NCBI RefSeq assembly: GCF_003056345.1
Contig: NZ_PYWB01000003.1
Span: 124,001 to 188,000 of the forward strand
Reading direction: 5' to 3'
From: Devosia submarina
GTDB lineage: Bacteria > Pseudomonadota > Alphaproteobacteria > Rhizobiales > Devosiaceae
DNA: 64,000 nucleotides
In this document: piece by piece, positions 1 through 64,000 of the stretch
Numbering within the stretch: position 1 is the first letter of the stretch
Layout: each line of letters starts with the position of its first letter
Made by a program: the position numbers and the translations under genes
The notes under the pieces: generated by a model
The model's input: the letters and a program-made list of their open reading frames with translations, nothing else
Databases searched by the model: none
What the model was told of the DNA's origin: nothing

Positions 1-318
1 TGCGGCAATCCGAGCACCCATTGAATAACCAAGCACGGCTGCACGCTTGATCTCCAGATGATTCAGCAACGCGACGGCATCGCGCGCCATGTCGCTGGGA
101 TAATAGTCATCCGGGTCATGCGGCTTGTCGGATTGGCCATGCCCCCGATTGTCCAGGACAATCGCCTGGTAGCCAGCATCTGTCAGCGTTTCCACCCAGC
201 CCGTTTCGATCCAATTGACTTTGCCGCTTGAAGCGAAGCCATGGATGCACAGGACCGGCAGCCCCTTGCCAAACACTTCGTATGATAGGGTCAATTCACC
301 GGATTGAAATGTTGGCAT
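1..318 (-). CDS. alpha/beta hydrolase, C-terminal part outside the window
   Basis: This minus-strand gene starts with ATG at 318 and runs off the left edge, so only the first 106 residues are visible. They hold the standard start of an alpha/beta-hydrolase fold: the oxyanion-hole motif HGFAS at residues 26-30, the strand and loop DNRGHGQSDKP at 56-66, and the nucleophile elbow GYSMG at 97-101 with Ser99. The Asp and His of the triad would lie beyond the window. The substrate cannot be told from this part; hydrolases and haloperoxidase-like esterases share these motifs. It is divergent from the zinc-finger gene at 488. Confidence 0.85.
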   Translation of the reverse strand, partial: MPTFQSGELTLSYEVFGKGLPVLCIHGFASSGKVNWIETGWVETLTDAGYQAIVLDNRGHGQSDKPHDPDDYYPSDMARDAVALLNHLEIKRAAVLGYSMGARIAA

Positions 319-487
319 GGCTGGCTCCTGTCTCGTTGCCCCTTATGCCACGAGCCTCGCGCCCTCAGTAGACCTCATCTTGCGCTTGTTGAAGCACAAG
401 GTCGCGGCAAGGTGCGCAACCACTTCCCTTAGCCGGGCCCTTCCACTATGGTCCGGCCAACGCAAAACACGGCATCAGGTCATCGCC

Positions 488-733
488 ATGGCAAACAATT
501 CCACGCCCCATTTTCACAACACCGAAGGCCTGCGCCAAATCGAAGTGGGATCAAAGGAATTCCAGTGTGTCGGCGCCCTACCCCCGTTTGATCATCCCCA
601 TATCTATCTCGACATGGGCAAAGACAACGAAATCGTCTGCCCTTATTGCTCGACCCATTACATCTATAGCTCGCGTCTTTCGCCCGGCGCGTCAAACCCG
701 CCCTCGGCGATGTTCCAATCCGACGCTGCCTAG
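488..733 (+). CDS. zf-CHCC zinc-finger protein (NDUFS6-like)
   Basis: This 81-residue protein matches the small zf-CHCC family, related to the mitochondrial complex I subunit NDUFS6. Likely zinc ligands are visible: Cys27, His36 in the DHPHIYLDM segment, and Cys51/Cys54 in CPYC. I chose ATG 488 because the longer frame from 317 adds residues unlike the family. The short Ser/Pro-rich tail is typical. Homologues in alphaproteobacteria are often annotated only as zinc-finger domain protein; a role in complex I assembly is inferred from the eukaryotic relative. The monooxygenase follows 9 nt downstream, so the two are probably cotranscribed. Confidence 0.85.
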   Translation: MANNSTPHFHNTEGLRQIEVGSKEFQCVGALPPFDHPHIYLDMGKDNEIVCPYCSTHYIYSSRLSPGASNPPSAMFQSDAA

Positions 734-742
734 CGTCGGCTC

Positions 743-1924
743 ATGCCGGGCGACGGCAAGATTTTCTACATCGCTGGCGCGGGCATCACTGGCCTGACGC
801 TTGCGCTTTCCCTGGCGAAGTTCGGCGCCAGCGTGGTTGTGCTTGAACGAAGCCAAAGCCTCTCCGAATTTGGTGCAGGGCTTCAGATCAGCCCTAACGC
901 CCGGCTGCTTCTGAATAGGCTCGGGCTGGATGATGCGATATCGGCGCGTAGCATCGAACCCACAGGGATCGACATATACCCATTCCGCCGGCCTGCTCCA
1001 CTGGTCACTCTTGAACTCGGCAGCATCATGCGCGAGCGTTTTGGCTCACCCTACGCCGTCATGCATCGAGCTGATCTTGCCGATGTGCTCTTTAAGGCCG
1101 CCCGGCGTTTTGCCAACATAAACATGATCTTTGGTGTCGGCAGTTGGGGCGCATTCTCCGACGAGCGCGGCGTAACTGTTTCGGTGGCCGAAGCCGATGG
1201 TCAATCCCGCACCGGCCGGGCCGACGCATTGATCGGCGCCGATGGTGTTCATTCCCTCACCCGCCGAACTCTGCTGCAAGGGCGCCAGGCACGTCGTCAG
1301 GGTCGCACCGCCTGGAGAACCTTGCTGCCCTGGAGCAGCATAGAGGGCCATCTAGCGCTCGATCGGGTGTCCGTACTGTTTGGACCCGGCTTCCATCTTG
1401 TGTGCTATCCGCTCCCACACCGGCAACAGGTCAATCTGGTGATGTTCTTGAAGAACACAGGTGCGGAGCCCCTGTCTGAGCCGGTCCTCCCAAGATCGGT
1501 GCACAAGAGCACGCACATTGCGGCGCTGCTGGCCGCTGCCGAAAACACATGGACGGCTTGGCCGCTTTATACGGTAGCCGCTTCCGCCTGGTTCAAGGGC
1601 AATATCGGCCTTGCGGGCGATGCCGCGCACGCCATGGTGCCGTTTCAGGCTCAGGGCGCCGCAATGGGCATTGAAGATGCGGCCGTACTTGCACCTCTTC
1701 TGGTACGGCATGGAAGCGCCGCTGAGGCCTTCGCGCGCTATCAGGATATCCGGCAGAGCCGCGTCAATCGCGTTCGACGGATATCCGAGATGAACGGACA
1801 CATCTTTCACATGGAAGGCCCATTCCGCCTCGCTCGCGACCTCGCAATCTCGCTGCAGGGCAGCCAAGGCCATATCCGCCGCCTCAGTTGGCTCTATGCC
1901 CACGACGCGGGAGTGGTGCCTTGA
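743..1924 (+). CDS. FAD-dependent monooxygenase (UbiH/salicylate hydroxylase-like)
   Basis: The 393-residue protein has all three hallmarks of class A flavoprotein monooxygenases: the Rossmann GAGITG motif at residues 12-17 with Glu35 ending the second strand, the DG motif GADGVHS at 165-171, and the FAD ribityl-binding GD motif around 290-300 (LAGDAAHAMVP). Such enzymes use NAD(P)H and O2 to hydroxylate aromatic or quinone-like substrates. There is no membrane segment. The substrate is not evident; the family includes salicylate, 6-hydroxynicotinate and ubiquinone-ring hydroxylases. It starts 9 nt after the zinc-finger gene and is followed by an MFS pump. Confidence 0.85.
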   Translation: MPGDGKIFYIAGAGITGLTLALSLAKFGASVVVLERSQSLSEFGAGLQISPNARLLLNRLGLDDAISARSIEPTGIDIYPFRRPAPLVTLELGSIMRERFGSPYAVMHRADLADVLFKAARRFANINMIFGVGSWGAFSDERGVTVSVAEADGQSRTGRADALIGADGVHSLTRRTLLQGRQARRQGRTAWRTLLPWSSIEGHLALDRVSVLFGPGFHLVCYPLPHRQQVNLVMFLKNTGAEPLSEPVLPRSVHKSTHIAALLAAAENTWTAWPLYTVAASAWFKGNIGLAGDAAHAMVPFQAQGAAMGIEDAAVLAPLLVRHGSAAEAFARYQDIRQSRVNRVRRISEMNGHIFHMEGPFRLARDLAISLQGSQGHIRRLSWLYAHDAGVVP

Positions 1925-2063
1925 CCGCCCGTTTATCCACCGGAACATCAAACAAGTGTGGAACCTTGGCTCCCGGTTCACTCTTGCGTTGGTAGTCCTG
2001 CCTGTGTCAACTGCGCGGCACATTCCGAGACGCATTCGGATAAAGCGAGATTAGCGCCCAAGC

Positions 2064-3374
2064 ATGCAAGCTTCGACCCGCTCACGCCTGACACTTACCT
2101 GCATCTTGGTGACGATCCTGCTGGACATGATCGGCGTTGGCATCATTGTGCCGGTTCTTCCTGAGCTGCTGGAGGAACTGACCGGTGGGGGCGTGGCAAA
2201 CGCTGCCGTGATCGGCGGCTATCTCGTCTTCACATACGCCTTCATGCAGTTTGTGTTCTCCCCCGTGCTCGGCAATTTGTCGGACCGGTTCGGCCGGCGC
2301 CCAGTGCTGCTGTGCTCGCTGCTGGGGCTCACATTCGATTACCTCATGATGTCGATTGCGCCCGTGGTCTGGTATTTGTTCATCGGCCGCGTGATTGCAG
2401 GCATTGCGGGGGCAGCGCTGGCGACGGCAACCGCCTATATGGCCGACATCACCCCGCCCCATAAACGAACGCACCGTTTTGGCCTGATCGGCGCCGCCTT
2501 CGGTTTGGGCTTCATTATCGGCCCCGTTGTCGGCGGCGAACTTGGTGAAATTGGTCCCCGGGTTCCGTTTTATGCGGCAGCGGGTCTGGCCTTCGCCAAT
2601 TTCCTTTTTGGCCTACTGGTACTGCCCGAGAGCCTTCCAAAAGCGTCGCGTCGCAAGTTCGACATCCGCCGCGCCAATCCGTTCGGCGCCATTGTCTCCC
2701 TTCGCAAATACCCGGCAGTGCTTTGGCTACTAGCGGTCCTCTTCTTCCTGCAACTGACCACTCAGGCGCTGCCAAACGTATTCCCCTATTTTGCGGTGGA
2801 CGTTTTCAACTTCACTTCATCCTCGATTGGCCGAACACTGGGCGCTTTCGGAATCGGCTTCGCGATCAGCCAGGCCGTACTGGCGGCGCCTCTTTCCAAG
2901 CGCCTCGGCGAACCAGCGGTTGGGATTGTCGGCCTCCTGGCAGCGGCAATCGCCTTTATGGGTATGGCTTTTTCCGCCGACGTCTATCAGTTGTACCTGT
3001 TTATCGCCGTCGGGACGATCAGCGGGCTCGCCCCGCCTGCCATCAACGGCGTGCTGTCCCGGCAGGTGCCAGACAATTCTCAGGGCGAACTACAGGGGGC
3101 GGTCAATGCCGCCAGTTCCCTTGCGACAATCATCGGCCCCCTCGCTGCGACGCAGATTTTTTCCTATTATACCAGCGCACCCGAATCCGGCCACTACTTC
3201 CCCGGCGCCCCGTTTATCGCGAGCGGAATCGCTGTTCTTGTGTCCTTGATCCTTTTTGGAATTGCTGCATGGCGCTTCGAGCTGAGCCATCGTCCCAGTA
3301 TTGCAAACCACCCCGTGGTCCCCGAAATGGCGCCGCCTGGCCAAGTGCGAACGCCCCCGCTTGAGGACCAATAG
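2064..3374 (+). CDS. MFS efflux transporter, TCR/Tet family-like
   Basis: This 436-residue, twelve-helix major facilitator protein opens with the LDMIGVGIIVPVLP pattern of helix 1 (about residues 20-33), typical of TetA-type drug:H+ antiporters, and carries MFS motif A as GNLSDRFGRRP at 70-80 in the first cytoplasmic loop. It would export a small hydrophobic compound using the proton gradient. Whether it handles tetracyclines cannot be said; many chromosomal members of this group do not. It lies 139 nt after the monooxygenase and 5 nt before a GNAT gene. No strong Shine-Dalgarno precedes ATG 2064. Confidence 0.85.
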   Translation: MQASTRSRLTLTCILVTILLDMIGVGIIVPVLPELLEELTGGGVANAAVIGGYLVFTYAFMQFVFSPVLGNLSDRFGRRPVLLCSLLGLTFDYLMMSIAPVVWYLFIGRVIAGIAGAALATATAYMADITPPHKRTHRFGLIGAAFGLGFIIGPVVGGELGEIGPRVPFYAAAGLAFANFLFGLLVLPESLPKASRRKFDIRRANPFGAIVSLRKYPAVLWLLAVLFFLQLTTQALPNVFPYFAVDVFNFTSSSIGRTLGAFGIGFAISQAVLAAPLSKRLGEPAVGIVGLLAAAIAFMGMAFSADVYQLYLFIAVGTISGLAPPAINGVLSRQVPDNSQGELQGAVNAASSLATIIGPLAATQIFSYYTSAPESGHYFPGAPFIASGIAVLVSLILFGIAAWRFELSHRPSIANHPVVPEMAPPGQVRTPPLEDQ

Positions 3375-3379
3375 CCAGT

Positions 3380-3862
3380 ATGCAGATTCGTCTTGCCCAA
3401 GAGGCTGATCAGAATGCGGTGGTCGGTATTGTAGCGCCAGTGCTGCAGGCAGGCGAAACTTATGCCATGCCGAGCGACTTCACTGACGAGCAGGCGCGGG
3501 ACTATTGGTTCAGCCCCGCTCACCAAGTGTTTGTCGCCCAAGAGAACGGCGCCGTGCTCGGCACCTATTACCTCAAGCCCAACCAGCTCGGTCCAGGAGC
3601 CCATGTCGCCAATTGCGGTTACATGACAGCGCCTGCGGCTCAAGGCAAGGGTGTAGCCCGCGCCATGTGCCAGCACTCCCTTGAGAGCGCCCGCGTACAT
3701 GGTTTTCGTGCCATGCAGTTCAACCACGTCGTCTCGACCAACGAGCGGGCTGTTCGCCTGTGGCAGTCACTTGGCTTTGCCATCGTGGGAACGCTGCCAA
3801 GCGCTTTCAATCACCCCGTGCACGGGTTTGTGGACAGCTACGTCATGTTTCGCGAGCTCTGA
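3380..3862 (+). CDS. GNAT family N-acetyltransferase
   Basis: A 160-residue single-domain GNAT protein. The acetyl-CoA pyrophosphate-binding motif A is seen as QGKGVA at residues 88-93 after a beta strand (NCGYMTAP), and the family helix and last strand follow (VRLWQSLGFAIVGTLP). These enzymes transfer an acetyl group from acetyl-CoA to an amine; the substrate is not predictable here. The C-terminal part resembles the phosphinothricin/YhhY-like subgroup, where strand 5 is followed by GFxxVG and a HPVHGFVDSYVM-like end. It begins 5 nt after the MFS stop, so the pair is likely cotranscribed. Confidence 0.85.
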   Translation: MQIRLAQEADQNAVVGIVAPVLQAGETYAMPSDFTDEQARDYWFSPAHQVFVAQENGAVLGTYYLKPNQLGPGAHVANCGYMTAPAAQGKGVARAMCQHSLESARVHGFRAMQFNHVVSTNERAVRLWQSLGFAIVGTLPSAFNHPVHGFVDSYVMFREL

Positions 3863-3933
3863 GAAAGGCCAGAGGTGTTGCCTTAGCCACGCCGACGCAG
3901 CTCCCAGCCTTCGCATTCGTGAACAACGCCCGC

Positions 3934-3958
3934 GGAACAAACCGAGTCTTCCCTAGTT
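3934..3958 (+). promoter_or_regulatory. EcfG-type general stress promoter, GGAAC-N17-GTT
   Basis: GGAAC at 3934-3938 is followed after exactly 17 nt by GTT at 3956-3958, the consensus for the alphaproteobacterial general-stress sigma factor EcfG (GGAAC-N16/17-GTT). It lies 23 nt upstream of the DUF6894 start codon, in a short intergenic gap. Binding is predicted, not shown. Confidence 0.65.
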
Positions 3959-3981
3959 CCCAGAAGGATAGGAGCTAGGAA

Positions 3982-4251
3982 ATGCCACGCTTTTTCTTTA
4001 ATCACACCACCAAGACTGGCGAGCACGAGATCGACATCGACGGCCTCAAATTGCCGTCGCTGAATAACGCCATCGAGGAAGCAAGCTTTGCGGCTCACGC
4101 TGCCGCCGCTCTCGCCGATGAACCAACTGAAGGCGTGTTTGAGATCGAGGACGAGGGTCGCGTTGTTGTTGCCCGCGTTCCCTATGTTGCTTCGCCGGAG
4201 GATGAACACCTAGAAGTTACCGAAGGCGAATCGGCCAAGGCTGAAATATAA
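3982..4251 (+). CDS. DUF6894 family protein
   Basis: This 89-residue acidic protein begins MPRFFFN, the hallmark opening of the DUF6894 family, which is abundant and uncharacterised in Hyphomicrobiales. It has no membrane segment or catalytic motif; the middle is Ala-rich and helical (EEASFAAHAAAALADE) and the end is strand-like (VFEIEDEGRVVVARVPYV). The start is ATG 3982 with a purine-rich AGGAGCTAGGA upstream. An EcfG-like promoter sits just before it and a strong hairpin terminator just after, so it is probably a monocistronic stress-induced gene. The function is unknown. Confidence 0.8.
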   Translation: MPRFFFNHTTKTGEHEIDIDGLKLPSLNNAIEEASFAAHAAAALADEPTEGVFEIEDEGRVVVARVPYVASPEDEHLEVTEGESAKAEI

Positions 4252-4277
4252 AAAAGCCCCGCAGATGCGGGGCTTTT
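4252..4277. terminator. bidirectional intrinsic terminator
   Basis: A perfect 11-bp stem (AAAAGCCCCGC at 4252-4262 and GCGGGGCTTTT at 4267-4277, loop AGAT) has runs of A and T at both ends. It sits directly after the DUF6894 gene and 10 nt past the gnd stop, so it can end transcription from both convergent genes. Confidence 0.9.
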
Positions 4278-4287
4278 GCTTTTGTGT

Positions 4288-5706
4288 TTACTTGCCCAGC
4301 GTCGATGGCCAGGTGCCATGCAGATCACCGCCACGGCCGGGGATCTCAAAGCCATGCGCGCCAAAGAAGTCGCGCTGGCCCTGGATCAGATTGGCCGTAC
4401 CCTGGGCCTGACGATAGCTGTCGAAATAGCTCAGCGCGGCCGAAAGGCAGATCATCGGGAACTCGCCGGTTGCAGCAGCCGCAACAACCTTGCGCAAGCT
4501 CGGGTGCGCGTCCTTCATTAGTTCAACAAAGTCCGGCACGACCAGCAGATTGACGTTGCCGCCCTTCTCATAGGCCGCCGACATCTGATCAAGGAAGCGC
4601 GAGCGAATAATGCAGCCGGCGCGCCAAATCTTGGCGATCGTTGCCAGCGGCAGGCCCCAGCCGTTTTCTTCCGAAGCCTTGGCGATCACGGCAAAACCCT
4701 GCGCGTAGGACACGATCTTGCCTGCCAGCAGCGCCTTCTCAAGGTCCGCAAGCGACACGTCGGTCCGGCTGCGGTTCGGCTTGCCATAGATGCCTTCAGC
4801 GGCGACGCGCTCATCCTTGCGCGCCGAGATCGAGCGAGCCGCCACGGCGCCTTCAATGGCCGTAGCCGGCACACCCATCTGCTGTGCTGCAATGGCGGAC
4901 CAGACACCCGTGCCCTTCTGCCCAGCCTTGTCCAGGATCAGCTCCACCAAAGGCCGGCCGGTCTGGTCATCGACAGCAGCCAGCACATGACCGGTGATTT
5001 CGATCAGGTAGGAATTGAGCGGACCCTTGTTCCATTCCTTGAACACGTCAGCGCATTCGCCGGGGCTCATGCCAAGCCCGTCGCGCATGACGCCATAGAC
5101 CTCGGCAATCATCTGCATGTCGCCATATTCAATGCCATTGTGGATGGTCTTGACGAAGTGCCCAGCACCACCCTCGCCGAGATAGGCACAGCAGCTTTCG
5201 CCATTGAACTTGGCAGCGATAGCCGTCAGCACGGCCTCCGCATTATGCCACTGCTCCTTGGAGCCGCCCACCATGATGGAAGGCCCATGGCGCGCGCCTT
5301 CTTCACCACCCGACACCCCAACACCGAGGTAACCAATGCCCTTGGGGCCGAGATAATCGAACCGGCGCTGCGTATCGGTGAACAGCGAATTGCCGCACTC
5401 GATAATGGCATCGCCCTGCTCAAGATGCGGCAGCAATTGCTCGATCATTGCGTCGACAGGCGCGCCAGCCTTGACCATGATAATGATGGAGCGTGGGCGC
5501 TTCACCGCCTGCACGAACTCGGCGAGGTCGTACTTGGCGATCGTCTTGCCATCCAGCCCCTGTTCCTTGGCCTCGGCGACGAACTCGTCGATACGACCGG
5601 GGGACCGGTTATGGACCGCAATCGTATAGCCTTTCTCTGCAATGTTGAGCGCCAGGTTCGAGCCCATCACCGCCAGCCCGATCAGGCCAATATCCGCAGT
5701 CGACAT
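4288..5706 (-). CDS. gndA: 6-phosphogluconate dehydrogenase, decarboxylating
   Basis: The 472-residue enzyme converts 6-phosphogluconate and NADP+ to ribulose 5-phosphate, CO2 and NADPH in the oxidative pentose phosphate pathway. The N-terminal Rossmann motif is GLAVMGSNLA at residues 10-19, with NRSP at 33-36 as the likely NADP phosphate-binding site. The substrate-binding segment SGGEEGARHGP at 132-142, catalytic Lys186 and Glu194 in HNGIEYGDMQ are intact. Length is that of the long dimeric form (about 470). It is transcribed away from a gluconate 5-dehydrogenase-like gene and gluconokinase, so the three can feed gluconate into this pathway. Confidence 0.97.
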   Translation of the reverse strand: MSTADIGLIGLAVMGSNLALNIAEKGYTIAVHNRSPGRIDEFVAEAKEQGLDGKTIAKYDLAEFVQAVKRPRSIIIMVKAGAPVDAMIEQLLPHLEQGDAIIECGNSLFTDTQRRFDYLGPKGIGYLGVGVSGGEEGARHGPSIMVGGSKEQWHNAEAVLTAIAAKFNGESCCAYLGEGGAGHFVKTIHNGIEYGDMQMIAEVYGVMRDGLGMSPGECADVFKEWNKGPLNSYLIEITGHVLAAVDDQTGRPLVELILDKAGQKGTGVWSAIAAQQMGVPATAIEGAVAARSISARKDERVAAEGIYGKPNRSRTDVSLADLEKALLAGKIVSYAQGFAVIAKASEENGWGLPLATIAKIWRAGCIIRSRFLDQMSAAYEKGGNVNLLVVPDFVELMKDAHPSLRKVVAAAATGEFPMICLSAALSYFDSYRQAQGTANLIQGQRDFFGAHGFEIPGRGGDLHGTWPSTLGK

Positions 5707-5902
5707 ACAGCGTCCTTCCGAAGGTCTTTCAGTCTATCCATGCGCCCAACGCATGCAGGGCGGTGGGGAACTGACCACAATTGCACCAAAGACGGAAGGC
5801 GGATTCTGGGGCAGAACGTCCAAAAATCGCTCCTGGTATGGAAGAATCTATTGCCTCCATGCAGACCCGCCCCTAGGGTCCGCCAACTTTAGGGAGGACC
5901 CC

Positions 5903-6667
5903 ATGGCGCCCAGTTTCGATCTAACCGGCAGACGCGCCCTGGTCACGGGATCCAGCCGGGGGCTTGGCCTTGCGATGGCGTCGGCCCTCGCTGGTGCAGG
6001 CGCCTCGATTGTCCTGAATGCCCGCGATGAAGTCGCCCTCGGCGCCGCTGCTGCCGATCTCGCCGCCACTGGGGCGGATGTTCACGCCCTTGCCTTCGAT
6101 GTGACCAGCGAAGAAAGCGTCACAGATGCCGTTATGCATTGTGAAAAGGAGATCGGGCCGATCGATATCCTGATCAACAATGCCGGCATACAGATCCGTG
6201 GTCCCTTGGAAGATTTCGCGTTCGACAAGTTCGAGCTGATGCTCTCAACACACGTCGTATCCACCTTTGCAGTGAGCAAGGCCGTAGCCAAGGGCATGAT
6301 AGGCCGCGGACATGGCAAGATCATCAACATCTGCTCAGTGCTGTCCTCGGCCGCACGGCCCAATGTTGCTCCATATGGAGCCGCGAAGGCCGCAGTGGCT
6401 AATCTTACCCGGGGTATGGCAGCCGATTGGGCACCGCGCGGGCTCAACATCAATGCCATAGCGCCGGGATACTTCAAGACCGAGCTCAACAAGGCGCTGA
6501 TTGCTGATCCCAAGTTCAACGATTGGGTAGAACAACGCACTCCACAAGGCCGCTGGGGTGAGGTTGAAGAGCTTGGCGGTGCCGCAGTTTTCCTAGCTTC
6601 CCCTGCATCCAATTTCATCAACGGCCACGTCCTCTATGTGGATGGCGGCTTTACAGCGGTAGTTTGA
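5903..6667 (+). CDS. SDR oxidoreductase, probable gluconate 5-dehydrogenase
   Basis: A 254-residue classical short-chain dehydrogenase. The cofactor motif is TGSSRGLG at residues 15-22, the NNAG motif is at 92-95, and the catalytic Ser145, Tyr158 and Lys162 are in place. The C-terminal half (IAPGYFKTE at 187-195, then RTPQGRWG and NGHVLYVDGG) closely follows E. coli IdnO, which interconverts gluconate and 5-ketogluconate. I chose ATG 5903 because AGGGAGGA lies 4 nt upstream. The next gene, 2 nt on, is gluconokinase, which supports a gluconate role. Other polyol or keto-sugar substrates cannot be excluded. Confidence 0.85.
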   Translation: MAPSFDLTGRRALVTGSSRGLGLAMASALAGAGASIVLNARDEVALGAAAADLAATGADVHALAFDVTSEESVTDAVMHCEKEIGPIDILINNAGIQIRGPLEDFAFDKFELMLSTHVVSTFAVSKAVAKGMIGRGHGKIINICSVLSSAARPNVAPYGAAKAAVANLTRGMAADWAPRGLNINAIAPGYFKTELNKALIADPKFNDWVEQRTPQGRWGEVEELGGAAVFLASPASNFINGHVLYVDGGFTAVV

Positions 6668-6669
6668 AA

Positions 6670-7212
6670 ATGACCTTGGTCCCTGCTCGCATCATCATCG
6701 TCATGGGCGTCAGCTCGTCCGGCAAGTCCACTATTGGCCAGTCCGTCGCACGGCGGCTACATGCGCCTTTCCTTGACGGGGACGGTTACCATCCACCCGC
6801 CAATGTGGAGAAAATGCGCGCCGGCATTCCGCTGGTGGATGAAGATCGCTGGCCGTGGCTTCAAAGTTTGGCAGAAGCGCTGCACAAGGCCGCCGCGCCC
6901 AAGGATGTAGCCGTCGGCGCCTGCTCCGCCCTGCGTCGGGTTTACCGCGACTATCTTGTGGAGAAGGCGGGCGAACCGATCCTGTTTGTTTATCTGCAGG
7001 GTAGCAAGGAGGTCATTGCCGAGCGCATCGCTCGCCGCAAGCACGAATACATGCCCGCAAGCCTGCTAGACTCTCAATTCGCCACACTGGAAGTGCCTGA
7101 CCCACAATCGGAGAACGTCCTGGTTGTTCCTGTTACCGACAGCGTCGACAAGATCACGACCAGTGTTGCCAAAGCAGTCGACCACCTCAAAAGCTTCAAG
7201 CGCTGGCAGTGA
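6670..7212 (+). CDS. gntK: gluconokinase, GntK type
   Basis: A 180-residue P-loop kinase that phosphorylates gluconate to 6-phosphogluconate. The Walker A motif is GVSSSGKST at residues 13-21. The family motifs DGDGYHPPAN at about 36-45 and GIPLVDEDRWPWL at about 52-64 identify the thermoresistant GntK family (160-180 residues) rather than the larger FGGY gluconokinase. ATG 6670 lies 2 nt after the SDR stop; an in-frame TTG at 6664 is a weaker option. Its product is the substrate of the divergently encoded 6-phosphogluconate dehydrogenase. Confidence 0.95.
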   Translation: MTLVPARIIIVMGVSSSGKSTIGQSVARRLHAPFLDGDGYHPPANVEKMRAGIPLVDEDRWPWLQSLAEALHKAAAPKDVAVGACSALRRVYRDYLVEKAGEPILFVYLQGSKEVIAERIARRKHEYMPASLLDSQFATLEVPDPQSENVLVVPVTDSVDKITTSVAKAVDHLKSFKRWQ

Positions 7213-7217
7213 TCGGC

Positions 7218-7688
7218 TCAGGTTTGAGGGAAACCTTCGGCTCTAGATAGGCTGGCATTATAGTACTGATCATCATCGGTCACTTCGCGGCCGATCCAAT
7301 CCGGCATTTGCACGTCCTGATCTTCATGGCTAAGTTCCACTTCCGCCATCACCAACCCTTGGTGCCGTCCGCCGAACTCATCGACCTCCCATGTCAGTCC
7401 GCCAAAAGGCACTAGATGTCGATGCTTCTCCAGCACATGCGGCTGGGCCATTGCGAGCAACTCGCGCGCGTCCTCTATCGGTATGTCATACTCGTACTCG
7501 GCCCGTGACATGCCCGAAACAGCGCCTTTTAGAGTGATTACAGCCTCCCGGTCATCCTTGGTGCGGACGCGCACAGTGGCTTTGGCATTCGAAGACAAAT
7601 AGCCCTGCCTGATGGCAATCCTCCTGGCTACAAGGGGTCGCCATCCCGCTCCAGTTACCAGAAACTTGCGCTCAATCTCTGTTGCCAT
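7218..7688 (-). CDS. CYTH domain protein (triphosphate tunnel metalloenzyme)
   Basis: A 156-residue single CYTH domain. The signature ExExK is present as EIERK at residues 4-8, and the domain alternates basic strands (VRVRTKDDREAVITLKG) with acidic ones (EVDEFGGRHQGLVMAEVELSHE), as expected for the cation- and triphosphate-binding tunnel. Family members hydrolyse inorganic triphosphate or act as class IV adenylate cyclases or thiamine triphosphatases; inorganic triphosphatase is the usual activity of small bacterial forms. ATG 7688 puts the motif at the N-terminus. It begins 1 nt after the CHAD gene ends, so the two are one operon. Confidence 0.9.
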   Translation of the reverse strand: MATEIERKFLVTGAGWRPLVARRIAIRQGYLSSNAKATVRVRTKDDREAVITLKGAVSGMSRAEYEYDIPIEDARELLAMAQPHVLEKHRHLVPFGGLTWEVDEFGGRHQGLVMAEVELSHEDQDVQMPDWIGREVTDDDQYYNASLSRAEGFPQT

Positions 7689-7689
7689 C

Positions 7690-8574
7690 TCAGCCCTTCT
7701 CCGGCAGCAAAGCCCAGTAGCTCTCAAAGCGCCGGTGCAGCGCCTTAGGCTGTTCCGCCGCAAGTTGGCGCCCCAGGACAAATGCCGCGTCCGCCATCCT
7801 CCGCTGCTGCTTTTCGATTGCATCGAAAACAGAAACGCCGATGCCCAGCTTGCGCAAGGTCTCGTCCAGCACCGCTAGATTATGATGGTCGCCCAGCAAG
7901 TCGCCAAGGGCGTCCACGGCCTCTTCGCGCCCCTTGATCATTTCGGGTGCGGCTGAACGCAACAAATTCAGATGATGGCCGTGGTACTTGGCAACCTTAC
8001 GCCAATCGTGGAGGCTCTCGGGCGATCTACCATCTTCTGCCGCAATCAATCGCTTGCAAAACTGCTTGTAGTTCAGCGCCAGCCCGTCGCCCACAACATC
8101 AAAGTTTCGGCCGTTGAAAGACCAACGCTCCACACGCCGCTGGGCAGCCTCAAAGAGGGAACTGAACTGCGCAAATTGCTCGTCTCGCCCTGCATCCGAG
8201 TGCTGCGCCGCTTGCCCCAGCGCCGCGGTGATCCGCCGGGCTTCTGGATCGGCAATGACGCTGCCCCCCTCTGTGCGATCAAACTCCAGCAGAGTCGCAA
8301 AGGTTTCCACCATCACGGCCGCATCGCGGGCCTGCGAAAGCGAGGCCGCCGCGTCGCGGAAGGCTGCATTTTCCCGATCGGCATGTTTCAGATGAGGCCG
8401 CACTAGGCGCACCAATCCGCGTAGCTTCTTGCACCGGCGGCGCAGGCCATGCACGGTTTTGCCGAGCTCATGAGAGGGTTGTCTTGCTTCCTCCAGCGCC
8501 TTTTGGATCTGCTCGCCTGCAATGGCGCGAACCTGGGCCTGAACATTCTTGCGGTGGGTGAAACCAAAACTCAT
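7690..8574 (-). CDS. CHAD domain protein
   Basis: A 294-residue all-helical CHAD protein rich in Arg, Lys and conserved His. Characteristic stretches include VHGLRRRCKKLRGLVRLVRPH near residues 43-63 and HDWRKVAKYHGHHLNLL near 190-206. CHAD domains bind inorganic polyphosphate through a basic groove and are commonly encoded with or fused to CYTH domains. Here the CYTH gene follows 1 nt downstream on the same strand, an unfused version of that pairing. The pair plausibly acts on polyphosphate or triphosphate; no enzymatic motif is visible in this protein itself. Confidence 0.9.
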   Translation of the reverse strand: MSFGFTHRKNVQAQVRAIAGEQIQKALEEARQPSHELGKTVHGLRRRCKKLRGLVRLVRPHLKHADRENAAFRDAAASLSQARDAAVMVETFATLLEFDRTEGGSVIADPEARRITAALGQAAQHSDAGRDEQFAQFSSLFEAAQRRVERWSFNGRNFDVVGDGLALNYKQFCKRLIAAEDGRSPESLHDWRKVAKYHGHHLNLLRSAAPEMIKGREEAVDALGDLLGDHHNLAVLDETLRKLGIGVSVFDAIEKQQRRMADAAFVLGRQLAAEQPKALHRRFESYWALLPEKG

Positions 8575-8668
8575 GCACTAAAATCCGTAACTCAGGCCGG
8601 CACCTTTTTCCATGCTGAACACTTATGTTCGACTGTCTGTCACAAACCAGTATTCTCCGCGCGCACAA

Positions 8669-8697
8669 GAAAATGGCCGCCCCTGAGAAGCGGCCAT
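8669..8697 (-). terminator. intrinsic terminator after the CsbD gene
   Basis: Read on the minus strand, an 8-bp stem ATGGCCGC...GCGGCCAT (8697-8690 and 8680-8673) is followed by TTTCTT. It lies 22 nt after the stop codon of the CsbD-like gene and before the CHAD gene start, separating the two transcripts. Confidence 0.7.
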
Positions 8698-8718
8698 CAT
8701 GAATTCGGCTTGGAAGGA

Positions 8719-8901
8719 CTAGCGTTTCAGCGCGTCGCGCACGCCTTCCTTAACCTCACCAATCTTTTGCTGCATCTTGCCTTCAGTCTTGTCCATCTTG
8801 CCTTCGGCCTGCATGTTTTCATCGCCGGTCAATCCTCCAGCCGCATCCTTGAGTGCGCCCTTGACCTGCTTGCCGGCACCGTTCGCTTCATCTTTATGCA
8901 T
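8719..8901 (-). CDS. CsbD family stress protein
   Basis: A 60-residue hydrophilic protein with the CsbD composition: mostly Lys, Glu, Asp, Gly and Ala, no Cys or Trp, and the repeating pattern GKQVKGALKDAAGGLTGD followed by AEGKMDKTEGKMQQKIGE. CsbD proteins are induced by general stress in many bacteria; their molecular role is unknown. The start codon has a strong AAGGAGG 6 nt upstream. An EcfG-like promoter lies about 26 nt upstream of the start, and a terminator follows the gene, so it is probably a single-gene stress transcript. Confidence 0.93.
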   Translation of the reverse strand: MHKDEANGAGKQVKGALKDAAGGLTGDENMQAEGKMDKTEGKMQQKIGEVKEGVRDALKR

Positions 8902-8926
8902 GGGAAACCTCCTTGGTTACCTGAAC

Positions 8927-8951
8927 AACAACCCAGCGTTGCAGGCGTTCC
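8927..8951 (-). promoter_or_regulatory. EcfG-type general stress promoter for the CsbD gene
   Basis: On the minus strand GGAAC (8951-8947) is separated by exactly 17 nt from GTT (8929-8927), matching the EcfG consensus. It is 25 nt upstream of the CsbD start codon. CsbD-like genes are frequent members of EcfG regulons, which supports the call; it is still a sequence prediction. Confidence 0.7.
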
Positions 8952-9014
8952 ATCACCGTGCTGTCAACGGTCACGAGGTTGTCCAAACAACCCTGGCTCT
9001 GCTAGAGACCGCTT

Positions 9015-9686
9015 ATGCCCGGCCCCATGCCTACCCTTGTCGACTACCATCCCCCGCTCGATCCTTATCTCAACGTCCTTCACGTGGACGATGATATCCT
9101 TGTTCTGGATAAGCCCAGCGGATTGCTGAGCGTACCTGGCAAGGACCCCTCCCTATGGGATTGCCTTGAATATCGCGCCCGCCAGCAATGGCCGACGGCC
9201 GGAATGTGCCATCGACTCGACAAGGACACATCGGGTGTTTTGGTCATGGCGCTCAACAAGCACGCCCATGGCCGTATTGGCTCTCAGTTCGAGCACCGCA
9301 AGACGACGAAGTCCTACATCGCCCGTGTTGACGGCATCATTGAACAGGATAGCGGGCTTGTGGATTTACCCCTCGCCACCGATTGGGAAAACAAGCCTCG
9401 CCAGCGCGTGGATTGGGAACATGGCCGGCCCTCGCAGACGGAGTGGAGTGTGCTTGAGCGGGAACCCAATGCCACTCGCGTCCGCCTCACCCCCCTGACC
9501 GGTCGCACCCACCAGCTTAGAGTACACATGAAGGCCATCGGCCATGTGATTCTGGGCGATGCGTTTTATGCGGATCCCGAAGCTTTCGCCGCGGCCGATC
9601 GGCTCCAGCTTCACGCGGCTGAGCTTGGCTTCACACACCCGAGTACTGGCGAGTTCAGGGTGTTTGTCGCGCCAGTGCCGTTCTAG
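9015..9686 (+). CDS. rluA: RluA family pseudouridine synthase
   Basis: A 223-residue enzyme that isomerises uridine to pseudouridine in structured RNA. The RluA-family active-site motif HRLDKDTSG is at residues 66-74, with catalytic Asp69. There is no S4 domain, and the protein starts directly with the short LVLDKPSGLLSVPGK segment, matching the RluA subgroup (dual 23S rRNA U746 and tRNA U32 specificity in E. coli) rather than RluC or RluD. The conserved GRTHQLRVHM segment is in the C-terminal half. The exact target in this organism is inferred. Confidence 0.88.
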   Translation: MPGPMPTLVDYHPPLDPYLNVLHVDDDILVLDKPSGLLSVPGKDPSLWDCLEYRARQQWPTAGMCHRLDKDTSGVLVMALNKHAHGRIGSQFEHRKTTKSYIARVDGIIEQDSGLVDLPLATDWENKPRQRVDWEHGRPSQTEWSVLEREPNATRVRLTPLTGRTHQLRVHMKAIGHVILGDAFYADPEAFAAADRLQLHAAELGFTHPSTGEFRVFVAPVPF

Positions 9687-9722
9687 GCGCGGGATTGAAG
9701 ATCATAGTGACGAGCACGCGCT

Positions 9723-10007
9723 CTATGCCTCGCCCAGATAGCCGATTTCGATCCGCTGAAACAAATGTCCCGGCTTCATGGTGTCTAGCCAGCGGCGAAA
9801 CGCAGCCACATCGCTAAAGCCCGCTCTTCGTGCCTCCGCCTCGGTCACATCGTCAGGGTTCATGTCGTCGATCGCCTTGATCGCCAAGATGCCAACTTTG
9901 GTCTTGAGCGTGCCGCCTGCTTTGACCGTCGGCTTGCTCCAGCGGCGGAAAACGAGGTCGACTTCGCCGGCCTTGATCTGCTCCAGCAAGTCGCGCTTCA
10001 ACAACAT
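9723..10007 (-). CDS. small ASCH-like domain protein
   Basis: A 94-residue protein with strongly basic and aromatic N-terminal residues (VDLVFRRWSKPTVKAGG at about 17-32) resembling the RNA-binding surface of ASCH/PUA-like domains. I am only moderately sure of the family. ATG 10007 overlaps the TGA of the RidA gene by one base (TGATG), implying translational coupling. The mid-region DDVTEAEARRAGFSD is typical of ASCH proteins that sense or bind RNA ends, but no catalytic motif can be assigned. Confidence 0.65.
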   Translation of the reverse strand: MLLKRDLLEQIKAGEVDLVFRRWSKPTVKAGGTLKTKVGILAIKAIDDMNPDDVTEAEARRAGFSDVAAFRRWLDTMKPGHLFQRIEIGYLGEA

Positions 10008-10381
10008 CAGCCGATCACTCCGGCCGCCAGCATTTCCACCCTGAGGCCCTCGGCAAGCAACCCGGCGATCACCGTCGCCCGGACCGGGTAAGGTTCGTTG
10101 AAATACTCGCGATAAACGGCGTTCATCCCCGCAGCATCGGCCTTGTCCGTCAGGAAAACCTGCACCTGGGCGATATCGGCCATCGTGCCACCGGCCGCGG
10201 TAATTGCCCGCCTGAGGTTCTCCAGCGTCTGGCGCGTTTGCACCTCGATGTCGCCGGAAACAATGTTCCCGGTGACCGGATCTTCCGCGATTGCCACGAG
10301 CCACACCTGCTTGCCGGCGCGCACGCAGTCGCTCACTGGCGCAGAGGACGGTGCCATGCCGACGTCGATCTTCTCGATCAT
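10007..10381 (-). CDS. RidA family protein (Rid/YjgF/UK114)
   Basis: A 124-residue trimer-forming Rid protein. The key Arg that binds the substrate carboxylate in RidA is present as Arg101 in YPVRATVIAG, with Glu115 in the following VE pair, so enamine/imine deaminase activity is plausible; some divergence from the canonical RidA means it could belong to a Rid2-7 subgroup. Rid proteins clear reactive 2-aminoacrylate and related imines from PLP enzymes. It starts 16 nt after the 3' end of a tRNA-Leu gene on the same strand and overlaps the next gene by one base. Confidence 0.85.
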   Translation of the reverse strand: MIEKIDVGMAPSSAPVSDCVRAGKQVWLVAIAEDPVTGNIVSGDIEVQTRQTLENLRRAITAAGGTMADIAQVQVFLTDKADAAGMNAVYREYFNEPYPVRATVIAGLLAEGLRVEMLAAGVIG

Positions 10382-10397
10382 CTGCTTGTCCCAAATC

Positions 10398-10483
10398 TGG
10401 TGCGGGCGGCGGGAGTCGAACCCGCACGGGGATACCCCCTCCGGATTTTAAGTCCGGTGTGTCTACCGTTCCACCACGCCCGC
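10398..10483 (-). tRNA. tRNA-Leu (anticodon UAA)
   Basis: On the minus strand an 86-nt cloverleaf runs from 10483 to 10398. The acceptor stem GCGGGCG pairs with CGCCCGC, the discriminator is A and the CCA end is encoded. The anticodon stem CCGGA/TCCGG frames the loop CTTAAAA, giving anticodon UAA. A long variable arm (GGGGGTATCCCC region) and the GGTTCGACTCC T-loop confirm a class II leucine tRNA. It sits 7 nt after the gpt stop and 16 nt before the RidA start. Confidence 0.97.
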
Positions 10484-10490
10484 GAAACTT

Positions 10491-10988
10491 CTAGTCTGTG
10501 CCCCCGGAGATCGGCGCGACATAGGCCACGTCGAGATCCCAAGGGAAGAAAATCCAGGTGTCCTGGCTGACTTCGGTGATGAAAGTGTCCACCATTTCGC
10601 GGCCCTTGGGCTTTGCGTAAACCGTGGCGAAGTGCGCCCCTGGCAACATCTCGCGAACGACGCGCGCCGTGGAGCCCGTGTCTACCAGATCATCTACAAT
10701 CAGGACCTTTGCTCCGGTGCGCGCCATTTCCAAAACGGGCGCACTGATCTCCTTGAGAACCTTGATCCCGCCCTTGTTCTGGTGATCGTAACTTTTTACC
10801 GAAACTGTTTCGACCGTGCGGATATTGAGTTCGCGCGCTACGATCGCGGCTGGCACCAGCCCCCCGCGTGCAATAGCCACCACGGCATCAAACGGGCCAA
10901 CGCCCGCAAGCCGCCAGGCCAGCGCCCTGCTGTCGCGGTGAAACTGATCCCATGTCACGGGAAAGGACTTCTCGTTCTGGCTGGTCAA
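10491..10988 (-). CDS. gpt: xanthine-guanine phosphoribosyltransferase
   Basis: A 165-residue type I PRTase that salvages xanthine and guanine to XMP and GMP using PRPP. The PRPP-binding loop is DDLVDTGST at residues 99-107, and ARGGLVPA at 40-47 and SYDHQNKG at 66-73 follow E. coli Gpt closely, as does the C-terminal [11 protein letters not shown] chose the TTG at 10988 because AGGAGA lies 6 nt upstream; the frame stays open to 11033, but that extension has no family counterpart. Gpt from E. coli has 152 residues. It heads a run of gpt, tRNA-Leu, ridA and an ASCH-like gene. Confidence 0.93.
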
Positions 10989-11068
10989 ATCATCTCTCCT
11001 GAACCAGCGCCGCGCGCTGGCTTGAACCCGCAAGGCGCCTGCTTAGCAAAGCATGGCGCCAACGCCAA

Positions 11069-11836
11069 TCATTCTTCTGGCGCTTGCACACCGGCCTTGG
11101 CATGTGCTGCGGCCACCATGGCCCGTACTTTGCCCGCTGCTTCCTCCAATCGCACTGGGTCCGACGAGCGCAGCACCAGTTCCGTCATCAAGCGGCCTTT
11201 GCCCATTTGAGGATAACTGCCCATCTTCACATCGGGATATAGCGCCTGCAGTTCCGCGAGGGGTCCGCCCACGCTTCCCTCGCCCACAGCCGCTTTCACC
11301 GTTACGGACTGCACCTTCTTGCCACCCCTCAAGGTTGGCGCAATGGCCTCAAGCATGGCGCGCATGATGATCGGAACCCCTGCCATCACATGCACATTTC
11401 CGATCCGGAAGCCGGGGGCTGCACTTACGCTATTGACGATCAGATCGGCACCCTCAGGAATCCGCGCCATCCGCAGCCGCGCTTCGTTGACCTCTGTCCC
11501 AGTCTCCTTCCACCGCGCCTCGAGCATTGCACGCGCCTGCGAATTGATCGGCAAGGCGACCCCGAAAGCCTTGGCAACAGAATCTGCTGTTATATCGTCG
11601 TGCGTGGGGCCAATACCGCCGGTCGTGAACACATAGGTATAGCGCGCCCGCAGCGCATTAACGGCCGCCACGATGTCCTCGGTGTCGTCACTCACCACCC
11701 GCACTTCTCTGAGTTCGATTCCGAGATCGGTGCAGAATTCTGCCGTTGCACCAATATTGACGTCCTTGGTCCGTCCCGACAGGATCTCGTCGCCGATCAC
11801 AACGAGGCCCGCAGTGACGCTCTGAATATCAGACAT
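11069..11836 (-). CDS. molybdopterin-binding protein, CinA N-terminal domain type
   Basis: This 255-residue protein is the COG1058-type domain related to MoaB/MogA. Visible motifs are GDEILSGRT at residues 15-23 and TTGGIGPTHDDIT at 71-83, the pterin- or nucleotide-binding loops. Full CinA adds a C-terminal PncC nicotinamide-nucleotide amidase domain; this protein lacks it, as many alphaproteobacterial homologues do. COG1058 domains of CinA have ADP-ribose pyrophosphatase activity, so that is a reasonable guess. ATG 11836 places the first strand correctly; an upstream in-frame start at 11872 is possible. It is divergent from map. Confidence 0.85.
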   Translation of the reverse strand: MSDIQSVTAGLVVIGDEILSGRTKDVNIGATAEFCTDLGIELREVRVVSDDTEDIVAAVNALRARYTYVFTTGGIGPTHDDITADSVAKAFGVALPINSQARAMLEARWKETGTEVNEARLRMARIPEGADLIVNSVSAAPGFRIGNVHVMAGVPIIMRAMLEAIAPTLRGGKKVQSVTVKAAVGEGSVGGPLAELQALYPDVKMGSYPQMGKGRLMTELVLRSSDPVRLEEAAGKVRAMVAAAHAKAGVQAPEE

Positions 11837-11965
11837 GTAAAAGGATTCCATCGGGCTGGTCTGCTTCAGCAATGCCCGCCGGTGACACTTGCGTCAAGCG
11901 AGCCTCTTGGCCTTTCCATATGCCAGCTGAATGACTATTTTGCCTCGTGATAGCTGGAGTCTGTG

Positions 11966-12799
11966 ATGATCACCTTCGTTGATGCCCCCGCAAAAGCCCG
12001 CCGCACGGCCGGGGTTATTCCCCTGCATGGGGAGGAGGGTTTCGAGGGGATGCGCAAGGCAGGGGCGCTGACTGCTCGTGCACTGGATATCTTGACCGAA
12101 TATGTCGAACCGGGCGTACCTACGGCCACGCTCGACAAGATCGCCTACGAATTTGCGCGGGACAACGGCGCCGTTCCCGCAACGATTTTCTACAAGGGCT
12201 ACCGGCACTCCGTTTGTACGTCCATCAACCACGTCGTGTGCCATGGCATTCCAGACGTGCGCCCGCTTCGCGAAGGCGACATCGTCAACATTGATCTCAC
12301 ACTCGTTGTGGACGGCTGGCACGGTGATTCGAGCCGCATGTATCCGGTGGGTGAAATCTCCCGCAAGGCAGAGCGCTTGATCGAAGTCACCTATCAAACT
12401 ATTGAGGCGGGCATAGCGATGGCCAAGCCCGGTAACACGTCAGGTGATATCGGCGCCGCCATCCAGGCGATCGCCGAAGCTGAACGCATGAGCGTGGTTC
12501 GGGACTTTGTGGGACACGGGCTGGGCAAGCTCTTCCACGACGAACCTAACATTCTCCACTTCGGCACTCCCGGCGGCGGTGTACCGCTAAGGCCCGGCAT
12601 GATCTTCACCATCGAGCCCATGATCAATCTGGGCCGCCCTCACGTGAAAATCCTTTCGGATGGCTGGACCGCGGTCACCCGCGATCGCACCTTGTCCTCG
12701 CAATGCGAGCACTCCATCGGCATAACCGAAACTGGCTGCGAGATTTTCACCCTCTCGCCTGGGGGCTTGTTCAATCCTCTCGCGGCGCGAGCCGCCTGA
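11966..12799 (+). CDS. map: type I methionine aminopeptidase
   Basis: A 277-residue metalloenzyme that removes the initiator Met from new proteins. The five metal ligands are at Asp110, Asp121, His184, Glu217 and Glu248, and the intervals between them (11, 63, 33, 31) equal those of E. coli Map. The substrate-side His is in RHSVCTSIN near residue 81. An N-terminal extension of about 13 residues precedes the E. coli-like start. ATG 11966 is preferred over the GTG three bases earlier. The stop overlaps the radC start (TGATG). Confidence 0.96.
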
Positions 12800-13590
12800 T
12801 GAGCAGCAGGGGCAAAACGTTCGACGAAGCCTCTTTTATCGCTACCGCACTGCCCGCCACCGGCGAGCAGTCACCAATTATCTACGAAGCACCTGCCGAG
12901 CCGCCCCCTACTTCCAAGCCAGACCATGCCGGCCACCGGGAACGGGTACGGGCCCGTTTCCTTAAGGTCGGCGGAGAAGCTTTCGAGGATTACGAGTTGC
13001 TTGAAATCCTGCTCCACATCGTAATCCCCCACAAGGATACCAAGCCGCTGGCCAAGGCCCTGCTCAAGGAATTCGGTTCGTTCTCGGCCGTGTTTGCGGC
13101 TAGCCCAGAGCGCCTGAAATCCATCAAAGGCTTGGGCCCTACATCTGTTACGTCGCTTAAGGTGATTCAAGCGACGGCCGCACGCTTTGCCCGCGATGGC
13201 ATCAATTTTGACAAGCCTATCCTGTCGTCATGGACCCAGTTGATCGACTATTGCACGGCCCAGATGGCCTACGACTCCATAGAAAACCTGCGCGTGCTTT
13301 TTCTCGACAAGAAGAACCGCCTAATTGCCGACGAGGTGCAGCAGACCGGGACTGTAGACCATACACCCGTCTACCCGCGCGAGGTTATCAAGAGGGCGCT
13401 GGAGTTAAGCGCTACTGCCATCATCCTGGTGCACAATCACCCCTCTGGCGATCCATCACCCTCCTCCGCCGATGTGCGCATGACCCGCGAGATTGCCGAC
13501 ATAGGCAAGTCCCTGGGTATTACGCTGCACGACCACCTGGTGATCGGCAAATCTGGCCACGCCTCGCTGCGGAGCCTGAAGCTGTTCTAG
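12799..13590 (+). CDS. radC: RadC family JAB-domain protein
   Basis: A 263-residue RadC protein. It has a disordered Pro-rich N-terminus, a helix-hairpin-helix (IKGLGPTS near 109-116) and a C-terminal JAB/MPN domain with the metal motif [14 protein letters not shown] at 212-225 (His212, His214, Asp225). The family was named for a DNA-repair phenotype later reassigned to recG, so the true role is unsettled; a metalloprotease- or nuclease-like fold is all that is certain. ATG 12799 overlaps the map stop by one base, so the two are coupled. Its stop overlaps the convergent ccdA stop. Confidence 0.92.
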
Positions 13591-14321
13591 CCAAAGGTGG
13601 CAAGCACAGGGAACGTCTCGAGGAACCAGTACGAAATCCGGGTGAAATTCCCGGTTAGAAACAGCACGCCTGTTATGACCAGCAGCACGCCCATCACGCG
13701 CTCTACGGTGTGCAGGTGCTGCTTGAACCCCTGAAAGAAAGCCAGGAATGGCCCCACAGCAATGCCCGCGAGGAAGAACGGCACGCCCAGTCCCAGCGAA
13801 TAAAGCCCCAGGAGTGACGCCCCTTCCAGCGCCGTGTTCTTGCTCGCTGCTACCGACAAAACGGCCGCCAGCACTGGCCCGATGCAAGGCGTCCAACCTA
13901 TAGCGAATGCCAGCCCCAGCAGGAACCCACCCAAAGGCCCGCTCGCAACGCCTGGGCCTTGATGACGAATCTGCCGGTCCAGCAAACCGATCCGGTAAAC
14001 ACCGATAAAATGCAGCCCCATGGCAATGATCAACACGCCTGCGACCGGCGTTAGGATTGGCAGTGCCTGCCGGAAGGCCTGCCCAAACGCCGTCGCCGTG
14101 GCGCCAAGGGTAACGAAGACAACAGCGAATCCCAGAATAAAAAACAGCGAAGTGAACGCCACGCGCCGCTGCAGCGCACCGACCGTCGTGCCCTCATCGC
14201 GCAGCTGATCGAAGCTCGCTCCGCTCATATAGGTTAGATATGGCGGCACCAGCGGTAGCACACAGGGCGAGAGAAAACTCAGCACCCCTGCCCCGAACAC
14301 CAATGGCAACGAAAATTCCAA
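13587..14321 (-). CDS. ccdA: cytochrome c biogenesis protein CcdA
   Basis: A 244-residue, six-helix DsbD/CcdA-type membrane protein that carries reducing power from cytoplasmic thioredoxin to the periplasm for haem attachment to apocytochrome c. The two redox cysteines are visible as SFLSPCVLP (Cys20) in helix 1 and GWTPCIGP in the fourth segment. I chose TTG 14321 because AGGAG lies about 10 nt upstream and the protein then begins with the first helix; the frame extends to 14381. The stop codons of ccdA and radC overlap by two bases (CTAG). No thioredoxin partner gene is adjacent. Confidence 0.9.
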
Positions 14322-14506
14322 GAGGCCGACGCTCCTTTTGCCTGCTGTTCTAGCGCGCATGGCCCACAAAGCAATGCGCACCCTGTCGCATCAGCGCTTT
14401 GTGACCCGCGGCGGCACATGTTCATCAATGCTCAATACACTCCCCCTGCCCTTGTCTCCACTCCCCCACAGAGTTAAGGCATGGATCAGCCATCGCCGAG
14501 GTTCTG

Positions 14507-15187
14507 ATGACCACCCGACCCATCCGGATCGCCCCCTCGATTCTGTCAGCCGATTTCTCCCGCCTGGGTGAAGAGATCACGGCGATCGATGCCGCGGGCG
14601 CCGACTACATCCATGTCGACGTGATGGACGGCCATTTCGTGCCCAATATCAGCTTTGGCCCGCTGGTTATGGCATCGGTTCGCAAGTTTACGACGAAGCC
14701 ATTCGACGTACACCTCATGATCGCCCCCGTTGATCCCTACATTCCCGCCTTCGCCAAGGCAGGCGCTGATATCATCACCGTCCATGCCGAAGCCGGTCCT
14801 CATCTTCACCGCACGCTGCAGGCCATACGTGCCGAAGGCAAGAAGGCCGGCGTCTCAATCAATCCCGCCACGCCTGTTTCCGCTCTCGAAGATGTCATTG
14901 ACGATATCGACCTGCTCCTTGTCATGTCGGTCAGCCCGGGTTTTGGTGGCCAAAGCTTCATTCCCGCGGCGCTAACCAAGCTACGGCAGGCTTCCGCCCT
15001 GATCGGCGATCGCCCCATCGATCTGGAAGTCGACGGCGGCATTAGCCCAGACAATGCCCGCGCCGTGGCCGACGCCGGCGCCAACGTCCTTGTCGCCGGC
15101 TCATCCGTCTATAGCGGCAACGATCCCTCCACGTACCAGCCCCGCATCTCTGCTATTCGCACTGCTGCAAGCACCCGTCTCGTCTGA
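14507..15187 (+). CDS. rpe: ribulose-phosphate 3-epimerase
   Basis: A 226-residue TIM-barrel enzyme interconverting ribulose 5-phosphate and xylulose 5-phosphate in the pentose phosphate pathway. Diagnostic segments are [13 protein letters not shown] at residues 9-21, [12 protein letters not shown] near 36-47 with metal-binding His and Asp, DVHLMI near 68, and the phosphate-binding VDGGIS near 175. Length matches the family (220-230). It is followed 30 nt later by purB, forming rpe-purB-hydrolase. It acts on the product of the 6-phosphogluconate dehydrogenase encoded 9 kb away. Confidence 0.96.
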
Positions 15188-15217
15188 ATCGATTTCTGAA
15201 CCGGAAAGCCTAAGCCC

Positions 15218-16555
15218 ATGATCCCGCGTTATTCTCGCCCCGAAATGGTCTCCATCTGGTCGGCCGAGACCCGCTTTGCCATCTGGTTCGAAATTGAAGC
15301 CCATGCGACGACCAAGCTTGCTGAGCTAGGCGTTGTCCCGAAGGAGTCAGCCCAGAACATCTGGGATGTGATGAACGCTCGCAAGGCGGAGCATGGCGAC
15401 TACGCCTTCGATGTCGCGCGCATCGACGAAATCGAGCGCACTACCAAGCACGACGTTATCGCCTTTCTTACTCATCTCAGCGAGATCGTCGGACCCGATG
15501 CCCGCTTCGTCCACCAGGGCATGACCTCGTCCGACATTCTCGACACCACGCTCTCAGTACAGATGGCCCGAGCCGCTGACCTGCTGATCTCCGATGTGGA
15601 TGCGCTGCTCTCGGCCCTGAAGCGCCGTGCCTATGAACACAAGGACACCATCACCATCGGACGTTCGCATGGCATTCATGCCGAGCCCACCACTTTTGGC
15701 GTCAAGCTGGCCGAAGCTCATGCCGAATTCTCCCGCAATCGCGCCCGCCTTGTCGCTGCCCGCGCTGAAATAGCCACTGCGGCTATATCGGGTGCTATCG
15801 GGTCCTTCGCCAATATCGATCCGCAGGTGGAGGAATACGTTGCCGAAAAGCTCGGTCTGAGCATCGAGCCCGTCTCAACCCAGGTGATCCCGCGCGACCG
15901 CCACGCCATGTTCTTTGCTACGCTCGGCGTCGTTGCCTCCTCTATCGAGCGCGTTGCCGTCGAAATCCGACACCTGCAGCGCACCGAAGTTCTCGAAGCT
16001 GAGGAGTTCTTCTCACCCGGCCAGAAGGGGAGCTCCGCTATGCCCCACAAGCGCAATCCGGTGCTGACGGAGAATCTCACTGGCCTCGCTCGTCTCGTTC
16101 GCGGCATGGTCACGCCAGCGCTTGAAAATGTGGCGCTATGGCACGAGCGCGACATCTCGCACTCCTCCGTCGAGCGCATGATCGGCCCGGACGCAACTGT
16201 CACCCTGGACTTCGCGCTGGCACGCCTTACCGGAGTCATCGACAAGCTTGTCGTCTATCCCGAGAACATGCGCAAAAATTTGGACCTGCTGGGCGGGCTG
16301 CACAACTCACAGCGCGTCCTGCTTGCCCTCACTCAAGCCGGTTACAGCCGCGAGGATAGCTATGCCGCTGTCCAGCGCAATGCCATGAAGGTCTGGGAGA
16401 TGCGCGGCGATCGGGCTGGCCAGTTCGCTGCCAACCTCAAGTCGGATCCGCAAGTGACTCTGTCGGATGAACAAATCGACGCCATGTTTGATGACGCCTA
16501 CCACCTGAAGCATGTCGACACGATATTTCAGCGGGTTTTCGGTGACGCGGCATGA
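15218..16555 (+). CDS. purB: adenylosuccinate lyase
   Basis: A 445-residue fumarase/aspartase superfamily enzyme that cleaves fumarate from SAICAR and from adenylosuccinate, steps 8 and 12 of AMP synthesis. The superfamily signature GSSAMPHKRNP is near residue 270, and the catalytic-histidine stretch GRSHGIHAEPTTFG near 148. Length fits the bacterial PurB of Bacillus/alphaproteobacterial type (430-450). Its last codons overlap the next gene's ATG (ATGA). Together with purC, purS, purQ and purL downstream it makes this a purine-rich region. Confidence 0.97.
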   Translation: MIPRYSRPEMVSIWSAETRFAIWFEIEAHATTKLAELGVVPKESAQNIWDVMNARKAEHGDYAFDVARIDEIERTTKHDVIAFLTHLSEIVGPDARFVHQGMTSSDILDTTLSVQMARAADLLISDVDALLSALKRRAYEHKDTITIGRSHGIHAEPTTFGVKLAEAHAEFSRNRARLVAARAEIATAAISGAIGSFANIDPQVEEYVAEKLGLSIEPVSTQVIPRDRHAMFFATLGVVASSIERVAVEIRHLQRTEVLEAEEFFSPGQKGSSAMPHKRNPVLTENLTGLARLVRGMVTPALENVALWHERDISHSSVERMIGPDATVTLDFALARLTGVIDKLVVYPENMRKNLDLLGGLHNSQRVLLALTQAGYSREDSYAAVQRNAMKVWEMRGDRAGQFAANLKSDPQVTLSDEQIDAMFDDAYHLKHVDTIFQRVFGDAA

Positions 16556-17100
16556 AGCTTTCCGAATGTGACATCTTGATCCTGCCGGGCCTTGGTGGTT
16601 CCCAGGCGGGTCACTGGCAGGTCCGCTGGGCCGAGCGCATGAACAACGCCGCCATCGTTGAGCAAGCCGATTGGAACGAACCTGACCTAACCGATTGGGT
16701 CGACACCATCGATCAAGCGGCGCGGCTGACAACGCGGCCTGTTGTATTGGTAGCTCATTCTCTTTCCGTGATTGCTGTTGCCCAGGCTAGTTCAAAGTTG
16801 CCGTCCAATGTGCGCGGCGCTTTCCTTGTTGCACCGCCAGATATCGAACTCAGCGCAGCAGCGCCGGAAGAAACGCACGCCTTCCGCCCTATTTCGCGCG
16901 ATCCACTGCCGTTCCCGTCCCTGCTGGTTGCATCAGCCAACGACCCTCTCTGTGCGATCGACCGGGCCGTTGAATTTGCCACCTGCTGGGGTTCCGACTT
17001 CCACCAGGCGGGCGAGGCGGGCCACATCAATGTGGAGTCCGGCCATGGACCCTGGCCAGAAGGACTGCTGATGTTCACGAGGTTGATGCAACGGATCTGA
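16552..17100 (+). CDS. RBBP9/YdeN family serine hydrolase
   Basis: A 182-residue small alpha/beta hydrolase of the RBBP9/YdeN group. The family opening LPGLGGSQAGHWQ is at residues 11-23 and the nucleophile elbow AHSLS contains Ser70. The acid is probably the Asp of SANDPLC near 127, and the His is in the C-terminal EAGHINVESGHG. Substrates are unknown for most bacterial members. It overlaps purB by four bases, so it is translated from the same message, but nothing ties it to purine synthesis. The usual elbow is AHSLGC; here Ser replaces Gly. Confidence 0.85.
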   Translation: MKLSECDILILPGLGGSQAGHWQVRWAERMNNAAIVEQADWNEPDLTDWVDTIDQAARLTTRPVVLVAHSLSVIAVAQASSKLPSNVRGAFLVAPPDIELSAAAPEETHAFRPISRDPLPFPSLLVASANDPLCAIDRAVEFATCWGSDFHQAGEAGHINVESGHGPWPEGLLMFTRLMQRI

Positions 17101-17156
17101 TGTTTGGGCGGTCTTCCTCCCCCGAAAGAACGACCAGATCGCACCTCATCACACCA

Positions 17157-17228
17157 TCATTGCCCGGCTCGGAACAATGCAGTGATGTTCCAACGAGAAT
17201 GGATCACTCTGGCAGGCCGGGTGATCAC
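17157..17228 (-). repeat. RPE-like dispersed palindromic repeat, copy 1
   Basis: Read on the minus strand this element starts GTGATCACCCGGCC and ends GAGCCGGGCAATGA. The two ends and the internal CACCCGG/GTGATCC pairing match copy 4 at 56109-56188. It lies between the hydrolase gene and the zeta inhibitor terminator. Part of it forms a GGAACA-N9-TGTTCC dyad. Confidence 0.6.
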
Positions 17229-17278
17229 AGTGGTGAACACTTTTCCGATAGTATAGGCGCCTAAGCCTCCCACGAATG

Positions 17279-17304
17279 AAAAGGGAGCCGGCACGCCAGC
17301 TCCC
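17279..17304 (-). terminator. intrinsic terminator after the zeta inhibitor gene
   Basis: On the minus strand the 10-bp stem GGGAGCTGGC/GCCGGCTCCC (one T-G pair, loop GT) is followed by TTTT. It lies 27 nt after the stop codon of the DUF1476 gene. Confidence 0.85.
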
Positions 17305-17331
17305 TCGCAAATCCTGAACCAACCAGAAAGC

Positions 17332-17655
17332 TTAGCCTTCGGCAGCAATCTGCTCGTTCGCCACCAGTACCAGCTGCTGCATTTTCTGCCGAATCACATC
17401 GTCGCTGATGTTCAGCCCCTTGGCGTTAAGATCGGCGGAAACCTTGCGGAACACGTCCTCATCGCCAGCTTCTTCAAAGTCCGCGGCAACTACTTCGGCG
17501 GCATAGGCCTTTGCCTCTTCGCCGGTGAGACTCATCAGTTCCGCCGCCCAGATGCCAACCAGCTTGTTGCGGCGCGCTTCGGCCTTGAATTTTTTTTCTG
17601 CGTCAAAGGCAAACTTTGCCTCCTGGCCTTTCTGACGATCCTCGAACTGGCTCAT
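17332..17655 (-). CDS. F1-ATPase inhibitor zeta subunit (DUF1476)
   Basis: A 107-residue helical protein matching the alphaproteobacterial zeta subunit (DUF1476), which blocks ATP hydrolysis by the F1FO-ATP synthase in Paracoccus. The N-terminal inhibitory region FEDRQKGQEAKFAFD at residues 4-18 and the four-helix core (NKLVGIWAAELM at 30-41 onward) are recognisable. ATG 17655 has GGGAG 7 nt upstream; an extension to 17787 would add an unrelated basic sequence. It is divergent from purC and has its own terminator. Whether it inhibits strongly varies between species and depends on the N-terminal segment. Confidence 0.93.
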   Translation of the reverse strand: MSQFEDRQKGQEAKFAFDAEKKFKAEARRNKLVGIWAAELMSLTGEEAKAYAAEVVAADFEEAGDEDVFRKVSADLNAKGLNISDDVIRQKMQQLVLVANEQIAAEG

Positions 17656-17869
17656 GCAAGTCTCCCGCTTGGCTAACCCTGCCGCTTTCCGGCGCTTCGC
17701 AAACGACATAGGCGGTTCAGCCAGCCAAATCAACGCCCCGCCCAGAGGTGCGACCCTTTGGTCGATCGATGCCCGCCTTAACTTCAAGAATCGAAAGAGC
17801 TTGCATTTTTAGGCTGTTCTGGCGCATGAAGCGGCCAAATTCTTCCCTCCTCCACAGTCCGGATTCCCA

Positions 17870-18634
17870 ATGAACCGTCGACGTAAAATCTATGAGGGCA
17901 AGGCCAAGATCCTGTTCGAGGGTCCTGAGCCGGGCACTCTGGTTCAATATTTCAAGGACGACACCACGGCCGGTGATGGCGCCCGTCATGAGATCATTGA
18001 CGGCAAGGGCGTGCTCAATAACCGCATCTCCGAGTTCGTCTTCACCAAGCTCAATGGCCTGGGCATTCCGACCCACTTCATCCGCCGCATCAACATGCGC
18101 GAGCAACTGATCAAGGAAGTGGAAATCATTCCGCTCGAGATCATCGTGCGCAATTTCGCGGCTGGTTCGCTGGTGAAGCGTCTGGGCCTTGAGCCGGGCA
18201 CGCAGCTGCCACGTTCGATCATTGAGTTTTGCTACAAGGATGATGCGCTCCACGACCCCATGGTCAGTGAAGAGCACATAACGGCCTTCGGATGGGCTAC
18301 TCCCGCCGAACTTGACGACATCATGAGCCTGGCCATCCGCGTCAATGATTTCCTGACCGGCCTCTTCATGGGCGTTGGCATCCAGCTCGTGGATTTCAAG
18401 ATTGAATGTGGCCGCCTTTATGAAGGCGACCTCATGCGCATCGTTCTGGCCGACGAGATTTCACCGGACTCTTGCCGTCTGTGGGACGTGAAGACCCGCA
18501 CCAAGATGGACAAGGATCGTTTCCGCGAAAACCTTGGCGGGCTGATAGAAAACTACCGAGAAGTTGCCCAGCGGCTCGGCATTCTTGTTGAAACCGATAA
18601 TGCGCTGACCACTGGTCCGCGCCTCGTTCAATAA
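17870..18634 (+). CDS. purC: SAICAR synthetase
   Basis: A 254-residue ligase that condenses CAIR with aspartate using ATP to form SAICAR, step 7 of IMP synthesis. The N-terminal ATP-binding segment [16 protein letters not shown] (residues 3-18), [15 protein letters not shown] (about 85-99), and LVDFKIECG followed by [14 protein letters not shown] are hallmark motifs. Length is standard (about 250). It heads the run purC-purS-acyltransferase-purQ-Pr6Pr-purL; purS follows after 19 nt. Confidence 0.97.
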
Positions 18635-18653
18635 CCGTCCTCGGAGTGGCGAT

Positions 18654-18896
18654 ATGAAGGCGCGTGTAACCGTCACCCTCAAGGCTGGCGTGCTGGACCC
18701 GCAGGGCCAGGCTATTGAAGGATCACTGAAAGGCCTCGGATTTCCTGGGGTCAGCAGCGTTCGGCAAGGCAAGGTTTTCGACCTCGTTGTTGATGGAACC
18801 GACGAGGAATCCGCTCGTTCTCAGATCGCCAGCATGTGCGAAAAGCTGCTGGCGAACACCGTGATCGAGAATTACGCGATCGAAATCACTAATTAA
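18654..18896 (+). CDS. purS: phosphoribosylformylglycinamidine synthase subunit PurS
   Basis: An 80-residue ferredoxin-like protein that bridges PurL and PurQ in the three-subunit FGAM synthase. The sequence has the expected start KARVTVTLKAGVLDPQGQAI and the SVRQGKVFDLVVDG middle. ATG 18654 follows a GGAGTGGCG segment. Its presence agrees with the short PurL (744 residues) and separate PurQ encoded downstream; long single-chain PurL enzymes do not need PurS. Confidence 0.95.
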   Translation: MKARVTVTLKAGVLDPQGQAIEGSLKGLGFPGVSSVRQGKVFDLVVDGTDEESARSQIASMCEKLLANTVIENYAIEITN

Positions 18897-18950
18897 CGTC
18901 TCAGGACGATAACTATTTCGCGCCAAGAAGAGGCGCAGGACCATATTGCC

Positions 18951-19034
18951 ATGCTCAAAACCGTTTCTCTGTCAGTGATGTTTTTTGCTACTCTCGGCCT
19001 CCTGTTTGCAGCATACGCGTCGGTTCCGGTCTGA
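18951..19034 (+). CDS. candidate 27-residue membrane miniprotein
   Basis: In the 386-nt gap between purS and the acyltransferase gene an ATG at 18951 opens a 28-codon frame ending in TGA at 19034. It encodes a mostly hydrophobic peptide (about residues 7-22 could span a membrane) with a Lys near the N-terminus. AGGA lies about 10 nt upstream. No homologue is known to me. The rest of the gap shows no gene; the frame could arise by chance. Confidence 0.3.
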   Translation: MLKTVSLSVMFFATLGLLFAAYASVPV

Positions 19035-19282
19035 TTACCGCGGCAAGAATTCAGTTGACCCGAGCAATGGAGGCAGCTGGATAGGATCCGAGCGACATTG
19101 CTAGCGATAGACCCGGACCTTTTGGCTTCGGCATTGTCGCCTCATCCGCCCTGCCGGAAGGTATTTGCAGGCAATGGATAAGGATGCGCTTACCACTTCT
19201 GCATTTGTCGCGACATTGCCGATAATGCGTTAGCTTTCGCGAGAGGCTTACCGGCTAGCATTTCCGCCGCAGACCAGGTGGG

Positions 19283-20365
19283 ATGTGGACGATGGCAGAG
19301 CAGGCGAAGCGGTTGGACTGGGTGGATATGGCCAAGGGCCTCTCCATCTTCCTCGTCGTCATGATGTATGCGGCCTCCAGCGTTGGTGAAGATACCGGCG
19401 GCATCGGCGCATTTCATTGGACGATAGCTTTCGCGACCCCATTCCGCATGCCGGAGTTCTTTCTGATCTCGGGCCTGTTCCTGTCCCAGGTCATCGATCG
19501 CCCCCGGCGCGCCTTTGCCGACCGCCGCATCGTGCACTATTTCTATTTCTACGTGCTTTGGGCGTTGATCCACATCATCTTCAAGGTCGGCCTGCTCTCT
19601 GCCAATCCCATCGGCGCGCTGGAGCAAATCGCATGGGCTGTTGTTCAGCCCTATGGCGTGCTGTGGTTCATTTACATGCTGGCGGTGGTCGGCGCTGCCA
19701 CCAAGGTCCTGTACGATCTGAAAGTTCCTGTCTGGGCAGTGTTCGGGGCTGGCGCGGTCTTGCAGATGGCCAGTGTACACAGCGGCAGCTATCTCGTTGA
19801 TCAGTTCTGTGCCTACTTCTTGTTCTTCTATTGCGGCTTCATCTTCGCCCCACGCCTGTTCCGCCTGGCGGCCTGGGCGCAAGATCATGCAGGCCCCGCG
19901 CTAACTGCCCTCGGCATTTGGGCCGCCATTAACGGGGCTCTGGTGTTTTCGCCAGGCTTCGTTATGCACGCCGTTCACCCAATTATGGGCCTTGCCGGGC
20001 TGCCCGGGATCCACCTTATTCTCGCACTTGCCGGCGCAGCAGCGCTTTGCGTCATCGCCGCGCTCCTGACACGACTGCCGTGGATGAACTGGCTGCGTTG
20101 GCTGGGTTCGAAATCGCTGATCGTCTATGTAGCTTTCGTCCTGCCGATGGGTGTGGCGCGCACGATCCTTATCAAGCTGGGGCTGGTTGAACCAACCCTG
20201 CTGACAGCCTTGACCATGACTGTCGCGATTGTCTCGCCCTTGATCCTCTACTGGCTGGTGCTGCGCACGGGTTGGGGTAGGTTCTTGTTCGAGCGCCCCG
20301 TTTGGGCTCACCTGCCCGGCTCCAAAGGATCGCGCCCGAGTAGCGTCGCAATTCCTGCCGAGTAA
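19283..20365 (+). CDS. acyltransferase 3 family membrane protein
   Basis: A 360-residue integral membrane protein of the acyltransferase 3 type. It starts with the family pattern RLDWVDMAKGLSIFLVV (residues 10-26) and RMPEFFLISGLF near 64-75, followed by about ten hydrophobic segments. Such proteins O-acylate sugars or other extracytoplasmic molecules, or resemble the uncharacterised YcfT branch. Start could be ATG 19283 or ATG 19292. It sits between purS and purQ on the same strand, but the 386-nt gap upstream suggests its own promoter. No link to purine synthesis is evident. Confidence 0.85.
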   Translation: MWTMAEQAKRLDWVDMAKGLSIFLVVMMYAASSVGEDTGGIGAFHWTIAFATPFRMPEFFLISGLFLSQVIDRPRRAFADRRIVHYFYFYVLWALIHIIFKVGLLSANPIGALEQIAWAVVQPYGVLWFIYMLAVVGAATKVLYDLKVPVWAVFGAGAVLQMASVHSGSYLVDQFCAYFLFFYCGFIFAPRLFRLAAWAQDHAGPALTALGIWAAINGALVFSPGFVMHAVHPIMGLAGLPGIHLILALAGAAALCVIAALLTRLPWMNWLRWLGSKSLIVYVAFVLPMGVARTILIKLGLVEPTLLTALTMTVAIVSPLILYWLVLRTGWGRFLFERPVWAHLPGSKGSRPSSVAIPAE

Positions 20366-20481
20366 GGCTCGTTTTCCTTTCCGTCCATCACAGGACAAGG
20401 AAACCGCCTCCAAGACCCTTGCCTTTTCGGCCAAGCTCCACCAAAAGGTCTCGAAACTCCTGACATAGCGAGGACCAGTCG

Positions 20482-21150
20482 ATGAAATCTGCCGTCATCG
20501 TCTTCCCCGGGCTCAATCGCGACCGCGACATGATCGCGGCGCTTACCAAGATTTCCGGCACCGCCCCTGCCATCGTCTGGCACCAGGATGCCGACTTGCC
20601 GGATGTCGACTTAATCGTCATCCCCGGCGGCTTTTCCTATGGCGATTATCTGCGCTGCGGTGCAATTGCTGCTCGCTCACCGATCATGGACAAGGTGCGC
20701 GCTCGCGCCGCAGCGGGCGTGAACGTCCTTGGCGTTTGCAATGGCTTCCAGATCCTGCTTGAGGCAGGCCTGTTGCCCGGGGCCTTGATGCGCAATCAGT
20801 CGCTTAAATTCGTCTGTCGCGAGGTCAAGCTCGAAGTCACCAATGCGGATACGGCTTTCACGCGCGGCTATTCGAAGGGCCAGATCATCCGCTGCCCCGT
20901 GGCGCACCATGACGGCAATTACTTTGCGGATAGTGAAACGCTGGCGTGCCTCGAAGGTGATGGCCGGGTCGCCTTCCGCTACGCCGATGGAACCAACCCC
21001 AACGGCTCGATCAACAACATTGCCGGCATTCTGAACGAGCGAAAGAACGTGCTCGGCCTCATGCCTCACCCTGAAAACCTGATCGAGTCCGCACATGGCG
21101 GGGACGATTGCAGGGCATTGTTCTCCGGACTGCTCGGCCAGGCTGCTTGA
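20482..21150 (+). CDS. purQ: phosphoribosylformylglycinamidine synthase subunit PurQ
   Basis: A 222-residue class I glutamine amidotransferase that releases ammonia from glutamine for FGAM synthesis with PurL and PurS. The catalytic triad is visible: Cys86 in GVCNGFQ, and His196 and Glu198 in MPHPENL. The opening [14 protein letters not shown] and the [12 protein letters not shown] segment at 49-60 are diagnostic. The stop overlaps the next start (TGATG at 21148-21152), which couples it to a membrane protein rather than to purL. Confidence 0.97.
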
Positions 21151-21806
21151 TGCGCAGAGCGCCGGTCAATCCGCGAAAGCTGTTGACCGGTCTCGGCCTC
21201 GCGGCCGGCACCGCCGGATTGCTGCTGGAGTTCGTCCTTTCCATGCAGGTCTCGCTGGCCATGGGACGGGACCTTCCCGGCGCGTTGGGCAGCTTCTTTT
21301 CCTTTTATACGATCCTGACCAATATCGTTCTGGTCCTGATCTATCTTTCGGACATGCTGCCCAACCAAAGGCTCGCCATTTTCCGCAATTCGATTCTGCG
21401 TGGATCCATGGTCGCCTGCATGGCTTTGGTGAACCTCTACGTTTTCTTTGTCTTGCGTCACCTTTATGCTCCAACGGGCCTGCTCGAACTCTCCGATAAG
21501 TTGCTGCACTATGTAACGCCGCTGCTGTACCTACTGTGGTGGATTGGGGGACAGCCCCACGGCAAGCTTCGCTGGAGCAATCTTCCCCTTATGCTCCTGC
21601 CGACATTTGTGTACTTCGTCCTTGTCATGATGCGGGGACTTTGGGTTCATCGCTATCCCTATCCATTCATGAACGTCGATGAACTGGGCTTGGGTGCCGT
21701 GCTCGTTGGAGCGGTGACCATGGCCGCGGGTCTCGCCGCCCTCGCAGCCCTGGTGATTGCCCTCGACAACTTCCTGACGCGCAACTGGAACCTTGTTCAT
21801 GACTAG
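21150..21806 (+). CDS. Pr6Pr family membrane protein
   Basis: A 218-residue protein with about six transmembrane helices. The pattern LGSFFSFYTILTNIVLVLIY near residues 48-67 and DKLLHYVTPLLYLLWW near 110-125, with the conserved His, match the Pr6Pr/FAR-17a-like membrane family of unknown function. The ATG shares a base with the purQ stop, so translation is coupled. It lies between purQ and purL, which are normally adjacent. The function is unknown and any link to FGAM synthase is speculative. Confidence 0.85.
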   Translation: MRRAPVNPRKLLTGLGLAAGTAGLLLEFVLSMQVSLAMGRDLPGALGSFFSFYTILTNIVLVLIYLSDMLPNQRLAIFRNSILRGSMVACMALVNLYVFFVLRHLYAPTGLLELSDKLLHYVTPLLYLLWWIGGQPHGKLRWSNLPLMLLPTFVYFVLVMMRGLWVHRYPYPFMNVDELGLGAVLVGAVTMAAGLAALAALVIALDNFLTRNWNLVHD

Positions 21807-21875
21807 GAACAAGCCCCTGAACGCCCAAACGTAACCGGAATATTTTCCAGAGCCTCCCCACGGAAAAGACTCTTG

Positions 21876-24110
21876 ATGACCTACCAGAACCACATCGCCA
21901 TCACGCCCCAACTCGTTGCCGATCATGGGCTCAAGCCCGACGAGTTCGAAAAGATCGTTGCGCTGATCGGCCGCCAGCCGACCTATACGGAGCTGGGCAT
22001 CTTCTCGGCGATGTGGAACGAGCATTGCTCCTACAAATCGTCCAAGAAGTGGCTCAAGACTCTCCCGACCACTGGCCCACGCGTGATCCAGGGTCCAGGC
22101 GAGAACGCAGGTGTCGTCGATATTGGCGATGGGCAGGCAGTGGTCTTCAAGATGGAATCCCACAACCACCCCAGCTTCATCGAACCCTACCAGGGTGCGG
22201 CGACCGGCGTCGGCGGCATTCTGCGCGACGTGTTCACCATGGGCGCTCGTCCGGTTGCAGCCATGAACGCGCTGCGCTTCGGCTCGCCTGACCATGAAAA
22301 GACACGCCATCTGGTTTCCGGCGTTGTCGCCGGCGTCGGTAGCTACGGCAATGCTTTTGGCGTGCCGACCGTGGGTGGCGAAGTCGAGTTCGACGAACGC
22401 TATAATGGCAACATTCTGGTCAATGCCTTTGCCGCGGGCCTCGCGGACACCGACAAGATCTTCTACTCGAAAGCTGAAGGTGTCGGCCTCCACGTTGTTT
22501 ATCTCGGCGCCAAGACCGGACGTGATGGTGTCGGTGGCGCGACCATGGCGTCGGCCGAGTTCGGTGACGACATCGAGGAGAAGCGCCCCACGGTTCAGGT
22601 TGGCGACCCGTTCACTGAAAAGCGTTTGCTTGAAGCCTGCCTTGAACTGATGGCCACCGGTGCCGTGATCGCCATCCAGGACATGGGTGCCGCGGGTCTT
22701 ACCTGTTCGGCCGTTGAGATGGGTGCCAAAGGCGACCTCGGGATCGAACTCGATCTCGACAAAGTGCCTGTGCGCGAAACCCACATGACCCCTTACGAGA
22801 TGATGCTGAGTGAAAGCCAGGAGCGCATGCTCATGGTGCTGCACCCTGAGAAGGAGGCGGAAGCACGCGCCGTGTTCGAAAAATGGGAGCTGGACTTTGC
22901 CACTGTCGGCAAGACCACGGACGATTTGCGCTTCCGCGTTCTCTGGCAGGGCGAGGAAGTGGCGAACCTTCCCATCAAGGAACTGGGTGACGAAGCGCCG
23001 GAATATGATCGTCCCTGGACGCCCTCCGTACCAGCTCCCGCTCTGGCGGACGATGACGTGCCGCAGATGGATGTTGCCGACGCCCTCCTCCAGCTCATGG
23101 GCGGCCACCAGATTGCTTCGCGCCGCTGGGTCTACGAGCAGTACGATACTCTGATCCAGGGTAATTCCATGCAGCGCCCTGGCGGTGATGCCGGAGTGAT
23201 CCGTGTCGATGGTCACCCCAACAAGGGCCTGGCATTCACCTCGGACGTTAATCCGCGCTATTGCGAGGCCGACCCCTATGAAGGTGGCAAGCAGGCCGTT
23301 GCCGAAGCCTGGCGCAATCTGACGGCGACGGGCGCCGAGCCACTGGCCGCCACCGACAACCTTAATTTCGGCAATCCCGAACGTCCCGAGATCATGAGCC
23401 AGCTGGTGCATGCCATCAAGGGGATCGGCGAAGCCTGCCGTGCGCTGGATTTCCCGATCGTTTCGGGCAATGTGTCGCTCTACAACGAAACCAACGGCCG
23501 GGGAATTCTGCCAACCCCGACTATTGGCGGTGTTGGCCTGCTGCCCGATTGGACCAAGATGGCACGGATCGGCTTCGCCGCCGAGAACCAGATGATCCTC
23601 CTCGTCGGCGCTCCGCCTAAGCGCGGCACGCATCTGGGCCAATCCATTTACCTGCGCGATCTCCATGGCCGCCGCGATGGTTCGGCGCCCCATGTCGATC
23701 TTGCTCATGAGCGCCGCACTGGCGACTTCGTACGCAAGCTGATCCGCGACGGCGTTGCGACCGCCGTTCACGATCTTTCCGATGGCGGCCTTGCAGTGGC
23801 ACTCGGGGAGATGGCCGTGGCATCCGGCATTGGCGCGACCATTGCTGACCTCAACGGCCAGGATCCGATCCTGCAATATTTTGGCGAGGATCAGGGCCGC
23901 TATCTTGTCACCGTTGATCTCGATCCGCAGGGCGATGAAATCCTCTCGCTGTGGAACCAAGCTGAGCAGCTTGGCGTCTTTGCGCCCTGGATCGGCACCA
24001 CCGGAGGAACCGATCTGATCCTCGGCGCCGCGCGGCCAGTGCCGGTGGCAGACCTCAAGGCAGCGCATGAAAGCTGGTTCCCCAGCTATATGGATGGGGT
24101 GATCGCCTAA
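21876..24110 (+). CDS. purL: phosphoribosylformylglycinamidine synthase subunit PurL
   Basis: The 744-residue small-type PurL makes FGAM from FGAR, ATP and ammonia supplied by PurQ. Hallmarks include [17 protein letters not shown] (about residues 38-54), [20 protein letters not shown] (about 92-111) and the repeated AIRS-like halves with [12 protein letters not shown] and [14 protein letters not shown] 21876 is preferred over TTG 21873. Long form PurL (about 1,300 residues) carries its own amidotransferase; this one needs PurQ and PurS, both present. A BolA gene follows after 80 nt. Confidence 0.97.
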
Positions 24111-24190
24111 GGTTGGCTTGAAGCCCAGGGTACCCTGCCATATCTTGGAAGAGTCGGCGCACTCAGCCGCCTCTTGCCAGGAGTTATGCC

Positions 24191-24424
24191 ATGCCCATGG
24201 AAGCCAACGAAATCGAACGCCGCATCCAGGCCGCGCTGCCCGATGCCACGATCGAAATCCGCGACCTTGCCGGTGATGGCGACCACTGGGCCGCCACGGT
24301 GATCTCGGAACAGTTCCGCGGCAAGTCTCGCGTGCAACAGCATCAGATTGTTTATGCAGCCTTGCAAGGCGACATGGGCGGAGCACTGCACGCGCTCGCT
24401 CTGCAAACCGGTGTGCCCGAGTAG
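24191..24424 (+). CDS. BolA family protein
   Basis: A 77-residue BolA/YrbA-type protein. The core is recognisable: IERRIQAALPDATIEIRDLAGDGDHWAA with the conserved loop His at about residue 31, then VISEQFRGKSRVQQHQIVYAAL. These proteins bind a [2Fe-2S] cluster together with CGFS monothiol glutaredoxins and take part in iron regulation or Fe-S maturation. A CGFS glutaredoxin is encoded 1.05 kb downstream on the same strand, which supports partnership. ATG 24191 and ATG 24197 are both possible starts. An AGGAG lies 10 nt before the first. Confidence 0.92.
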   Translation: MPMEANEIERRIQAALPDATIEIRDLAGDGDHWAATVISEQFRGKSRVQQHQIVYAALQGDMGGALHALALQTGVPE

Positions 24425-24429
24425 CTCCC

Positions 24430-24750
24430 ATGTCGCTGCGCGACTCGCTGGACCTGATCCGGGCCGTTCGCCCGGACGCCGGAACGGCGGCGATCGAGCA
24501 CGAGATCGTTGCCGAGCGCGCTTCTTCGCTAGGTGCGGCCGAGCGCAAGGTCGTTGCCGCCATGGCTGCACTCTCCAGCGCAGAAGCCGACCGTGACGCG
24601 GCGCTTTCCGCAGCTCGCCTTGTCGTCTGGGAGTATTTTGTGCAGCGTGAACTCATCGGCTTTCGCAAGCATGCTGATGTGATCCAGGAGCTCAAGATAA
24701 CAAGCGAAGTGCTTGCTGGACTTGGCGCAATCGACAGAACCAGGCGGTGA
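24430..24750 (+). CDS. DUF6665-like hypothetical protein
   Basis: A 106-residue helical protein without membrane segments or known catalytic motifs. Its pattern, EIVAERASSLGAAERKV in the first half and VVWEYFVQRELIGFRKHADVI in the second, resembles the DUF6665 family of alphaproteobacteria; this is recognition from memory and moderately sure. It begins 5 nt after the BolA gene and its TGA overlaps the GTG start of the HAD gene (GTGA). Being between bolA and grxD hints at a role tied to iron-sulfur metabolism, but that is only context. Confidence 0.7.
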   Translation: MSLRDSLDLIRAVRPDAGTAAIEHEIVAERASSLGAAERKVVAAMAALSSAEADRDAALSAARLVVWEYFVQRELIGFRKHADVIQELKITSEVLAGLGAIDRTRR

Positions 24751-25382
24751 GCCGCGCCGTCATTTTTGACGTCGATGGCGTGTTGATCCACGGCATGCAC
24801 GCCAACCCAGCCTATGTGCGGCGATGGGACAGTGAGTTGCTCGCTGATTTGGGCGTCGATCCGCAGCGTTTTGTGTCTGAGTTCATCTACGACATCTTCC
24901 TCAAGCGCGTGGTGACCGGGCAGGTCTCGATCATCGAAGCGCTGGAACGGCGCCTGCCGGGCCTTGGCTACAAGGATTCGCCCATGGCTTTCCTTCATTA
25001 TTGGCTCAAGCGCGACAGCGAGCTGAACCAGCCCCTGCTCGAAGCTATCCGGCGGTTGAAGATGGCAGCAGATGTGCGCTTGTATATTGCAACCAACCAG
25101 GAGCACATGCGTGCGCACTGGCTCTGGAGCCATCTAGGCTTTTGCGATCTGTTTGAGGACATCTTCTATTCCGCCCGCATTGGCGTCCGGAAACCCGACC
25201 TAAGGTTCTTCCGCTTCGTCGACAGCAAGATAGGCCCGCAGGAACAGCCTCCATTGTTTTTCGACGATACGCCTGCGGTGATCGCCGGTGCACAGGCGGC
25301 TGGTTGGGACGCCGTCTTGTTCAACACCCTTCCCGATTGCGCCGATCACCCCTGGATCAGGCGGCATATCGCATCATCGTGA
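24747..25382 (+). CDS. HAD family hydrolase
   Basis: A 211-residue haloacid dehalogenase-like phosphatase. Motif I is DVDGVL at residues 8-13 with nucleophile Asp8 and acid Asp10, motif II is probably the Thr of IATNQEH near 110-116, motif III the Lys of GVRKPDLRFF near 148-157, and motif IV is FFDDTP near 170-175. The cap insertion lies between motifs I and II. The substrate is not predictable. The GTG start overlaps the stop of the upstream gene, so it is cotranslated with it. Confidence 0.88.
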   Translation: MSRAVIFDVDGVLIHGMHANPAYVRRWDSELLADLGVDPQRFVSEFIYDIFLKRVVTGQVSIIEALERRLPGLGYKDSPMAFLHYWLKRDSELNQPLLEAIRRLKMAADVRLYIATNQEHMRAHWLWSHLGFCDLFEDIFYSARIGVRKPDLRFFRFVDSKIGPQEQPPLFFDDTPAVIAGAQAAGWDAVLFNTLPDCADHPWIRRHIASS

Positions 25383-25398
25383 GCTGCCGATGGTGACC

Positions 25399-25427
25399 TC
25401 GACATCGCCATGGCGATGACCTATTTA
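25399..25427 (+). promoter_or_regulatory. candidate sigma-70 promoter of the glutaredoxin gene
   Basis: TCGACA at 25399-25404 and TATTTA at 25422-25427 are separated by 17 nt, close to the housekeeping consensus. The spacer contains the perfect palindrome ATCGCCATGGCGAT (25404-25417), a possible operator. The start codon of the glutaredoxin gene is 48 nt further on. Confidence 0.5.
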
Positions 25428-25474
25428 TGCGGCAACACAATTCTGGCCGCGCAGCCCGACGAAAGGTTTCTTCC

Positions 25475-25810
25475 ATGACCGACATTAATGCCTTCATCGA
25501 CGACAAGGTGAAGAACAATGACATCTTCCTGTTCATGAAGGGTTCGCCCGATTTTCCCCAGTGCGGCTTCTCCGGTCAGGTCGTGCAGATCCTGAACTAT
25601 CTCGGCGTCGAATATGGCAGCGCCAATGTGCTGGAAAGCGCCGAGCTGCGCGACGGCATCAAGGCCTATACCAATTGGCCGACCATTCCCCAGCTCTACA
25701 TCAAGGGCGAATTCGTCGGCGGCGCCGATATCGTGCGTGAGATGTTCCAGGCCGGCGAGCTGCAGAGCCAGCTCGAAGCGGCCGGTATTGCGGTGAAGCA
25801 GTCGGCCTGA
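25475..25810 (+). CDS. grxD: CGFS-type monothiol glutaredoxin
   Basis: A 111-residue Grx4-type glutaredoxin. The active site CGFS is at residues 30-33, with the glutathione-binding WPTIPQ at 68-73 and GGADI at 82-86, all intact. Such proteins bind a glutathione-ligated [2Fe-2S] cluster, transfer clusters and act with BolA. ATG 25475 fits the family start (xxxAxIxxxVxxNDIxLFMKG). It closes the run purL-bolA-DUF6665-HAD-grxD, has a candidate promoter of its own and is followed by a strong terminator. Confidence 0.96.
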   Translation: MTDINAFIDDKVKNNDIFLFMKGSPDFPQCGFSGQVVQILNYLGVEYGSANVLESAELRDGIKAYTNWPTIPQLYIKGEFVGGADIVREMFQAGELQSQLEAAGIAVKQSA

Positions 25811-25829
25811 AGCCAGTCTCTTTAGAAAG

Positions 25830-25857
25830 CGCCGGACCCCAAAGTCCGGCGTTTTTT
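25830..25857 (+). terminator. intrinsic terminator after grxD
   Basis: An 8-bp stem CGCCGGAC/GTCCGGCG (25830-25837 and 25844-25851, loop CCCAAA) is followed by six T residues. It overlaps the stop codon region of the convergent Dabb gene. Confidence 0.92.
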
Positions 25858-26143
25858 ATTGCGCCTCGAAATCGGCGGAAAGGCGTAGCTCGCGCAAGGG
25901 GCGGACGCGCCGGGTAGCCTCGGCATAGGTCGGGTGTGCCTTGTATTGCGCCAGCGCCTCTGCATCCTTGAACTCGGCATAAACGACCACGTCCACCTCG
26001 TTGGAGATCTGGTCGACCTTGCTGTTGCGGCTCACCTCGAAATGCTGGCTGTGCGGGATGGTGGCTAAAAGGTTCAGCCCCTCGCAGATAGCTTCGACGC
26101 TCTCGCCCGGCTTGGCGGTGAAAAACACGATATGGCGGATCAA
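25856..26143 (-). CDS. Dabb (stress-responsive alpha/beta barrel) protein
   Basis: A 95-residue dimeric ferredoxin-like barrel protein of the Dabb family. The start MIRHIVFFTAKPG and the central VDVVVYAEFKDAEALAQYKAHP followed by tail residues match the family. Members range from stress-induced plant proteins to bacterial enzymes such as olivetolic acid cyclase-like cyclases, so no specific activity can be given. It is convergent to grxD, with overlapping termination signals, and divergent from an MFS gene at 26295. Confidence 0.88.
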   Translation of the reverse strand: MIRHIVFFTAKPGESVEAICEGLNLLATIPHSQHFEVSRNSKVDQISNEVDVVVYAEFKDAEALAQYKAHPTYAEATRRVRPLRELRLSADFEAQ

Positions 26144-26294
26144 AGGAAACGTCCTTGTTTTTGCGGCACCTTGTCGGTGCGATCAACGCAGGCGTCAAGT
26201 CATCAGCGCCATTGATGGAAGCCATTCCGCTTTGTTGCTTGCGACATCCGGGCGCAGGCGTACAAGGAAGCGAGCCCATTCGAGATAGCCTGCC

Positions 26295-27512
26295 ATGCCT
26301 TCGACCGCCCTTCGCCCTGCCGTGCCCCTGCTTGTCCTGATCATTGCGGGCTGCATCATTGCTGCGATCGGCAATGGCGTGCGCACCAGCTTCGGCCTTT
26401 TCACGCTTCCCATGACCAGCGATCTGAGCCTGAGCCGCGAGGGCTGGGGAATGGCGATGGCCATCCAGAACCTGGCGTGGGGCATAGCCCAGCCCTTCGC
26501 TGGCGCCTTTGCCGATCGGGTCGGTACCGGCCGAACGATTGCTGTTGGTGCTGCCATCTATGCCTTGGGTGTTCTGGGCATGGCATTTTCGCCAACAGCG
26601 GGGTTTCTGACCGTAACGGCAGGCATCATCACCGGCGTTGGCATCGCCGTTTGCTCCTTCAGCGTCGTCATGGCCGCCTTCGGCCGCTCGGTTCCGGCAG
26701 AAAAGCGCTCGCTGATTTTCGGCGTGGCGACGGCTGCTTCCTCTTTTGGGCAATTCGCCTTTGCTCCGATCAGCCAGGGCTTCATCAATGCCTTTGGCTG
26801 GCAATCGGCCCTGCTCTACCTCGGCATGGCGCTGCTGCTGATCATCCCGCTGAGCTACGCCTTGCGTGGGCATACCGAAAATACCACCGGCCATGCCGAT
26901 TTGCCCTTCATGGAGGCGCTTGCCAAGGCCTGGGGGCATGGCTCCTATCGCCTGCTGGTGATCGGCTTTTTTGTTTGCGGCTTTCACCTCGCCTTCATCA
27001 ACGTCCACATGCCGGCCTACCTTGTGCAATGCGGGCTTTCGCCAGAAGTGGGCAGCTGGACCATTGCCGTTATTGGCCTCTTCAACATCATGGGCTCGCT
27101 GCTTGCCGGCTATCTCGGTGGCCGCCTGCCCAAGCAGATACTGCTCGCAACCATTTATTTCCTGCGCGCCGTGGCCATCGGCTTGTTCCTGCTGATTCCC
27201 GTGAGCGAAGTCACCGCTTACGCCTTTGCAGCGGCCATGGGTCTGCTTTGGCTCTCTACCGTCCCGCTGACGGCAGGTCTGGTTACGCTGTTTTTCGGCG
27301 CCCGTTATATGGGAATGCTTTATGGCGTGGCCTTCCTCAGCCACCAGATCGGCTCTTTTGTGGGCGTCTGGCTGGGTGGCTATGTCTATGATCAGACCGG
27401 CTCCTATAGTCTTGTGTGGTACCTGGGCGTTCTGCTTGGCCTTGGTTCTGCTGCCCTGCACCTGCCCATCAATGAGCGCGGTGCACCTTCTTTTGTCCTC
27501 AAGACCGCCTGA
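26295..27512 (+). CDS. MFS transporter (OFA/MCT-like)
   Basis: A 405-residue protein with twelve predicted helices. The start of helix 1 (AGCIIAAIGNGVRTSFGLFTLPM at about residues 18-40, quoted in part) and the loop FADRVGTGRTIAVG (motif A region) resemble the monocarboxylate/oxalate-formate antiporter-like branch of MFS. Substrates of these chromosomal members are mostly unknown; organic anions are likely. Hairpin TCGGCAG/CTGCCGA follows the stop without a T tract. The next gene is another MFS exporter, 129 nt downstream. Confidence 0.85.
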   Translation: MPSTALRPAVPLLVLIIAGCIIAAIGNGVRTSFGLFTLPMTSDLSLSREGWGMAMAIQNLAWGIAQPFAGAFADRVGTGRTIAVGAAIYALGVLGMAFSPTAGFLTVTAGIITGVGIAVCSFSVVMAAFGRSVPAEKRSLIFGVATAASSFGQFAFAPISQGFINAFGWQSALLYLGMALLLIIPLSYALRGHTENTTGHADLPFMEALAKAWGHGSYRLLVIGFFVCGFHLAFINVHMPAYLVQCGLSPEVGSWTIAVIGLFNIMGSLLAGYLGGRLPKQILLATIYFLRAVAIGLFLLIPVSEVTAYAFAAAMGLLWLSTVPLTAGLVTLFFGARYMGMLYGVAFLSHQIGSFVGVWLGGYVYDQTGSYSLVWYLGVLLGLGSAALHLPINERGAPSFVLKTA

Positions 27513-27641
27513 CGGAAACCTTCGGCAGGAACCATCGTTTTCTGCCGATCAAAGCTTGCCAAAGCCTCACACGGGGTTCATGGTCCGCCCAACCACGACT
27601 TTGGCGCCCCTCCTGCGGCGACTTCATTTCAGAGATCACCC

Positions 27642-28892
27642 ATGTCCGACCATTTCACGCGCGTTCTTTCGCGTCCCGAATTCATTGGCCTGATTGCAGC
27701 GCTGATGGCGCTGAATGCCCTGGCGATCGACGTCATGCTGCCGGCCCTGCCCTATATGGGCGAGGCGCTTGGCGTGGCGAGCGAGAACGAGCGGCAATTC
27801 GTGATCTCCTCCTATATGCTGGGCATGGGCATTGCCGTGCTGGCGTTCGGGCCGCTGACCGACCGCTTTGGCCGGCGAGCGCCGCTGCTGGCCGGCATGG
27901 CGCTCTATATCGCGGCGGCCATTGCCGCGATTTTTGCGCCCAGCTTTGCCATCCTGCTGGTGTTGAGGTTCATCCAGGGCATGGGTGCCGCCAGCGTGCG
28001 CGTGATTGCCACCGCCGTGGTGCGCGACCGCTATTCGGGTCGCGAAATGGCCGAAGTCATGTCGTTGACCTTCATGGTCTTCATGGCGATTCCCGTTATC
28101 GCGCCCGGCATTGGCCAGATCATCCTCCTGGTTGGTGACTGGCACAATATCTTCATCTTCATGGGCGTGCTGGCGGCAGCTTTCTGGCTGTGGACCTTTA
28201 TCCGCCTGCCCGAAACCCTTCCCGTGGAACACCGTCGGCCGCTCAGCTTCAAGGCCGTGCTCGATGGGTTCGTGATCGTTTTCACCAACCGCGTGGCCAT
28301 CTCCTATGGGCTGGCCGGCACTTTCCTCTTCGGCGCCCTGTTCGGTTTCATCAGCTCGAGCCAGCAGATCTATGTCGATATTTATGATCTGGGGGTCTAC
28401 TTCCCCGTCGCCTTTGCCGCCATGGCAGGCTTGATGGGCGTTTCGTCCTTCACCAATTCGCGCATTGTGCGCCGCATTGGCATGCGCCGGCTGTCGCATG
28501 GGGCCATGCTGTCGTTCACCGGCTTTGCTGCCGTGTGGCTGTTCTTTGCGCTGATCGGCTTCCTGCCGCTCTGGCTGTTTTTCTCGCTTCTGGCCGTAAT
28601 CATGTTCAGCTTCGGCTGGGCCGCGTCCAACATGAACTCGCTCTCCATGGAGCCCTTGGGCGCGGTGGCCGGCACCGCCGCCGCGGTGTTCGGCTTTATC
28701 CAGACCGTGGGCGGCGCACTGATCGGCAGCTATACCGGGCAGCATTTCGACGGCACCACCGTTCCGGCCGCTACGGGATATTTCAGCATGGGCGTGCTGG
28801 CACTGATCTGCATCCTCATCGCCGAGCGCGGCAAGCTTTTCGGCGTGGGAGAGGAACATAGCGACGCCGATCTTAGCCATGCTGCCCACTGA
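27642..28892 (+). CDS. Bcr/CflA family multidrug efflux MFS transporter
   Basis: A 416-residue, twelve-helix drug:H+ antiporter. The opening IAALMALNALAIDVMLPALP (about residues 13-32), motif A as GPLTDRFGRRAPLL near 69-82, and the Bcr/CflA-specific RFIQGMGAASVRVIATAVVRD near 108-128 (quoted in part) identify the family. E. coli Bcr exports bicyclomycin and other compounds; the substrate here is unknown. A hairpin 47 nt after the stop may terminate transcription. Confidence 0.88.
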   Translation: MSDHFTRVLSRPEFIGLIAALMALNALAIDVMLPALPYMGEALGVASENERQFVISSYMLGMGIAVLAFGPLTDRFGRRAPLLAGMALYIAAAIAAIFAPSFAILLVLRFIQGMGAASVRVIATAVVRDRYSGREMAEVMSLTFMVFMAIPVIAPGIGQIILLVGDWHNIFIFMGVLAAAFWLWTFIRLPETLPVEHRRPLSFKAVLDGFVIVFTNRVAISYGLAGTFLFGALFGFISSSQQIYVDIYDLGVYFPVAFAAMAGLMGVSSFTNSRIVRRIGMRRLSHGAMLSFTGFAAVWLFFALIGFLPLWLFFSLLAVIMFSFGWAASNMNSLSMEPLGAVAGTAAAVFGFIQTVGGALIGSYTGQHFDGTTVPAATGYFSMGVLALICILIAERGKLFGVGEEHSDADLSHAAH

Positions 28893-28938
28893 GTTTTTCG
28901 GATCGCTCACAGACGGGGCTTTCAGCTTCGCAGGATTG

Positions 28939-28972
28939 CAAGGGGCGTGCGCAAGCATCGCCCCTTGTGCGT
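28939..28972 (+). terminator. possible terminator after the Bcr/CflA gene
   Basis: A perfect 9-bp stem CAAGGGGCG/CGCCCCTTG (28939-28947 and 28959-28967, 11-nt loop) is followed by TGCGTTTT, a weak T tract. It may end the MFS message. Confidence 0.5.
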
Positions 28973-28985
28973 TTTGAACAGCGTT

Positions 28986-29046
28986 GATGTGGCGAGGCCC
29001 TGCCTCGGAGTAGTTTAGTGTGTGTGAGACAGAGCCTCGCCACATC
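28986..29046. repeat. long inverted repeat (21-bp arms)
   Basis: Arms at 28986-29006 and 29026-29046 pair at 19 of 21 positions around a 19-nt loop. The outer 12 bp, GATGTGGCGAGG/CCTCGCCACATC, are perfect. It appears once in this window and lies directly after the possible terminator of the Bcr/CflA gene. Confidence 0.7.
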
Positions 29047-29279
29047 AGATGGGATTTTAGGCTGATCCCGGCGCGACTCTGGACGAGAGGCGTCAATAGC
29101 CCCCACAATCACTTCCGCCGTCCTACGGGGATCGCGACATCCCCGCCCCATCTGCCCCTTCACAAGCCGGTTCGCGCGACCCGCTGGTTAGTGAAGGCAG
29201 TGGGGGGAGATTAGCGCAGGAGGATGGTGGGAGGAGAAGCGGGAGAGATTTAGTTCGCCGGATCAGCCACAAACGCGGT

Positions 29280-29402
29280 GTCATCCCGGACTTGCTCCGG
29301 GATCCATCCTGAGATGGCTTATTGGATGGAGGTGGATCGTTTGAACCACCTTGCGGCTGGGGTGGGATCTTGGGGTGGGCCCCGGGTCGAGCCCGGGGTG
29401 AC
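29280..29402. repeat. RPE-like dispersed palindromic repeat, copy 2
   Basis: The element starts GTCATCCCGGACTTGCTCC and ends with the inverse of GTCACCCCGGGCTCGACCC, so its two ends are inverted relatives of each other, each itself a small palindrome (CCCGG...CCGGG). This is the arrangement of the repeats dispersed in intergenic regions of many Hyphomicrobiales genomes. Other copies in the window are at 17157, 30875 and 56109. Confidence 0.75.
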
Positions 29403-29473
29403 ATTGTGGGTGGGATGGGATGGTGCCACTGCACGCAGGCCTTTTGCCAAGCTGCGACCGTGGATGCTCAGTA

Positions 29474-29499
29474 GCCTCATGGTGAGGCTGTCGAACCAT
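29474..29499 (-). repeat. TTCGACAG-type dispersed repeat, copy 1
   Basis: The minus strand reads ATGGTTCGACAGCCTCACCATGAGGC and matches 34242-34267 on the plus strand at 25 of 26 positions (shown here as one unit of two half-sites). The motif contains the small dyad CCTCA...TGAGG. Similar TTCGACAGGCTCA elements are common between genes in many proteobacteria. Confidence 0.65.
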
Positions 29500-29667
29500 A
29501 AGGGCGTGGCACACGAGGCCTCCACTGCACGGCCCCGTGATTCGATGGGATCACCATACGGCCTTTGGGAACACCGGCGATGTATGATCAGCATCACCAC
29601 CCCTTGCCCTCCCTGCACGAGTCATGACTGATAGATCAGCTTCACTGACCATTTCTGGACCCGCCAC

Positions 29668-30864
29668 ATGCCCCTAAACACGGGACGCTCCTATCTCGCT
29701 ATTCCTGGCCCTTCCGTGTCGCCCGACCGGGTGCTCAATGCCATGCACCGGACGGCGCCGAACATTTATGAGGGCGAACTGGTCGAGATGACGAAAACGA
29801 TCATCGATGACCTCAAGCGGGTGGCAATGACGGCTCAGAATGTTGCCATCTACATCACCAATGGCCATGGCGCCTGGGAGGCGGCTAATTGCAACATGTT
29901 CAGCCGCGGTGACCGCGCGCTCCTTGCAGCAACAGGCCGCTTCGGCTTTGGCTGGGCGGAGGCGGCGCGCCGGCAAGGAATAGAGATCGATATCATCGAC
30001 TTCGGCAAGAACGGCCCGGCTGATCCGCAGCGGATTGCCCAGGCGTTGGAGGCAGACAAAGCGCGGGAGATTCGGGCTGTGCTTGTCACCCATGTCGATA
30101 CGGCCTCCAGCGCCCGCAATGACATTGCCGCCATCCGTGCAGCGATCGATGCTACAGGCCATCCCGCGCTCCTAGCCGTGGACGCGATTGCTTCGCTCGG
30201 ATGCGACGAGCTGCGGATGGATGATTGGGGCATCGATGTTCTTGTTGGCGCGAGCCAGAAGGGCCTAATGGTGCCGCCCGGACTGGGCTTTATCTGGTTT
30301 TCGGACAAGGCGCTGGAACTGTCGCAAAGCGCGGACCTTGTGACGCCCTATTGGGACTGGAAGCCACGCGGGATCGGCGCCGAGTTCTGGCAATATTTTG
30401 GCGGTACGGCGCCGACGCACCATCTTTATGGATTACGTGAAGCGCTCACCATGATCCTTGATGAAGAGGGGCTTGAAAACGTCTGGGCGCGGCATCACAA
30501 GCTGGCAAGCGCCGTCTGGGCGGCGTTCGGGGCCTGGGGCCAGGGCAGCGCCATTGCCCTAAACGTCGCCGACACGAAATCACGCGGTTGGTCGGTGACA
30601 TCGGCAACTATCCCCAATGGCGGCGCGGGCGCCTTGCGGGCCTGGCTGGAAGCGGAAGCCGGTGTGACGCTGGGTATTGGCCTGGGCATGGCGGCGCCTC
30701 ATGAGCCCGCCTATGCCGATTTCCTGCGCGTGGGGCACATGGGCCATGTGAATGCGCACATGGTGCTGGGTGTTTTGGCGAGCATGGAAGCGGGGCTGCA
30801 GGCACTGGACATTCCGCATGGAACGGGGGCACTGGAGGCGGCCGCGCGAGCGGTTTGGAAGTAA
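29668..30864 (+). CDS. class V aminotransferase (serine/alanine-glyoxylate type)
   Basis: A 398-residue PLP enzyme of fold type I. Recognisable are the start IPGPSVSPDRVLNAM (12-26), the PLP phosphate region GHGAWEAA (66-73), THVDTASSA (141-149), the cofactor Asp172 in VDAIASLG, and the Schiff-base Lys198 in GASQKGLMVPPGLGF. This set matches serine-glyoxylate and alanine-glyoxylate aminotransferases, which use glyoxylate as amino acceptor. No other serine-cycle genes are near, so the donor is uncertain. A long repeat-filled gap precedes it and an RPE-like repeat follows. Confidence 0.88.
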   Translation: MPLNTGRSYLAIPGPSVSPDRVLNAMHRTAPNIYEGELVEMTKTIIDDLKRVAMTAQNVAIYITNGHGAWEAANCNMFSRGDRALLAATGRFGFGWAEAARRQGIEIDIIDFGKNGPADPQRIAQALEADKAREIRAVLVTHVDTASSARNDIAAIRAAIDATGHPALLAVDAIASLGCDELRMDDWGIDVLVGASQKGLMVPPGLGFIWFSDKALELSQSADLVTPYWDWKPRGIGAEFWQYFGGTAPTHHLYGLREALTMILDEEGLENVWARHHKLASAVWAAFGAWGQGSAIALNVADTKSRGWSVTSATIPNGGAGALRAWLEAEAGVTLGIGLGMAAPHEPAYADFLRVGHMGHVNAHMVLGVLASMEAGLQALDIPHGTGALEAAARAVWK

Positions 30865-30874
30865 TCCACTGAGC

Positions 30875-30958
30875 GTCACCCTGGGGCCTGACCGAGGGCA
30901 CTGCACTTCCTAAACTCCGTGTAAAGTGTAACGCCCCCGGGTCGAGCCCGAGGATGAC
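30875..30958. repeat. RPE-like dispersed palindromic repeat, copy 3
   Basis: Starts GTCACCCTGGGGCCTGACC and ends CGGGTCGAGCCCGAGGATGAC, again inverted relatives of each other. It fills the 125-nt gap between the convergent aminotransferase and IMPase genes, where it might serve as a bidirectional transcript end. Confidence 0.7.
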
Positions 30959-30989
30959 GATCGCGTTTGGGAAGCGACTTGGCGTCCGG

Positions 30990-31808
30990 CTAGAACGTAA
31001 AAACCTCGCGCCGCAGGACGTCCCAGCTTTCGCGGTCAGCCGTCACCAGCAGGCCGCCATCAACATGATGGGGCTGGTAGGGCGAGCCGTCGATGCGGGC
31101 TGCGTAGCCCCCGGCTTCCTGGCTGATCAGGACGCCGGCCAGATGGTCCCAGGGCATGAGCTTGTTGTAGCAGGAAAACTGCGTGTGGCCGGAAACGAAG
31201 ATGCGGTATTCGTGGCCTGCGCAGCGGAAATTGCTCATCAGGCGAACTTTGTCGCTGTTTTGCAGGATCCGGGCGCGGGAGCCGGCTGGCATATAGGCAG
31301 CCGATGCCGTGCCCACCATGTCCTCTAGCGGCAGTGGCGGCGCGACACGGAGCGCCACGGCTTCGCCATTGGGCCGCCGCAGCCAGGCGCCGCCGCCTCG
31401 CTCGGCCATGATCCAGTCATCGCCCATGGGATCATAGATGATCCCGGCCACGGTTTCGCCACCCGAAACTACTGCCGCCATGCAGGCAAAGAGCGGCATG
31501 CCGGCAGCATAATTGGCCGTGCCATCAATGGGGTCGACCACAATGGCGAGATCCGCATCAGCCAGGCGGCCAAGCAGCGCCGGGTCGGCTGCGACGGACT
31601 CTTCGCCCACAAACAGCGCCTCGGGCATCCATTGCGCAATGCGCGTCTTGATCACCTGTTCGGTGGCGATATCGGCTTCGGTGACCAGATCGATCGCTTC
31701 GGTCTTGGTGTGGACCATGCTGGCATCGAGCCGCCGGAAGCGCGGCAGGGCCTCGGCGCGCGAAGCATCGCGAAGGATATTGGCAAGCTCCAGGGCATCA
31801 AAGGTCAC
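30990..31808 (-). CDS. inositol monophosphatase family protein
   Basis: A 272-residue lithium-sensitive phosphatase fold. Metal-binding motifs are intact: GEES at 68-71, DPIDGT at 92-97 and WDHLAG at 220-225. The family covers inositol-1-phosphatase, 3'(2'),5'-bisphosphate nucleotidase, histidinol phosphatase and fructose bisphosphatase activities; the sequence does not decide between them. The GTG start overlaps the ttcA stop by four bases (GTGA), so ttcA and this gene are translationally coupled. Confidence 0.9.
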
Positions 31809-32674
31809 GAGGCAGTCCTCTTGTCGAACAGGGCGTTGAAATCAAACAGCTTGGTGTCAAGCATGTGGCTGGCATTTATGTTCCCCAGCGCGCGGATCAT
31901 CACGTCCTTGCGGCCGGGCATGCGCCTTTCGATGTCGGCGAGCATGGCCTTCATGGCGTTACGCTCAAGCCCTTCCTGGGAACCACAGAGATCGCAGGGG
32001 ATAATGGGGAAGGCCATGGCATCGGAGAAGCGCTGCAGATCATCCTCGGCGCAATAGATGAGCGGGCGCAGCACCTCGATATCGCCTTCGTCGTTCAGCA
32101 GCCGCGGCGGCATCGCCGCGAGCTTGCCACCATGAAAGAGGTTCATGAAAAAGGTTTCGAGGCTATCGTCGCGATGGTGGCCGAGGACCAGGGCTGTGCA
32201 GCCCTCCTCGCGCGCAATGCGATAAAGATTGCCGCGGCGCAGGCGTGAACACAGCGAGCAATAGGTCGCGCCGGCGGGCAGCTTCTCGGTCACGATCGAA
32301 TAGGTGTCCTTGTATTCGATACGGTGCGGCACGCCGAGCTTACCGAGATAGTCGGGCAGGATGTGCTTGGGGAAATTGGGCTGGCCCTGGTCGAGATTGC
32401 AGGCAAGGAGCTCCACGGGCAGCAGCCCGCGCCATTGCAGATCCAGCAGCAGCGCAAGCATGCCATAGCTGTCCTTGCCGCCCGAAAGCGCCACGAGCCA
32501 TTTCTCGCCGGGCCGCACCATGACAAACTTCTCGAGCGCCTCGCGCGTGTTGCGCACCAGGCGCTTGCGCAGCTTGTTGAACTCGACGGTGTGCGGCGCT
32601 TGGGAATAGACAGGGTGCCCGCCGGTTTCAGCCTCGTCGGGCTGACCCGTCGTTGTTTCCATCACCTCGCTCAT
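31805..32674 (-). CDS. ttcA: tRNA 2-thiocytidine(32) synthetase TtcA
   Basis: A 289-residue ATP-dependent enzyme that thiolates C32 of certain tRNAs. The PP-loop is SGGKDS at 64-69. The [4Fe-4S] cysteines are Cys139, Cys142 and Cys230; the interval 142-230 equals that between Cys125 and Cys213 of E. coli TtcA. ATG 32674 begins a 30-residue acidic, probably disordered N-terminus before the conserved core; the frame continues upstream to 32746. It is divergent from sbmA and coupled to the IMPase gene. Confidence 0.94.
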
Positions 32675-32838
32675 GCCGGAACTCGCTCTCGTATCGCTCC
32701 GTAGCTGATAGCGTCCTTGCCCGCAGAGGGGAAGGAAAACCGGCACCTGCGGACCTTACCAAAGCTTAATTTGCCGTTCTTGCTTTCGCCCAGACGCCGC
32801 ATTTAGATGACGCGTCCATAACACCCTGGAGTATCGCG

Positions 32839-34221
32839 GTGTTTCGCTCTTTCTTTCCTGTTCCCAAAGTCTTTTTCACATCGGCATTGGTGTGGATGTT
32901 GTTCGCCACACTGGTGTTTCAGCTAGCGGGTGAACCGCTGCGCAGCGTTATCAGTTTCGATCGATTTGTTACCCCCCCGATTTGCGCTGCTGCGCCCGCC
33001 CCTGATCAAGCGACCGTAGCCGATGAGGCCGTGCCGCAACCGGCAGCGGGAGCCGAGCTAACGGCGCCCAATGCTCCCGCCAGTACCGAAAGCGCCGCCG
33101 TACCCGCGGCTGTTTCCAATTGCGTGCAGCCGGGCGAGATCTTCCTCGAAGGCGGCAGGGTTTGGGAATATTGGTACATCCTGATCTGCTCTGCCCTGTT
33201 TTGCGCCTTTTGGTACTTCTACAAGCGCAACGAGTGGTATTGGTGGTCCGTCGTGGGCAGCACTGCGCTTGTGCTGATCACCTATGGACAGGTGCAGGTC
33301 AGCGCTTTCGTCAATTTTTGGCAAGGCGGGTTCTTCGACGTCGTCCAACGAGCATTGAGCCAGCCTGGGTCCGTGTCGCCCGAAGAATACTGGCCCTATG
33401 TGATCACGCTGATGGCGGTGCTGCTGCCCAACATCATTTTCCTCGTGTTCACTGCCTTCTTCACCTCGCACTATGTATTCCGCTGGCGCAAGGCGATGAC
33501 CGCCTACTACATGAACTATTGGCCACAGCTGCGCTCGGTTGAAGGCGCCGCACAGCGCGTGCAGGAAGATACGATGCGGTTCGCCTCAATCGTGGAGGAT
33601 CTGGGCACCAGCTTCCTGTCGGCGCTGATGACCCTGGTGGTGTTCCTGCCCATTCTTTGGAGGCTATCGGCCAATGTGACCGAGGTGCCGTTCTTTGGAG
33701 AAATCCCGGGCAGTCTTGTGTGGATTGCGCTGGTGGTGTCGGCTTTTGGCACAGCCCTGCTCTGGATTGTCGGCATTCGCCTGCCTGGGCTCAATTTCGA
33801 GAATCAAAAAGTCGAAGCGGCCCTCCGCAAGGAGCTGGTCTATGGCGAGGACCACGCTGACCGAGCCGATCCGCCCACCTTCCGCGAGCTATTTGCCAAT
33901 GTGCAGAAGAACTATTACCGGCTGTACTTCCACTACACCTACTTCAACCTGGCTCGGTATTCGTACCTTCAAGTTGCCGGATATGTGCCGCTGCTGACGC
34001 TGTCGCCATCGATTCTGGCAGGCACGCTTACGTTGGGTATCTACCAGCAGGTGCAGAACGCTTTTGGCGAAGTCGCGACGTCATTCCAGTTCTTTGCACG
34101 GGCATGGACGACCATCGTGGAGCTGCAGTCGATCTATATGCGCCTGCGCCGCTTTGAGGGCTTCATCCCCCAGGATCAGGAACCCATCAATCCAACTGTT
34201 GGAGACGCAGCAACAATCTGA
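32839..34221 (+). CDS. sbmA: SbmA/BacA family peptide transporter
   Basis: A 460-residue inner-membrane transporter of the SbmA/BacA family, which imports peptides such as microcins, bleomycin and, in rhizobia, plant NCR peptides by proton-driven transport. The start MFRSFFPVPK, the VSHYVFRWR-like FTSHYVFRWRKAM, EGAAQRVQEDTMRFAS, KELVYGED and FHYTYFNLAR segments match E. coli SbmA closely. Between helix 1 and helix 2 there is an extra Ala/Pro-rich periplasmic stretch, residues about 47-95, bounded by Cys49 and Cys95; SbmA (406 residues) lacks it. The GTG start has GGAG 9 nt upstream. Confidence 0.93.
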   Translation: MFRSFFPVPKVFFTSALVWMLFATLVFQLAGEPLRSVISFDRFVTPPICAAAPAPDQATVADEAVPQPAAGAELTAPNAPASTESAAVPAAVSNCVQPGEIFLEGGRVWEYWYILICSALFCAFWYFYKRNEWYWWSVVGSTALVLITYGQVQVSAFVNFWQGGFFDVVQRALSQPGSVSPEEYWPYVITLMAVLLPNIIFLVFTAFFTSHYVFRWRKAMTAYYMNYWPQLRSVEGAAQRVQEDTMRFASIVEDLGTSFLSALMTLVVFLPILWRLSANVTEVPFFGEIPGSLVWIALVVSAFGTALLWIVGIRLPGLNFENQKVEAALRKELVYGEDHADRADPPTFRELFANVQKNYYRLYFHYTYFNLARYSYLQVAGYVPLLTLSPSILAGTLTLGIYQQVQNAFGEVATSFQFFARAWTTIVELQSIYMRLRRFEGFIPQDQEPINPTVGDAATI

Positions 34222-34241
34222 GCCCGCACTCCGCCTGCCCC

Positions 34242-34267
34242 ATGGTTCGACAGGCTCACCATGAGGC
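34242..34267 (+). repeat. TTCGACAG-type dispersed repeat, copy 2
   Basis: The unit begins ATGGTTCGACAGGCTC and ends ACCATGAGGC; it is the near-identical partner of the minus-strand copy at 29474-29499 (one mismatch). It lies 21 nt after the sbmA stop and before the rpsD terminator. Confidence 0.65.
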
Positions 34268-34310
34268 TCCGAGGCCTCGTAGTTCAAAGGCCAACGACGC
34301 GCTTGTTCGG

Positions 34311-34346
34311 AAAAAACAAAAGGGCCGCTCCGAGGAGCGGCCCTTT
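34311..34346 (-). terminator. intrinsic terminator after rpsD
   Basis: A perfect 13-bp stem AAAGGGCCGCTCC/GGAGCGGCCCTTT (34319-34331 and 34334-34346, loop GA) is followed on the minus strand by TTTGTTTTTT. It starts 18 nt past the rpsD stop. Confidence 0.95.
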
Positions 34347-34363
34347 CACATCGGGAAGTTCGC

Positions 34364-34981
34364 TTAGCGCGAGTAGAATTCGACGACCAGGTTCGGTTCC
34401 ATCTGGACCGGATAGGGCACGTCCGACAGGGCGGGAACGCGCACATAGGTGGCGGTCATCTTGTTGTGGTCGACTTCCACATAATCGGGAACATCGCGCT
34501 CGGCCAGCTGGGTGGCTTCGATCAGGATGGCGAGCTGCTTGGAGCGTTCGCGCACTTCGATCTTGTCGCCAACCTTGACCTGGTAGGATGGGATGTTGAC
34601 GCGCTTGCCGTTCACCAGGATGTGGCCGTGGTTCACGAACTGGCGGGCAGCAAACGGGGTGGCAACGAACTTGGCGCGGTAGACGATCGCATCCAGGCGC
34701 GATTCGAGCAGGCCGATCAGGTTCTCGCCAGTGTCACCCTTCACGCGGGCGGCTTCGTTGTAGAGCTTCTTGAAGCTCTTTTCAGTGATGGAGGCGTAGT
34801 AGCCCTTGAGCTTCTGCTTGGCGCGAAGCTGCAGGCCGTAGTCCGACAGCTTGCCCTTGCGGCGCTGGCCATGCTGGCCGGGGCCATAGGCGCGGGCATT
34901 GAGCGGGCTGGACGGACGGCCCCAGATGTTTTCGCCAAGACGGCGGTCAATTTTGTGCTTAGCAGAAATGCGCTTCGACAT
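34364..34981 (-). CDS. rpsD: 30S ribosomal protein S4
   Basis: A 205-residue primary 16S rRNA-binding protein that helps nucleate the 30S body. The start [21 protein letters not shown] and the S4 RNA-binding domain ([30 protein letters not shown], quoted here in pieces between residues 90 and 120) are typical; the zinc-binding cysteines of some S4 proteins are absent, as in most alphaproteobacteria. It is a stand-alone gene here, not in the alpha operon, with a clear promoter at 35116-35144, a leader of about 125 nt and a strong terminator. Confidence 0.98.
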
Positions 34982-35115
34982 CGCGTATCCTTTTCAAAGT
35001 CGAAAAAACGGATCGCGCCCTCCTCTGCCACCCCCGAAAGGATGACCGACAGATCCCAACAATGGAGGAGATCCCGGGTGCGCCTATGGCTCAAAGAGCC
35101 GCAATAGGTGGGCGC

Positions 35116-35144
35116 GTGATATAGGCGGTCCCCGGGAAAGTCAA
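35116..35144 (-). promoter_or_regulatory. candidate housekeeping promoter of rpsD
   Basis: On the minus strand TTGACT (35144-35139) and TATCAC (35121-35116) are separated by 17 nt. Transcription would begin near 35109, giving a leader of roughly 125 nt before rpsD, long enough for S4 autoregulation, which is known in other bacteria but not shown here. Confidence 0.55.
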
Positions 35145-35160
35145 GCGTGGCACGCGATAG

Positions 35161-36429
35161 CTATTTGACTGTGCTGGGTTCGGCTACGCCGTCGGCGACC
35201 ATCTTACGATCCAGCGTGTCCTGGTCGCGCAGGCCCGGAAAAATCTGGCTCCAGATGCCAGCAACGGCCATAGCGCCAAAACCGCCAATCACCACAGCCG
35301 CGACGGGGCCAATGAAGTGGGCAACGGTCCCCGCCCTGAACTCACCCAGCTCGTTGGAGGCGCCAATAAACACCGAATTGACGGCATTGACGCGCCCGCG
35401 CACTTCCTCGGGCGTCCACAGCTGCATGATGGTTTCGCGGATGGTCACGCTGACCATGTCGGAGGCGCCTACCAGCGCCAGTGCCGGAATGGAGATCCAG
35501 ATAGAAGTAGAAAAGCCGAATACCACGGTAAAGGCGCCGAACAGGGCCACGAACACGAAAAGGAGCCGGCCGGCAAAATTGCGGATAGGAAAGCGCGTGA
35601 GAAACAGCGCCATGGCGATGGCACCCAAGCCGGGCGCGGCACGCAGCAAGCCATTGGCAATCGAGCCGCCATGGAGAATATCCGTGGCGTAGATCGGGAG
35701 CATGGCAACAGCGCCCCCCATCAGCACGGCAAACATGTCGAGTGAGATGGCGCCCAGCACAACCTTGTTGCTGAAGATATAGCGAAAGCCACCCAGAAGC
35801 GTTTCCATGCTGGTCGCCGCATGCGATTCGCGCTGCGGGGGCTTCGGAATCATCATCACGCTGCCGATGGCGCAGAACAGCAGGACAGCGCCCGTGCCAA
35901 AGGCGATGACGGGCCCGAAGGCGTAAAGCACACCACCCAGCGCAGGACCGGCAATGGCGGCGATCTGCCAGGCCGAGGCATTGACGGTGATGGCGTTGGA
36001 CAGGGCCTCCGGCGGCACAAGATTGGGCGCAAGCGACTGGGCTGCAGGCCCCCAAAAGGCGCGCGCGGTGCCCAGCACCACAAGAATGGCGAACAAGGGC
36101 CCGATTTCGTGCGCTTCGGCATTGACGAAAAGCAGGAAGCCGACGGCGCAGAGCAGTTCCACCGAAAGGCAGATCGCCATGATGCCACGTCGATTGAAGC
36201 GGTCCGCGGCAAGGCCCGTTACAAGGATCAGCACCAGCGCGGGCAGGAATAGGCACAGCCCCACCAGCCCGACGAGCAGCGGTTCACGCGTTACCGTATA
36301 GATCTGGTATGCAATGGACACCGACATGATCTGGACGGCAAAGCTCACCAGCAGCGTGGTGATCCAGAAAAAGCGAAAACCGATATAGCTAAAGGCCCGA
36401 CGCGCGGCGTCGGCTGGGGGCGTGCTCAT
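35161..36429 (-). CDS. MFS transporter (EntS-like MFS_3 family)
   Basis: A 422-residue, twelve-helix transporter. The opening FSYIGFRFFWITTLLVSFAVQIMSVSIAYQIY (residues 13-44, in part) and DRFNRRGIMAI near 83-93 (a motif A variant), with the later PEEVRGRVNAVNSVFIGASNELGEF segment, follow the MFS_3 group that includes the enterobactin exporter EntS. The actual substrate is unknown; no siderophore genes are nearby. It stands alone between rpsD and trmJ, with 196 nt of upstream DNA to the trmJ stop. Confidence 0.85.
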   Translation of the reverse strand: MSTPPADAARRAFSYIGFRFFWITTLLVSFAVQIMSVSIAYQIYTVTREPLLVGLVGLCLFLPALVLILVTGLAADRFNRRGIMAICLSVELLCAVGFLLFVNAEAHEIGPLFAILVVLGTARAFWGPAAQSLAPNLVPPEALSNAITVNASAWQIAAIAGPALGGVLYAFGPVIAFGTGAVLLFCAIGSVMMIPKPPQRESHAATSMETLLGGFRYIFSNKVVLGAISLDMFAVLMGGAVAMLPIYATDILHGGSIANGLLRAAPGLGAIAMALFLTRFPIRNFAGRLLFVFVALFGAFTVVFGFSTSIWISIPALALVGASDMVSVTIRETIMQLWTPEEVRGRVNAVNSVFIGASNELGEFRAGTVAHFIGPVAAVVIGGFGAMAVAGIWSQIFPGLRDQDTLDRKMVADGVAEPSTVK

Positions 36430-36625
36430 GATCTAAGCCAATGGCATGACGGCGTGTCGCCGTCAAAGGCGGAATTGGGGGATGAGTCGAGGATTTGCGG
36501 AAGTTGCGCTCAGCAGGCGATTGCTGAGGTGAGCTGCCATCGGGGAGTGGAACTTCTATGGGTTTCGCTAACTCAAGAGTGTGAAATCCATGTGGGCTTC
36601 ATCCGGAGCCTCCGCCCAATATCCC

Positions 36626-37432
36626 CTACTCCTCGCCTTCCTTCTGCGGTTTCTGCCGATTGCTGTTGTGCCGAAGATGCCGCCGGTCGATGGATGAAAT
36701 CACACCGCGCAAGGTGCGGATCTCCTGGCTGGTGAACTTGCCGCGCTCCAGCATGGTACGCAGGTTGTTGACCATGGTGGGCCGCTTGTCGGGCGTGGTG
36801 AAGAAGCCCGATTCATCCAGCGTCGCTTCGAGATGACCGAAAAGCCCGACCAGCTCTTCGCGTGGCGCCACTTCCGCCATGTTGTCTGAGAAGGGTAGTT
36901 GCGTGCCCAGATCGCTGTGGCGGCGCCATTCATAGGACATCAGCAAGACAGCCTGCGCGATGTTCAGGGATGCAAAGGCCGGCTCTACTGGAAGGGTAAC
37001 GATGGCGTCGGCCAAGGCAACTTCTTCGTTCAGCAAGCCCCAGCGCTCGCGCCCGAACAGCAACCCTGCTCCGCGACCATTGCTGATGTGGCTGTGAAGG
37101 TTGGCGGAGGCCTCGTTGGGCCCAAGCACGGTCTTCTGCATGTCGCGCGAACGCGCCGTCGTGGCATAAACGAGGCTCAGATCTGCAATGGCCGCTTCCA
37201 GCGTCTCGAAGACACGCACCTGGTTGATGACGTGATCGGCCCTGGACGCTGCGGCAACGGCCCGTTCATTGGGCCAGCCATCGCGGGGGCGCACTAGCCG
37301 CAGATCCCAAAGGCCGAAATTGGCCATGGCCCGCGCGGCGGTCCCTATGTTTTCCCCCAGCTGGGGTTCACACAGGATAATCGCTGGCGTGGGCCGCAAT
37401 TCGATTTTGAGGGAAGAATCCGTACCGGCCAT
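36626..37432 (-). CDS. trmJ: TrmJ-like tRNA/rRNA 2'-O-methyltransferase (SPOUT)
   Basis: A 268-residue SPOUT methyltransferase. The three knot motifs are visible: LGENIGTAARAMANFG near residues 25-40, LLFGRERWGLLNEEV near 123-137, and SLNIAQAVLLMSYEW near 155-169. The C-terminal extension is typical of TrmJ, which 2'-O-methylates nucleotide 32 of tRNAs. Interestingly ttcA, which thiolates position 32 of tRNA, is also in this window. ATG 37432 is preferred over TTG 37441. The Glu/Lys-rich tail is probably disordered. Confidence 0.9.
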   Translation of the reverse strand: MAGTDSSLKIELRPTPAIILCEPQLGENIGTAARAMANFGLWDLRLVRPRDGWPNERAVAAASRADHVINQVRVFETLEAAIADLSLVYATTARSRDMQKTVLGPNEASANLHSHISNGRGAGLLFGRERWGLLNEEVALADAIVTLPVEPAFASLNIAQAVLLMSYEWRRHSDLGTQLPFSDNMAEVAPREELVGLFGHLEATLDESGFFTTPDKRPTMVNNLRTMLERGKFTSQEIRTLRGVISSIDRRHLRHNSNRQKPQKEGEE

Positions 37433-37487
37433 GCTGCCCAATCCAAACGATCAGGCCACATAGCCGATAAAGGGCGCTGAAATCAAA

Positions 37488-38084
37488 TCAGGCGACGCGA
37501 TGGCGCGGCGGCAGATCGCGGACCTTGGTGGAACGCTGCCATTCGCGATCAAGGATCGCAAAGTGGAGCTCTTCATCCCACTCGCCCTGGAACAGGGCAT
37601 GCTCGCGGTAATGGGCTTCGAGCCGCATGCCCATCTGCTGCATGAGCTTGATGGAATGATGGTTGCGGCCATCGCAGCGGGCAAAGATGCGATGGATACG
37701 GAAATGATTGAAGGCAAGGTCGAACACCGCGCTGATCGCTTCCTTGGCAAAGCCCTGACCGGAATAGCTTGGGTTAATGCAGAAGCGAACTTCTCCCTGC
37801 CCCGCGGTCGCATCCGACCATTGCAGGGAAATATGGCCGATCAGTTTTTTGTCGCCCTTGCGGATCATGGCCAGGGTCAACGTATCGCCGGGGCGCTGCA
37901 GGCTCACGTGATTGCGCATGATGTTGAGGGCGCCGGCAACATCGGCATGATCGCGCGTGCGGCTAAAGACATAGCGCTGCATGGACGGAAGGGAATGATA
38001 GGCACAAAGATCATCAATGTCGCTGCGCTCAAACGTGCGCAGCACCAAACGGTCGGTTTCAACAGGCAGTGACAATGATGACAT
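37488..38084 (-). CDS. RimJ/RimL-type GNAT acetyltransferase
   Basis: A 198-residue GNAT protein of the Acetyltransf_3 group. It opens with the family pattern TDRLVLRTFERSDIDDL (10-26) and carries motif A near 110-125 as NPSYSGQGFAKEAISAV. The end has the RimL-like SIKLMQQMGMRLEAHYREH followed by GEWDEELHFAILDREW. These enzymes acetylate N-termini of ribosomal or other proteins, or small amines. A clear paralogue lies just upstream at 38196; the two share the C-terminal motif almost residue for residue. Confidence 0.88.
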   Translation of the reverse strand: MSSLSLPVETDRLVLRTFERSDIDDLCAYHSLPSMQRYVFSRTRDHADVAGALNIMRNHVSLQRPGDTLTLAMIRKGDKKLIGHISLQWSDATAGQGEVRFCINPSYSGQGFAKEAISAVFDLAFNHFRIHRIFARCDGRNHHSIKLMQQMGMRLEAHYREHALFQGEWDEELHFAILDREWQRSTKVRDLPPRHRVA

Positions 38085-38195
38085 GATAGTTCCGCTCCCA
38101 CGGTCAAAAGGATGACCCAGCTTCTTGAACGTTGCTTTCGCAGGTAAGTTCCTCTGACCACCCGGAAATAACAGACGCCCATGATGAGCGGAGCG

Positions 38196-38780
38196 TCAGG
38201 GCGACTGCAGCTTTTGCGTGCGCGATTGGTGCCATTCCTGCCAAAGAATGGCGTAGATGAACTCCTCGTCCCAGGAGCCCTTGAAGATGGCGTGTTCGCG
38301 AAAATGCGCCTCGCGCCGCATGCCCAGGCGCTCCATCAGCCGCCAGGAGCGCTCATTGCGAACATCGCACCGGGCGCAGACGCGGTGCATGTCTCCGGGA
38401 CCAAAGGCAAGATCCAGCATGAAATTGGCGGCTTCCGTGGCAAAGCCTTGCTTCTGGTATTGCGGATGAAAGATCCAGCCCAGCTCCCCCTGCCGGGCCT
38501 CGACACTGCGCCAGATCAGCGACACCTCTCCGATCAGGGCGCCGGTTCCGGTAAGCTCAACGGCAAGGATGATCTTGTCGTCCGCCTCGGCAAGGCCGGT
38601 CTGTGTGATGCGCTGCTGCACGGCAAGCGCGCATTCTTCCCGGCTGAGCGGATGATCAAACAGGAAGCGCGCGACCTCCTCGAGTTGGCGATAGGCAAAC
38701 ACCCCATCCACATCGCCCCGCGTGAAGGGGCGCAGGGTTAGCCGCTCCGTTTGGAGGGGGTAGGTCGGATAGAGCGGCAT
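38196..38780 (-). CDS. RimJ/RimL-type GNAT acetyltransferase (paralogue)
   Basis: A 194-residue GNAT protein with the same layout as the neighbour at 37488: QTERLTLRPFTRGDVDGVF at the start, HPQYQKQGFATEAANF as motif A, and REHAIFKGSWDEEFIYAI at the end. ATG 38780 is preferred because AGGAG lies 6 nt upstream; another ATG three bases earlier in the message is too close to the Shine-Dalgarno. The pair looks like a tandem duplication. The substrate is unknown. Confidence 0.88.
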   Translation of the reverse strand: MPLYPTYPLQTERLTLRPFTRGDVDGVFAYRQLEEVARFLFDHPLSREECALAVQQRITQTGLAEADDKIILAVELTGTGALIGEVSLIWRSVEARQGELGWIFHPQYQKQGFATEAANFMLDLAFGPGDMHRVCARCDVRNERSWRLMERLGMRREAHFREHAIFKGSWDEEFIYAILWQEWHQSRTQKLQSP

Positions 38781-38879
38781 CATTTTCTCCTGGACCTGCG
38801 GTGCAATCTGGCCGCTAGGGCACGCAAAGGCAAGCCCAAGGGCCTTGCCGCCCGGCAAAGGCCGTGCGAGCCTTCAACC

Positions 38880-39323
38880 ATGAACGCGCCAGACCGGTTC
38901 ATTGTTGATCTTAAAGCGCCATGTGCTTGCGGCGCTGTTGAACTCACGGTCCATGGGCCGGTGCTGTCCATGTTGATGTGCGCGTGCCTTGATTGCCAGC
39001 GCTCGACGGGGTCAGGCCATGCCGACGTCGCCATTGTTGCAGCCGAGTCTCTAGGCGTTGTGGGACAGGCAAAATCCTTTGCGCGGCCAAGCGAGTCGGG
39101 TGCCCAGTTCACGCGCCACTTCTGCCCGCGATGCGGCACGCCGCTTTATGGGCAATCCTCTCGCGCACCCGCCCTGCGCATGCTCCCAATTGGCTTTTTC
39201 GCTGGGCAAAACAGCTGGTTCAGCCCCAACCAGCTGATCTTTGCGCGCAGCCAGCAGGAATGGGATCTAATTGCCGACCACCTGCCTCGCCATCAAACCT
39301 ATCGCGAAGGTGGCCAGCCGTGA
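38880..39323 (+). CDS. GFA family (CENP-V/Mss4-like) zinc protein
   Basis: A 147-residue GFA-fold protein with the expected zinc cysteines: Cys15-x-Cys17, Cys34-x-Cys36-xx-Cys39 and Cys82-xx-Cys85. Family members include glutathione-dependent formaldehyde-activating enzyme, though that activity is doubtful for most. ATG 38880 gives the standard length. Its stop overlaps the GTG start of the TfoX-like gene (GTGA), so both are made from one message. It is divergent from the GNAT gene at 38780. Confidence 0.88.
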   Translation: MNAPDRFIVDLKAPCACGAVELTVHGPVLSMLMCACLDCQRSTGSGHADVAIVAAESLGVVGQAKSFARPSESGAQFTRHFCPRCGTPLYGQSSRAPALRMLPIGFFAGQNSWFSPNQLIFARSQQEWDLIADHLPRHQTYREGGQP

Positions 39324-39655
39324 GTTTTGCTTGTGACGAACTATCCGATCGGATCCGCGCGCTTTTAGATCCCCGCTTGATCGTCACCGAAAAGCGCATG
39401 TTTGGCGGCCGCGCCTTCATGGTGAGTGGCAACATGCTGGTCGCCATAAGCAAGGAAGGCGTCTTGCTGGCGCGCGTCGGCAAGGACAATGTCGCAGGGC
39501 ATCTTGCCCTACCAGGCGCTAGCCCCGCCACCATGGGAGATCGCACCATGGGTGGCTATGTGGAAGTCGGCGGCGATGTGCTGGAGGATGACCATGTGCT
39601 GGGGCAATGGATCGCCAGCGCCCTCGCCTTCGTCTCTTCTCTCCCGCCCAAGTAG
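39320..39655 (+). CDS. TfoX/Sxy N-terminal domain protein
   Basis: A 111-residue protein with the TfoX N-domain pattern: RMFGGRAFMVSGNMLVAISKEG (about residues 26-47, in part) and the later RTMGGYVEVGGD. Full TfoX/Sxy proteins regulate competence in gammaproteobacteria and have a C-terminal domain; this short form, common in alphaproteobacteria, has only the N-domain, so a role in competence should not be assumed. The GTG start at 39320 overlaps the previous stop. Confidence 0.85.
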   Translation: MSFACDELSDRIRALLDPRLIVTEKRMFGGRAFMVSGNMLVAISKEGVLLARVGKDNVAGHLALPGASPATMGDRTMGGYVEVGGDVLEDDHVLGQWIASALAFVSSLPPK

Positions 39656-39772
39656 CGCCTCACGGGCAAGCCCCCATGCCGAGCCGGTCTTTGCGCTTCT
39701 GGCCCGTGGTGCTATAGGGGCACCCGAACGAGGCCACAGGGCCAAGCTATGGATTTCCAGGGAGAAAACTTC

Positions 39773-40987
39773 ATGAGCAAAATCAAGGTCGCTAACCCGG
39801 TCGTCGATCTCGACGGCGATGAGATGACCCGCATTATCTGGCAGGCGATCAAGGACAAGCTCATCCATCCCTATCTCGACCTGCCGATCGAGTATTACGA
39901 CCTCAGCGTTGAAAGCCGCGACGCCACCAACGACCAGATCACCGTGGATGCCGCCAAGGCCATCCAGAAGCACGGCGTCGGCATCAAGTGCGCGACTATT
40001 ACGCCCGACGAGCAGCGCGTCGAAGAATTCAAGCTCAAGAAGATGTGGAAGTCGCCCAACGGCACCATCCGCAACATTCTGGGTGGCGTGATCTTCCGCG
40101 AGCCCATCATCTGCAAGAACGTGCCGCGGCTTGTTCCGGGCTGGACGCAGCCGATCATCGTGGGCCGCCATGCCTTTGGCGATCAGTACCGCGCGACCGA
40201 TTTCACCTTCCCCGGCAAGGGCACGCTGACCATCAAGTTCACCGGCGAAGATGGCCAGACCATCGAGCATGAAGTGTTCCAGGCGCCCGGCGCCGGCGTG
40301 GCCATGGCCATGTACAACCTCGACGACTCGATCCGCGACTTCGCCTATTCGAGCTTCAACTACGGCCTCGCCCGGGGCGTGCCGGTGTACCTCTCCACCA
40401 AGAACACCATCCTCAAAGCCTATGACGGCCGCTTCAAGGATATCTTCCAGGAGATCTACGATGCCGAGTTCAAGGAGCAGTTCGAAGCCAAGAAGATCTG
40501 GTACGAACACCGCTTGATCGACGACATGGTGGCTTCGGCTCTTAAGTGGAGCGGCGGCTATGTCTGGGCGTGCAAGAACTATGACGGCGACGTGCAGTCC
40601 GACATCGTGGCGCAGGGCTTCGGCTCGCTGGGCCTGATGACCTCGGTTCTGGCAACGCCCGATGGCAAGATCGTGGAAGCCGAAGCTGCCCACGGCACGG
40701 TGACCCGTCACTACCGCCAGCATCAGCAGGGCAAGGAAACCTCGACCAACTCCACCGCCTCGATCTTTGCCTGGACCCGTGGCCTCGCCCACCGCGCCAA
40801 GCTCGACGACAATGCCGAGCTCGCCCGCTTCGCCGAGACGCTGGAAAAGGTCACAATTGCCACTATCGAAGAAGGCAAGATGACCAAGGACCTTTCGCTC
40901 CTGGTCGGGCCCGATCAGCCATGGCTGTCGACCTTGGGCTTCCTCGATGCCATCGACAAGAACTTGCAGAAGGCCATGGCGGCGTAA
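39773..40987 (+). CDS. icd: NADP-dependent isocitrate dehydrogenase
   Basis: The 404-residue homodimeric enzyme oxidises isocitrate to 2-oxoglutarate with NADP+. It is the eukaryote-like IDH type found in alphaproteobacteria: [20 protein letters not shown] start, [13 protein letters not shown] substrate-binding segment near residue 95, and [20 protein letters not shown] with metal-binding aspartates near 260-280. AGGGAG lies 9 nt before ATG 39773. A strong terminator follows, so it is monocistronic. Confidence 0.97.
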
Positions 40988-41014
40988 GCCGGCCAGACTG
41001 AAATCAAGCACCGA

Positions 41015-41042
41015 GGCGGCAGGCATCCCTGCCGCCTTTTTT
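41015..41042 (+). terminator. intrinsic terminator after icd
   Basis: A 9-bp perfect stem GGCGGCAGG/CCTGCCGCC (41015-41023 and 41028-41036, loop CATC) followed by six T residues, 28 nt after the icd stop. Confidence 0.95.
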
Positions 41043-41237
41043 GTTGCGCCGGTGCAAAGCGCAGACATCCTTCTGTTGCGCCGCTGCATCGCGTGCACAA
41101 TTTGGACAAATTTGAGCTTCGCCCAGATTGACCCGCTCAGCGAATTGCTATGCTCTTGACCTATACGTCAACCAGATCGCAAATGCGGCGGGTTGCGAAG
41201 CGGCGATGGAGGATTGCCGCTGTTGAGGAGGAAATCG

Positions 41238-42368
41238 ATGGCGCGCAGCCACTTACACGCCCTTATGCTCGCGGCTTGTGCCGCTTCTGCCACAACCGGC
41301 ATGGCCCAGGCCGGAGGCCTTGAAGCCAATGGCTATAATTGGGATCTGCTGTTTGACCCGGCGACTTATGTCGGCCGGGGCACGCTGACCCATGTAACCA
41401 TCAATCATGACATCGCCAATCCCGGCTTCGGCCCTGGCACTGTGGCAACATCATCGAACCGCCTCTACTACAATTTTGGCTTCAAGGCGGACCTGCTGGA
41501 TAACGCCTCGTGTCTGGTTTCGGTGCAAAATCCTTGGGGTACCGGCATCGACCGCGACGCTGTCTATGGCCGCGCCACGGGGCAGATCCTGCGCGAGCGC
41601 CTCACCTCTACCGATATCGGTGCAACCTGCACCTATGGCTTCAATGTCGGCCCCGGCGTTGCCAGCATCATCGGCGGCCTTTCGGCACAACAGTTGGACT
41701 ATCAAGCAAGCCTCGTGCTGCCCGCTCCCTACCCGGCCGCGACAGAATACATTTCGCTGGATGGATCGGGCCTTGGCTGGCGCCTGGGCGCGGCCTATGA
41801 GGTGCCCGAAATCGCGCTTCGCGTCAGCGCCATCTACAATGCTGCTGTTGACTACGATCTGGAAGGCAGCGCTTACGGCACTTTATTCCCCAATGTCGGC
41901 GCAACAGCCGATGTAACCATGCCGCAGAGCTTCGAGATCAAGGCGCAGACTGGCATTGCCCCACGCTGGCTGGCGTTGGGCAGCATCAAATGGGTCGATT
42001 GGTCCGTGATTGATGTGCTCACCGTCAACAATTCTGTCCAGCCGGTCAGCACTACGCTTGCTTACGAGGATGGCTGGTCGGTTTCGGCTGGTGTCGCTCA
42101 TGTCCTGACCGAAGAGCTCACCGTCCTGGGCTCGCTGAACTGGGACAAGGGCACTTCGCAGCGCAATGACGCGGGGGTGCTGGTGGCAGGAACGCAAAGT
42201 GATCGCTATGGCATTTCGCTAGGCGCGGCTTACCGTCCAAGCCAGAACTTCGAGCTCTCGGGCGGCGTCTCCTATTCGCTGATCAGCGCCGACAGCAATG
42301 CGCTTGGCGAAACATGGGGCACCGGCAATGTCCTGGCATTCAGCGTCAGCGCCAAGGCATCGTTCTAG
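41238..42368 (+). CDS. OmpP1/FadL family outer membrane protein
   Basis: A 376-residue outer-membrane beta-barrel of the FadL family. A signal peptide covers about residues 1-25 (AACAASATTGMAQA then GG), followed by NGYNWDLLFDPATYVGRGTLTHV, resembling the N-terminal hatch, and alternating strands ending with the terminal Phe (SVSAKASF), the usual barrel assembly signal. FadL-type channels pass hydrophobic substrates such as fatty acids or aromatic hydrocarbons. AGGAGG lies 6 nt before ATG 41238. A TTGAC-N6-GTCAA dyad 67 nt upstream could be regulatory. Confidence 0.88.
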   Translation: MARSHLHALMLAACAASATTGMAQAGGLEANGYNWDLLFDPATYVGRGTLTHVTINHDIANPGFGPGTVATSSNRLYYNFGFKADLLDNASCLVSVQNPWGTGIDRDAVYGRATGQILRERLTSTDIGATCTYGFNVGPGVASIIGGLSAQQLDYQASLVLPAPYPAATEYISLDGSGLGWRLGAAYEVPEIALRVSAIYNAAVDYDLEGSAYGTLFPNVGATADVTMPQSFEIKAQTGIAPRWLALGSIKWVDWSVIDVLTVNNSVQPVSTTLAYEDGWSVSAGVAHVLTEELTVLGSLNWDKGTSQRNDAGVLVAGTQSDRYGISLGAAYRPSQNFELSGGVSYSLISADSNALGETWGTGNVLAFSVSAKASF

Positions 42369-42388
42369 GACGCGTTAGACACATGAAG

Positions 42389-42416
42389 GCCCGGGATCCT
42401 GCCTCCGGGCTTCTAT
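42389..42416 (+). terminator. weak intrinsic terminator after the FadL-like gene
   Basis: GCCCGG (42389-42394) pairs with CCGGGC (42405-42410) across a 10-nt loop, followed by TTCTATGTT. The T tract is poor, so efficiency is uncertain. Confidence 0.55.
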
Positions 42417-42508
42417 GTTGCCGATTGCGCGAATAATCATCGACGGCTCCGGCAAGTTTATCTAGAGAAGGAGGCGCTGCCTTGCCCTCCTAGATCCTGG
42501 ATCAGCCT

Positions 42509-43441
42509 ATGCCCATCGGCGTGCTCTATGCGGTCGTTGCCTATTCCGTTTATTCCTGTGGCGACGCCATCATCAAAGGCTTCGGGCAAAGCCTCTCCAT
42601 CTTCGAAATCGGCTTTTTCGTTGCGCTCTTTTCGCTGTTGCCGGCGATCTTTGCCAAGCCCAGGGGCGAGCGCTGGCGCGACAGCTTCCAGCTCAAGCGC
42701 CCGCTTCTGGTCCATCTGCGTGCCTTTAGCGGCGTCAGCTCATCCGCGCTGGTAACCTACGCCTTTGTCACCATCCCTTTCGCCGAAGCCTATTCGCTTG
42801 TGTTCATGATGCCGGTGTTCATCACCATTATGTCCGTGCTGCTGCTCAAGGAGCGCGTGGATGTTACGCGCTGGGCCATGCTGGCTTTGGGCTTTCTCGG
42901 GGTCATGCTGGTGGTGCGGCCCGGCTTCCGCGAGCTTGAGCTCGGACATCTGGCCGCGCTCTGCTGCGCGTTCTTTGGCGCGGCGACGACAACAATCCTG
43001 CGGATCGTGGCACCGAGCGAAAAGCGCGTCAGCCTCATCATGGTGCCCGCGCTCTATGTGATCGTGGTCAATGCCGCACTGATGCTCCCCGGCTTTGTTG
43101 TTCCGACGCCTACCCAATTCGCCCTGCTGGCGGGCAGCGGCACGCTGATTGGCTTGGGCCATATCCTTCTGATCGCGGCGACGCGCAACGCTCCAGCCAG
43201 CCAGGTCGCGCCGATCCAATATCTGCAGATCGTCTGGGCCATTGCCTTGGGCGCGTTCTTCTTCAGCGAATTTCCCGATTGGATCGCCTATAGCGGCATT
43301 GCGGTCGTGATCCTTTCGGGCCTTATCAACATCCTCATGGACGGCGCGCGCGCCCGTATCTCGGGGCGGTGGGCACGTTACCGTGCCCGGGCCGGACGGC
43401 CCGTCACCAACATAACCGAAGCACAAACGCCCGAGATTTAG
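42509..43441 (+). CDS. EamA family DMT transporter
   Basis: A 310-residue drug/metabolite transporter with two EamA repeats, giving about ten helices. Typical segments are ALVTYAFVTIPFAEAYSLVF in the first repeat (about 78-97) and APIQYLQIVWAIALGAFFFSE in the second (about 236-256, in part). Members export amino acids, nucleosides or drugs. The neighbouring gene at 43519 is a close paralogue in the same order, so this is a tandem duplication. Substrate unknown. Confidence 0.9.
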   Translation: MPIGVLYAVVAYSVYSCGDAIIKGFGQSLSIFEIGFFVALFSLLPAIFAKPRGERWRDSFQLKRPLLVHLRAFSGVSSSALVTYAFVTIPFAEAYSLVFMMPVFITIMSVLLLKERVDVTRWAMLALGFLGVMLVVRPGFRELELGHLAALCCAFFGAATTTILRIVAPSEKRVSLIMVPALYVIVVNAALMLPGFVVPTPTQFALLAGSGTLIGLGHILLIAATRNAPASQVAPIQYLQIVWAIALGAFFFSEFPDWIAYSGIAVVILSGLINILMDGARARISGRWARYRARAGRPVTNITEAQTPEI

Positions 43442-43518
43442 CACAGGGACATGGACGCCATGTTCCAGATCTTGTATGGCAGATTATCTGTTCCACCCTC
43501 CAACGATCTGGATTTACG

Positions 43519-44403
43519 ATGCCGGTCGGCGTCCTCCTGGCCTTTCTGGCCTATGCCAGTTTTTCCGTCGCCGATGCGCTGATCAAGACAACTGGCACTT
43601 CGGTGTCGGTTTTTGAGATCGCGTTCTTCACAACCAGCTTCTCGATTATTCCGGCCATGCTGACCAAGCGAGGCGAGCGCTGGCGCGATATCTACAAGCT
43701 CCGCCATCCCTGGCTCGTTCATTTGCGTTGCGCCACAGCTATAAGCAGCACGGCATGCGTGATGTATGCCTTTACCCACATCCCCTTTGCCGACGTTTAC
43801 GCAATCAGCTTCCTGACGCCGATCGGTGTGACCCTGCTGGGCGTGCTGGTGCTCAAGGAGCACGTGGCAATCCACCGTTGGCTCTTGCTGCTGATCAGCT
43901 TCATGGGTGTGTTGCTGGTGATCCGGCCCGGCGTGCGCGAGCTGCAACTGGGGCATGTGGCCATCTTTTGCAGCATTTTCCTGGGTGCCACGACCACGAT
44001 CGTCCTGCGCTACATCGCGCCGCGCGAACGCCGGGTTAGCCTTGTGGGCCTGCAGGTCCTTTATTCCGGCCTGATCAACGGCATTCTCATGCTACCCAGT
44101 TTCACCGTTCCAACGCTCGAACAGTTTGCCATCTTTATCTGCATCGGCTTGATCGGAGGCACTGGCGGCTTGTTGCTGATCGCCGCTACCCGGCGATCGC
44201 CCGCCAACATCGTCGCGCCGGTTCAATATAGCCAGTTGATCTGGGCCATTGTTTTTGGCGCAGCATTCTTTGGCGAATACCCTGACTATGTCGCAGTGAT
44301 TGGGCTCTTTATCGTGCTGGCTGCGGGCCTTGCCAATGTCCTAACGGAAAAGCTCAGGATCGTGTGGAAGCCGCGGCTCTTCTTTTTCCGCACCGGCCTC
44401 TAA
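43519..44403 (+). CDS. EamA family DMT transporter (tandem paralogue)
   Basis: A 294-residue, ten-helix DMT transporter closely similar to the product of the gene at 42509; shared stretches include GERWRD, VSLV and the pattern LLLIAATR followed by APVQYSQLIWAI. ATG 43519 aligns with the paralogue's start (MPVGVLL against MPIGVLY). A 77-nt gap separates the two. Its stop is 40 nt from the convergent alaS stop, with a perfect hairpin between. Confidence 0.9.
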   Translation: MPVGVLLAFLAYASFSVADALIKTTGTSVSVFEIAFFTTSFSIIPAMLTKRGERWRDIYKLRHPWLVHLRCATAISSTACVMYAFTHIPFADVYAISFLTPIGVTLLGVLVLKEHVAIHRWLLLLISFMGVLLVIRPGVRELQLGHVAIFCSIFLGATTTIVLRYIAPRERRVSLVGLQVLYSGLINGILMLPSFTVPTLEQFAIFICIGLIGGTGGLLLIAATRRSPANIVAPVQYSQLIWAIVFGAAFFGEYPDYVAVIGLFIVLAAGLANVLTEKLRIVWKPRLFFFRTGL

Positions 44404-44407
44404 CGAA

Positions 44408-44435
44408 AGTGGCCTGCAATTGCTTGCAGGCCACT
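44408..44435. terminator. hairpin between convergent EamA and alaS genes
   Basis: A perfect 12-bp stem AGTGGCCTGCAA/TTGCAGGCCACT (44408-44419 and 44424-44435, loop TTGC). It is symmetric and lies between two converging stops, as bidirectional terminators do, but neither side has a long T tract. Confidence 0.65.
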
Positions 44436-44443
44436 CGGATTTC

Positions 44444-47089
44444 CTAGAGCGCGGCACGCACCGCAGCGATGGCCTCGCTGGCCTTGCTGCCGTCGGGCCC
44501 GCCACCCTGCGCCATGTCGGGCCGCCCCCCGCCGCCCTGGCCACCCAGGGCTGACGTTGCAAGCTTCACCAGATCACCCGCAGCATAGCGCGCCGTCAGA
44601 TCCTGCGTGACACCTACAGCCACAGTGCCCTTCCCGTCCTCGCCCTTGAGCACGACAGCGACGACGCCCGAACCGATGCGCTTCTTTTCGCTGTCGACAA
44701 GGCCTTTGACGTCCTTGGCCGCAATACCTTCAACGGTGCGGGCAACATAGGTAATCCCATTCACCGTCTCGTCGCCCGAGGCAGAACCGCCAGCACTTGT
44801 GCCGCCCAGGGCAAGCTTCTTGCGAGCATCGCTGAGTTCACGCTCGGTCTTTTTGAGGCTTTCCTGCAGCGCCGTTATCCGATCGAGCACATCTTGGCTG
44901 CCCGAACGGAGCAGGCCCGCCGCGTTTTCGACGATCGCCACATGCGCATTGCCGCGATGGCGTGCTGCATGACCGGTTAACGCCTCAATGCGCCGGACCC
45001 CCGCACCCACGGCACTTTCGGCCACGATGGACACAAGCCCGATATCGCCAGTGCGGCGCACATGTGTGCCACCGCACAGCTCCACCGACCAGCCCAGACC
45101 ATTTCCGGTCGGCTCGCCCATGGAGACCACTCGTACTTCATCGCCATATTTCTCGCCAAACAGGGCGCGTGCACCCGATTCCTTGGCTTCCTCGACGCCC
45201 ATCAGGCGCGTCTCGACAGGCGTGTTCTGCAGCACGATGCTGTTGGCCAGGTCCTCGACCTCGGCCATTTCCTGCGGGCTCATGGGCTTGGTATGGACAA
45301 AGTCGAAACGTAGCCGGTCGGGGGCAACCATTGAACCCTTTTGCGCCACATGGTCGCCCAGCACGATCCGGAGCGCTTCATGCAGCAAATGGGTAGCCGA
45401 ATGGTTGGCGCGGATGGACGAGCGCCGATCATGATCCACAAGGAGGCTCAGCGCCTGACCCACCTTGAGTTCACCCTCGGACACCTTCACCTTATGAGCG
45501 AAGACGCCATGATTTTTCAGCGTGTCGGTCACAACGGCCTGCGCATTCTCGCCCTTGAGCACGCCGGTATCGCCGACCTGGCCGCCGCTTTCGCCATAGA
45601 ACGGCGTTTGGTTGAGCACCACAAAGCCTTCTTCGCCCGCAGCGAGCACAGCGACTTCCGCCCCGTCCTTGAGCAGGGCCTTGACCTCGCCCTCGGCGGT
45701 CTCGGTTTCATAGCCGAGGAACTCGGTTGGCCCGAGCCTATCCGCAATGCCGAACCAGACATTGTCCGTTGCGGCCTCGCCAGAACCCGACCAGCTCTTG
45801 CGCGCCTCGGCTTTTTGCGCGGCCATGGCAGCATCAAATCCTGGCTGATCCACCGTGATGCCGCGCAGGCGCAACGCATCCTGCGTCAGATCAAGCGGGA
45901 ATCCGTAGGTGTCATAAAGCTTGAACGCCGATGCTCCGTTCAGCACAGCGCCTTCACCCATGTCGCGGGTTTCATCGGCCAGGATCTGCAGGCCACGGCC
46001 GAGCGTCTTGAGGAACCGGCCTTCTTCAAGGCGAACGGTCTCGGTGATGAGGGCTTCGCCACGGCTCAGTTCGGGATAGGCCTGACCCATTTCGCGCACC
46101 AGATTGGGCACGAGCTTGAAGATGACCGGCTCATTGCTGCCGAGCAGGGTTGCATGCCGCATGGCGCGGCGCATGATACGGCGCAGCACATAGCCGCGTC
46201 CTTCATTGGAGGGCAGCACGCCTTCGGCAATCAGGAAGCTCATGGAACGCAGATGATCGGCGATCACGCGCAGGCTGCGATTGCCTTCACCGCCCGCGTC
46301 AGCCCCTGTCGCGTTCGCGGCGGCCGAGATCAGCGACTTAAAGAGATCGATGTCGTAATTGTCATGGACGCCCTGCATAACTGCAGCGACGCGCTCGAGC
46401 CCCATGCCCGTGTCGATCGACGGCCGTGGCAGGCCGGTACGCGAGCCGTCACCATGCTGTTCGTACTGCATGAAGACGAGGTTCCAGATCTCGATCCAGC
46501 GATCGCCATCTTCATCAGGCGATCCCGGAGGGCCGCCCCAGACATGGTCGCCATGATCATAAAAGATCTCAGAGCACGGACCGCATGGCCCGGTATCGCC
46601 CATTTGCCAGAAGTTAGACTTGGCGCCGAGCCGCACAATGCGATCGTCGGAAAGACCGGCAATTTTCTTCCAGAGGTTCAGCGCCTCGTCATCGTCCTCA
46701 TAGACAGTGACCATGAGCTTCTCCTTGGGGAGAGCCCAATCCTTGGTCAGCAGGCCCCAGGCCAGTTCGATCGCACGATCCTTGAAGTAATCGCCGAACG
46801 AGAAATTGCCGAGCATTTCAAAGAAGGTGTGGTGGCGCGCGGTGAAGCCGACATTGTCGAGGTCGTTGTGCTTGCCGCCGGCACGCACGCATTTCTGCGC
46901 AGTGGTGGCGCGCGAATAGGGCCGCTTCTCCACACCGGTGAAGGTGTTCTTGAACTGCACCATACCCGAATTGGTGAACATCAGGGTCGGATCGTTGCGC
47001 GGCACCAATGGGCTCGACGCAACCGCCTCATGACCATTGCGGGCAAAGTAATCAACAAAGCTCGAGCGAAGATCGTTTACGCTGGTCAT
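44444..47089 (-). CDS. alaS: alanyl-tRNA synthetase
   Basis: The 881-residue class II synthetase charges tRNA-Ala. Visible elements in order: the aminoacylation core starting [27 protein letters not shown] with [12 protein letters not shown] near residues 33-44, the tRNA-binding helices, the editing domain with zinc ligands in [11 protein letters not shown] and [13 protein letters not shown], and the C-terminal C-Ala domain ending [14 protein letters not shown]. Length is normal (about 875). It is downstream of recA on the same strand, with 211 nt between them, so it could be expressed independently or by read-through. Confidence 0.98.
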
Positions 47090-47300
47090 AGAGAGGCTTT
47101 CATTGCGTAAGCAGGCGCTTGGGCGCCAGAGACTGGTTTGGCTGGCTTTCTATCGTGCAGCCTGCGGCAATGTCCAGCATTGCGGCAATCAGGCGGCAAG
47201 GAACATTCGGCGCACCGGAACTGATACCTTCAATGGCAAAGCAAAGGGGCACCGCTCGCGCAATGCCCCTCCAAAAATCCTCTGCATGGGAGGAGGACGA

Positions 47301-48371
47301 TTAGTCGTCGTCGCCAACGTCCTCGCCACCGGCAACAAGCAGCACTTCGCCCAAAAGACCCGAGCTCTCTCGCACGCCTTGTTCGATGATATTGGCGGCT
47401 TCTGGATTATCCTTGAGGAACTGGCGCGCATTCTCACGCCCCTGCCCGAGGCGCTGGGAATCCCAGGAGAACCAGGCACCAGACTTGTCGATGATGCCCG
47501 ACTTGACGCCCAAATCCAGCAATTCGCCGGTCTTGGAGATACCTTCGCCATACATGATGTCGAACTCGACCTGGCGGAACGGAGGCGCCAGCTTGTTCTT
47601 GACGACTTTCACGCGCGTCTGATTGCCCACGATCTCCTCGCGATCCTTGAGCGCCCCGATGCGACGGATGTCCAGGCGCACTGACGCATAGAACTTGAGC
47701 GCATTACCGCCCGTGGTGGTCTCGGGCGAGCCGTACATCACACCGATCTTCATGCGGATTTGGTTGATGAAGATGACCAGACACTTGGACTTGCTGATCG
47801 AAGAGGTCAGCTTGCGCATAGCCTGGCTCATCAGGCGCGCCTGCAGGCCCGGCAAGGAATCGCCCATTTCCCCTTCTAGTTCAGCCCGCGGGGTAAGTGC
47901 AGCAACCGAATCGACCACCAGCACGTCGATGGCACCAGAGCGCACCAGCGTATCGGTAATTTCGAGCGCCTGCTCGCCGGCGTCCGGCTGGGAAATCAGC
48001 AGATCATCGACATTGACGCCCAGCTTGCGGGCATAAACCGGGTCCAGCGCATGCTCGGCGTCCACGAACGCGCAGATGCCACCAGACTTCTGGGCTTCGG
48101 CGATCACATGGAGGGCGAGCGTGGTCTTACCCGATGATTCGGGCCCGAAGATCTCGACGATACGACCCTTGGGCAGCCCGCCAATGCCAAGGGCAATGTC
48201 CAGCCCCAGCGAACCGGTAGAGATGGCCTCGACCTCGATGGACGAGTTCTCGCCCAGACGCATGATCGAGCCCTTGCCGAAATTGCGCTCAATCTGGCTG
48301 AGCGCTGCGGCAAGTGCCTTGTCTTTATCCATCGATCCACCTTCAACAACACGAAGCGGCGCATTAGCCAT
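47301..48371 (-). CDS. recA: recombinase A
   Basis: The 356-residue RecA catalyses strand exchange and triggers LexA self-cleavage. Walker A is GPESSGKT at 76-83; the L1/L2 and [11 protein letters not shown] segments are intact and the tail is acidic (GGEDVGDDD). I chose ATG 48371 because GGAGAG lies 5 nt upstream and the protein then starts [14 protein letters not shown], as in other alphaproteobacteria; the frame itself reaches 48434. An SOS box of the alphaproteobacterial type lies at 48455-48469, so damage induction is expected. Confidence 0.98.
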
Positions 48372-48454
48372 AAGTTCTCTCCTTATTCCACGCATCGGAA
48401 GACTGCGCAACGCGCTGACATCGCCTGTGGTCATGCTTTGAATCTATGCCCTTT

Positions 48455-48469
48455 GTTCTCATTTTGTTC
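48455..48469 (-). promoter_or_regulatory. LexA (SOS) box of recA, GAAC-N7-GAAC
   Basis: The minus strand reads GAACAAAATGAGAAC, an exact match to the alphaproteobacterial LexA site GAAC-N7-GAAC. A TTGACT at 48481-48476 just upstream is a plausible -35 box, which would place the LexA site over the spacer and -10 region, suitable for repression. The recA ATG is 84 nt downstream. Confidence 0.88.
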
Positions 48470-48648
48470 CGACCAAGTCAAGTACAAATTGAGAACGGAA
48501 CGGCCGGCCTGCAGAAGAAACCTAGTGAACAGAGTCACAGAAGCGGTAGCGGCACAAAAGTATGATATTTGGGCTTGCGCCAGGCGACCATGTTGCGTTT
48601 TATGCCCGCAAAATAGCGCCCGATGGGGGCCGGCAGAGGAGCTCAGCC

Positions 48649-49644
48649 ATGAATCTTATCCAGTTTTTCGACAAGCACGGCGCACGCGCCGTTGCCGCCG
48701 TCGAAAGCGGCGTCGCGCGGCAGGTCAATGGCGCAACAAGCGTTTACGAACTGGCTCTTGCGGCGCTGGACGCCAATGGCGGCCTTGCCGCGCTGATCGA
48801 GGCGCGCGGCCTTGGCGAAACAGTGGATCGCGACCAGATCCTTGCCGAAGGGCGCATGCTTTCCCCCATCGACCATCCCGACCCGGCCCACCTTTATGTG
48901 ACAGGCACGGGGCTGACCCATCTCGGCTCCGCCGCAACTCGCGATGCGATGCACAAGGCCAACGGCACCAAGACCGAAGACAGCCTCACCGACTCCATGA
49001 AGATGTTCCGCATGGGTCTTGAAGGGGGCAAGCCTTCAGAGGGCGCCAAAGGCGTGCAGCCCGAATGGTTCTACAAGGGCAATGGCTACACCGTAGTCAA
49101 TCCCGGTCACCCAATCCCCTCGCCCGGCTTTGCGCTGGATGCCGGCGAAGAGCCGGAGATCGCCGGCATCTACGTGATCGATCGCAATGGCCAGCCACGC
49201 CGGCTTGGCTTCGCGCTGGCCAACGAATTTTCTGATCACGTGACCGAGCGCATCAACTACCTCTATCTCGCCCATTCCAAGCTGCGCGCCTGTTCTTTTG
49301 GCCCCGAGCTGCGCGTTGGTGATCTGCCGCGGCACGTGGAAGGGATGTCCCGCATCTATCGCAATGGCGAAGTGCTCTGGGAAAAGCCATTCCTCAGTGG
49401 CGAAGACAATATGAGCCATACCATCGCAAACCTTGAATATCACCACTTCAAGTACGAGCTGTTCCGCACACCCGGCGATGTGCATGTCCACTGTTTCGGC
49501 ACGGCAACGCTGAGCTTTGCCGATGGCATTTCAACCCAGCCAAATGATGTGTTCGAGATCGAGGAAAAGCAGTTCGGGAGCCCCTTGCGCAACCCCATCC
49601 GGGTCGACGACGAGCATCCAGTCATCGTCGGCAATCTCTATTGA
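48649..49644 (+). CDS. AraD1/GguC-type FAH family protein
   Basis: A 331-residue fumarylacetoacetate hydrolase-fold protein of the AraD1/GguC subgroup. The C-terminal FAH core has metal-binding acidic residues in DAGEEPEIAGIYV (about 163-175) and in the EFSDHVTERINYLYLAHSKL stretch. Relatives act as 2-keto-3-deoxy-L-arabonate or similar keto-deoxy-sugar acid dehydratases in non-phosphorylated sugar oxidation. ATG 48649 has AGAGGAG 7 nt upstream. An aldo/keto reductase gene follows 54 nt later, consistent with oxidation of a sugar by that pathway. The substrate is inferred. Confidence 0.82.
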   Translation: MNLIQFFDKHGARAVAAVESGVARQVNGATSVYELALAALDANGGLAALIEARGLGETVDRDQILAEGRMLSPIDHPDPAHLYVTGTGLTHLGSAATRDAMHKANGTKTEDSLTDSMKMFRMGLEGGKPSEGAKGVQPEWFYKGNGYTVVNPGHPIPSPGFALDAGEEPEIAGIYVIDRNGQPRRLGFALANEFSDHVTERINYLYLAHSKLRACSFGPELRVGDLPRHVEGMSRIYRNGEVLWEKPFLSGEDNMSHTIANLEYHHFKYELFRTPGDVHVHCFGTATLSFADGISTQPNDVFEIEEKQFGSPLRNPIRVDDEHPVIVGNLY

Positions 49645-49658
49645 GCTTGAAGCACACC

Positions 49659-49674
49659 AACTAACATGTCAGTT
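49659..49674. promoter_or_regulatory. candidate operator palindrome before the aldo/keto reductase
   Basis: AACTAACATGTCAGTT is a 16-bp palindrome with one mismatched pair (AACTRACA/TGTYAGTT). GntR- and LacI-type regulators of sugar-acid genes bind sites of this form. It lies 25 nt before the start codon and runs into the left arm of the hairpin at 49672. Confidence 0.4.
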
Positions 49675-49698
49675 ATCCCTCTGTTTTGGAGGGATAAC
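49672..49698 (+). promoter_or_regulatory. perfect hairpin masking the aldo/keto reductase ribosome-binding site
   Basis: GTTATCCCTC (49672-49681) pairs fully with GAGGGATAAC (49689-49698) around the loop TGTTTTG, and the ATG starts at the very next base, 49699. The only Shine-Dalgarno, GGAGGG, lies inside the right arm and loop edge, so the folded RNA would hide it. Confidence 0.6.
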
Positions 49699-50718
49699 AT
49701 GACTGCTCGCACATTCGAAAAGCGCCGCGTCGGGCAAACCGATCTGGAAGTCACGACCTTGGGATTGGGCGGCGCGACCTTGGCCGGGAGCTTCAGCGCC
49801 GTTAGTGCCGAACAGGCGCGTGCCACTGTCGCCCATGCGCTTGATAGCGGCATCACTTATGTCGACACCGCGCCCCATTATGGCGCCGGCCGCTCCGAGC
49901 ATCTGATCGGCGACGTCCTGCGCGAGCGGCTCGGCGAAGCTGTTTTGTCCACCAAGGTCGGGCGTCTCTTCAAAGGCGTGCGGGGCGAGGCCGACAACAA
50001 GACCGAGTTCGTCCAGCCCCTGCCCTTCCAGGCCCGGTACGACTATTCCTATGACGGCGTCATGCGCTCTTTCGAGGACAGCCAGCAGCGGCTCGGCCTG
50101 AGCAACATCGACATTCTTTATGTCCACGACATCGGCGCGGCCACGCATGGCGAGGAAGCCAACAAGCCGCTTTGGCAGCAATTGGTCGATGGCGGCTACA
50201 AGGCCCTGCGCGAATTGCGCGACGGCGGTGCCGTTAAGGCTATCGGCCTGGGTGTCAATGAATGGCAAGTGCTCATGGAGGCCTTCGCCCTGGGCGATTG
50301 GGACGTCTTCCTCCTGGCTGGTCGCTACACGTTGCTCGAGCAGACCTCGCTTGATCCGTTTTTGAGCACCTGCCTTTCCCGGGGCGCCTCCGTTGTTGTT
50401 GGCGGACCATTCAATTCGGGCATCCTCGTGGGCCGCTCGACGTTCAACTACGCCAAGGCACCTGAGGAAATCGTCCGCAAGGTGCGCGCCATCGAGGCGG
50501 TCTGCCAGGAGTTCGCCGTTCCCCTGCCCGCTGCAGCCCTCCAGTTCCCCCTCACCCATCCCGCCGTGTGCAATGTCCTGCCTGGACCGCGCTCGCCGCA
50601 GGAGCTGGACGAAATTCTCGACTGGTGGTTCATGGACATTCCGCATGAGCTTTGGACAAGGCTGGAGGAAAAAGGACTGCTCGCCCCGGGCACACCTGTC
50701 CCGGGTGGTTTCTCCTGA
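49699..50718 (+). CDS. aldo/keto reductase (aldose 1-dehydrogenase-like)
   Basis: A 339-residue AKR-superfamily TIM barrel. The catalytic tetrad is in place: Asp56 and Tyr61 in VDTAPHYGAGRSE, Lys86 in LSTKVGR, and the His of DILYVHDIG near 143. The overall pattern resembles D-threo-aldose/L-fucose 1-dehydrogenases, which oxidise aldoses to lactones. ATG 49699 has GGAGGG 7 nt upstream. With the AraD1-type gene before it, a role in oxidative sugar catabolism is likely. The start region folds into a hairpin, suggesting translational control. Confidence 0.85.
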   Translation: MTARTFEKRRVGQTDLEVTTLGLGGATLAGSFSAVSAEQARATVAHALDSGITYVDTAPHYGAGRSEHLIGDVLRERLGEAVLSTKVGRLFKGVRGEADNKTEFVQPLPFQARYDYSYDGVMRSFEDSQQRLGLSNIDILYVHDIGAATHGEEANKPLWQQLVDGGYKALRELRDGGAVKAIGLGVNEWQVLMEAFALGDWDVFLLAGRYTLLEQTSLDPFLSTCLSRGASVVVGGPFNSGILVGRSTFNYAKAPEEIVRKVRAIEAVCQEFAVPLPAAALQFPLTHPAVCNVLPGPRSPQELDEILDWWFMDIPHELWTRLEEKGLLAPGTPVPGGFS

Positions 50719-50745
50719 TCTTAGGAGCTGTGCCGTCCCGGCAGC

Positions 50746-51141
50746 CTAGTTCAGGTCACGCGCATAGGTCTTTAGGATTTCGAGCGGAATAAAGCCGAGA
50801 ACCTTTTGGTTGGTGGCGCGCAGGAACACGCGCGGCGCCTCCTTGGCCTCGTACGCCTGCCACCAGCGCTGCGCCACAAGGCACCAGCGATTTCCGGCCA
50901 CCAGTCCCTTAAAGCCGAACTCGGGCCTGGGTGTCGAAAGGTCATTCCCCACCGATTGGGAATAGCGCAGAAACGCATCGCTGGCTTCGATGCACACCAG
51001 ATGCACAGCAGCGCTGTCAGGCCCTGCTGCACAATACCCGGTGCGGAAAAAGCCGGTTAAGGGATCGCTTGAACAAGGCTGCAGGGGCTCGCCGAGCACG
51101 TTGAACTCGGCAGGACCCTCAAAGCGCCCCTGCTCGTTCAA
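50746..51141 (-). CDS. DUF2237 family protein
   Basis: A 131-residue protein of the DUF2237 family. The whole chain follows the family: NVLGEPLQPCSSDPLTGFFR (13-33, in part), GYCAAGPDSAAVHLVC with cysteines, GNDLSTPRPEFGFKGL and GNRWCLVAQRWWQAYEA. No function is established. Conserved Cys residues at about 23, 37 and others could bind metal or form disulfides. The ATG overlaps the cckA stop by four bases (ATGA), so it is translationally coupled to the cell-cycle kinase gene. Confidence 0.9.
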   Translation of the reverse strand: MNEQGRFEGPAEFNVLGEPLQPCSSDPLTGFFRTGYCAAGPDSAAVHLVCIEASDAFLRYSQSVGNDLSTPRPEFGFKGLVAGNRWCLVAQRWWQAYEAKEAPRVFLRATNQKVLGFIPLEILKTYARDLN

Positions 51142-53708
51142 GCCGAGTCACCCTTGCCCAGCTTTTGCAGCACTTCCTTGACCTTGGAATTGATCTGGTC
51201 GAGCGAATAGGGCTTTGGCAGAAATTCGACGCTTTGGTCGTCCTCTATGTCCCGGCGTACGCTTTCCTCGGCGTAACCAGAAACAAAGATCACCTTGAGA
51301 TTGGGCATTGACTCGCGCACGTGGCGCAACAGCGTCGGTCCGTCCATTTCGGGCATCACCACGTCCGAAATCATGAGGTCGATCTTGAAATCGAGATCTT
51401 CCAGCACCTCAAGCGCTTCCTCGCCGCCATCGGCCTCGAACACCTCATAGCCCGTTGCGCGCAGAGCCCGAGCGGAGAACGCACGCACGCTTTCCTCGTC
51501 TTCCACAAGAAGGATCCGCTCATGTCCCGTAAGATCCTTGACCGGCGCCACCCCGGCGGCCTTGCCCGCAGCTTCGGCGGCACTCACCACATGGCGCGGC
51601 AGGAATATCTTGAAGGTCGTCCCGACCCCGACGGTAGAAACGGGATAGATATAGCCCTCGGTCTGCTTGACGATGCCATATACCGTGGACAGTCCAAGCC
51701 CCGTACCCTTGCCCAATTCCTTGGTGGTAAAGAACGGCTCGAAGATCTTCTCGATGACTTCGGCCGACATGCCCGTGCCGGTATCCTGCACTTCGATCAG
51801 CACATAATCGGCCGGCACCATGCCTTCAAAGCTCATGCCGCCAACTTCGGCTTCCGCGACATTGGCCGTACGGATAGTGATGGCGCCACCATTGGGCATG
51901 GCATCGCGGGCGTTCACCACCAGATTGATGATGACCTGCTCGAGTTGCACCACGTCGGCGCGTACCGGCCAGATATTGCGGCCGTGCTCGACTGATAGCG
52001 TGTTCTTTTCCCCGATCATACGCTTCAGCAGAACCGTCAGATCGTCCACAATAAGCGGCAGTTCCAGCACCTGCGGGCGCAGTGTTTGTCGGCGCGAAAA
52101 CGCCAGCAGTTGACGCGTCAGGCCAGCGGCACGATTGGCGTTTTGCTTGATCTGCATCAGCTCGCCGAACGAGGGATCGCCCGGCTTGTGCTTGAGCAGC
52201 AGGAGGTCCGAAAAGCCGATGATGGCCGTCAGCAAATTGTTGAAGTCGTGCGCGACGCCACCGGCCAATTGCCCCACAGCCTGCATCTTCTGCGACTGGG
52301 CAAACTGCGCCTCGAGTTTGCGCTGGTCGGTCATATCGAGCGCATAAACATTAACCTGCTCGGGCGAGCCGGCGCTCATCTCCGATGCGGAGAGGTAAAG
52401 GCGTACGGCATGTTCGCCTTCTGCGCTCAGAAGCGCATCGACTGGCTCGATTTCGGAGCGATGTGCCGCAGCGTCGGCGAGGGCACGGGCGAATTTCTCG
52501 CGGCTGCCTTCACCGATCAACTCGGTGAGCGGCTGCATTTCGAGACTTTTTTCCTCGCCCGACCACTTAAAGATGCGCCCGAACGGCGCGTTGGTGCGGA
52601 TGATCCGTCCTTCTGCATCAAGGGTCGCGATGGCAAACGGCGTGTCGTTAAAGAAGCGCGAGAATCGCACTTCTGCCGCTCGCAATTCTTCTTCGGTATC
52701 CGGCGCATTGGATTTGTCGAGCACCAGCGTGCGCGTCTCGCCAAGTTCGCCATCCGCCAGCCGGGCTGCGCGGTGCAGCAGCCGCACAGGCAGGCTGGTG
52801 CCATTCCGGCGGACAAGGTCGATATCGATGATCTCGGTATGGATTTCCCCATCGCGCCGGCCGCGCATCAGCAGCGTCGCGCCATCGCCGCGAACAATGT
52901 CCGACATGCCAAGATGCCCGGAATTGAACTCGGCCAGATCATACCCTAGCCAGTCCGCCAGCGTGGAGTTGAGATATTGAATGCGCCCATGCGCGTCGGC
53001 CGAGAAAAAGCCGGCCGGCGAATGATCGAGATAATCAATGGCGCGCTGCAGGTCGCGAAACGCACTCTCATTGTTGTCCCGGTCGCGGGTAATGTCCTCG
53101 ACCGACCAGATCACCAAAGGTTTGCGCGCCTCGTCGGACTCGGGCAGCGGGCGCACACCCACGCGATACCAGAAAGCCTTGGAGCTGTCGGGAGCGTGTC
53201 CGCCCAAGCCACCCAGCACGCGAACATCCTCAACAGCGGCTCTTCCATCCTTGGCGGCGCGTGAAAGACGGTAGATCGCCTCGCTGGCATCGGCCTCGCC
53301 GGCAAAAAGTCGGGGCACGCCTACGGGCACGCCATTGGTTACAGCCCCCGAGAAACTGCCGTAATGCGCGTTCACATAGGCGATCTTGCCATCACGGTCG
53401 GCCACCACGGCGCCAAAGGGCAGGCTGTCGACAACAGCATTGGAAATCGTGCGGCGCTCTTCGCCATTGGCGAAGCGAAACAGGCCAGCAGCCAGTGCGA
53501 AGAGGCAAAACACGCCCACCACAGCCAGCACGCCCACAAAGGTCATCACCAGTTCAGGCGAAATCTGACTTCCGAACACAGAGAACACGACGGCAAGCGC
53601 AACAAGAAACACCCCCAGCACGAGCACGCGCCACAAGCCTGCGCTGCCACGACCAGCGGAAAGCAGTGGGTCGGGGTAATTGTCTTCGCCGATGGGCGCC
53701 GATGCCAT
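51138..53708 (-). CDS. cckA: cell-cycle hybrid histidine kinase CckA
   Basis: An 856-residue hybrid kinase. In order: two membrane helices near 29-70 ([17 protein letters not shown] and [18 protein letters not shown]), PAS domains over about 90-450, the HisKA phosphoacceptor His487 in [10 protein letters not shown], the HATPase with the GTGLGLSTV box, and a C-terminal receiver with Asp782 in [13 protein letters not shown]. CckA phosphorylates ChpT, which passes phosphate to CtrA and CpdR. The flagellar genes next to it carry a CtrA box at 57446. The gene heads a cckA-DUF2237 transcript; 163 nt separate it from flhB upstream. Confidence 0.95.
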
Positions 53709-53871
53709 GAGTCGATCTGCTCCAATACCTAGGGACGGGCCGAATCAGGGCCTGCATAAGGGTCTATCAAAAGCCCTAACACGAGGGGAGGCTGATCGGC
53801 ATTTTCAACAAGTGCGCGGCCAATAAAAGCCCTGGAGTGCAACTCGGCAAGCACAGACCACCTGCCTCGCG

Positions 53872-54954
53872 CTAACGCGCCTTCCAGCCCGCACCCTTTT
53901 TCAGCCGCATCACAAAGCCGATTACTTCCGCCACGGCCTTGAAATGTTCGGTGGGAATGGTTTCGTCCACATCGACGCTGGCGAACAGCGCACGGGCGAG
54001 CGGCGGATTCTCCACGATCGGCACATCATGCTCCTTGGCCAGCTCGCGAATGCGGAACGCCACCGCGTCAGCACCCTTGGCGACGCATTGCGGAGCGCCC
54101 ATGTCGCGGTCGTATTTAAGCGCCACGGCAAAGTGCGTCGGGTTGGTAATGACTACCGTTGCGTCCGGCACGGCAGCCATCATGCGCTTGCGCGAACGCT
54201 CCTGGCGCAGCTGGCGTATACGGCCCTTGACGTGCGGATCGCCTTCCATCTGCTTGTATTCGTCGCGCTGCTCCTGCACCGTCATCATCAAGCGCTTCCA
54301 CCATTTCTGGCGGGTGTAGAAATAGTCGGCCCCGGCGATCACAATCACCACGGCGAGCGTCGCCATGAAGATCTTGAGCCCAATGTCCTGAAAATTGAGC
54401 AGAATCAGGATCGGATCGGCCGTCATCATGGTGTCGAGCCGGTCCCGCTCGGGCCAGACTACGGCCACGAGCACGCCGCCGACGACCCCGATCTTGAACA
54501 GGCCCTTGCCGAAATTGACCAACGAGTCCGGCGAAAACAGCCTCTTGAAGCCGGCCAAGGGTGAAATCTTGGAAAATTTGGGTGTAATCGGCTCCACCGA
54601 AACCAGCGGCTTGTGCTGGATCAGATTGGCGATCACCGCACAGGCGGAGAGCACCATCAGCGGGATCATCACCGTGCCCAGCGTCGCCAGCGCCAGCCCA
54701 TTAAAGAACACCTGAAAGCCCGATCCGCCCAATTCCACCTGGTCGGCATTGGCCATGATGCCCTTGAGCGAGCCCATCAGGCTCTGCGCAGCAGCCGGCC
54801 CCATCGACGCAAACACAATTGCGGAGCCCAGAAGCATGAACCAGGTCACCACTTCCTGGCTCTTGACCACGTCACCCTTCTTGAAGGCATCTTCGAGCTT
54901 CTTTTGGGAAGGGTCTTCTGTTTTTGCGTCGTTCTCGGGGGCTTCGTCCGACAT
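53872..54954 (-). CDS. flhB: flagellar export switch protein FlhB
   Basis: A 360-residue membrane protein of the flagellar type III export gate that switches substrate specificity from rod/hook to filament. The Lys/Asp-rich start (TEDPSQKKLEDAFKKGDV) and four helices precede the cytoplasmic domain, whose autocleavage motif NPTH is in VVITNPTHFAVALKYD near residue 270. The fliR stop abuts its start codon directly, so fliQ, fliR and flhB form one message. A GWKAR tail ends the protein. Confidence 0.96.
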   Translation of the reverse strand: MSDEAPENDAKTEDPSQKKLEDAFKKGDVVKSQEVVTWFMLLGSAIVFASMGPAAAQSLMGSLKGIMANADQVELGGSGFQVFFNGLALATLGTVMIPLMVLSACAVIANLIQHKPLVSVEPITPKFSKISPLAGFKRLFSPDSLVNFGKGLFKIGVVGGVLVAVVWPERDRLDTMMTADPILILLNFQDIGLKIFMATLAVVIVIAGADYFYTRQKWWKRLMMTVQEQRDEYKQMEGDPHVKGRIRQLRQERSRKRMMAAVPDATVVITNPTHFAVALKYDRDMGAPQCVAKGADAVAFRIRELAKEHDVPIVENPPLARALFASVDVDETIPTEHFKAVAEVIGFVMRLKKGAGWKAR

Positions 54955-55722
54955 CTAGCCCCTCCACATCATCAGATGGTCTTCGAACGCAGAGAGATAC
55001 CACCCCATCATCATGGTGAGCAGCAGGGCAAACAGCGCCAAGCCCGCGAAGATGTTCGCGGGCATAAGGAGAAAGAACACCTGCAGCGCTGGCATCAGCC
55101 GTGCCAGGATCCCCGCCCCCAAATTGAAAACCAGCCCAAAAACGATAAATGGCGCCGACATCTGGATGCCAATGGAAAATGCCTTGGCCACAGTCTGGAT
55201 CGCCATCTGCGCAGCATCGTCGAACATCAAGGGCGCATCGATGGGAAACACCACATAGCTGTCATAGGTGGCGGCGAGCGCAAGGTGATGCAAGTCCGTC
55301 GCAAAGATCAGCACCATGCCCAGAAAGCTCAGAAAACTACCAAAAATTGCGCCCTGCACCCCGGTCTGTGTCGGGTCCGCCGCCATGGCGGTGGACAGCC
55401 CCACCTGAAATGCAATGATCGCACCGGCGACCTGCGTTGCCGAGACCACAAGTCGCGCAATGCCGCCCAGAATGAGACCAACGGCTAGCTCATGAAAGAT
55501 CAGGCCCACGATAGACATGACATCGTCTGGCAGGGTCGGCAGGTTCGGCGACAGGAGCGGATAAACGACCAGGGTAAAGGCCAGCGCGAAACTCAGGCGC
55601 ATGCGGGCGGGGATCATGTCCTCTCCCAGCGCCGGCATCAGCATCAGAATGGCGCCGATGCGCGTAAACAGCAGCAGGAACAGGAAGGCCGTATTGGGCA
55701 GCCAATCGAGCCCGATCGTCAC
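54955..55722 (-). CDS. fliR: flagellar export protein FliR
   Basis: A 255-residue, multi-helix export-gate subunit. Family features are LFTRIGAILMLMPALGEDMIPARMRLSFALAF (about 18-49, in part) and the conserved QVAGAIIAFQVGLSTAMAADPTQ near 95-117. FliR joins FliP and FliQ in the 5:4:1 export gate of the flagellar secretion system. It starts 4 nt after fliQ and ends at the base before the flhB start, consistent with close coupling. Confidence 0.95.
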   Translation of the reverse strand: MTIGLDWLPNTAFLFLLLFTRIGAILMLMPALGEDMIPARMRLSFALAFTLVVYPLLSPNLPTLPDDVMSIVGLIFHELAVGLILGGIARLVVSATQVAGAIIAFQVGLSTAMAADPTQTGVQGAIFGSFLSFLGMVLIFATDLHHLALAATYDSYVVFPIDAPLMFDDAAQMAIQTVAKAFSIGIQMSAPFIVFGLVFNLGAGILARLMPALQVFFLLMPANIFAGLALFALLLTMMMGWYLSAFEDHLMMWRG

Positions 55723-55726
55723 TTGG

Positions 55727-55993
55727 CTAGCCGCCGACGATGATCATGTCGACCACCCGGTTCATGTAGGCGCCCATGGTCGCCCCCAGAAACGGCAGCG
55801 TCAGCAGCATGGTCAAGAAGATGGCGATGATCTTGGGCACGAACACCAGCGTCTGTTCCTGGATCTGTGTCAGCGCCTGGAACAGCGCAATCACGACGCC
55901 CACCACCAGCCCGACCAGCATCATAGGCGCCGACACGATGATCAGCGTCCAGATGCCGTCGCTGGCAATATCAAGAACTTCGGCGCCGGTCAT
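55727..55993 (-). CDS. fliQ: flagellar export protein FliQ
   Basis: An 88-residue protein with two membrane hairpin helices, the small subunit of the export gate. The segments WTLIIVSAPMMLVGLVVGVVIALFQALTQIQEQTLVFVPKI (residues 13-53, in part) are hallmark FliQ sequence. It starts 214 nt after fliE; that gap contains an RPE-like repeat. fliR follows after 4 nt. Confidence 0.95.
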   Translation of the reverse strand: MTGAEVLDIASDGIWTLIIVSAPMMLVGLVVGVVIALFQALTQIQEQTLVFVPKIIAIFLTMLLTLPFLGATMGAYMNRVVDMIIVGG

Positions 55994-56108
55994 GCCAATC
56001 TGCGAATCGTTAAGTTTCCATGCCCAGCATTACCATGCCTCCGCCGTATTGAGCGGCCTGCGAGCATTGCCGCATACAAAGCGGCGTGAATACGAGCGGG
56101 CCGCGGTT

Positions 56109-56188
56109 GTCATCACCCGGCTCGTCCGGGTGATCCAACTCTCCACACCAGCGGAACCATGGATTCCCCGAACAAGCTGGGCAATGAC
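56109..56188. repeat. RPE-like dispersed palindromic repeat, copy 4
   Basis: Starts GTCATCACCCGGCTCGTCC and ends AAGCTGGGCAATGAC. It sits in the 214-nt gap between fliE and fliQ, the only sizeable gap in this minus-strand flagellar operon. A 68-codon open frame over it is just repeat sequence, not a gene. Confidence 0.7.
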
Positions 56189-56207
56189 GATCAACCCATT
56201 GAGCGGC

Positions 56208-56543
56208 CTAGATCGGCATCCGCATGATTTCTTCATAAGCCGAGATCACGCGGTCGCGCACCGTCACCATGCTCTGGATTGCAATCTCGGTTTCGCTAAG
56301 CGCCGTCACCATGTCGACCACATTGGCCTTGCCGTTGACCATGTCGATGGCCATGGCATCCGACGTCTTGCCGCTATCGACCACGCCCTGCACCTGTTGG
56401 GCGAGCAAATCGGCAAAACTGTTGCCGCCACTGGGCGCAGCTAAAGCGGTCAGATCGGTATTGGGCTTGGTAGCCTGATTGATCAGCCGGCTCGCATTGC
56501 CATAGGCGGCAGTCGCGGCATTGAAGGGAGTGGTTACGGCCAT
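56208..56543 (-). CDS. fliE: flagellar MS ring-rod junction protein FliE
   Basis: A 111-residue rod-junction protein linking the MS ring to the proximal rod. The second half has the family pattern NSFADLLAQQVQGVVDSGKTSDA and MVTALSETEIAIQSMVTVRDRVISAYEEIMRMPI (last 40 residues, quoted in pieces); the N-terminal part is the usual variable helix. It is followed by an RPE-like repeat and then fliQ, and is preceded by flgC at 17 nt. Confidence 0.94.
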   Translation of the reverse strand: MAVTTPFNAATAAYGNASRLINQATKPNTDLTALAAPSGGNSFADLLAQQVQGVVDSGKTSDAMAIDMVNGKANVVDMVTALSETEIAIQSMVTVRDRVISAYEEIMRMPI

Positions 56544-56560
56544 CAGGAACTCCTGTTCAA

Positions 56561-56971
56561 TCAGCCGCGCAGGATGTCGAGCGTGCGCCCGAGCATCTGC
56601 CGCGTGACGGAAACGACATTGAGATTGGCCTCGTAGGTACGCTGGGCCTCGCGCATATCCATTGTTTCGATCAGCGGGTTGACGTTCGGATATTGAACAT
56701 AGCCGCGCTCGTCGGCCGCCGGATGTCCGGGCTCAAAGCGCGACGTGAAGTCACTCATGTCATAGGCCAGCTTTCCTACTTCCACGACCTGACCACCCAA
56801 TTCTGCATCAAAGCTCGTTTCAAACGTAGGCACTCGCCGACGATAGGGCTCCTCCCCCGGCGCTTTCCCGGCTGAATCGGTGTTAGCAAGGTTCTCTGCG
56901 ATCACCCGCATACGCGCGGTCTGGGCGTGCATGCCGGTTGCAGCGATGCGGAGCGAGGAATTGAAATCCAT
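56561..56971 (-). CDS. flgC: flagellar proximal rod protein FlgC
   Basis: A 136-residue rod protein. The N-terminal rod signature SLRIAATGMHAQTARMRVIAENLANTDS (residues 5-32, in part) and the C-terminal coiled coil (EAQRTYEANLNVVSVTRQMLGRTLDILRG) are diagnostic. Together with FlgB, FlgF and FlgE-type proteins it builds the axial rod; FlgF and FlgG are not in this window. It lies 13 nt after flgB and 17 nt before fliE. Confidence 0.95.
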   Translation of the reverse strand: MDFNSSLRIAATGMHAQTARMRVIAENLANTDSAGKAPGEEPYRRRVPTFETSFDAELGGQVVEVGKLAYDMSDFTSRFEPGHPAADERGYVQYPNVNPLIETMDMREAQRTYEANLNVVSVTRQMLGRTLDILRG

Positions 56972-56984
56972 TCTGGCTTATTCC

Positions 56985-57392
56985 TTATGCCTGCCGGCCG
57001 AGCGCGGTTTTGAGAATGGCGATGGATTTGGTGTAAAGGCCCGTAGCGGCCTGGTAGTCCATCATATTGGTGGTGACCTTCATCATCTCGTCTTCCAGCG
57101 TCACGCCGTTACCCTCTGGCGTCACCTCGAAATTGGCCATGCGCTGCGCGCCGAAGGGCGACTGGGAAGCGCTTGCAACGCTGAAATGCATGGGCTGGGT
57201 CGCTGTGGTCGTGACACTTGCCACAGAGAAAGCGCGCTTCTGATCGGCAAAATTGTATTGCGCTAGATCCCGCCCGCGGAAACCCGGCGTTTCCGCATTG
57301 GCCACGTTTTCCGCCAGAAGGCCTTGACGCGTTTGGTGCCAGCGCATCTTGTCGGTCAGCGCCGAAAACACCGGCATGTTCAGAAAGGCCAT
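56985..57392 (-). CDS. flgB: flagellar proximal rod protein FlgB
   Basis: A 135-residue rod protein, first gene of the flgB-flgC-fliE-fliQ-fliR-flhB run. The start is ATG 57392, giving AFLNMPVFSALTDKMRWHQTRQ, and the rod motif GLLAENVANAETPGFRGRDL (residues 24-43, in part) is present. The frame extends to 57443 without family sequence. A CtrA box lies at 57446-57461, about 55 nt upstream, shared with the divergent fliO gene, so cell-cycle control of this operon is likely. Confidence 0.93.
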   Translation of the reverse strand: MAFLNMPVFSALTDKMRWHQTRQGLLAENVANAETPGFRGRDLAQYNFADQKRAFSVASVTTTATQPMHFSVASASQSPFGAQRMANFEVTPEGNGVTLEDEMMKVTTNMMDYQAATGLYTKSIAILKTALGRQA

Positions 57393-57445
57393 GGCCCAAG
57401 GTCCTCGCGAGTCCCGCTCGATAGGCAAATCTTGCCGCGTCATGG

Positions 57446-57461
57446 TTAATCAAGTGTTAAC
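57446..57461. promoter_or_regulatory. CtrA box (TTAA-N7-TTAAC) in the flgB/fliO promoter region
   Basis: TTAA at 57446-57449 is followed after seven bases by TTAAC at 57457-57461, the full CtrA consensus; flanking GG/CC make it an almost symmetric GGTTAA-N7-TTAACC. It lies in the 174-nt region between divergent flgB and fliO. CtrA control of early flagellar genes is established in Caulobacter and other alphaproteobacteria; here it is predicted. Confidence 0.75.
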
Positions 57462-57566
57462 CCTGTGCACTTAGGGCACAAAGAGCCTCGCAATTTGCAC
57501 ATTTGCGTGGGCAAGTAGGCAAACTATGCCGCCTGGTGAATCAGGCTGGAACGATCTGGAGTGACT

Positions 57567-58226
57567 ATGCAGTTCATCACGAGCCTCTTTGGTGGGTCGG
57601 GCAATAGCTGGATTACCATGCTGTTGGCCCTTGGCATCGTGGTGGTGCTGATCTTCCTGGCCGTCTGGCTGCTGAAATTCCTGTTCAACGCTTCGGGCAA
57701 TGTCTCGCGTGGTCGTCACAAGCGCCTGAGCGTTGTGGACAGTTTGGCGCTTGATCCAAAACGCCACTTGCTGATCGTGCGCCGAGACGATGTGGAGCAC
57801 CTGATCCTTGTCGGCGGCACGCAGGATCTGGTGGTGGAAACCGGTATCCCGGTCCTCGAAGAGCAGGCTACCCAGCCCACCCGCCGGCCCGTGCCCATGG
57901 TCGCCTCCCGCCGTCCGGCGGCGGCAAAAAACGCGGCGCCCCCCGTCGAGACGCCCACCCACGCTGCCGTCAAACCTCTTTCGCCCGGCCCTGCGACAGT
58001 GGCCGACCAGCTGCGCGAAATGGGCCAGCCCACGGACAAGAAGACCCATCTTTCGCTGCGTCACACGGGCCTGCTTCGCCCCGTCAGCGAGATCGAGCCC
58101 ATTGTAGCTGCTGAAAACTCGGTGATCCCCAGTGGCGCGGATCGCGACTCAGCTAAAGAAGGCAGAGCGCAACGCGATACCGAAGGCAGCGATATTGGTG
58201 GCAACCACGGGGCAAACCGGATTTAA
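57567..58226 (+). CDS. fliO: flagellar biosynthesis protein FliO
   Basis: A 219-residue protein with the FliO architecture: a short N-terminus, one membrane helix (MLLALGIVVVLIFLAVWLLK near 18-37), then a basic FliO domain (RLSVVDSLALDPKRHLLIVRRDDVEHLILVGG, about 52-83, in part) and a Pro/Ala-rich disordered tail. FliO helps assemble FliP in the export gate. ATG 57567 has GGAG 5 nt upstream. Its last codons overlap fliP by 29 bases. Confidence 0.9.
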   Translation: MQFITSLFGGSGNSWITMLLALGIVVVLIFLAVWLLKFLFNASGNVSRGRHKRLSVVDSLALDPKRHLLIVRRDDVEHLILVGGTQDLVVETGIPVLEEQATQPTRRPVPMVASRRPAAAKNAAPPVETPTHAAVKPLSPGPATVADQLREMGQPTDKKTHLSLRHTGLLRPVSEIEPIVAAENSVIPSGADRDSAKEGRAQRDTEGSDIGGNHGANRI

Positions 58227-58992
58227 GCCTTTGCGCCAGCGCCGGTTCTTGCCCGTCGCAGGGCTGCTTGTCCTCTTTCTGGCACTAGCGCCTAGCTTTG
58301 CCTTCGGGCAGGACGTGTCGATCGATTTTGGCGACGATACGACCATAACCGAACGTGCCGTCCAGATCATCGGGCTTATCACGCTCCTGTCGCTGGCGCC
58401 CTCCATCCTCGTGATGGTGACCAGCTTCACCCGCATCGTGGTGGTGCTCTCGCTCCTGCGCACCGCCATTGGCCTGCAGACCGCGCCACCCAATTCGGTC
58501 ATGGTGTCGCTTGCACTTTTCCTCACCATTTTCGTGATGCAGCCCACGCTGCAGCAAACCTATGACGTCGGCATCGCACCCCTGCTGGCAGGCGATATCG
58601 AAATTGCCGAAGCCTTCGAGCTCGGCAGCGCCCCGCTGCACGAGTTCATGCGCGCCAATGTGCGCGAACAGGACCTGTCCCTGTTCTATGACCTGACCGA
58701 CGCCGTCCCTCCGGACGAACCCGAAGCCATCCCGCTGCAGCTGTTGATCCCCGCCTTCATGATTTCGGAACTGCGTCGGGCCTTCGAGATCGGCTTCCTC
58801 TTGTTCCTGCCCTTTGTCGTCATCGACATGGTCGTCGCATCGGTGCTGATGGGCATGGGCATGATGATGCTCCCGCCGGTGGTGATCTCACTGCCCTTCA
58901 AGCTGATCTTCTTCGTGCTGGTGGACGGCTGGTATCTGGTTGCCGGATCGCTTGTCCGCAGCTTTGTCAGCGGAACAACAGGCGCAGGCTAA
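58198..58992 (+). CDS. fliP: flagellar export protein FliP
   Basis: A 264-residue export-gate subunit with a cleavable signal peptide (FLPVAGLLVLFLALAPSFAFG near 20-40). The FliP core is clear: RAVQIIGLITLLSLAPSILVMVTSFTRIVVVLSLLR and the later AFMISELRRAFEIGFLLFLPFVVIDMVV (in pieces). The start is uncertain: GTG 58198 gives a normal length and sits after GAAGGCAG, whereas the open frame begins with GTG 58132 and would overlap fliO by 95 bases. The stop is adjacent to that of the convergent TPR gene. Confidence 0.92.
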   Translation: MATTGQTGFKPLRQRRFLPVAGLLVLFLALAPSFAFGQDVSIDFGDDTTITERAVQIIGLITLLSLAPSILVMVTSFTRIVVVLSLLRTAIGLQTAPPNSVMVSLALFLTIFVMQPTLQQTYDVGIAPLLAGDIEIAEAFELGSAPLHEFMRANVREQDLSLFYDLTDAVPPDEPEAIPLQLLIPAFMISELRRAFEIGFLLFLPFVVIDMVVASVLMGMGMMMLPPVVISLPFKLIFFVLVDGWYLVAGSLVRSFVSGTTGAG

Positions 58993-61900
58993 TCACCCTG
59001 CGCGGGCGGCAACAGCACCCGGCTGGCTCGCTGTCATGGGCGCCAGCGCCCCACCGGAACCATAAGTCTCGCGATAGGCTGCAAGAAAGGCGTTGATCCC
59101 TTCAAGCCCTGACACTTGGCTAGCCACCGTTTTGAACTCAACGCTCGTCACCGAGATATTGCCCGTCACCAGATCGAACATAGGCCATTCCGGCGTGGTG
59201 ACCATGGCCTCGCCGAACTTGGAACGCAGCCGCGCCAGTCCAAACCGGTCATCAGCCAGAACATAGCCAACGGCAGCCTTGATCAATCCCATCCGCGCCT
59301 GCTGGCTGCGCGTAATGTCACTGGGATCGGTATAAAGCGCCTCGATCATTTCGCCGGCTTGCGAATAGCGCTTGGCCTTCCACTGCGCATCGATCCGCAG
59401 CTGCGCCACATCGCTCCCTTCCATCTCCCTCAACATATTAAGGGCTAGCTGATCGCGTCCCCCGTCGATCATGGCCCGCGCTTCCAGCACCCGCCGCTGT
59501 CGTGCCAGGGTCGCGGGCATCTCGGGCAACCGCGTCGCATTGAGCACACGCAGGGCTTCTGTTGGCTTGCGATCTGCAAGGTAGATCACCGCCAGATCAG
59601 CCGCCACCTGGGTCCTCGCGACACCACGCAGCCGGTTCTCAAGCTGATACTCCAGAAGAACAGCCGCCTGGTTCAGCAGATCAACCCGCACCAAGCGCCG
59701 TGCCAAATTCCGGATCATTTCATCGCCACGCGCTCCCGGTGGCGTCAGGGCTCGGAAATCGTAGTAGAGCCCCAGCGCTTTCACCGGCGCCAAGGCATCA
59801 GCCGTACCGTTCAAAAAGAGGTCTGCAAATACTTCCTGCGCATTGTCGCGCAGAGCGTTGACTTGCGGGCTTTCAGGGTAGGTGCTGACCGCCTGCTGCA
59901 CGGTTTCAAATCCGGCGCGGTAATCACCATCGCGGAAAAAGAAATCGGCAAGCATGTTGAGCATGTCAGCTTCGAGCGGATTGCCCCTCCAGAGCAAGGC
60001 TTCCGCCCCCAGGGTCTCGGCCGCCTTGTGAAGGTTGAGCTTGCCCGCCTTGTCCAGCACGTGCAGCGTGCGGAAAATCGCCTCGGCCCGAGTAGGCCGT
60101 ACGTCGGCCGCAATGACTTGACCATAGATGTCGATTGCCTCGTCCGCCCGCCCCTGCAGCTCGGCAATGCGTCCATTCATAAGCAGGTAAAGGCTGGCGC
60201 CTTCGGCATCCAGACTGGTGAATTCCATGCCATCGAGCAATTGTTCGGCCATGCGAGCATCGCCCGTTTCAACAGCCGCCCGGATTGCGGCAAAGGTGAA
60301 GCGGTTCTGCACCCAAAGTGGATAGCTGGCGACAACAGGCAACGCCGCCAAGGCATCTACCTTGGCGCCCTTGAAATCGGATACATCAGCCCGGGCGATC
60401 GCGCGCCAGATCAGCGCGTCGATCTCGTTGCCGAGGGCCGCCTGGTTGAGAACATTGAGCGCATCACGGCTGCGGCCAGCCAAGGCATTCGCCATGGCGC
60501 GCGCCAGCAACATTTTGCGCGTCAGCTTGTCGTCCTTGAGCTCGGCCGCGAGCACATCGAGCACGCCGACCGCTTCAAGGCCAAACTGGTTGGCGATAAG
60601 AAACTGAGCCAGATCAAGCCGCGTCTGGTCACGCTGGCGTCCTTCGGCGCTAGCCGCCTGCATCAGCAGTTGGTTTTGCTGCTTGCCGAATTCGGCCAGG
60701 TCGCGCTGCTCCAGCCGCGCGAGGTCAACGAAGCTCCCTCGCATGGCGTCGTTGAGGCCCGTTCCTGCGACCCGCTGCCCTTCCAGTTCGGACACGGTCA
60801 ATCCATCTGGGGACGAGATCACGGCAAGCGTGTTCTCGATCGCCAGATCGACATCTTCGGTCTTGGGCTTGAGCACAAGCCCATGCACACTGCGCAGGGC
60901 TGAAAAGTCCACATAATCCAGCGTGCGCGTAACCCCGCGTGCGGGTGGATAGGCCGTGACGACCTTGAGCATGTCGCCCACGACGGGATCGCGGAAGTCA
61001 TGTGCCCGAGCCGGCCGCGCCACATCGGCAACCAGCTCGAAATCTCCTTCGACATCTCTGCGGCGCGACATGGTAATGGGCTCGGTCGGCGTCAGCATGA
61101 TGTCGCCCAGCGACAGCACCCAGGCCATTCCTTCCGAACCCAGCGTTGCCAGCCGATCCTGCGACAGGTCGATCCGCACGACCTGCGTATCGCCGGCCGC
61201 AACCACCTCAAACGTGCTGGCGATCGCATCGAATTCTTGCGAGCGCGCGGGCGGCACGACACCAGCTACCGTGTCAAAAATCATCCAGACGCTGTCGCCC
61301 CGCCGGAACACAGCTGCAGGCGTATCCTGTTCAAATGGGAAAACCACGCGAACGGTCGAGCCAAGCACGCTGACAAACGGCTCCACCGTTTGCGTCGTCA
61401 ATTGTGGTTTGAGCTTGTCGACAAAAGGCGCCGAATAGGGGGGCAGCCCGGCAGCACTGTCGCTTTCTGCCTCAAGCGGCACAAGGCTGGCAGCAGCAAA
61501 GGAAGGACGCCCCTCTCCGGCAATGTCGATGTCGAGGATCTGCTGCGCTGGCGTGTTCTGGTAAAACCGGGGCGTAACTTTTGGCGCAAGCTTGAGCGCA
61601 ATCATGGTCCCGTCGGGAGTAACTTCCGGCTCCACCGCGAGGATCTCGGGCGGCAGATCGGCCAGAAGTTCGTTCAGATCAATCTCGACCGGCCATTCGA
61701 ACGCGAGCATGCCCTCGTTTTCAAGCTGGGCATAATTGGCACTGGTCGGCACAGTCCAGTCGAACTGAAGGCGCAGGAAAGTAGGGTTCCGCCCGATCCG
61801 GACACTGGCCTTGGGGTCCAGCTCCGCCACTCCCTTGGCCTTACGTTCCTGCTCAGCCCGGATCGCTGCCAGCCGCGCCCGCTCAGCCAACTCATCTATG

Positions 61901-62337
61901 ATGTCCTGTGGCAAGGTGGGAGGCATACCCTGCCAGCTTGTGGGCAGCAGGTCGATAAAGAGCTTCTCGCCCGCTTCGATCCTGTTGAACTTGAACGCGG
62001 AGCGCAGCCCGAGGCGAAGCCCCCTTCCGTCTGGATCGACCCGCGCGACCGAAAGATAATCCGGCATGGTCGAGCCGACATCAGGCAGCAGCACCGACAC
62101 TTGCTCGCTGAACTCAAGGGAGAGCACGCCATTCTCGAGGCGCATCTGGTATTCCGGCAGGCTGTCGCGACCGGGGAAACTCAGTATCAGCCGGCCATAA
62201 CCCGCTTCTTCGGTGGCAAAAAGCTGCCCGTCGATCTGCGCATAAGCGGATTGCACAAGGCTGGACGAGGCGAGCATAGCGCCAAGCACAAGCGCTCGTA
62301 GGGCTTTTGTCCACCCAGCCTTCTCAGCAGTCTTCAC
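58993..62337 (-). CDS. large secreted TPR protein beside flagellar genes, uncharacterised
   Basis: A protein of about 1,114 residues that I cannot place in a characterised family. It has a signal peptide (hydrophobic ALRALVLGAMLASSSLVQSAYAQ near 12-34), then beta-rich AMIN-like segments (YGRLILSFPG; LRLGLRSAFKFNRIEAGEKLFIDLLP) to about residue 450, and a long helical C-terminal part with TPR-like repeats (for example LYLLMNGRIAELQGRADEAIDIYGQVI; MLADFFFRDGDYRAGFETVQQAV). GTG 62337 gives a proper signal peptide; the frame reaches 62418. It lies between fliP (convergent) and motE, so a flagellar or motor role is likely but inferred. Confidence 0.85.
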   Translation of the reverse strand: MKTAEKAGWTKALRALVLGAMLASSSLVQSAYAQIDGQLFATEEAGYGRLILSFPGRDSLPEYQMRLENGVLSLEFSEQVSVLLPDVGSTMPDYLSVARVDPDGRGLRLGLRSAFKFNRIEAGEKLFIDLLPTSWQGMPPTLPQDIIDELAERARLAAIRAEQERKAKGVAELDPKASVRIGRNPTFLRLQFDWTVPTSANYAQLENEGMLAFEWPVEIDLNELLADLPPEILAVEPEVTPDGTMIALKLAPKVTPRFYQNTPAQQILDIDIAGEGRPSFAAASLVPLEAESDSAAGLPPYSAPFVDKLKPQLTTQTVEPFVSVLGSTVRVVFPFEQDTPAAVFRRGDSVWMIFDTVAGVVPPARSQEFDAIASTFEVVAAGDTQVVRIDLSQDRLATLGSEGMAWVLSLGDIMLTPTEPITMSRRRDVEGDFELVADVARPARAHDFRDPVVGDMLKVVTAYPPARGVTRTLDYVDFSALRSVHGLVLKPKTEDVDLAIENTLAVISSPDGLTVSELEGQRVAGTGLNDAMRGSFVDLARLEQRDLAEFGKQQNQLLMQAASAEGRQRDQTRLDLAQFLIANQFGLEAVGVLDVLAAELKDDKLTRKMLLARAMANALAGRSRDALNVLNQAALGNEIDALIWRAIARADVSDFKGAKVDALAALPVVASYPLWVQNRFTFAAIRAAVETGDARMAEQLLDGMEFTSLDAEGASLYLLMNGRIAELQGRADEAIDIYGQVIAADVRPTRAEAIFRTLHVLDKAGKLNLHKAAETLGAEALLWRGNPLEADMLNMLADFFFRDGDYRAGFETVQQAVSTYPESPQVNALRDNAQEVFADLFLNGTADALAPVKALGLYYDFRALTPPGARGDEMIRNLARRLVRVDLLNQAAVLLEYQLENRLRGVARTQVAADLAVIYLADRKPTEALRVLNATRLPEMPATLARQRRVLEARAMIDGGRDQLALNMLREMEGSDVAQLRIDAQWKAKRYSQAGEMIEALYTDPSDITRSQQARMGLIKAAVGYVLADDRFGLARLRSKFGEAMVTTPEWPMFDLVTGNISVTSVEFKTVASQVSGLEGINAFLAAYRETYGSGGALAPMTASQPGAVAARAG

Positions 62338-62474
62338 CGGCTTCTGCCCGCCCGACGCAATTCCCGTATGCCGGACTTGGCCGATTTCTGGGCCGCCATG
62401 CACGCAAGGGTACAACACTCAATGCGTGCACCCTAGCGAGCCCAGCTTAACGTCGCCTTACACTTGGGAACGCC

Positions 62475-63557
62475 CTACTGCCCCACGATTTGCGGCAGGG
62501 CAGCAAGGTCATCCGCCGTCATCTGCGCTGCCGGGCGGTCGGCCAGGGAGGCCATCTTGACCGTCAGCTCCTGCGCCCGGGCCGGATCCATTGCCGCCAG
62601 GATCGGCGCCATCTTTCGCGGGCTCATGGTCTTGGCTACGCGCAGGAGCACTTCCATGTCGAGATTGTTGAAAATCCCCGCGGCGTCCTTGGGCTTCATG
62701 GTTTCGTACATCGCCACAATCCCTGCGAACTGACCCGATTCCATCTCCGTACGCTGGTCCACCAAGGCTGAAATCTGCGCCTCAAGTGCTTCCAGCGTTG
62801 CCGCCCGTTCCTCGATCCGCTTTTCGGCAGCATCCACAATGGATGCGCGAAGGGCCAGATCCTGTTCGTACTTCTCCAGTGCCGTGCGCCGCTCAGCCAA
62901 ACGTTCCAGCAATTGCTGTTCGCTCAACGCCGTACCGCCGCTATTGCTCAGGGGAGCAGTGCCGCCCTGGCCGTCGATCACAACGGGAATGGCGTCGCCG
63001 CTCTCCAGGCACTCCGTCATGGACTGGGCAAAGCTTGCCTCGCCTTGAGTTGCCGTTTCCGGCTCGGCACCGTGGCCGCCCTCTTCAGCGGGCGGATTGT
63101 TCAGCGTCACGACGCCATCTTCATCGATCTCTGCATCCGATTCGCGGCAAAAAGTCGTGCCCCCGTGAGCAACGGGCACTTCATGCCCGTTCTCACCGGC
63201 TGGATGTTCGGCCACATCTGCATCGTGCCCGCCTTCGGCAGCGGCTTCCCCATGTGCAACTGCTGCAGCAGGAGCGCCATGCCCACCAGCGTCGGCTTTG
63301 CCGGAAGCCAAGGTTGGGCTGGTATCAACAAGCGTTGGGCTGATATCCTCGATGGTGTGCTCGCCCGGCAGGGCCGCATCACCGCCCTCGCTCGCCTCTC
63401 CACCACTGCCATGCGCCGCCGGAGCCCCGGATGCAGCCTGTGCCACCCCAACACCGCCCAGCACATAGCCACCATTGGTGACCAGACCCAGGGTCTTGAG
63501 CACCAGCAGCGCGGCAATGGCCATCACGACGACGGGGAGCAGGCGGATCCTGTTCAC
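62475..63557 (-). CDS. motE: MotE-like protein with His/Gly-rich linker
   Basis: A 360-residue protein with an N-terminal membrane anchor or signal (LLPVVVMAIAALLVLKTLGLV near 6-26), a Gly/His/Ala-rich segment over about 40-170 (for example GGHGAPAAAVAHGEAAAEGGHD), a coiled coil near 215-275 and a C-terminal MgtE-N-like domain (YETMKPKDAAGIFNNLDMEVLLRVAKTMSPRKMAPILAAMDP, in part) as in MotE. In Sinorhizobium MotE is a periplasmic chaperone for MotC. The GTG start overlaps the DUF6468 stop (GTGA), so both are cotranslated. Confidence 0.85.
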   Translation of the reverse strand: MNRIRLLPVVVMAIAALLVLKTLGLVTNGGYVLGGVGVAQAASGAPAAHGSGGEASEGGDAALPGEHTIEDISPTLVDTSPTLASGKADAGGHGAPAAAVAHGEAAAEGGHDADVAEHPAGENGHEVPVAHGGTTFCRESDAEIDEDGVVTLNNPPAEEGGHGAEPETATQGEASFAQSMTECLESGDAIPVVIDGQGGTAPLSNSGGTALSEQQLLERLAERRTALEKYEQDLALRASIVDAAEKRIEERAATLEALEAQISALVDQRTEMESGQFAGIVAMYETMKPKDAAGIFNNLDMEVLLRVAKTMSPRKMAPILAAMDPARAQELTVKMASLADRPAAQMTADDLAALPQIVGQ

Positions 63558-63988
63558 GCAGCAGCTCCACGGGTCCGGACACGGCTCGACAATTGCTCAA
63601 GCGCCGACTGCACCTTGTTGGGCGTCTCAATCACTGGTTCGGCGACAACAGGGCTCTGGCGCGCTGCCGTCGTGATCTTGACGATGCGGTCCATCAGCAC
63701 CGTGCCGGCATTTACATGATTGGCCAGCTCGATCCCGAAGCGCTCGGCTTCTTCCAGCCGCGTGCTCAGCGCCAGATCAGCCTCTACAGCCGTCTGCTTG
63801 AGTTCCCTGATCGCCTGATTGGCCAGATTGGTGGCGCCAACCAGATCGGCAACCATCTGCCGCAGCACGTCCTTGTCGGCATGCAGGCGCTTGAGGCGCG
63901 CATTGAGGATGACGCAATAGCCAATTGTCAGCGCCAGCAGGATGGCAACGGCAGCTTCCACGACAATTCCAAACGGCAAGCCAAACAT
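63554..63988 (-). CDS. DUF6468 membrane protein, flagellar-linked
   Basis: A 144-residue protein with one N-terminal membrane helix (GIVVEAAVAILLALTIGYCVILNARLKRL, about 7-35, in part) followed by a coiled-coil stretch (ADKDVLRQMVADLVGATNLANQAIRELK). This is the DUF6468 pattern, found in alphaproteobacterial flagellar clusters, often near fliL and fliM; that placement is from memory. The molecular role is unknown. It overlaps motE by four bases. The start is close to the right edge of the window, so the upstream partner is not visible. Confidence 0.8.
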   Translation of the reverse strand: MFGLPFGIVVEAAVAILLALTIGYCVILNARLKRLHADKDVLRQMVADLVGATNLANQAIRELKQTAVEADLALSTRLEEAERFGIELANHVNAGTVLMDRIVKITTAARQSPVVAEPVIETPNKVQSALEQLSSRVRTRGAAA

Positions 63989-64000
63989 TATTTCTGTTCC

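Follow-up and report, generated by a model that had tools for sequence, protein, structure and literature searches.

An FssB/MotK-type candidate motor spoke protein encoded in the flagellar locus of Devosia submarina

The window analyzed here, a stretch of 64,000 nucleotides from Devosia submarina, carries in its flagellar locus a large gene whose product we identify, with a probability of roughly 0.8, as the representative of the FssB/MotK family in Devosia (Hyphomicrobiales), the alphaproteobacterial counterpart of the PflA motor spokes, and as a periplasmic spoke that would keep stators engaged. Membership of the FssB/MotK family is well supported. The need for this family in flagellar rotation is already known; the new element is evidence from sequence comparison that appears to tie the window protein to a Caulobacterales-like copy (by BLASTP) and to a MotK-type protein (by profile).

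Deletion of Caulobacter crescentus CC_2058 (CCNA_02137), named fssB, is reported to leave cells that make filaments, which do not turn, and that are non-motile like a motB mutant, and fssB is required for proper stator activity (PMC7885107). In Cereibacter sphaeroides, motK mutants have paralyzed flagella, MotK is found at the flagellated pole, and MotK and MotE are periplasmic proteins needed for rotation that interact with each other and with MotB2; the same source proposes CC_2058 as a distant MotK homolog by fold, without BLAST similarity (PMC10954123). The CC_2058 gene lies downstream of the MotE gene CC_2059 (PMC13023049). A link has been drawn between MotE and the FlgY E-ring, and another between PflA and MotC, MotK, and CC_2058, with CC_2058 and MotK proposed as PflA-like E-ring partners (PMC11870540; PMC13023049). 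An earlier, sequence-only reading of this DNA knew of no experimental description of such a protein; for the family this does not hold, in view of the FssB and MotK mutants. Literature searches found no experiment on the Devosia protein itself.

Gene and flagellar neighborhood

The frame comprises 1,114 codons, from a GTG at 62337 to a stop at 58993; an alternative GTG further upstream, at 62418, would extend the product to 1,141 aa. The sequence-only reading had placed a gene at this position and called it the largest in the window, and both points hold: the frame is open, and the sole longer one (21531-25133, minus strand, 1,200 aa), which is antisense to a 745-aa frame and has no Pfam match at 1e-5, was discounted. 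Pfam and NCBIfam scans of the window protein returned sub-threshold matches only, and nothing for its beta region. The gene and its labeled neighbors are as follows.

58993..62337, minus strand: fssB/motK-type gene, 1,114 aa, putative secreted AMIN-TPR protein (open reading frame, family profile, relatives, AlphaFold model)
58132..58992, plus strand: fliP, convergent neighbor (PF00813, E 8.2e-79)
62475..63557, minus strand: motE (E-ring, FlgY/FlbB type), upstream of the fssB/motK-type gene (NCBIfam collar_FlbB and MgtE_N, both below cut-off)
63554..63988, minus strand: DUF6468 gene (PF20072, 71.8 bits)

The minus-strand order is fliL-fliM-DUF6468-motE-fssB/motK-type gene. The earlier placement between fliP and a MotE-DUF6468 pair is borne out: position 58992 is the last of the convergent fliP, 137 bp separate the fssB/motK-type gene from the motE gene upstream of it, and motE and the DUF6468 gene overlap by 4 bases. 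The motE product matches collar_FlbB at 1.6e-6 and 28.1 bits, far under that model's cut-off of 110, and MgtE_N at 23.6 bits, under the cut-off of 25.9. The DUF6468 gene is probably pflI, and its place agrees with the position of pflI described in PMC10954123. Among 14 control genomes, DUF6468 was detected in Caulobacter vibrioides only. The Caulobacter FssB locus has the order fliL-fliM-pflI. In the window's own 3.98-Mb genome, the motA-motB genes are on a different contig.

The same arrangement recurs in the contig collection, among the 80 best-scoring of its 579 confirmed stretches. Of the 70 loci whose upstream flank exceeds 2.5 kb, 67 have MotE as the nearest labeled upstream gene, the exceptions without a MotE label directly upstream being L108, L116, and L145; a convergent FliP comes next downstream in 57 of 65 loci and is absent there in 8. 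A MotB-labeled frame stands directly upstream in 12 of 20 class loci hand-picked from 134 positive genomes; these labels come from an iterated HMM search that separates MotA and MotB poorly. The homolog immediately precedes motA-motB in two Azospirillum species, A. lipoferum and A. ramasamyi, and in Erythrobacter aureus it follows fliL-fliM-DUF6468 and a motE-like gene by a few genes. In the plasmid records of these three species, which were the named ones examined, the homologs are labeled "hypothetical protein".

Predicted architecture

The AlphaFold model (68 sequences, mean pLDDT 89.3, pTM 0.55) runs from a signal helix through four beta blocks to a TPR-like superhelix, with the following features, all on the minus strand.

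62239..62337, minus strand: putative signal peptide, residues 1-33, AYA/Q site (translation read by eye; model helix 3-26)
61942..62235, minus strand: AMIN-like domain 1 (B1), residues 35-132 (beta block in the model; profile related to B2, hhalign probability 98.2)
61525..61809, minus strand: AMIN domain 2 (B2), residues 177-271 (fold match to the AmiC AMIN domain, 4bin, Z 12.3, and to PilQ, 4aqz, Z 10.7)
61105..61383, minus strand: AMIN-like domain 3 (B3), residues 319-411 (beta block; related to B2, hhalign probability 96.4)
60814..61071, minus strand: fourth beta domain (B4), residues 423-508 (model; no detectable relation to B1-B3)
59053..60699, minus strand: TPR-like superhelix, residues 547-1095 (model; TPR profiles in relatives; fold matches to generic TPRs, the highest at Z 17.5)
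59590..59991, minus strand: conserved stretch, residues 783-916 (WRG ... LYYDFRALTPPGARGDEMIR ... QAAVLLEYQ), holding many invariant columns of alignments A1, A2, and A3

The signal peptide claimed earlier is in keeping with the Sec-like N-terminus (VKTAEKAGWTKALRALVLGAMLASSSLVQSAYA/Q), read by eye from the translation, and with the model helix; the protein is probably a Sec-exported periplasmic one. The profiles of B1, B2, and B3 are mutually related (hhalign probabilities 98.2, 96.4, and 80.2), and by the same comparison that of B4 has no detectable relation to them. When B1 and B2 were folded apart from the rest, the AMIN matches fell on B2, over 99 residues with an rmsd of 2.4 for AmiC, against a small-heat-shock-type background of Z 7.2 or less. 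The AMIN-like beta regions suggested earlier therefore hold for B2, and the long TPR array is recovered as the superhelix. In the window protein itself Pfam detects TPRs at sub-threshold level only; TPR_2 is matched by 15 of 22 aligned family members (best 2.2e-10), and a Pfam AMIN-like match at E 0.1 or less occurs in 8 of the 22, the window protein not among them.

The linker between B2 and B3 ranges from 39 to 350 residues across the 68 sequences, and the number of AMIN-like blocks differs by member: three plus B4 in the window protein, two plus B4 in the Caulobacterales-like copy (962-aa frame), and none detected by the B1-B3 profiles in the Sphingobium, Erythrobacter, and Azospirillum members. 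Conservation within residues 783-916 makes this stretch a candidate partner-binding surface and the first place to seek the putative MotE contact. Alignment A3, which served the model, comprises 67 proteins from the 80 loci, 72 frames having passed the length limit and five having been dropped (L085, L110, L126, L145, L147); A4 comprises 42 of these 67.

Relationship to FssB, MotK, and PflA

The window protein resembles FssB in its Sec-like signal and TPRs (PMC7885107) and in its AMIN-like N-terminus (PMC10954123). BLASTP aligned its residues 163-1104 with the copy of genome G123 at 30% identity over 965 columns (E 1.8e-92). That genome was typed as Caulobacterales-like by its CckA, which matches chain 5idj of Caulobacter at 75%, and stands in for CC_2058, so that the sequence homology to Caulobacterales FssB is established through this copy and not with CC_2058 itself. 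It was one of ten genomes searched with CckA, of which G064 and G176, after comparison with the Caulobacter chain, were not used. Invariant residues are common to the Devosia, Sphingobium, Erythrobacter, and Azospirillum members. FssB-type genes are described as 2-3 kb long with one AMIN domain (residues 36-132) (PMC10954123), as against three plus B4 here.

Likeness to MotK of the C. sphaeroides Fla2 system lies in a putatively secreted AMIN and TPR protein encoded with motE, and the N-terminus of MotK matched AmiC first and then PilQ (PMC10954123). The differences are its length of 652 aa, its single AMIN domain, and a motA between motE and motK. As a stand-in for MotK we used a protein of genome G082, called MotK-type by the gene order fliL-DUF6468-motE-motA-X. 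The similarity is seen by profile only: with filters off, the family profile scored 52.3 bits once a bias of 18.2 had been subtracted (E 1.3e-14), the next non-family frame reaching E 0.2 in 11,102 frames and reversed decoys 0.27 or worse, and hhalign gave a probability of 93.5. Default HMMER filters missed this protein, and BLASTP with the window protein gave 25.8 bits only.

PflA of Campylobacter jejuni, which makes the 17-fold proximal disk spokes, has an N-terminal AMIN-like sandwich, a linker, and 16-17 TPRs and partners a FlgY E-ring, a build that the window protein may resemble; it differs in having one beta domain and in acting together with PflB. In a published account of the C. jejuni scaffold, PflA consists of an N-terminal beta-sandwich and 16 TPRs and forms the spokes, and PflB forms the rim (PMC12222027). 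The first Foldseek match of the whole model among 350,542 PDB chains was 9hmf_K, a C. jejuni motor scaffold chain (E 4.8e-10, 909 columns), with low TM-scores (0.15/0.20) to a target that itself goes back to fitted AlphaFold models and is given as a Calpha trace; chain K is probably PflA because of its length (773). The entry 9hmf was absent from the 50 VIA-align rows for the whole model, which hold TPR-type folds, and at least a fifth of these cover residues 538-986. The family profile gave 35 matches at E 1 or less to PDB sequences, mostly designed or generic TPRs and without PflA among them; generic TPR similarity alone reaches up to 33 bits against PDB chains.

Such matches are what a generic periplasmic TPR protein, alike to FssB, MotK, and PflA by convergence of its repeats, would also produce: the A3 profile matches designed and natural TPR chains at E 1.6e-7 and 5.8e-6, and TPR-type folds of unrelated proteins occur among the VIA-align rows. 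This explanation was already disfavored because of the long alignments, and we consider it very improbable given the 965-column BLASTP alignment with the Caulobacterales-like copy, the residues invariant across the four genera, and the wide gap between the MotK-type match and the next non-family frame.

Co-occurrence with flagella, replacement, and proposed role

Among 61 relatives, the family protein was found in 49 and FliP in 51, with both in 48, FliP alone in 3, and neither in 9; the one genome with the family protein and without FliP (G042) carries DUF6468. A survey of 240 genomes of the class, with two candidates per genome scored, detected the family protein in 134 and FliP in 151, both in 127, the protein alone in 7, FliP alone in 24, and neither in 82 (Fisher P 2e-33, a value that overstates independence because related genomes have common ancestry). 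Retention in non-flagellated relatives, named earlier as the observation that would speak against a flagellar role, is thus confined to 1 of the 49 relatives and 7 of the 134 class genomes, all drafts. Completeness of the seven is 64-96%, at 81% or less in five, the remaining two being G139 and G087; two have marginal matches (E 9.5e-4 in G139, and 2.6e-5), and G087, which has no FliP, carries a truncated remnant of the family gene beside a fliM fragment.

The family protein was undetected in 24 of the 151 FliP-bearing class genomes. DUF6468 is present in four of these 24 (G082, G105, G212, G243), in one of them below cut-off, and the loci of these four were read. G082 has the MotK-type gene described above, which the class search had missed; in G105 the contig continues for 1.3 kb after MotE and holds no family member there; and in G212 and G243 fliL, DUF6468, and motE stand together, with no family gene beside them.

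This distribution bears on the suggestion that the protein could instead be a wall-anchored scaffold that serves something else at the pole (a pilus, the holdfast, or a pole organizer), lying in the flagellar cluster by chance, for which one may cite the AMIN domains of PilQ and AmiC; it was already disfavored, and with FliP accompanying the protein in 127 of 134 genomes, the place of the gene behind motE, and the non-motile CC_2058 mutant (PMC7885107), no support for it was found and it is hardly credible. The scaffold of the motor or stator that the sequence-only reading had put forward is, by comparison, supported by the conserved motE/stator neighborhood, the co-occurrence with flagella, and the PflA-like model.

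The three flagellated relatives without the family gene (G037, G057, G058) all carry a MotC-like gene, which is found in 3 of the 61 relatives and is missing from all 49 that carry the family gene. The query was the gene behind motB in G037, and the genes of G057 and G058 match it at E about 1e-10. In these genomes motE sits between flgA and flgH, in keeping with the order flgI-motE-flgH given for Sinorhizobium meliloti (PMC10954123). MotC of the S. meliloti type is a periplasmic TPR protein partnering MotE, as the window protein may be; it differs in gene position and in that MotC-like genes occur, among the 61 relatives, only where the family gene is absent. A reading of the window protein as a MotC homolog was rejected: the family profile scored the G037 MotC-like protein (422 aa, typed by its position behind motB) at noise level, with 8.5 bits and an hhalign probability of 7.6.

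The replacement is also a point for the strongest competing explanation, in which the window protein mainly clamps MotB as an activator or adaptor of the stators, in the manner of MotC with MotE as partner or chaperone, with no standing E-ring spoke. The frequent adjacency of motA-motB to the family gene, the description of S. meliloti MotE as a MotC chaperone (PMC13023049), and the reliance of MotK localization on MotA2/MotB2 (PMC10954123) point the same way, and the need for fssB in proper stator activity (PMC7885107) fits a spoke and an adaptor alike. On the other side, MotE reaches the flagellum without MotK or stator proteins (PMC13023049), and the first fold match of the model is a motor scaffold chain. 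We regard this explanation as unlikely, though deserving far more weight than the two dismissed above.

Under the preferred reading, a periplasmic spoke of the FssB/MotK family, the protein would be exported by Sec to the periplasm, where its C-terminal TPR superhelix would form a radial strut. The conserved part of the strut may dock on a MotE E-ring around the MS-ring, the AMIN-type domains at its outer end may grip the cell wall, a partner scaffold, or both, and the strut would position MotB and keep MotA/MotB stators engaged. In C. jejuni, the PflA linker binds PflB, and in one paper the beta-sandwich does so too (PMC11870540; PMC12222027), so that wall binding is not secured for the FssB/MotK family. 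By analogy with the relatives, contacts with MotE and MotB are expected, and cells deprived of the protein would build flagella that do not rotate.

A broader proposal, which we put forward tentatively and hold to be rather less probable than its negation, is that FssB, MotK, and the Devosia protein form one sequence family, the standard alphaproteobacterial spoke, swapped for MotC in Rhizobiaceae-type motors; that in Hyphomicrobiales a tandem three-AMIN array with a widely variable linker makes it an adjustable arm tying the MotE E-ring and stators to the wall; and that WRG...LYYDFRxLTPxGxRGDEMI is the E-ring contact. With the preferred identification, a large gene of a family found in 134 of 240 sampled class genomes, and "hypothetical" in the annotated plasmid records, can be read as a motor part with known mutants. 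The family profile, the conserved stretch, and the natural FssB-or-MotC swap offer means of probing the E-ring and spoke role in tractable laboratory strains. Motors of Devosia are predicted to bear spokes and an E-ring, the latter being described as absent from E. coli and Salmonella (PMC13023049).

Among the best 80 of 579 stretches, the ten ranked first are from Devosia (52-73% identity), and those further down include Arsenicitalea, Pelagibacterium, Roseibium, Pleomorphomonas, and others. Three Devosia copies (L093, L094, L119) are broken into several frames, probably by sequencing errors or decay, and were left in pieces.

Split, truncated and additional fssB copies

In Devosia records, fssB, which encodes the probably secreted AMIN-TPR protein assigned to the flagellar motor, is made up of at least two frames at four loci (L093, L094, L119 and L048), and in the genome carrying L048 (G025) the match to the flagellar marker protein FliP is broken too. 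These split copies may result either from sequencing errors or from decay of motility genes. A shortened copy was found in G087:

L161, 4413-6909: fssB, truncated, with a fliM fragment on one side and a frame like part of a PAS protein on the other

The resemblance of the latter frame to a PAS protein was judged by eye; the locus has the look of a remnant left behind when a flagellar cluster was lost. G003, whose contamination is estimated at 5%, has, besides its first fssB, another that is more divergent (33% identity); this one lies on a contig of 4.8 kb (L049, G003:C44) and is perhaps a contaminant.

Plasmid-borne flagellar clusters

Flagellar clusters are located on plasmids in Erythrobacter aureus and Sphingobium sp. 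V4 (L053 and L055), the Sphingobium plasmid being of conjugative type according to PLSDB. Both clusters encode a short form of the FssB-type protein, in which profile comparison detected no AMIN blocks (N-terminal beta domains).

Other frames in the window

21531-25133, minus strand: 1,200-aa open frame, with a frame of 745 aa on the opposite strand
51138-53708, minus strand: hybrid histidine kinase resembling CckA, with PAS, HisKA, HATPase and receiver domains

The 1,200-aa frame, which has no Pfam match, is probably spurious. The kinase gene lies immediately 3' of flhB; in G117 (L071), the fssB homologue is directly followed by a kinase of the CckA-like hybrid type.
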